From Desulfobacterales bacterium (GTDB lineage Bacteria > Desulfobacterota > Desulfobacteria > Desulfobacterales > JAUWMJ01): DNA of 15,311 nt. Where the stretch lies: positions 1-15,311 of the forward strand of contig JAUWMJ010000019.1 in the NCBI GenBank assembly GCA_030613225.1, read 5' to 3'. Numbering within the stretch: the stretch's first letter is position 1; every line of letters starts with the position of its first letter. The notes under the pieces are model-generated. The model was not told the origin of the DNA. It saw only the letters and a program-made list of their open reading frames with translations, and did not search any database. This document shows, piece after piece, positions 1-15,311 of this stretch. Made by a program: the position numbers and the translations under genes.

Positions 1-2
1 AC

Positions 3-674
3 CTTGTCGGCATTGCCGATATCGAGCCATTGAAGGAGCTAAGGATAGATCCGCCAGGGCTGCTCGATCCTTTTACCAGGGCTGTTTCAATTGCTATTAA
101 ACTCCCCCTGGCAACATTTGAAGAAATTATTGACCGTCCGACTCCCGTTTATAAATCAATTTACCAGACAGCCAATCTTATTTTGGATCAGATTGCATTT
201 AACACAGCAATTGCCCTCCAGGACGACGGCCATTACAGCTTACCATTGCCTGCATCCCAGGTTCTGGATATGGAAAACCTTTATGCGGCCATCAGTCATA
301 AGGCAGTAGCACGAATGGCCGGACTGGGCTGGCAGGGTAAAAATCTGCTTCTCATAACTCCTCAATACGGGTCCAGGGTTCGTCTTGCTACTATACTCAC
401 CAAGGCCCCTTTAGATGTGGATGGGCCTGTAAAAAATCGCTGCGGAGACTGTACTGCATGTTTTGATGCATGTCCGGCTCAGGCCATAAAAGACGTAAAC
501 ACTAAAACCCATTATAATAACAGAAATGAAGCCATGTATTTTTCCAGGTGCGTGGAAAAGGTTACAGGCGAATTCGCAAAGATTCCCGAAGTCGGTGTGC
601 CGATTTGCGGGATATGTATTAAAGTATGCCCTTTTGGGCGAAAAATGCATGTCAAAGAAAGAGATGAAAGATAG
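3..674 (+). CDS. QueG-like double [4Fe-4S] cluster protein, 5'-partial
   Basis: The reading frame is open from the window edge, so the true start lies upstream. The TTG at 30 is not a likely start, because the codons before it (LVGIADIEPL) already match the family. Visible parts are an AGLGWQGKNLLL segment, as in epoxyqueuosine reductase (QueG), then a ferredoxin motif CGDCTACFDACP and a second cysteine group CGICIKVCPFGRK at the C-terminus. Together these give two [4Fe-4S] clusters. The C-terminal HEAT-like extension of true QueG is missing, so this belongs to the shorter 'double cluster binding domain' relatives, whose substrate is generally unknown; it should not be called queG. It ends 2 nt before the next gene, so the three genes up to 2823 probably form one operon. 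Confidence 0.8.
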   Translation, partial: LVGIADIEPLKELRIDPPGLLDPFTRAVSIAIKLPLATFEEIIDRPTPVYKSIYQTANLILDQIAFNTAIALQDDGHYSLPLPASQVLDMENLYAAISHKAVARMAGLGWQGKNLLLITPQYGSRVRLATILTKAPLDVDGPVKNRCGDCTACFDACPAQAIKDVNTKTHYNNRNEAMYFSRCVEKVTGEFAKIPEVGVPICGICIKVCPFGRKMHVKERDER

Positions 675-676
675 AT

Positions 677-1993
677 ATGGTTAGAGGTCAAAATTCTTCA
701 CGCGATCGGTTAATCATCTTCGGACGTTATCCGGTTCCGGGCCGAACCAAGACGCGTCTTATCCCTGCCCTTGGCCCGGCGGGGGCTGCTGACCTTCAGC
801 GTTGGCTTACTGAGAATATCTTAGAAACAGTCAGAGGGTTTGCAAGGTCCCGCGAAATCGAGGTGGAGATCTGTTTTGAAAGTGATAGCAAACAGAAAAT
901 GCGTCAATGGCTCGGTTCAGGTGAAATCTTGTCTCGACAGGTTCCGGGGAACCTTGGCGAGCGTATGCAGGCTGCGTTCTTAGATGCATTTCAAAGAGGT
1001 GCGGATCGGGTTGTTCTCTTAGGTACGGATATTCCGCAGATTAGAACGGATCACCTTGAGCAGTCATTCGACGCCCTGGCCGAAAACGATCTTGTTATCG
1101 GACCGAGCACCGATGGCGGGTACTGGCTTATTGGGCTGAATCACCCTGTCGATCTGTTTGAGGGCATTAAATGGAGCACCGATGCTGTATTCGGTCAAAC
1201 GCTATCCCTGGCAAAAGAACAGGGGTTAAGGGTCAAAACACTTAGTCCCCTCAAGGATATCGATACGGCGGAAGATCTCAAACAAGTGCTCCCTGGGTGG
1301 GCCGCAAAAGGGCCTTATGTATCGGTGATCATTCCTGCGCTAAACGAAGCAGCAAATATAGAGGCTACTATAAAAAGGGCTATGCGCGAAGATGCTGAGA
1401 TCATCGTTGTGGATGGCGGGAGTATTGATAATACGGTTGAAATAGCGTCATCAGCCGGTGTACGGGTTGTAACAGGCCCGCGAGGCCGTGCAGTGCAGCA
1501 AAACCTCGGAGCAAAGGCTGCAACAGGAAGAGTTCTCCTGTTTCTCCACGCTGATACGCTTTTGCCGACCGGTTACGTCAATTATATTTTTGAGCTTTTG
1601 ATGGATCGAAAAACAGTCGCCGGCGCATTCCGGTTTAAAACCAACTTGGATCATCCAGCCATGAAAGTAATAGAACTTTTGACAAATATCCGCTCACGAT
1701 ACTTGAAACTGCCTTATGGCGACCAGGGACTGTTTATCCGAAAGTCGGTATTCGAGTCAGTTGGAGGCTTCCCCAAGGTCCCTGTTGCCGAGGACCTCTT
1801 TTTGATCCGCCGTCTCTCAAAGTATGGCCGCATCAAAATTGCGCCTGCTCATGCTTTGACCTCCGCGCGGCGTTGGCAAACCCTTGGACTGTTTCGCACA
1901 ACACTGATCAACTATATTATATTGATTGGTTGCTGTCTTGGCGTTTCACCCAGTGCACTTGCATCGATGTACCGATTAGGAGGAAACAAATAA
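677..1993 (+). CDS. Fused glycosyltransferase: CofC-like DUF2064 domain plus GT2 domain
   Basis: This 438-aa protein joins two domains usually made as separate proteins. Residues about 1-205 are a DUF2064/CofC-like nucleotidyltransferase-fold domain (FGRYPVPGRTKTRL near the start; LLGTDIPQI and GPSTDGGYWLIGL later). Residues about 213-438 are a GT-A family 2 glycosyltransferase (VSVIIPALNEAANI, IIVVDGGSIDNT, HADTLLP). The two halves correspond to the families known as 'rSAM/selenodomain-associated transferase 1' and 'transferase 2' (TIGR04282 and TIGR04283). Acceptor and donor sugars are not known. The start ATG lies 2 nt after the previous stop. The gene ends in TAATG, overlapping the start of the downstream candidate selenoprotein, which fits the family name. 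The domain assignment is confident; the biological product is not. Confidence 0.88.
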   Translation: MVRGQNSSRDRLIIFGRYPVPGRTKTRLIPALGPAGAADLQRWLTENILETVRGFARSREIEVEICFESDSKQKMRQWLGSGEILSRQVPGNLGERMQAAFLDAFQRGADRVVLLGTDIPQIRTDHLEQSFDALAENDLVIGPSTDGGYWLIGLNHPVDLFEGIKWSTDAVFGQTLSLAKEQGLRVKTLSPLKDIDTAEDLKQVLPGWAAKGPYVSVIIPALNEAANIEATIKRAMREDAEIIVVDGGSIDNTVEIASSAGVRVVTGPRGRAVQQNLGAKAATGRVLLFLHADTLLPTGYVNYIFELLMDRKTVAGAFRFKTNLDHPAMKVIELLTNIRSRYLKLPYGDQGLFIRKSVFESVGGFPKVPVAEDLFLIRRLSKYGRIKIAPAHALTSARRWQTLGLFRTTLINYIILIGCCLGVSPSALASMYRLGGNK

Positions 1994-2823
1994 TGCGATG
2001 GAAACAATTTTTAACGCCTGTCGAGACAATGGATACAAAAGAAGCCAAGGCCTACATGGCCCGGCAAAAAGAAGGTGCATTTACTCTTTTAGACGTTCGC
2101 CAGCCAGGGGAATACGAAAAGGAACGGATTCCAGGGGCCTTACTCATTCCCTTGCCCGAACTTGTTGATCGCATAGGAGAACTGGACCCTGAAAAGCCTA
2201 TTATTCCATACTGAGCTGTTGGCGGACGCAGCCGTGCTGCTGCGCAACTTCTGGCAGGAAAAGGATTTAAGAAAGTCTACAATCTCAAGGGCGGGATAAA
2301 GGCCTGGCAGGGGCTTACTGCGGCGGGTCCGGCAGAAATGGGAATGGTTCATTTGAAAGGAGATGAGACACCCACTGATATAATCATTATAGCATATGGA
2401 ATGGAGCAGGGACTCGAGGAATTTTACTCAACAATTGTCGACATGGTGGACGACCAGGAGGTTGTCGGTCTGTTAACAAAATTGGCCGTAATTGAGGAGA
2501 ATCACAAGCAGAGACTTTTTAATCTGTATCTCACATTTGAACCGGATGTTGCCGATAAAGCGGCATTTGAAGCCGGCGTCGTCTCGGATATCATGGAGGG
2601 CGGTTTTACAACCAAGGAATTTCTGGAGCAAAACAGACCCGCCATTCAGACGGTTGAGGGTGTACTTAATGTATCCATGATGCTTGAGGCACAGGCGCTG
2701 GATTTGTACTTAAGATATTCACAAAAGATCAAAGATGAAAATGCCAAGACCGTCCTCTATGAAATAGCTGAAGAGGAAAAGGCCCACCTGGCCAGCTTGG
2801 GACGTCTTATGGAAAAACTATAA
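1993..2823 (+). CDS. Selenocysteine-containing rhodanese fused to ferritin-like domain (UGA recoded)
   Basis: Read through the in-frame TGA at 2212-2214, this is one 276-aa protein. Residues 30-112 are a rhodanese domain (LLDVRQPGEYEKERIPGA, then the active-site loop, then YNLKGGIKAWQG). The TGA is residue 74, exactly where rhodaneses carry the catalytic Cys: Y-[UGA]-AVGGRSRAAA. The frame is uninterrupted on both sides (74 codons before and including it, 202 residues after). Residues about 126-276 form a four-helix ferritin/rubrerythrin-like domain with di-iron type ligands: E142/E143, E168xxH171, E232 and E262xxH265. AGGAGG at 1978-1983 lies 9 nt before the ATG. A plausible role is selenium-dependent sulfur or selenium transfer coupled to an iron centre (inference). 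An ordinary gene caller would split it into 1993-2214 and 2338-2823. The alternative, a nonsense-mutated Cys rhodanese, is less likely given the exact position and the hairpin. Confidence 0.85.
2212..2248 (+). promoter_or_regulatory. Candidate bacterial SECIS element directly after the UGA
   Basis: Just 3' of the TGA (2212-2214) the RNA can fold into a stem-loop. GTTG 2218-2221 pairs with CAAC 2245-2248. A 5-nt bulge on the 5' side follows, then CGCAGC 2227-2232 pairs with GCTGCG 2239-2244 around a six-nt loop, CGTGCT. The loop starts 18 nt after the UGA and has G as its second base. Both properties fit the published bacterial SECIS consensus (a G in the first two loop positions; loop about 16-37 nt from the UGA). 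The hairpin lies inside the coding sequence, as in other bacterial selenoprotein genes. It was folded by eye, without energies. Confidence 0.68.
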
Positions 2824-2832
2824 GCGTTCACA

Positions 2833-2860
2833 GGTTCAGGGTTCAACGGTTCAGGGTTGC
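2833..2860 (+). repeat. Heptamer repeat arm, ggttcag type
   Basis: Units ggttcag, ggttcaac, ggttcag and ggttgc follow each other with a 7-8 nt period, starting 9 nt after the selenoprotein stop. The reverse-complement array lies at 3034-3070. Confidence 0.7.
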
Positions 2861-2976
2861 CTTCCCACTCATTCCGGCGCTCTACGCCTACTGCCGGTGT
2901 GTAAGAACCGGGAAAGATGCCCCTCTTTATGATCTCTGATGCGGTATCGGTCTCTGGTCATCGGTTACTTCATATG

Positions 2977-2994
2977 CCGGCGCTTAAGCGCCGG
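2977..2994. repeat. 18-bp perfect GC-rich palindrome
   Basis: CCGGCGCTTAAGCGCCGG is self-complementary over its full length. It stands in the middle of the spacer between the two heptamer arms, with no poly-T after it. It could be a REP-like element or a protein-binding site; the sequence does not decide. Confidence 0.6.
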
Positions 2995-3033
2995 ATGAAC
3001 GTTCCTACAGCGAAGCATGGGAACGAGGGCAAA

Positions 3034-3070
3034 CTCTGAACCCTGAACCTCTGAACCCGTGAACGGTTAC
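3034..3070 (-). repeat. Heptamer repeat arm, inverted copy ending in GGTTAC
   Basis: Units ctctgaa, ccctgaa, cctctgaa and cccgtgaa run with a 7-8 nt period and end in cggttac at 3064-3070. They are the reverse complement of the units at 2833-2860. Confidence 0.7.
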
Positions 3071-3131
3071 GAAAAACTTATCTGAAAGCACAGGAGCAAG
3101 GGAAGAAACCGCTTTTTTAAGGAGATAAAAA

Positions 3132-3926
3132 ATGTTTGGTATAAACGAATCCGTTATAAGGTTATTACTCTTTTGGGGAGGACTCCTTTTCTTTTTTTCA
3201 CTGGAACTTCTGGCCCCATACAGGCCAAGCTCCGTATCCAAATTGAAACGCTGGATAAACAATATCTCTATCACCATCTTTAACAGCATCCTGCTTAACC
3301 TGATTTTCTCAGCAGCGATTATAAGCACGGCAGCGTATGTGCAAACTAATCAATTAGGAGTGCTCAATATGATTGAAGGCCCGGCATGGATCAAGATCCT
3401 TGCCACAGTAGCCTTCATGGATTTCATGTTGTATGTCTGGCATCTCCTGAATCACGAGATGCCGCTTTTGTGGCGGTTTCACCGTGTTCATCACTCCGAT
3501 TTGAACATGGACGTCTCTACAGCGACCAGGTTTCATATCGGGGAACTGGCCATATCGGCCGTTATCAAGATATGCATAATATTTTTTCTCGGAGCGAGTT
3601 ATCTGGGTGTGTTGATATTTGAAAGCGCAGTGGTACTTTCTATCCAGTTCCATCACAGCAGTCTGAAGGTTCCAGGATGGTTCGAAACCATCTGGTGGAT
3701 ATTCTTCGTGCCGCCTTCCATGCACCGGATACACCATTCCGTGGTCATTAAGGAGAGGGATACAAACTACGGCGCCATATTTTCCATCTGGGATCGGATA
3801 CTGGGCACTATGCTTACCAGTGTGGACCAGAAAAGGATACGAATTGGTGTAGGGGCCTATCACAATCCGGATAAGCTGAATTTCCACCAATTGCTGGGTA
3901 TGCCATTCACTAAATCGGTTAAGTGA
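3132..3926 (+). CDS. Fatty acid hydroxylase / sterol desaturase family membrane protein
   Basis: This 264-aa integral membrane protein has the histidine clusters of the fatty acid hydroxylase superfamily, which bind a non-haem di-iron centre: H104-LLN-H108, H117-RV-HH121, HH at 174-175 and H198-RI-HH202. Hydrophobic segments near residues 8-28, 45-70, 86-103, 139-172 and 185-195 suggest several membrane spans with the His boxes on one face. The family hydroxylates or desaturates lipids (sterols, fatty acids, carotenoids); the substrate cannot be read here. Most members need O2, so in a likely anaerobe it may protect against oxygen or modify lipids during exposure (inference). A good AAGGAGAT site precedes the ATG. 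It has no close partner: more than 300 nt of gene-free DNA lie on each side. Confidence 0.88.
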   Translation: MFGINESVIRLLLFWGGLLFFFSLELLAPYRPSSVSKLKRWINNISITIFNSILLNLIFSAAIISTAAYVQTNQLGVLNMIEGPAWIKILATVAFMDFMLYVWHLLNHEMPLLWRFHRVHHSDLNMDVSTATRFHIGELAISAVIKICIIFFLGASYLGVLIFESAVVLSIQFHHSSLKVPGWFETIWWIFFVPPSMHRIHHSVVIKERDTNYGAIFSIWDRILGTMLTSVDQKRIRIGVGAYHNPDKLNFHQLLGMPFTKSVK

Positions 3927-4071
3927 AAGAGTCGGTTCAGATTTAACATTTCGGTCGGAAAAAGGAATTGTTGATATGAATGATCGGGAAATGATATAGA
4001 TTAACCCGACAACGCAATTTATCAGCTTTATTTAGCTGCAGCTTCTTTTTGTGTCCTGCGATATTGTTGCG

Positions 4072-4126
4072 GGTCACGGGTTGCGCGTTTCGGGTTGCGG
4101 GATACGGGGTACGGGATAACGGTTAC
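4072..4126 (+). repeat. Seven in-phase degenerate heptamers ending in GGTTAC
   Basis: Consecutive 7-mers with no slippage read ggtcacg, ggttgcg, cgtttcg, ggttgcg, ggatacg, gggtacg and ggataac, followed by ggttac. The period is exact although the letters vary (common form GGNNNCG). Confidence 0.8.
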
Positions 4127-4150
4127 TAAAAAAGGATTATTTCCGATTAA

Positions 4151-4176
4151 CAACTCGCAACTCGCAACTCGTAACC
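4151..4176 (-). repeat. Three perfect caactcg heptamers ending in TAACC
   Basis: caactcg occurs three times exactly, followed by taacc. Reverse-complemented this is ggtta then cgagttg three times. It is therefore an opposed arm to the ggttgcg units at 4072-4126, and the two can form an imperfect long hairpin. Confidence 0.8.
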
Positions 4177-4305
4177 AGGCTTCGCCTTCGGCTACGCCCC
4201 GGCAAGCCCGGAACACATACGTGATAGGCGAACAAACAAGTTAAAAAAGACGCATTATGGGTAGCGACAAATGTCGTTGTAAGGTTAAATCAACAGGTGA
4301 ATACT

Positions 4306-5253
4306 ATGAAATTTGACAAACCCATTACACGCAGAGAATCAATCCGAAAGCTTTTGCGGTGGTCAGGATACGTTACGTTTGCCGGCGCCGCTCAATGGCC
4401 CTTCTACACACTGCCCGATGCATGGGCGACGAAGACAAAAAAAAGGTTTATTGTTAAGGGCTTTGGTCAAACAGATGGCTTTTCCGTGAAAGAGCTGACA
4501 AAAAAGGTGTTTGAAGCAGCCGGAGGAATTAAACGATTTGTCTCCCGAGGAGATGTGGTGGTGATCAAGCCGAACATATCCTGGGCCCGGCATCCACGGT
4601 TTGCGGCCACGACAAATCCCGAGGTTTTGGCAGCCGTCATCGAGCTGTGTCAGGAAGCCGGCGCCAAACGGGTTCGAATCGCCGATAATACCATCCACGA
4701 CGCCAGGCAATGTTTTGCTATGACCGGGGTTGGAAAGGTGGCTAAGGAAACGGGAGCCGATCTGGTTTACCCAAGATCATCTTTAATGAAAAAAATGAAA
4801 TTAAGGGGCAACCGGCTGGATGTGTGGCGTGTGTTTACTCCCCTGGTGGAGGCAGATAAGGTGATCAACCTCCCGGTAGCCAAGCACCACTCCTTAAGCA
4901 CCCTTACCCTGGGAATGAAAAACTGGATTGGTGGGGTAGGTGGGAGCCGGTGGTCGCTTCATCAGGATATCCATCGGAGCATTGTCGATCTGGCACAGTT
5001 CTTTAAACCTGAAATTACCCTGATCGATGCCATCCGTATTATGACCCGAAACGGTCCTTCCGGCGGCAGTACGGATTATGTTACGCTTAAAAACACCCTG
5101 ATTCTAAGCGATGATCCGGTAGCAGCGGATGCCGGAGCAAGCATGCTTTTCGGATTAAAACCGGAAAGTATCGGATATATTCACCTGGCCCAAAAAGAGG
5201 GCTTGGGCACCTATGATTTCTCAAAGCTTGAACAGAAAAGGGTGGTCATGTGA
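4306..5253 (+). CDS. DUF362 domain protein, probable twin-arginine signal
   Basis: This 315-aa protein is of the DUF362 family: DVVVIKPNISWARHP, then TNPEVLAAVIELCQEAGAKRV, then IADNT in the first half, and NLPVAKHHSLSTLTLGMKNWIG in the middle. The ATG at 4306 was chosen because AGGTG (4295-4299) sits 6 nt before it. A GTG at 4297 in the same frame would add three residues. The N-terminus TRRESIRKLL (8-17), a hydrophobic stretch and LPDAWA at 36-41 resemble a weak Tat signal peptide, suggesting export (inference). It has no ferredoxin cysteines of its own. Its stop overlaps the start of the next gene (ATGTGA), so the two are translationally coupled and probably form one redox unit. The reaction of DUF362 proteins is unknown. 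Confidence 0.85.
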   Translation: MKFDKPITRRESIRKLLRWSGYVTFAGAAQWPFYTLPDAWATKTKKRFIVKGFGQTDGFSVKELTKKVFEAAGGIKRFVSRGDVVVIKPNISWARHPRFAATTNPEVLAAVIELCQEAGAKRVRIADNTIHDARQCFAMTGVGKVAKETGADLVYPRSSLMKKMKLRGNRLDVWRVFTPLVEADKVINLPVAKHHSLSTLTLGMKNWIGGVGGSRWSLHQDIHRSIVDLAQFFKPEITLIDAIRIMTRNGPSGGSTDYVTLKNTLILSDDPVAADAGASMLFGLKPESIGYIHLAQKEGLGTYDFSKLEQKRVVM

Positions 5254-6872
5254 AAATCCGGCATCTTGTTTGGCTAAGAAGAATTATCCAAACGTTTTTC
5301 CTGTTTCTGTTTCTATTTCTTCTGGTTGAAAGCAGACTTTCCCAAGATATTTATGTTGATTATTCAATAGTTTTTTCCGCTGACAGTGATATAAGGCTGG
5401 ATACGCCTGTCACTTTCTTTTTTAAACTCAATCCGCTCATCGGATTAACCTCTCTTTTGTCAGGGCACCGTCGCATCCCGGGATTTCTCTGGGGCTTTGG
5501 TGTGCTCCTTATCACAATTTTCCTTGGCCGGGTGTTCTGCAGCTTCATTTGCCCTTTCGGAACCATTCATCACGCTATAGGCAGTATTCGTCCAGCCCTT
5601 AAAGGAGACCGGATGGTACAGGCCAATCAGAAGACTCCTGAACAGAAGATCAAGTACTTTTTTCTTGTGTTCTTGTTAATCAGCGCTGCTGTCGGCCTGA
5701 ACCTGTCCGGGCTGATGGATCCCATAGCCTTATTATTTAGATCCATGGCCCTGGCTGTGCTCCCCGGCTTCGGAGCAGGGCTCCGTACGGTCTTCGACGT
5801 CATGGCCAACAGCGATATCAAGGCGTTGAACCTGATCAGTTATGGTGCGGAAGTCCTGCTGTCCCCGGTATTCGGATACAATGTCCAGGCTTATCAAACA
5901 GCCTGGTTCATAGGCTTGGTCTTTCTGATTATTCTGTTTCTCAACCGGATCCGGCCTCGCTTCTTCTGCCGTATACTTTGTCCTCTCGGCGCACTCATGG
6001 GAATCTTCTCAAGGGTCAGCCTGCTTAAATTGAAAAAGTATCCCGATAAATGCACAAATTGTAATTTATGCGTCAAGCACTGTCAGGGGGCTGCTTCTCC
6101 CCATCCTGATCAAGTTTGGGAAGCCGCCGAATGCCTTGCCTGTTTCAACTGTCATAACATATGCCCTGAGGAAGCGCTCGCCTTCTCTTTTTCCCGGCAA
6201 CCCAAATTAAACCGAAAACCGGACATTGGCCGACGTGCCCTGCTGGGAAGTATTCTGGCCGGTTTCTCAGTACCACTTCTGGGGAGACTTGATGGACGTA
6301 TCGACAAAGTTGCGGATTCTCGACTCATCAGACCGCCCGGATCTCTATCGGAGAAGGATTTTCTGGAACTTTGCCAGCGGTGCGGGCTGTGTATGAAGGT
6401 TTGTCCCACAAATGCGATTAACCCCACTCTTGGAGAAGCCGGAATGGCTGGGTTCTGGACTCCCCGTTTAATTATGACACAAGGTTACTGCGAATACACC
6501 TGTTCCCTGTGTGGAAGCGTTTGTCCAACAGGGGCTATTGCCGACATTACCACCAAAGAGAAGATCCAGCGGCCAATCAAAATCGGATCCGTCTATGTAG
6601 ACAGAGGCCGGTGTCTTCCCTGGTCCGGAAACGCTCCCTGTATCGTATGTGAGGAGGTTTGTCCCACCTCTCCTAAAGCAATTTACTTAAAGAAAGAGAC
6701 CGTGTCCGGTCCGGGTGGGAAAAAGTTAGCGGTGCAATTACCCTTTGTCGATCTAAAACAATGCGTGGGTTGCGGTATTTGCGAAAACAAATGCCCGGTC
6801 AAAGGCCTGCCGGCCATCAGAACCATCAGTGCCGGTGAATCCAGATCTTTGGAAAACCAAATTCTTTTGTGA
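5250..6872 (+). CDS. NapH-like membrane ferredoxin fused to NapG-like ferredoxin
   Basis: This 540-aa protein has a GTG start inside the stop region of the DUF362 gene. Residues 1-320 resemble NapH/MauN: membrane helices, two CxxxCP motifs in loops (FCSFICPFG at 96-104, FCRILCPLG at 239-247), then two [4Fe-4S] motifs (CTNCNLCVKHC at 268-278, CLACFNCHNICP at 295-306). From GRRALLGSILAGFSVPLL (327-344), which reads as an internal twin-arginine or membrane segment, the rest resembles NapG/MauM: RPPGSLSEKDF, CQRCGLCMKVCP (375-386), CEYTCSLCGSVCP (414-426), CIVCEEVCP (464-472) and CVGCGICENKCP (505-516). NapGH pass electrons from quinol to periplasmic enzymes, so a quinol-linked electron relay is the likely role, with DUF362 as partner (inference). 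A GC-rich spacer follows. Confidence 0.88.
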   Translation: MKIRHLVWLRRIIQTFFLFLFLFLLVESRLSQDIYVDYSIVFSADSDIRLDTPVTFFFKLNPLIGLTSLLSGHRRIPGFLWGFGVLLITIFLGRVFCSFICPFGTIHHAIGSIRPALKGDRMVQANQKTPEQKIKYFFLVFLLISAAVGLNLSGLMDPIALLFRSMALAVLPGFGAGLRTVFDVMANSDIKALNLISYGAEVLLSPVFGYNVQAYQTAWFIGLVFLIILFLNRIRPRFFCRILCPLGALMGIFSRVSLLKLKKYPDKCTNCNLCVKHCQGAASPHPDQVWEAAECLACFNCHNICPEEALAFSFSRQPKLNRKPDIGRRALLGSILAGFSVPLLGRLDGRIDKVADSRLIRPPGSLSEKDFLELCQRCGLCMKVCPTNAINPTLGEAGMAGFWTPRLIMTQGYCEYTCSLCGSVCPTGAIADITTKEKIQRPIKIGSVYVDRGRCLPWSGNAPCIVCEEVCPTSPKAIYLKKETVSGPGGKKLAVQLPFVDLKQCVGCGICENKCPVKGLPAIRTISAGESRSLENQILL

Positions 6873-6901
6873 AGATCATTTGAAATAGATTGGCCACCCC
6901 G

Positions 6902-6984
6902 GTACCATCTGCCGGAGCTACAGGGCAGGCAGACACACACGGACTGACACCCCAGTACGATCTTCCGGACCTACGGGGCAGGAA
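6902..6984 (+). repeat. Imperfect 30-bp direct repeat, two copies
   Basis: Copy 1 is 6902-6931 and copy 2 is 6955-6984, both starting at a gtac. About 25 of 30 positions agree (core ccgga-c-ctac-gggcagg). The spacing start to start is 53 nt. The function is unknown. Confidence 0.6.
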
Positions 6985-7136
6985 AAACTTCGCTAAGCGA
7001 TGCAGTTTTCGCTCGGACAAGGCCTGCCGCGGCGTAACCTTGGCGAAGACGGGCTTGTCTCGGCGTAGCTTTCAAGCGAAGCCGGGCGCTACTCAAATAA
7101 ATACGCCTCAAAAATGGAGTCCGGAGACAAACATGC

Positions 7137-7212
7137 AACCTTGAACCCCTGAACCCTGGTCGCCTACGGCGCCGCCAAAGGCGGGTAAACCTTTGAACCC
7201 GTAGACGGTTAC
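7137..7212 (-). repeat. Heptamer repeat arm, aaccctg type, ending in ACGGTTAC
   Basis: Units aaccttg, aacccctg and aaccctgg are interrupted by a GC-rich palindromic piece (about 7161-7185) and followed by aacctttg and aacccgt, ending in ACGGTTAC at 7205-7212. The same eight bases end the arrays at 3063-3070 and 4119-4126. Confidence 0.65.
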
Positions 7213-7269
7213 TAATATTAGGCCGTTAGTGCGGCCCACCACAGGGGAAGGAACCAACAAATTTTCATT

Positions 7270-7314
7270 TTCGGACATTTTTGCCTTGACCTTCGGACAA
7301 AAAAGACCTATAAA
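7270..7314 (+). promoter_or_regulatory. hicAB promoter with two TTCGGACA direct repeats
   Basis: TTGACC (7286-7291) and TATAAA (7309-7314) are separated by 17 nt, a near-consensus sigma-70 type promoter. Transcription should start around 7320-7322, which is the hicA ATG itself, so hicA would have almost no leader. TTCGGACA occurs at 7270-7277 and again at 7292-7299, 22 nt apart (about two helix turns). One copy lies upstream of the -35 and one in the spacer. They are candidate HicB operator half-sites (inference). Confidence 0.7.
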
Positions 7315-7319
7315 GAACC

Positions 7320-7535
7320 ATGAACGGCAACGAACTTCTCAAAAAACTGAAGAAGCTTGGCAAGCAAGGTAATATCGCTGTTCATTTTGAGACGAAACGC
7401 GGCAAGGGCAGTCATGGCACCTTGTATTACGGCAGCCGTAAAACTATCCTGAAAGACCGCAAAAAAGAAATAGGCCCAGGCCTTCTAAGCAAAATGCTTG
7501 CTGAATTGGGCATTGAAAAAAATGACATGAAATAA
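7320..7535 (+). CDS. hicA: HicA family mRNA interferase toxin
   Basis: This 71-aa protein is of HicA (YcfA-like) type, with the dsRNA-binding-like fold and the catalytic histidine in GKGSHGTLYYG (H32), followed by ILKDRKKEIGPGLLSKMLAELGI, which matches the HicA C-terminal part. HicA cleaves mRNAs in a ribosome-independent way and is held inactive by HicB. Length and motif are normal, so it is probably active. There is no visible ribosome site, and the promoter -10 ends 5 nt before the ATG, so leaderless translation is likely. hicB follows after 12 nt, in the usual toxin-first order. Confidence 0.9.
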   Translation: MNGNELLKKLKKLGKQGNIAVHFETKRGKGSHGTLYYGSRKTILKDRKKEIGPGLLSKMLAELGIEKNDMK

Positions 7536-7547
7536 GGATGTAGCCGC

Positions 7548-7982
7548 ATGTTTAAATTTACATATCCAGCAAAAATCGAAAAAGACGAGGCAGGTTTTTT
7601 CCTGGTCACATTTCCTGATATTCATTTTGCCGCAACCGACGGCAAAACTATGGCTGAAGCACTGGAGGAAGCGCGAGATTGTCTGGAGGAAGCCATAGCT
7701 GTTTCAATTGATGACAACCTTGATTTTCCATTTCCTTCACCCCTTCGCAAAGGCCGGCACGCTATCTCGCTGACCGCCCGAATGTCTGCCAAGGCTGCTC
7801 TTTACATTGCGGTATGTGAAACAGGCATCAGCAAATCAGAACTGGCGCGCAGGCTTGGTGTGGATGAAAAGGAGATACGCCGGATGCTCTCTCCAAGGCA
7901 CCAAACCAAGCTGCCACGCATAGAACAGGCTCTTTCGGCTCTTGGCTATCAATTGACTGTCTCCTTGCAAAAAGCCGCTTAA
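7548..7982 (+). CDS. hicB: HicB family antitoxin with HTH domain
   Basis: This 144-aa protein has an N-terminal HicB fold (FTYPAKIEKDEAGFFLVTFPDIHFAATDG, then EALEEARDCLEEAI), a degraded RNase H-like domain that covers the toxin. Residues about 85-138 are a helix-turn-helix (AALYIAVCETGISKSELARRLGVDEKEIRRML, then LGYQLTV) that should bind the operon's own promoter. AAGGA lies about 10 nt before the ATG. The two TTCGGACA repeats upstream of hicA are the candidate binding sites. The module stands just left of a second toxin-antitoxin pair. Confidence 0.9.
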   Translation: MFKFTYPAKIEKDEAGFFLVTFPDIHFAATDGKTMAEALEEARDCLEEAIAVSIDDNLDFPFPSPLRKGRHAISLTARMSAKAALYIAVCETGISKSELARRLGVDEKEIRRMLSPRHQTKLPRIEQALSALGYQLTVSLQKAA

Positions 7983-8319
7983 AATCAATATGTTCGGGAA
8001 GAAAATGACTTTTTGTACGAGAACTAACCGGGACTTTCAAAAAAAATATCTTGCAATAGGGGATTGTATAAACCGTAAATCCTGAAGGACATCCTATATT
8101 ATAAATTGGCATTAACTTCCGGATATATCCGCAATAATTACACCATATCTGGGGCAAATAGTACTTTTTTTTTCTCCACCATGCCCGGCTAACTTTAAAC
8201 AAAAATATTTGATGCTATATTTCTAAGCTTATCGCTTGAATAGGATATCATATGATAAATTAGCTTGACAATTATATCATATGATATAAAATTGTAGAAC
8301 CGTTGGCCGGAGGCAATAA
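7983..8319. other. AT-rich spacer between the two toxin-antitoxin modules
   Basis: No gene was found. It contains a 12-bp palindrome CGGATATATCCG (8120-8131) and, at its right end, the operator and promoter of the next module. No T-run terminator was seen after hicB. Confidence 0.55.
8246..8292 (+). promoter_or_regulatory. Promoter with twin palindromic operators for the MqsR/Panacea module
   Basis: TTGACA (8265-8270), 16 nt, TAAAAT (8287-8292) is a strong promoter. TATCATATGATA (8246-8257) is a perfect palindrome just upstream of the -35. ATATCATATGATAT (8274-8287) is a second perfect palindrome filling the spacer and touching the -10. They share the 12-bp core and their centres are 29 bp apart. 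This layout is typical of autorepression by the antitoxin HTH. Confidence 0.82.
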
Positions 8320-8673
8320 TTGGATGATTTAAAACAATTGAAAATAGCGCTTTTTCTAAAGGAATTTAAGCAATTAATCCAGGAAAATGGGCTGTATATT
8401 GTCAACCGTCTTGATAACCAAAAGTCCCTGGCTGACCTGGGAATAACAAAAAAAGATTGTAAAAAAGAGATCATTGGACTTTCAGTAACGGATTATTGCA
8501 ATGGGCCACAGCCTGATACTGACAGGCCGGGTGAAATTTGGGTCTTTGGAAAAAAGATCGCTGATAAAGAGGTGTATATCAAAGTCAAAATTGCACAGGT
8601 CGGTACTGATAAGATAGCCAAATGTATTTCTTTCCATGTCGCTGAGTATCCGCTATCTTATCCTTTTAAATGA
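8320..8673 (+). CDS. MqsR-family toxin
   Basis: This 117-aa protein has LADLGITKKDCKKEIIGLSVTDYCNGP (38-63), then EIWVFGKKI (72-80), EVYIKVKIA (84-92) and ISFHVAEYPLSYPF (103-116). This is the pattern of MqsR-type toxins (RelE-like fold mRNA interferases). The start is TTG: GGAGG (8309-8313) lies 6 nt before it, and an in-frame TAA stands immediately upstream, so no earlier start is possible. A weak start codon may keep toxin levels low (inference). It is first in a two-gene operon with its antitoxin 20 nt downstream, as in mqsRA. Family assignment is from remembered motifs; the target is unknown. Confidence 0.75.
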   Translation: MDDLKQLKIALFLKEFKQLIQENGLYIVNRLDNQKSLADLGITKKDCKKEIIGLSVTDYCNGPQPDTDRPGEIWVFGKKIADKEVYIKVKIAQVGTDKIAKCISFHVAEYPLSYPFK

Positions 8674-8693
8674 TCTAAAAGGGGGTGAAAATA

Positions 8694-9689
8694 ATGAATA
8701 AGATTTGTCCGAACTGCGAAAAAAGGACGGATATTCAACATATCCGGACAAACGAAGAGATTAAGGTGAAAGGCGAGGGAATCAGTGTTCCGGTTGAATA
8801 CTATAAATGCACCGAATGTGGCGCTGAGTTTGAAGATCCAAACTCATTACATGATCCTTTGGAATTTGCTTACAAAGAATATCGCCGCCGTCATGGAATG
8901 ATGCAGCCTGGTGATATTCGCAATTTGAGGCAAAGATACGGGTTAACTCAAAAAGAACTTGCAAAGCTCCTTGGATGGGGAGAAGCAACTTTTAGCCGCT
9001 ATGAGAATGGTTCTCTTCAGGATAATACACATAATACTATTTTACAAATGATCAAAGATCCTCGAAATCTCTTAAGCCTGATCGAACTGCAAGGAGACTT
9101 TTTAACTGTGGAAAAAAAAGATAGCCTTATTAGCAAATTAAAAAATGCAGTTGAAAAAGTGCATTCTTTCCCCTTAATCTATTCCGAATATTTTGGAAAA
9201 TATGAACCGAGCATTTTAAGTGGATTTAAAGAACTGAATTTTGCCAAACTCTTTCAGGCGATTATCTTTTTTTGTGTTGACGGCGTCTTAAAAACAAAGC
9301 TCAATAAGCTCCTGTTTTATGCTGACTTTAAATATTATAAAAAATATGCTTCTTCGATTACAGGTATCAGATATGTTCATCTCAAATTTGGCCCTGTACC
9401 TGATAAATATAGATACTATTTTGCGACTTTGGAAAATGAACAAAAAGCGATCAGTGTTGATGAGGTTGATTATGGTGATTATTCCGGTGAAATGTTTTAC
9501 GCTGCCAAAAAACCGGATTTATCTGTTTTTGAAAACCCCGAGCTAAAAACATTAATTGAAGTCAAAGAGCATTTTAAGATTTTCAGCGCCAGTCGAATTA
9601 AGTCCTTTTCTCATAATGAAAAAGGATATAAAGAAACATCTGATGGTCAAATCATATCATATGTTTACGCTGATGATCTTCAAATTTAG
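8694..9689 (+). CDS. Hybrid antitoxin: MqsA-like zinc ribbon and HTH fused to Panacea (SocA/DUF4065) domain
   Basis: The protein has 331 residues from the ATG at 8694, chosen over a GTG at 8685 because GGGGGTG lies 6 nt before it. Residues 5-42 hold a zinc ribbon (CPNC and CTEC). Residues about 74-110 are an XRE/MqsA-type helix-turn-helix (LRQRYGLTQKELAKLLGWGE, then FSRYENG). Residues about 180-320 are a Panacea/SocA-like domain (LNKLLFYADFKYYKKYASSI, then YVHLKFGPVPDKYRYYF). Known MqsA uses its N-terminal zinc domain for toxin binding and its HTH for DNA. Panacea domains are a separate, widely shared toxin-neutralising module. Both in one chain suggests two layers of control (inference). It probably binds the palindromes at 8246-8287. 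Confidence 0.85.
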   Translation: MNKICPNCEKRTDIQHIRTNEEIKVKGEGISVPVEYYKCTECGAEFEDPNSLHDPLEFAYKEYRRRHGMMQPGDIRNLRQRYGLTQKELAKLLGWGEATFSRYENGSLQDNTHNTILQMIKDPRNLLSLIELQGDFLTVEKKDSLISKLKNAVEKVHSFPLIYSEYFGKYEPSILSGFKELNFAKLFQAIIFFCVDGVLKTKLNKLLFYADFKYYKKYASSITGIRYVHLKFGPVPDKYRYYFATLENEQKAISVDEVDYGDYSGEMFYAAKKPDLSVFENPELKTLIEVKEHFKIFSASRIKSFSHNEKGYKETSDGQIISYVYADDLQI

Positions 9690-9735
9690 GAGCTCTTTAG
9701 TCAATATAAGAAGATGCTAATAGAGATAGATACAC

Positions 9736-10092
9736 ATGCTGCTACTGGATAACCAACAGAAAGAAGAAAGAGCTATATCCTTGATGGATACAGTCGATTG
9801 TTTTCGGCTTGATGCTAACAGGAAAATTGATCCATCCACACGATCAAAATTTGGACAGTATATGACGAATGCTCCTGCGGCTAACTTTATGGCTTCGCTT
9901 TTTGTTAATATGTCAGGTGAAATCCGATTGCTGGATGCTGGAGCCGGTGTTGGTTCTCTTACGGCAGCTTTTGTTCGGGAAGCTTGTAACCGACAAGAGA
10001 AACCAAATACAATTACTGCCGCGACTTATGAAATTGAGCCGATATTCGCCGAGTATTTAAAAGAAACATTGTCAGAATGTAATAAACTTTGA
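9736..10092 (+). pseudogene. N-terminal remnant of an Eco57I/BsuBI-type adenine-N6 DNA methylase
   Basis: These 118 residues match only the start of the family. They contain KFGQYMTNAPAANFMASLF (38-56), as in the FGQxxTP motif, and the AdoMet-binding motif I LLDAGAGVGSLTAAFV (65-80), then EIEPIFAEYLKETLSECNK. The catalytic NPPY motif and target-recognition region, normally several hundred residues further on, are absent. After the TGA at 10090 no continuation is recognisable in any frame before the next gene at 10183. It is therefore a deletion remnant of a restriction-modification system and cannot methylate DNA alone. No strong ribosome site precedes the ATG. Confidence 0.8.
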
Positions 10093-10182
10093 GGCTGAAT
10101 AAATTTAACCTGCGATCTGAGCAGAAAGGCGAGACAAAGATGGATGTTTTGGATAGATTTTTAAGGAAGGCGTTTGCAGCTG

Positions 10183-11703
10183 ATGAATAATATGACAAAA
10201 GACGAATTGATCAAACTCCTTAATGGGCATGAATGGAATAATGTTGAATTTAAGAAGGCTCAGCGCGGTGTGCCTGAGTCCGCCTATGAAACCGTGTCCT
10301 CTTTTTCAAATACTGGCGGCGGCTGGCTGGTGTTTGGTATCAGGGATTACGATGGCCATTATGACGTTGCTGGTGTTCTTGAGGTTGACAAAGTTCAGAA
10401 TGATTTTTTAAGCGCGCTACGTGCCGGTAATAAAGTGAATCATGATATTAAGGTCGAACCGGAATTAATCGATGTAGAGGATAAGACAGTTCTGGTCTTT
10501 CGCATACCCGAGGCATCCCGGCAAGACAAGCCAATTTACCTGAACGGCGATATCCGCCGCTCATTTATTCGCAGAGGAGGTTGCGATCAGCGTTGCACTA
10601 TGCCTGAAATCGAGCGTTTCCTGCGTGATGCGGCTGAGGAGCGCTGGGATGGACAGGTTTTCAACTATCCTCTGGAGGAAGCCTTTCATCGAGAGTCAAT
10701 CAAATGGTACAGGGCATTGTTCAACGAAAGAAATCCCGGTCATGATGAATCTCTCAGCGACCAGGAATTTCTCCACCAGTGGGGTCACATAGTAAGAAAA
10801 GATGAAATATTACAACCTACCAGGGCCTCCATTCTTCTTTTCGGATCACCGGCGGCAATTCACCAGATGCTTCCCCGACCTACCCTTGATGTTCAATGGA
10901 TTCCATCAGATCTTGGTGAACCACTGCCAGAAGTTCGCTGGTTGGACCGTAAGGTTTTTGAGGATAATCTCATTATCACATGGCGTGGACTGGTTACCAG
11001 CTACATGCAAAAGGCGGAAAAACCTTTCCGTATCGATCCTCACACCTTGCTGAGAAATGACGCGCCATTAGAGTACAGAGTATTCCGTGAAGCTGCCATT
11101 AACCTGTTAATTCACCAGGATTATGCCAGTCACGGTTTCAAGGCGGTAATCAAGTTTTACCGGAATCTGATTCAGTTCTGGAATCCAGGAGATGTTTTCG
11201 GAAATGCCGATCTTCTGCTGGAGCCTGGTGAAAAAGAAGTGCGCAATCCCCAGATTGTGGCGGCATTTCGGAGACTGGGGCTCTGTGAGCAGGCAGGCAC
11301 AGGGATGCGGATGGTGTTGAATCAATGGCAGACATTGGGATATCTTGAGCCGGAGTACGATAATGACCGCTCGCGCAAGACATTTGAAATACGTTTGCCT
11401 TTGGAAAAAGATCGGGTTACCCCACCAGTCAGTGAACAAGTCGCAGGTGAAGTCACGGGTGAAGTCACGGGTGAAGTTCAGAAATTCTTAAAAATACTGC
11501 ATACGCCTATGAGCCGCTCAAAAGCTCAGATTGCTCTCAACCTGAAAGGACAAGCAAACTTCAGAGATCTTTATTTGAAGCCGGCTCTGGTTTTAGAACT
11601 TGTTGAAATGACGATTCCGGATAAGCCTAGAAGCAGCAAGCAAAAATATCGTCTTACAGATAAGGGCAAAGAATGGGTTGAACAGAACCAGGCGGAAAAA
11701 TGA
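10183..11703 (+). CDS. Schlafen AlbA_2 domain ATP-binding protein with C-terminal winged helix
   Basis: This protein has 506 residues from the ATG at 10183. AAGGAAGG at 10163-10170 lies 12 nt before it; an ATG at 10192 and a TTG at 10174 are in-frame alternatives. Residues 15-140 are a Schlafen-type AlbA_2 domain (NVEFKKAQRGVP, SFSNTGGGWLVFGI). Residues about 290-380 are a HATPase_c_4-like region (RVFREAAINLLIHQDYASHG, WNPGDVF, then LCEQAGTGMRMVL). A short linker repeats TGEV (about 422-433), then a winged-helix-like tail. Such proteins are common in defence and restriction islands and are usually annotated as transcriptional regulators or ATP-binding proteins; their action is not settled. 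It is full-length and overlaps the next ORF by 4 nt. Confidence 0.85.
   Translation: MNNMTKDELIKLLNGHEWNNVEFKKAQRGVPESAYETVSSFSNTGGGWLVFGIRDYDGHYDVAGVLEVDKVQNDFLSALRAGNKVNHDIKVEPELIDVEDKTVLVFRIPEASRQDKPIYLNGDIRRSFIRRGGCDQRCTMPEIERFLRDAAEERWDGQVFNYPLEEAFHRESIKWYRALFNERNPGHDESLSDQEFLHQWGHIVRKDEILQPTRASILLFGSPAAIHQMLPRPTLDVQWIPSDLGEPLPEVRWLDRKVFEDNLIITWRGLVTSYMQKAEKPFRIDPHTLLRNDAPLEYRVFREAAINLLIHQDYASHGFKAVIKFYRNLIQFWNPGDVFGNADLLLEPGEKEVRNPQIVAAFRRLGLCEQAGTGMRMVLNQWQTLGYLEPEYDNDRSRKTFEIRLPLEKDRVTPPVSEQVAGEVTGEVTGEVQKFLKILHTPMSRSKAQIALNLKGQANFRDLYLKPALVLELVEMTIPDKPRSSKQKYRLTDKGKEWVEQNQAEK
11446..11481 (+). repeat. 12-bp tandem repeat GGTGAAGTCACG in coding sequence
   Basis: There are two exact units (11446-11457, 11458-11469) and a third, diverged unit (11470-11481). 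They encode the linker GEVTGEVTGEV between the ATPase-like part and the winged-helix tail. A multiple of 3 keeps the frame, so copy number can vary without breaking the gene. Confidence 0.8.
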
Positions 11704-12200
11704 TCATGATTCAGCTATGTTGTCAAAACATGAGAAAGCAAACAGGAAAACAGGTTGCAAAAACATACAACAAGTCCATTTCCGGCGATCTTATCAGTGA
11801 TATCCGAACGCTCATTGAAACTGCCAGGCATAATGTTGCCGTTCCGGTCAACGCCAGCTTGACTATTCTTTATTGGCAGATTGGCAACCGTATTTGCCAA
11901 GGTATTTTAAAACAAAAACAGGCGGAGCACGTAAAAGAGATTGTTGCTACACTGTCGCAAAAATTAACGATAGGATACGGGAGGGGCTTTTCCAGACGTA
12001 ATCTTTTTAACATGATCAGATTCGCTGAAGTTTTTTCTGATAAGAAAATTGTGCACGCACTGAGTGCACAATTAACCTGGACGCATTTTAGAGAAATTAT
12101 CTATCTCGACAACTGCCTTCAATGTGATTTTTATGCTGAAATGTGCCGCATAGAGCAGAGGATTATTATTTTGACCTGCTTTTTTTCCACCACAAACTAA
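11700..12200 (+). pseudogene. DUF1016 (YhcG family) N-terminal domain, truncated
   Basis: The start overlaps the preceding stop (ATGA). Residues 30-153 are the DUF1016 N-terminal helical domain: ISDIRTLIETARHNVAVPVN, LYWQIGNRI, YGRGFSRRNLFNMIRFAEVF, LSAQLTWTHFREI and FYAEMCRIEQ. At that point intact members continue with a linker and a PDDEXK nuclease domain. Here the match stops at about nt 12160 and a short unrelated tail runs to a stop at 12200. DNA from a type III methylase gene begins about 30 nt later in another frame. The nuclease half has therefore been deleted. An ATG at 11706 is an alternative start. Confidence 0.82.
12047..12073. repeat. Perfect 10-bp inverted repeat inside the DUF1016 remnant
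   Basis: AATTGTGCAC (12047-12056) and GTGCACAATT (12064-12073) flank a 7-nt loop. They lie in codons for a segment that looks normal for the family (KIVHALSAQL), so the hairpin may be incidental. Confidence 0.6.
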
Positions 12201-13204
12201 AACGACTCATTGCCTCATCAAACCCTGGCGACCTTGTCATAGACATATTCGCCGGTTCCGGCATTACGGCGGCGGTTGCAGAAAAGCTTGGCAGACGCTG
12301 GATCGTTTGCGATTTCGGCAAGCATGCGATCTACACCATGCAAAAGAGGATGCTCAGGATTGTCGAGTCAAAGGCGCTTGGCAAGGATGCAAAGAAAAAC
12401 AAAAAATATGATAAGCCTCCAAAACCGTTCTGTGTTGTTTCCACGGGGGCTTATGATTTTTTCCGCATCATGAAGCTCAGGGAGAACAAGGACGCGTATA
12501 TTGATTTTGTGCTGGGGCTTTTTCAGAGCAGCCGGGATGAAAAGGATTTATCAGGCAAATACAGGCTTACCAATATCTTTGGTGAAAAGGATGGCGATTC
12601 GGTTGAGGTTTATCCTGTCTGGAATGATGAGTATTTGAAAAACATCAGGATTGATGAGAATTATCTCAAAGGAATCATTTTGCAATCCCGAGGCAAGCTA
12701 AAGGGCAATTATTATATTATCACACCGGAGACCTGCACCCTGATTGGCGATACAATAATGAAAAACAGCGCCGGAAATGATGTGCATTTTAAGATGCTCA
12801 AGTTTCCCTACAAAATACTGGAAGATGTCTCCCGCAATTTTCAGATACAACAGCAGCCGAGTTCCCAAGAAAATGTCAACAATCTTATCAATTCAACCGG
12901 GTTTTATTTTAATGATGATGTTGAGATTGAAGTTGAGAGAATAAAACAGGGCTTGAAGATTACCCGGTTTGAGACAAAGATTCTGGATAAGCAGGAAAAG
13001 CGTTTACAAGGGCTTGACGGGATTGCGATGCTGCTTGTAGATGTTGATTATGACGGTGACATTTTTGATATGGATAGAACCGTATTTGCCAAAGATATTA
13101 GCGCTGACGGCGAAACGAGAATGTCCGGTTTGACGGAAAGCATTGCAGTTATTGCAATTGATAAACACGGTAATGAGAGTAAGATGTACAAGGTAGAAGG
13201 CTGA
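12143..13204 (+). pseudogene. mod: C-terminal remnant of type III restriction-modification methylase (Mod)
   Basis: The frame is open from a GTG at 12143, but recognisable Mod sequence starts near 12188: HHKLKRLIASSNPGDLVIDIFAGSGITAAVAEKLGRRWI, the motif X/motif I region that binds AdoMet. In beta-class methylases such as Mod the catalytic DPPY motif and target-recognition domain come before this point. Both are missing, removed by the same deletion that cut the DUF1016 gene. The remaining roughly 300 residues (KPPKPFCVVSTGAYDF, then a typical C-terminal region to GNESKMYKVEG) have no internal stop, so the break is probably recent or the fragment is still made. It ends in a heptamer array that leads into the KilA-N gene. 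Confidence 0.82.
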
Positions 13205-13225
13205 AGACTGAAGGTGGAAGGTAAC
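13191..13225 (+). repeat. Five in-phase heptamers spanning the mod stop and the next ribosome site
   Basis: Units aggtaga, aggctga, agactga, aggtgga and aggtaac have an exact 7-nt period. The TGA stop of mod (13202-13204) is in unit 2. Units 4-5 (aggtggaagg) act as the ribosome site for the ATG at 13228. The array ends in GGTAAC, like the intergenic arrays further left. Confidence 0.75.
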
Positions 13226-13227
13226 TC

Positions 13228-14052
13228 ATGGCTAAACAAAAAATCAAGGTTAAAGGAACGGAAATTGTTATTTTTTCACAAAAAAAGAAAGATTATATTT
13301 CTCTTACTGATATCGCAAAATATAAAAATCCGGAAGCTCCCAGAGATATAATAAAGAATTGGATCAGAACTCGAAGTACAATTGAATTTATCGGAATTTG
13401 GGAACAAATTCATAACCCGAATTTTAAACAGGTCGAATTCGACCTGTTTAAAAACGAAGCCGGGAGCAACGCATTTGTTTTATCGCCTCAGAAATGGATA
13501 GATGCAACAGGCGCCATTGGTATTATTTCAAAATCCGGCCGATATGGCGGGACCTTTGCCCACCAGGATATTGCCTTTGAATTCGCATCATGGATAAGCG
13601 CGGAATTCAAGTTGTACCTTTTAAAGGAGTTCCAGCGGTTAAAACAGGAAGAGAGAGAGCATAAAAAGCTTGAATGGAATGTTTCACGAACGCTGGCAAA
13701 AGTGAACTACCTGATCCATACCGATGCCATAAAAGAAAACCTGATTCCTGAAAACATATCTGCAAGTAAACGAAAATTTGTTTATGCAGACGAAGCAGAC
13801 TTATTAAACATTGCATTATTTGGGAAAACTGCAAAAGAATGGCGGGAAAAATATCCGGATTTAAAAGGCAATGTCAGGGATTATGCTACCTTAGAGCAGT
13901 TAGTTGTTCTTTCAAATATGGAAAGCTACAATTCAGAACTCATCAAAGTGCAGATACCATCAGATGAAAGATTAAAAAAACTGAATAAGATCGCAATCGA
14001 CCAAATGAAAGTGCTTATTGCAAACAGATCAATTAAAAAGCTTAAAGAATAA
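13228..14052 (+). CDS. KilA-N domain protein between mod and res
   Basis: This 274-aa protein is intact. Residues about 18-135 are a KilA-N DNA-binding domain: KDYISLTDIAKYKNPEAPRD, IKNWIRTRSTIEFIGIWE, NPNF, EAGSNAFVLSPQKWIDATGAIGI, GRYGGTFAHQDIAFEFASWI and EFKLYLLKEFQRLK. The rest is helical, ending in a basic tail. KilA-N proteins occur in phages and, in this form, inside type I and III restriction loci, where their role is not established. The start is set by GGAAGG 5-10 nt upstream. Its neighbours on both sides are broken restriction genes, yet it has no stop or frameshift. A 32-bp perfect palindrome lies in its coding sequence (13422-13453). Confidence 0.87.
   Translation: MAKQKIKVKGTEIVIFSQKKKDYISLTDIAKYKNPEAPRDIIKNWIRTRSTIEFIGIWEQIHNPNFKQVEFDLFKNEAGSNAFVLSPQKWIDATGAIGIISKSGRYGGTFAHQDIAFEFASWISAEFKLYLLKEFQRLKQEEREHKKLEWNVSRTLAKVNYLIHTDAIKENLIPENISASKRKFVYADEADLLNIALFGKTAKEWREKYPDLKGNVRDYATLEQLVVLSNMESYNSELIKVQIPSDERLKKLNKIAIDQMKVLIANRSIKKLKE
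13422..13453. repeat. 32-bp perfect palindrome inside the KilA-N gene
   Basis: The 16 bases before position 13437/13438 are exactly self-complementary to the 16 after, centred on GAATTC with ACAGGTC and GACCTGT arms and TTTTAA/TTAAAA ends. It encodes NFKQVEFDLFK, which fits the family, so it is not an obvious insertion. Confidence 0.85.
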
Positions 14053-14058
14053 AATAAA

Positions 14059-14457
14059 ATGGCGAAAAAAGTTAAAAGACAAAAAGCAATCAAAAGATTG
14101 AATCTGTCAGATCACACTCTGGATATAAATATCCGGAGTTGTAATTACAACAAGTTCAGTTTTTCGGATATAGAGGACTATGTCAGTGAGCTGGTCGGAT
14201 CGCGCGACTATCAGTATGATGCTATTAAACAAATCATGATTTATCTTTGGGGTGGCAGTTACAAAAGCATAACAGAACTTGGAAAGGAAAATTATAAACA
14301 GTAATTACAGATTCAGCAGCGTTTTGGAACAGAAGAAAATTTTCTCCACCAGCTACCCCTTCCTGATCGTTTGTCCGGGGTCGTTCACATGGCTACCGGC
14401 ACTGGAAAATCTTATGTAATCTTTGCAATCGCCTATCTTTCCCTTGTTATTGAAATG
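14059..14457 (+). pseudogene. res: N-terminal remnant of type III restriction helicase (Res), nonsense codon and 3' break
   Basis: One frame carries the start of a Res-type superfamily 2 helicase. YQYDAIKQIMIYLWGGSYKS and ELGKENYKQ come first, then an in-frame TAA (14302-14304), then in the same frame LQIQQRFGTEENFLHQLPLP, then HMATGTGKSYVIFAIAYLSLVI with the Walker A motif ATGTGKS. After about nt 14457 the match stops and unrelated sequence with inverted repeats begins. Only about 130 residues of a protein that normally has 800 or more remain. The order mod, KilA-N, res and the 6-nt gap to the KilA-N stop show it was part of one type III operon. Confidence 0.83.
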
Positions 14458-14460
14458 GGG

Positions 14461-14514
14461 TTCGTGCAGAACGTTCACAACTCTAAATTAAACGTCAAGC
14501 ACTTTCTGCACGAA
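14461..14514. repeat. Inverted repeat at the Res breakpoint
   Basis: TTCGTGCAGAA (14461-14471) and TTCTGCACGAA (14504-14514) are perfect 11-bp arms around 32 nt. The first arm begins 3-4 nt after the last recognisable Res codons. Inner ACGTT/AACGT bases (14471-14475, 14490-14494) can extend the hairpin. It could be a mobile-element end or a terminator-like fold. Confidence 0.6.
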
Positions 14515-14648
14515 CGTCCCACCATTCCAAGTTCCCATGATGCCCAGAAACATACTAAGCTTCTCGCCTGTACCTTATGGGCTGTCTTCCTGAAGATAAT
14601 ACTTCATCTCTCTTGATTATTCGATATGTCAATATATCAAGGATGTCC

Positions 14649-14662
14649 CGGAACTCGGAACT
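14649..14662 (+). repeat. Two-unit cggaact heptamer
   Basis: cggaact occurs twice in tandem (14649-14655, 14656-14662), followed by a C-run. It is a short member of the 7-nt periodic family seen elsewhere in the window. Confidence 0.45.
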
Positions 14663-14709
14663 CCCCCTTTCTCTCTAAAGCCAATTTCTTGAATAATTTC
14701 TATAACTAC

Positions 14710-14747
14710 AGACCTCGTAAAATGCTAGGGAAATAGGTCTTTTTTTT
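14710..14747 (+). terminator. Weak terminator-like hairpin
   Basis: AGACCT (14710-14715) pairs with AGGTCT (14735-14740) and is followed at once by seven more T (14741-14747). The stem is only 6 bp and the loop 19 nt, so it is a weak candidate. Confidence 0.35.
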
Positions 14748-14805
14748 GGACATTATCGGGCGTAGTGAAGCCTTAATTCCTGAAGAGTTGATTCGTATAA
14801 AAGGA

Positions 14806-15009
14806 GTGAATCGAGACGGTTATATCATTTTCTTCCAGGTGATATGAAAATAATCAGTGGCAGCGTGTCCTGATATTTGGGATAAAGTGCATGAGTTGCT
14901 AAATTATATAAAGTTGTACATCTATCCCAAATATCAGGACACTGCGAAAGAGTGGAGGCTGTGACCAACATATCACCTTCCAGAAAATAATATAACCGTC
15001 TCGATTCAC
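14806..15009. mobile_element. Nested inverted-repeat element, MITE-like, 204 bp
   Basis: The outer arms are 41 bp each (14806-14846 and 14969-15009), with about 37 of 41 positions complementary; they begin gtgaatcgagacggttatat. The inner arms are 20 bp and perfect (14865-14884 and 14923-14942; gtgtcctgatatttgggata). The central loop is 38 nt, and the spacers between arms are 18 and 26 nt and not complementary. There is no open reading frame inside. This fits a non-autonomous miniature element, or a small element inserted into another. No clear target-site duplication was found. Confidence 0.65.
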
Positions 15010-15092
15010 ATCTGATCTTATATCTTACGCGTCATCAGGGCATCACTTTTTGCAAAATAGGGGTGCGAAACTTGAGTTATATTATTATAATC

Positions 15093-15116
15093 CTTGGTGT
15101 CTTGGTGTCTTTGTGG
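15093..15116 (+). repeat. 8-nt tandem repeat upstream of rmlA
   Basis: cttggtgt, cttggtgt, ctttgtgg: two exact units and one diverged unit. It is similar in style to the 7-nt arrays further left, but the period is 8. Confidence 0.6.
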
Positions 15117-15144
15117 CTCAACTATTACAAAAAAGGAAAAAATC

Positions 15145-15311
15145 ATGAAAGGAATAATTTTAGCCGGCGGGTCAGGAAGCCGGCTTTACCCGATTACTCG
15201 TGTGGTCAGCAAGCAGCTTTTACCGGTTTATGATAAGCCCATGATCTACTATCCTTTGTCGGTTCTGATGCTGGCCGGGATCAGGGAAATACTTATAATT
15301 TCAACTCCCGA
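15145..15311 (+). CDS. rmlA: Glucose-1-phosphate thymidylyltransferase, 3'-partial
   Basis: The 55 visible residues are the N-terminus of RmlA/Rfb[19 protein letters not shown] with the nucleotide-binding GGSGSRL, then [20 protein letters not shown] and [13 protein letters not shown]. The enzyme joins dTTP and glucose-1-phosphate to dTDP-glucose, the first step of dTDP-rhamnose synthesis for surface polysaccharides. An AAGGA sits about 8 nt before the ATG. The gene runs off the window. It is the first ordinary gene after the decayed island, so a polysaccharide cluster may continue to the right. Confidence 0.93.

What the first reader, a model, noticed from the sequence alone, without database searches (positions are those of the whole stretch)
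1993..2823. Selenocysteine at the rhodanese active site, in a rhodanese-ferritin fusion
Seen: two ORFs in the same frame are separated only by a TGA that falls exactly where rhodaneses have the catalytic Cys (Y-UGA-AVGGRSRAAA), and the rhodanese continues normally after it. A hairpin with a G in the apical loop starts 3 nt behind. Known: Sec-containing rhodanese-related proteins have been reported in sequence surveys, and the gene before it belongs to 'selenodomain-associated' transferase families. Inferred: one 276-aa selenoprotein with a redox-tuned Se centre next to a di-iron ferritin-like domain. Automatic annotation would give two truncated proteins and lose the active site.
Basis: partly seen in the sequence, partly recalled or inferred. 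Interest (0 to 1): 0.92.

Follow-up and report, generated by a model that had tools for sequence, protein, structure and literature searches.

The report
Selenium-containing rhodanese–rubrerythrin fusion protein
A gene that software splits at a "stop" codon almost certainly makes one protein with selenium at its reactive centre, joined to an iron-binding domain, and many bacteria of the sulfate-reducer group carry it with either selenium or sulfur at that spot.

Summary
At 1993-2823 one frame codes for a rhodanese domain fused to a rubrerythrin-like di-iron domain, broken only by a TGA at residue 74, the rhodanese active-site position. The selenocysteine reading is strongly supported. In relatives read from genomes, 104 distinct sites carry TGA (42), TGC (42) or TGT (20) and nothing else; 18 further TGA members have TGA there and no other stop in the match. 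A SECIS-like hairpin at fixed distance, with G in the first two loop bases, occurs in 41 of 43 TGA but 5 of 60 Cys members, and in 17 of 18 held-out TGA members. Purifying selection spans the TGA. At least 10 Sec/Cys switches are forced by starred branches of a quick tree. Databases mostly hold the TGA form as two pieces. Sec machinery is present in relatives' genomes but near-universal in these classes, so it does not discriminate; the window's own genome is not held. Sec-rhodaneses are a known kind; searches showed no description of the rubrerythrin fusion. Its biochemical role is inferred and untested.

The parts
1993..2823 (+). rhodanese-rubrerythrin fusion gene, 276 codons with TGA read as Sec, stop TAA 2821-2823
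1978..1983 (+). AGGAGG ribosome-binding site 9 nt before the ATG at 1993
   Evidence: read directly
2047..2310 (+). rhodanese domain (residues 19-106), active-site loop U-A-V-G-G-R-S at residues 74-80
2212..2214 (+). in-frame TGA, predicted Sec codon (residue 74)
2227..2244 (+). compact SECIS-like hairpin: stem 2227-2232/2239-2244, loop 2233-2238 with G at 2234; extended fold 2216-2257
2371..2817 (+). rubrerythrin/ferritin-like four-helix domain (residues 127-275) with conserved E138, E168xxH171, E202, E232, E262xxH265
677..1993 (+). upstream glycosyltransferase fusion (TIGR04282 + TIGR04283), its TAA overlapping the ATG of the selenoprotein gene by 1 nt; probably cotranscribed
3132..3926 (+). 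fatty acid hydroxylase family gene (PF04116), next to the fusion on the same strand in 14 of 104 related loci

Best explanation
The gene encodes a selenoprotein. UGA at codon 74 is read as selenocysteine with the help of a SECIS hairpin directly downstream, so one 276-residue protein is made: a rhodanese domain with Sec in place of the catalytic Cys, fused to a rubrerythrin-like di-iron four-helix domain without rubredoxin. Most likely function (inferred): the Sec selenolate takes up sulfane sulfur, or reacts with peroxide, and passes sulfur or electrons to an outside acceptor and/or the di-iron site, giving a sulfur-linked peroxide or oxygen defence in anaerobes. Shown here by sequence: conserved TGA, hairpin, purifying selection, Cys/Sec interchange, conserved would-be iron ligands. 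Inferred: selenium insertion in this organism, iron binding and all of the chemistry. The confidence given is for the selenoprotein; for the function it is about 0.4.
For: 104 distinct genomic sites: TGA 42, TGC 42, TGT 20, nothing else. 18 TGA members from further genomes have TGA at residue 74 and no other stop in the match. The 120 listed N-terminal fragments end just before the site, and most listed C-terminal relatives begin 2 to 13 residues after it. SECIS-like hairpin in 41 of 43 TGA versus 5 of 60 Cys members; of 10 phylogenetically independent pairs about 8 go that way, 1 the other way, 1 shows no difference; rule met in 17 of 18 held-out TGA members. The third base of one Ala codon in the stem is T in 37 of 43 TGA members and 9 of 58 Cys members, and the 6 TGA exceptions all carry G there, together with the letters expected of a 3-nt register shift at two other positions. 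dN/dS window versus L001 is 0.135 before, 0.028 just after and 0.175 further after the TGA. In 22 genomes with TGA members: SelA over cut-off in 20, SelB in 16, SelD in 19, tRNA-Sec above 60 bits in 18, at least one in all 22. Di-iron ligand positions are kept in 40 Sec and 57 Cys full-length members, apart from one gapped Sec row and one Cys row at E168.
Against: The window's genome is not held, so its Sec machinery is untested. Sec machinery is near-universal in these classes (SelA over cut-off in 73 of 85 and 55 of 55 genomes), so co-occurrence does not discriminate. The window's hairpin energy is ordinary; RNAalifold on all 43 TGA members does not find this hairpin; in the pair count on TGA members the number of pairs with two-sided changes is no higher than in shuffles (406 of 500 as high) and the covariation score (0.054) is within the range of slid controls (0.011-0.069), though cells paired (75.6%) exceed all of them. 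Synonymous-recoding p <= 0.05 in only 18 of 43 TGA members. L140 and L161 lack the hairpin by this rule. 5 Cys members of the first set keep it, as does L174, one of two Cys members fetched later. Nothing tests the enzymatic role.
Confidence: 0.9

Rival explanations
1. Pseudogene or sequencing error: the TGA is a chance nonsense mutation of the active-site Cys codon TGC/TGT.
For: TGA is one step from TGC/TGT; some relatives look damaged (L155 has a TAG at residue 247; L053 matches only to residue 145 in one frame).
Against: TGA at exactly this codon in 42 of 104 distinct sites plus 18 more, no TAA or TAG there, and no other stop inside the match in those TGA members; dN/dS below 1 on both sides; hairpin tied to TGA.
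Confidence: 0.02
2. TGA is read as an ordinary amino acid (such as Trp) in a lineage with a changed code.
For: One database protein (P0004) carries Trp at the site, probably a gene caller using code 4 (inference).
Against: 17 of 39 TGA members whose terminator was seen end in TGA themselves; the 62 non-TGA members all have a Cys codon.
Confidence: 0.01
3. Translation stops at the TGA and restarts, giving a short rhodanese half and a separate ferritin-like protein.
For: Database entries begin at possible start codons shortly after the site in many relatives.
Against: In the window/L001 pair the rhodanese stretch right after the TGA is the most constrained (dN/dS 0.028); the window has GTT, not a start codon, at residue 76; the active-site loop would be lost from both pieces.
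Confidence: 0.04
4. It is a selenoprotein, but the ferritin-like domain mainly stores or senses iron and the Sec-rhodanese serves another pathway (for example selenium or sulfur delivery for cofactors).
For: Ferritin-like matches include Dps and bacterioferritin as well as nigerythrin at similar Z; weak rhodanese-domain matches to tRNA 2-selenouridine synthase.
Against: Rubrerythrin is the only ferritin-type Pfam family over its cut-off; otherwise not tested.
Confidence: 0.4

Closest known systems
Predicted Sec rhodaneses, 'rhodanese-like forms 1-5' (table in PMC13188914, passages seen)
   Same: Sec in a rhodanese-like domain; forms 2 and 4 share the UxxG motif seen here (U-A-V-G)
   Different: The main text has no occurrence of rubrerythrin or ferritin. 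Whether form 2 (MBM9537886.1) is this fusion could not be checked because no tool here fetches that record
NF041203 rhodanese_LYCAU and NF045694 TsoB (NCBIfam)
   Same: Sec-containing rhodanese proteins by name; both give weak matches
   Different: 39.1 bits against cut-off 115 and 19.9 against 805 for the window protein; TsoB is named a rhodanese/DsbD-like fusion
Rubrerythrin / nigerythrin and rubredoxin-less ferriperoxin (PMC3317640, abstract seen)
   Different: Here the partner domain is a Sec- or Cys-rhodanese
Persulfide dioxygenase-rhodanese fusion BpPRF and CoA-disulfide/persulfide reductase-rhodanese fusions
   Same: rhodanese domain coupled to a redox domain; sequence and fold matches over the rhodanese part
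   Different: The partner domains differ, and those proteins carry Cys (recalled)

Membership tests
bacterial selenoprotein | in-frame UGA aligned with a conserved Cys of homologues, frame conserved beyond it | tested here: met
bacterial selenoprotein | SECIS hairpin just downstream with G in the first loop bases | tested here: met
   (against)
bacterial selenoprotein | selA, selB, selC, selD in the same genome | tested here: inconclusive
   own genome not held; in 22 relatives' genomes at least one in all and all four in 13
bacterial selenoprotein | selenium in the protein | not testable with these tools
   needs 75Se or mass spectrometry
rhodanese domain (PF00581) | curated score and fold | tested here: met
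rubrerythrin family (PF02915) | curated score and di-iron E/ExxH/E/ExxH ligand positions (motif recalled) | tested here: met
   35.4 bits against 22.8; positions conserved
classical rubrerythrin | rubredoxin domain with four Cys (recalled) | tested here: not met
   no other Cys in the window protein; 0 or 1 other Cys in all 40 full-length Sec members
NF041203 rhodanese-related (seleno)protein | cut-off 115 bits | tested here: not met
   39.1 bits
NF045694 TsoB | cut-off 805 bits | tested here: not met
   19.9 bits
Sec rhodanese form 2 (PMC13188914) | UxxG motif and same architecture as MBM9537886.1 | tested here: inconclusive
   motif met; record not fetchable here

The most novel reading that the evidence does not exclude
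A large, uncatalogued selenoprotein family in which a Sec-rhodanese feeds a rubrerythrin-type di-iron centre: sulfane sulfur or a selenenyl-sulfide serves as reductant for peroxide or oxygen reduction without rubredoxin. Lineages switch repeatedly between Sec and Cys, leaving the SECIS hairpin as a decaying footprint.
Probability: 0.3. Interest if true: 0.75.

Novelty: new member of a known kind. Interest (0 to 1): 0.58.

Why it matters
A widespread protein of the sulfate-reducer group is stored as two broken halves, with its active-site residue missing from both; one read-through family model would mend the annotation of the 120 listed clusters and probably many more (1062 candidates, of which only 120 were listed). 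Repeated, partly recent Sec/Cys switches (for example L149/L150) give a natural experiment on why selenium is kept or dropped at one site. The fusion would link sulfane-sulfur chemistry to a di-iron oxygen-defence domain in a testable single polypeptide.

Tried and rejected
Pseudogene, recoded TGA and stop-restart readings were examined and set low (see rivals). Sec machinery co-occurrence was tried as a discriminating test and fails as one because it is near-universal. The neighbour's old 'selenodomain' name was set aside: the glycosyltransferase directly adjoins the fusion in 3 of 104 loci (L007, L008, L010), lies 0.9 kb upstream in L142 and 1.8 kb upstream on the other strand in L019. RNAalifold on all 43 TGA members did not give this hairpin, which I put down to two stem registers. 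Viral contigs and the first genome-contig scan gave no relatives. ARAGORN found no tRNA in the window, and Rfam gave four matches at E <= 1, all below gathering scores. A pyrrolysine reading of the TAG in L155 was checked: best PylS match in that genome 23.5 bits against 178.15.

Literature searches for novelty: rhodanese + rubrerythrin + selenocysteine, 2 papers, judged from the listing as off topic; rhodanese + rubrerythrin + fusion, 2 papers (PMC8346489 passages, on encapsulins; the other from the listing only); also (listings). The library holds open-licence PMC papers only. The 2007 Olavius selenoproteome paper is not held and no supplementary file could be read, so prior mention cannot be excluded.

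Dropped rows: Sec machinery searched in 50 of 53 loci (L023, L028, L054, all Cys, left out); tree on 103 of 105 rows (L043 and L054, matches under 140 residues, left out); Cys DNA alignment A5 on 39 of 62 (23 members, mostly with diverged motif, left out); 9 duplicate loci and L045 (no site) removed before the count of 104; the 18 later TGA loci were not checked for duplicates against the first set.

Full report
WHAT IS THERE. The frame 1993-2823 reads 276 residues with one TGA at residue 74. Read through, it matches Rhodanese PF00581 (80.6 bits) and Rubrerythrin PF02915 (35.4 bits), both over cut-off. The gene has an AGGAGG site 9 nt before its ATG, and the ATG overlaps the TAA of the preceding glycosyltransferase gene by one base, so the two are probably one operon (inference).

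THE TGA IS CONSERVED. A search with the 73 residues before the TGA found 1062 homologues of 40-127 aa. Of the 120 listed (the window's own included), 101 have 73 residues, 16 have 74, 1 has 75, and two are longer at the N-terminus; all 120 end in Tyr just before the site. A search with a C-terminal fragment listed mainly proteins that start 2 to 13 residues after the site, besides some full-length ones. So databases mostly hold the TGA form as two halves. From genomes, loci L001-L054 gave TGA 22, TGC 24, TGT 7 in 53 with the site. With further genomes and duplicates removed, 104 distinct sites show TGA 42, TGC 42, TGT 20 and no other codon. In a sample of 395 genomes of the phylum, 71 matches at E <= 1e-50 show one TGA in 26, one TAG in 1 and no stop in 44. 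Of those 26, 8 came from genomes already used; I fetched the other 18: all have TGA at residue 74 and no other stop in the match. The TAG case is a Cys member with the TAG at residue 247. Of 42 TGA members of the first set, 39 show their terminator, and 17 of these end in TGA.

SELECTION. Between the window and its nearest relative L001 (77% identical), dN/dS is 0.135 before the TGA, 0.028 in residues 75-110 and 0.175 beyond. Of the seven other pairs tried, four have usable estimates for all three parts and all values at or below 0.32 (L126/L127, L131/L133, L004/L005, window/L126). In L146/L148 the first part gave 0.641 on a dS of 0.04; in window/L003 and L002/L126 some estimates failed.

THE HAIRPIN. 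With a rule of a stem of 4 or more pairs and a loop starting 14 to 19 nt after the UGA, 42 of 43 TGA members (window included) and 25 of 62 Cys members have a hairpin; at -6 kcal/mol or better 40 of 43 against 9 of 62 (Mann-Whitney p 1.5e-14, which ignores kinship). All 42 have G in the first two loop bases, and 41 start the loop 18 or 19 nt after the UGA. A stricter SECIS-like rule is met by 41 of 43 Sec and 5 of 60 Cys members. On ten independent pairs on starred branches, hairpin and Sec go together in 7.2 to 7.6 on average and essentially never the other way at -4 and -6 kcal/mol (median p 0.008 and 0.016); at -8 it is 5.1 (p 0.06); with the strict rule 7.8, with 1.0 opposite (p 0.04). The strict rule, fixed on the first set, is met by 17 of 18 TGA members fetched later; of two Cys members fetched with them, one (L174) also meets it. 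In pair counts the A19-U30 pair holds in 37 of 43 TGA members and 7 of 39 Cys members; the 6 TGA exceptions share G18, G30 and U33, the letters of a stem shifted by three bases. Against: the window's own fold is no better than shuffles; RNAalifold over all 43 does not find this hairpin; two-sided changes and the covariation score do not stand out from the controls; single-sequence recoding tests reach p <= 0.05 in 18 of 43 TGA members and 3 of 62 Cys members.

EVOLUTION. On a quick tree of 103 members (SH-aLRT support only, no bootstrap) the Sec/Cys state changes at least 19 times, at least 10 forced by starred branches; the label is still clustered (0 of 500 shuffles as low). Some switches look recent: L149 (Sec) and L150 (Cys) are short sister branches and L150 keeps the hairpin; L093 (Sec, -4.0 kcal/mol) and L094 (Cys) are also sisters, and L094 has no hairpin at the SECIS place, its best in the scan lying elsewhere at -2.2.

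SEC MACHINERY. The window's genome is not held. Among 22 genomes with TGA members: SelA over cut-off in 20, SelB in 16, SelD in 19, tRNA-Sec above 60 bits in 18; 22 of 22 have at least one and 13 have all four. The 28 Cys genomes searched mostly have it too (SelA in 24), and SelA is over cut-off in 73 of 85 and 55 of 55 genomes of two classes, so this is consistent but not discriminating. The nearest relative's genome (G001, L001) has SelA and SelD over cut-off, but no SelB over cut-off, and its best tRNA-Sec match only equals the gathering score. Many of these genomes are metagenome assemblies and may be incomplete.

CONTEXT. A fatty acid hydroxylase family gene lies next to the fusion on the same strand in 14 of 104 loci (11 Sec, 3 Cys), on either side; in L004 and L005 it is only about 35% identical to the window's. 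Flank lengths differ, so this is a lower bound. The glycosyltransferase directly adjoins it in 3 loci.

KNOWN OR NEW. Reviews and surveys list Sec rhodaneses (PMC13188914, PMC9312934, PMC2398784, PMC1088965) or mention rhodanese-like selenoproteins (PMC5029168, PMC8318568); I saw passages only, and the main-text counts for rubrerythrin and ferritin are zero in all six. PMC1794560 mentions rhodanese only in a reference. NCBIfam Sec-rhodanese models fall below cut-off for the window protein. Form 2 with motif UxxG might be this fusion; that record could not be fetched. I file it as a new member of a known kind: a selenoprotein family with, as far as searched, an undescribed domain partner.

Noticed in passing
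window 3132-3926; L001-L006, L011, L029, L040, L109, L127, L132, L139, L143: A fatty acid hydroxylase family gene (PF04116, a membrane di-iron oxygenase type by recall) lies beside the fusion, before or after it, in 14 of 104 loci: possibly an oxygen-using enzyme next to the fusion in presumed anaerobes.
   Followed up: partly
L155 (G309:C40:7200-8600): A Cys member has an in-frame TAG at residue 247, in the loop before the last helix; PylS was not found over cut-off, so damage or sequence error is likelier than pyrrolysine.
   Followed up: partly
window 7548-14616: Right half carries a HicB-like protein, MqsR, an MqsA-Panacea fusion, a Schlafen-AlbA/Fic-like-C protein, a DUF1016 N-terminal piece, an N6/N4 methylase piece and KilA-N: a toxin-antitoxin and restriction-type island, some pieces apparently truncated.
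   Followed up: no
window 2830-3070 and 7090-7215: Two intergenic stretches share imperfect repeats of a 'ctgaacc / acggttac' type, seen by eye.
   Followed up: no
window 4297-6872: A DUF362 protein followed by a NapH/NapG-like membrane ferredoxin, possibly a quinol-linked electron path.
   Followed up: no
SelD matches: Most SelD genes over cut-off in these genomes themselves carry one in-frame TGA, as expected of Sec-containing SelD.
   Followed up: no
window 14864-14944: A stretch scores weakly as several microRNA families in Rfam, probably chance or an inverted repeat.
   Followed up: no
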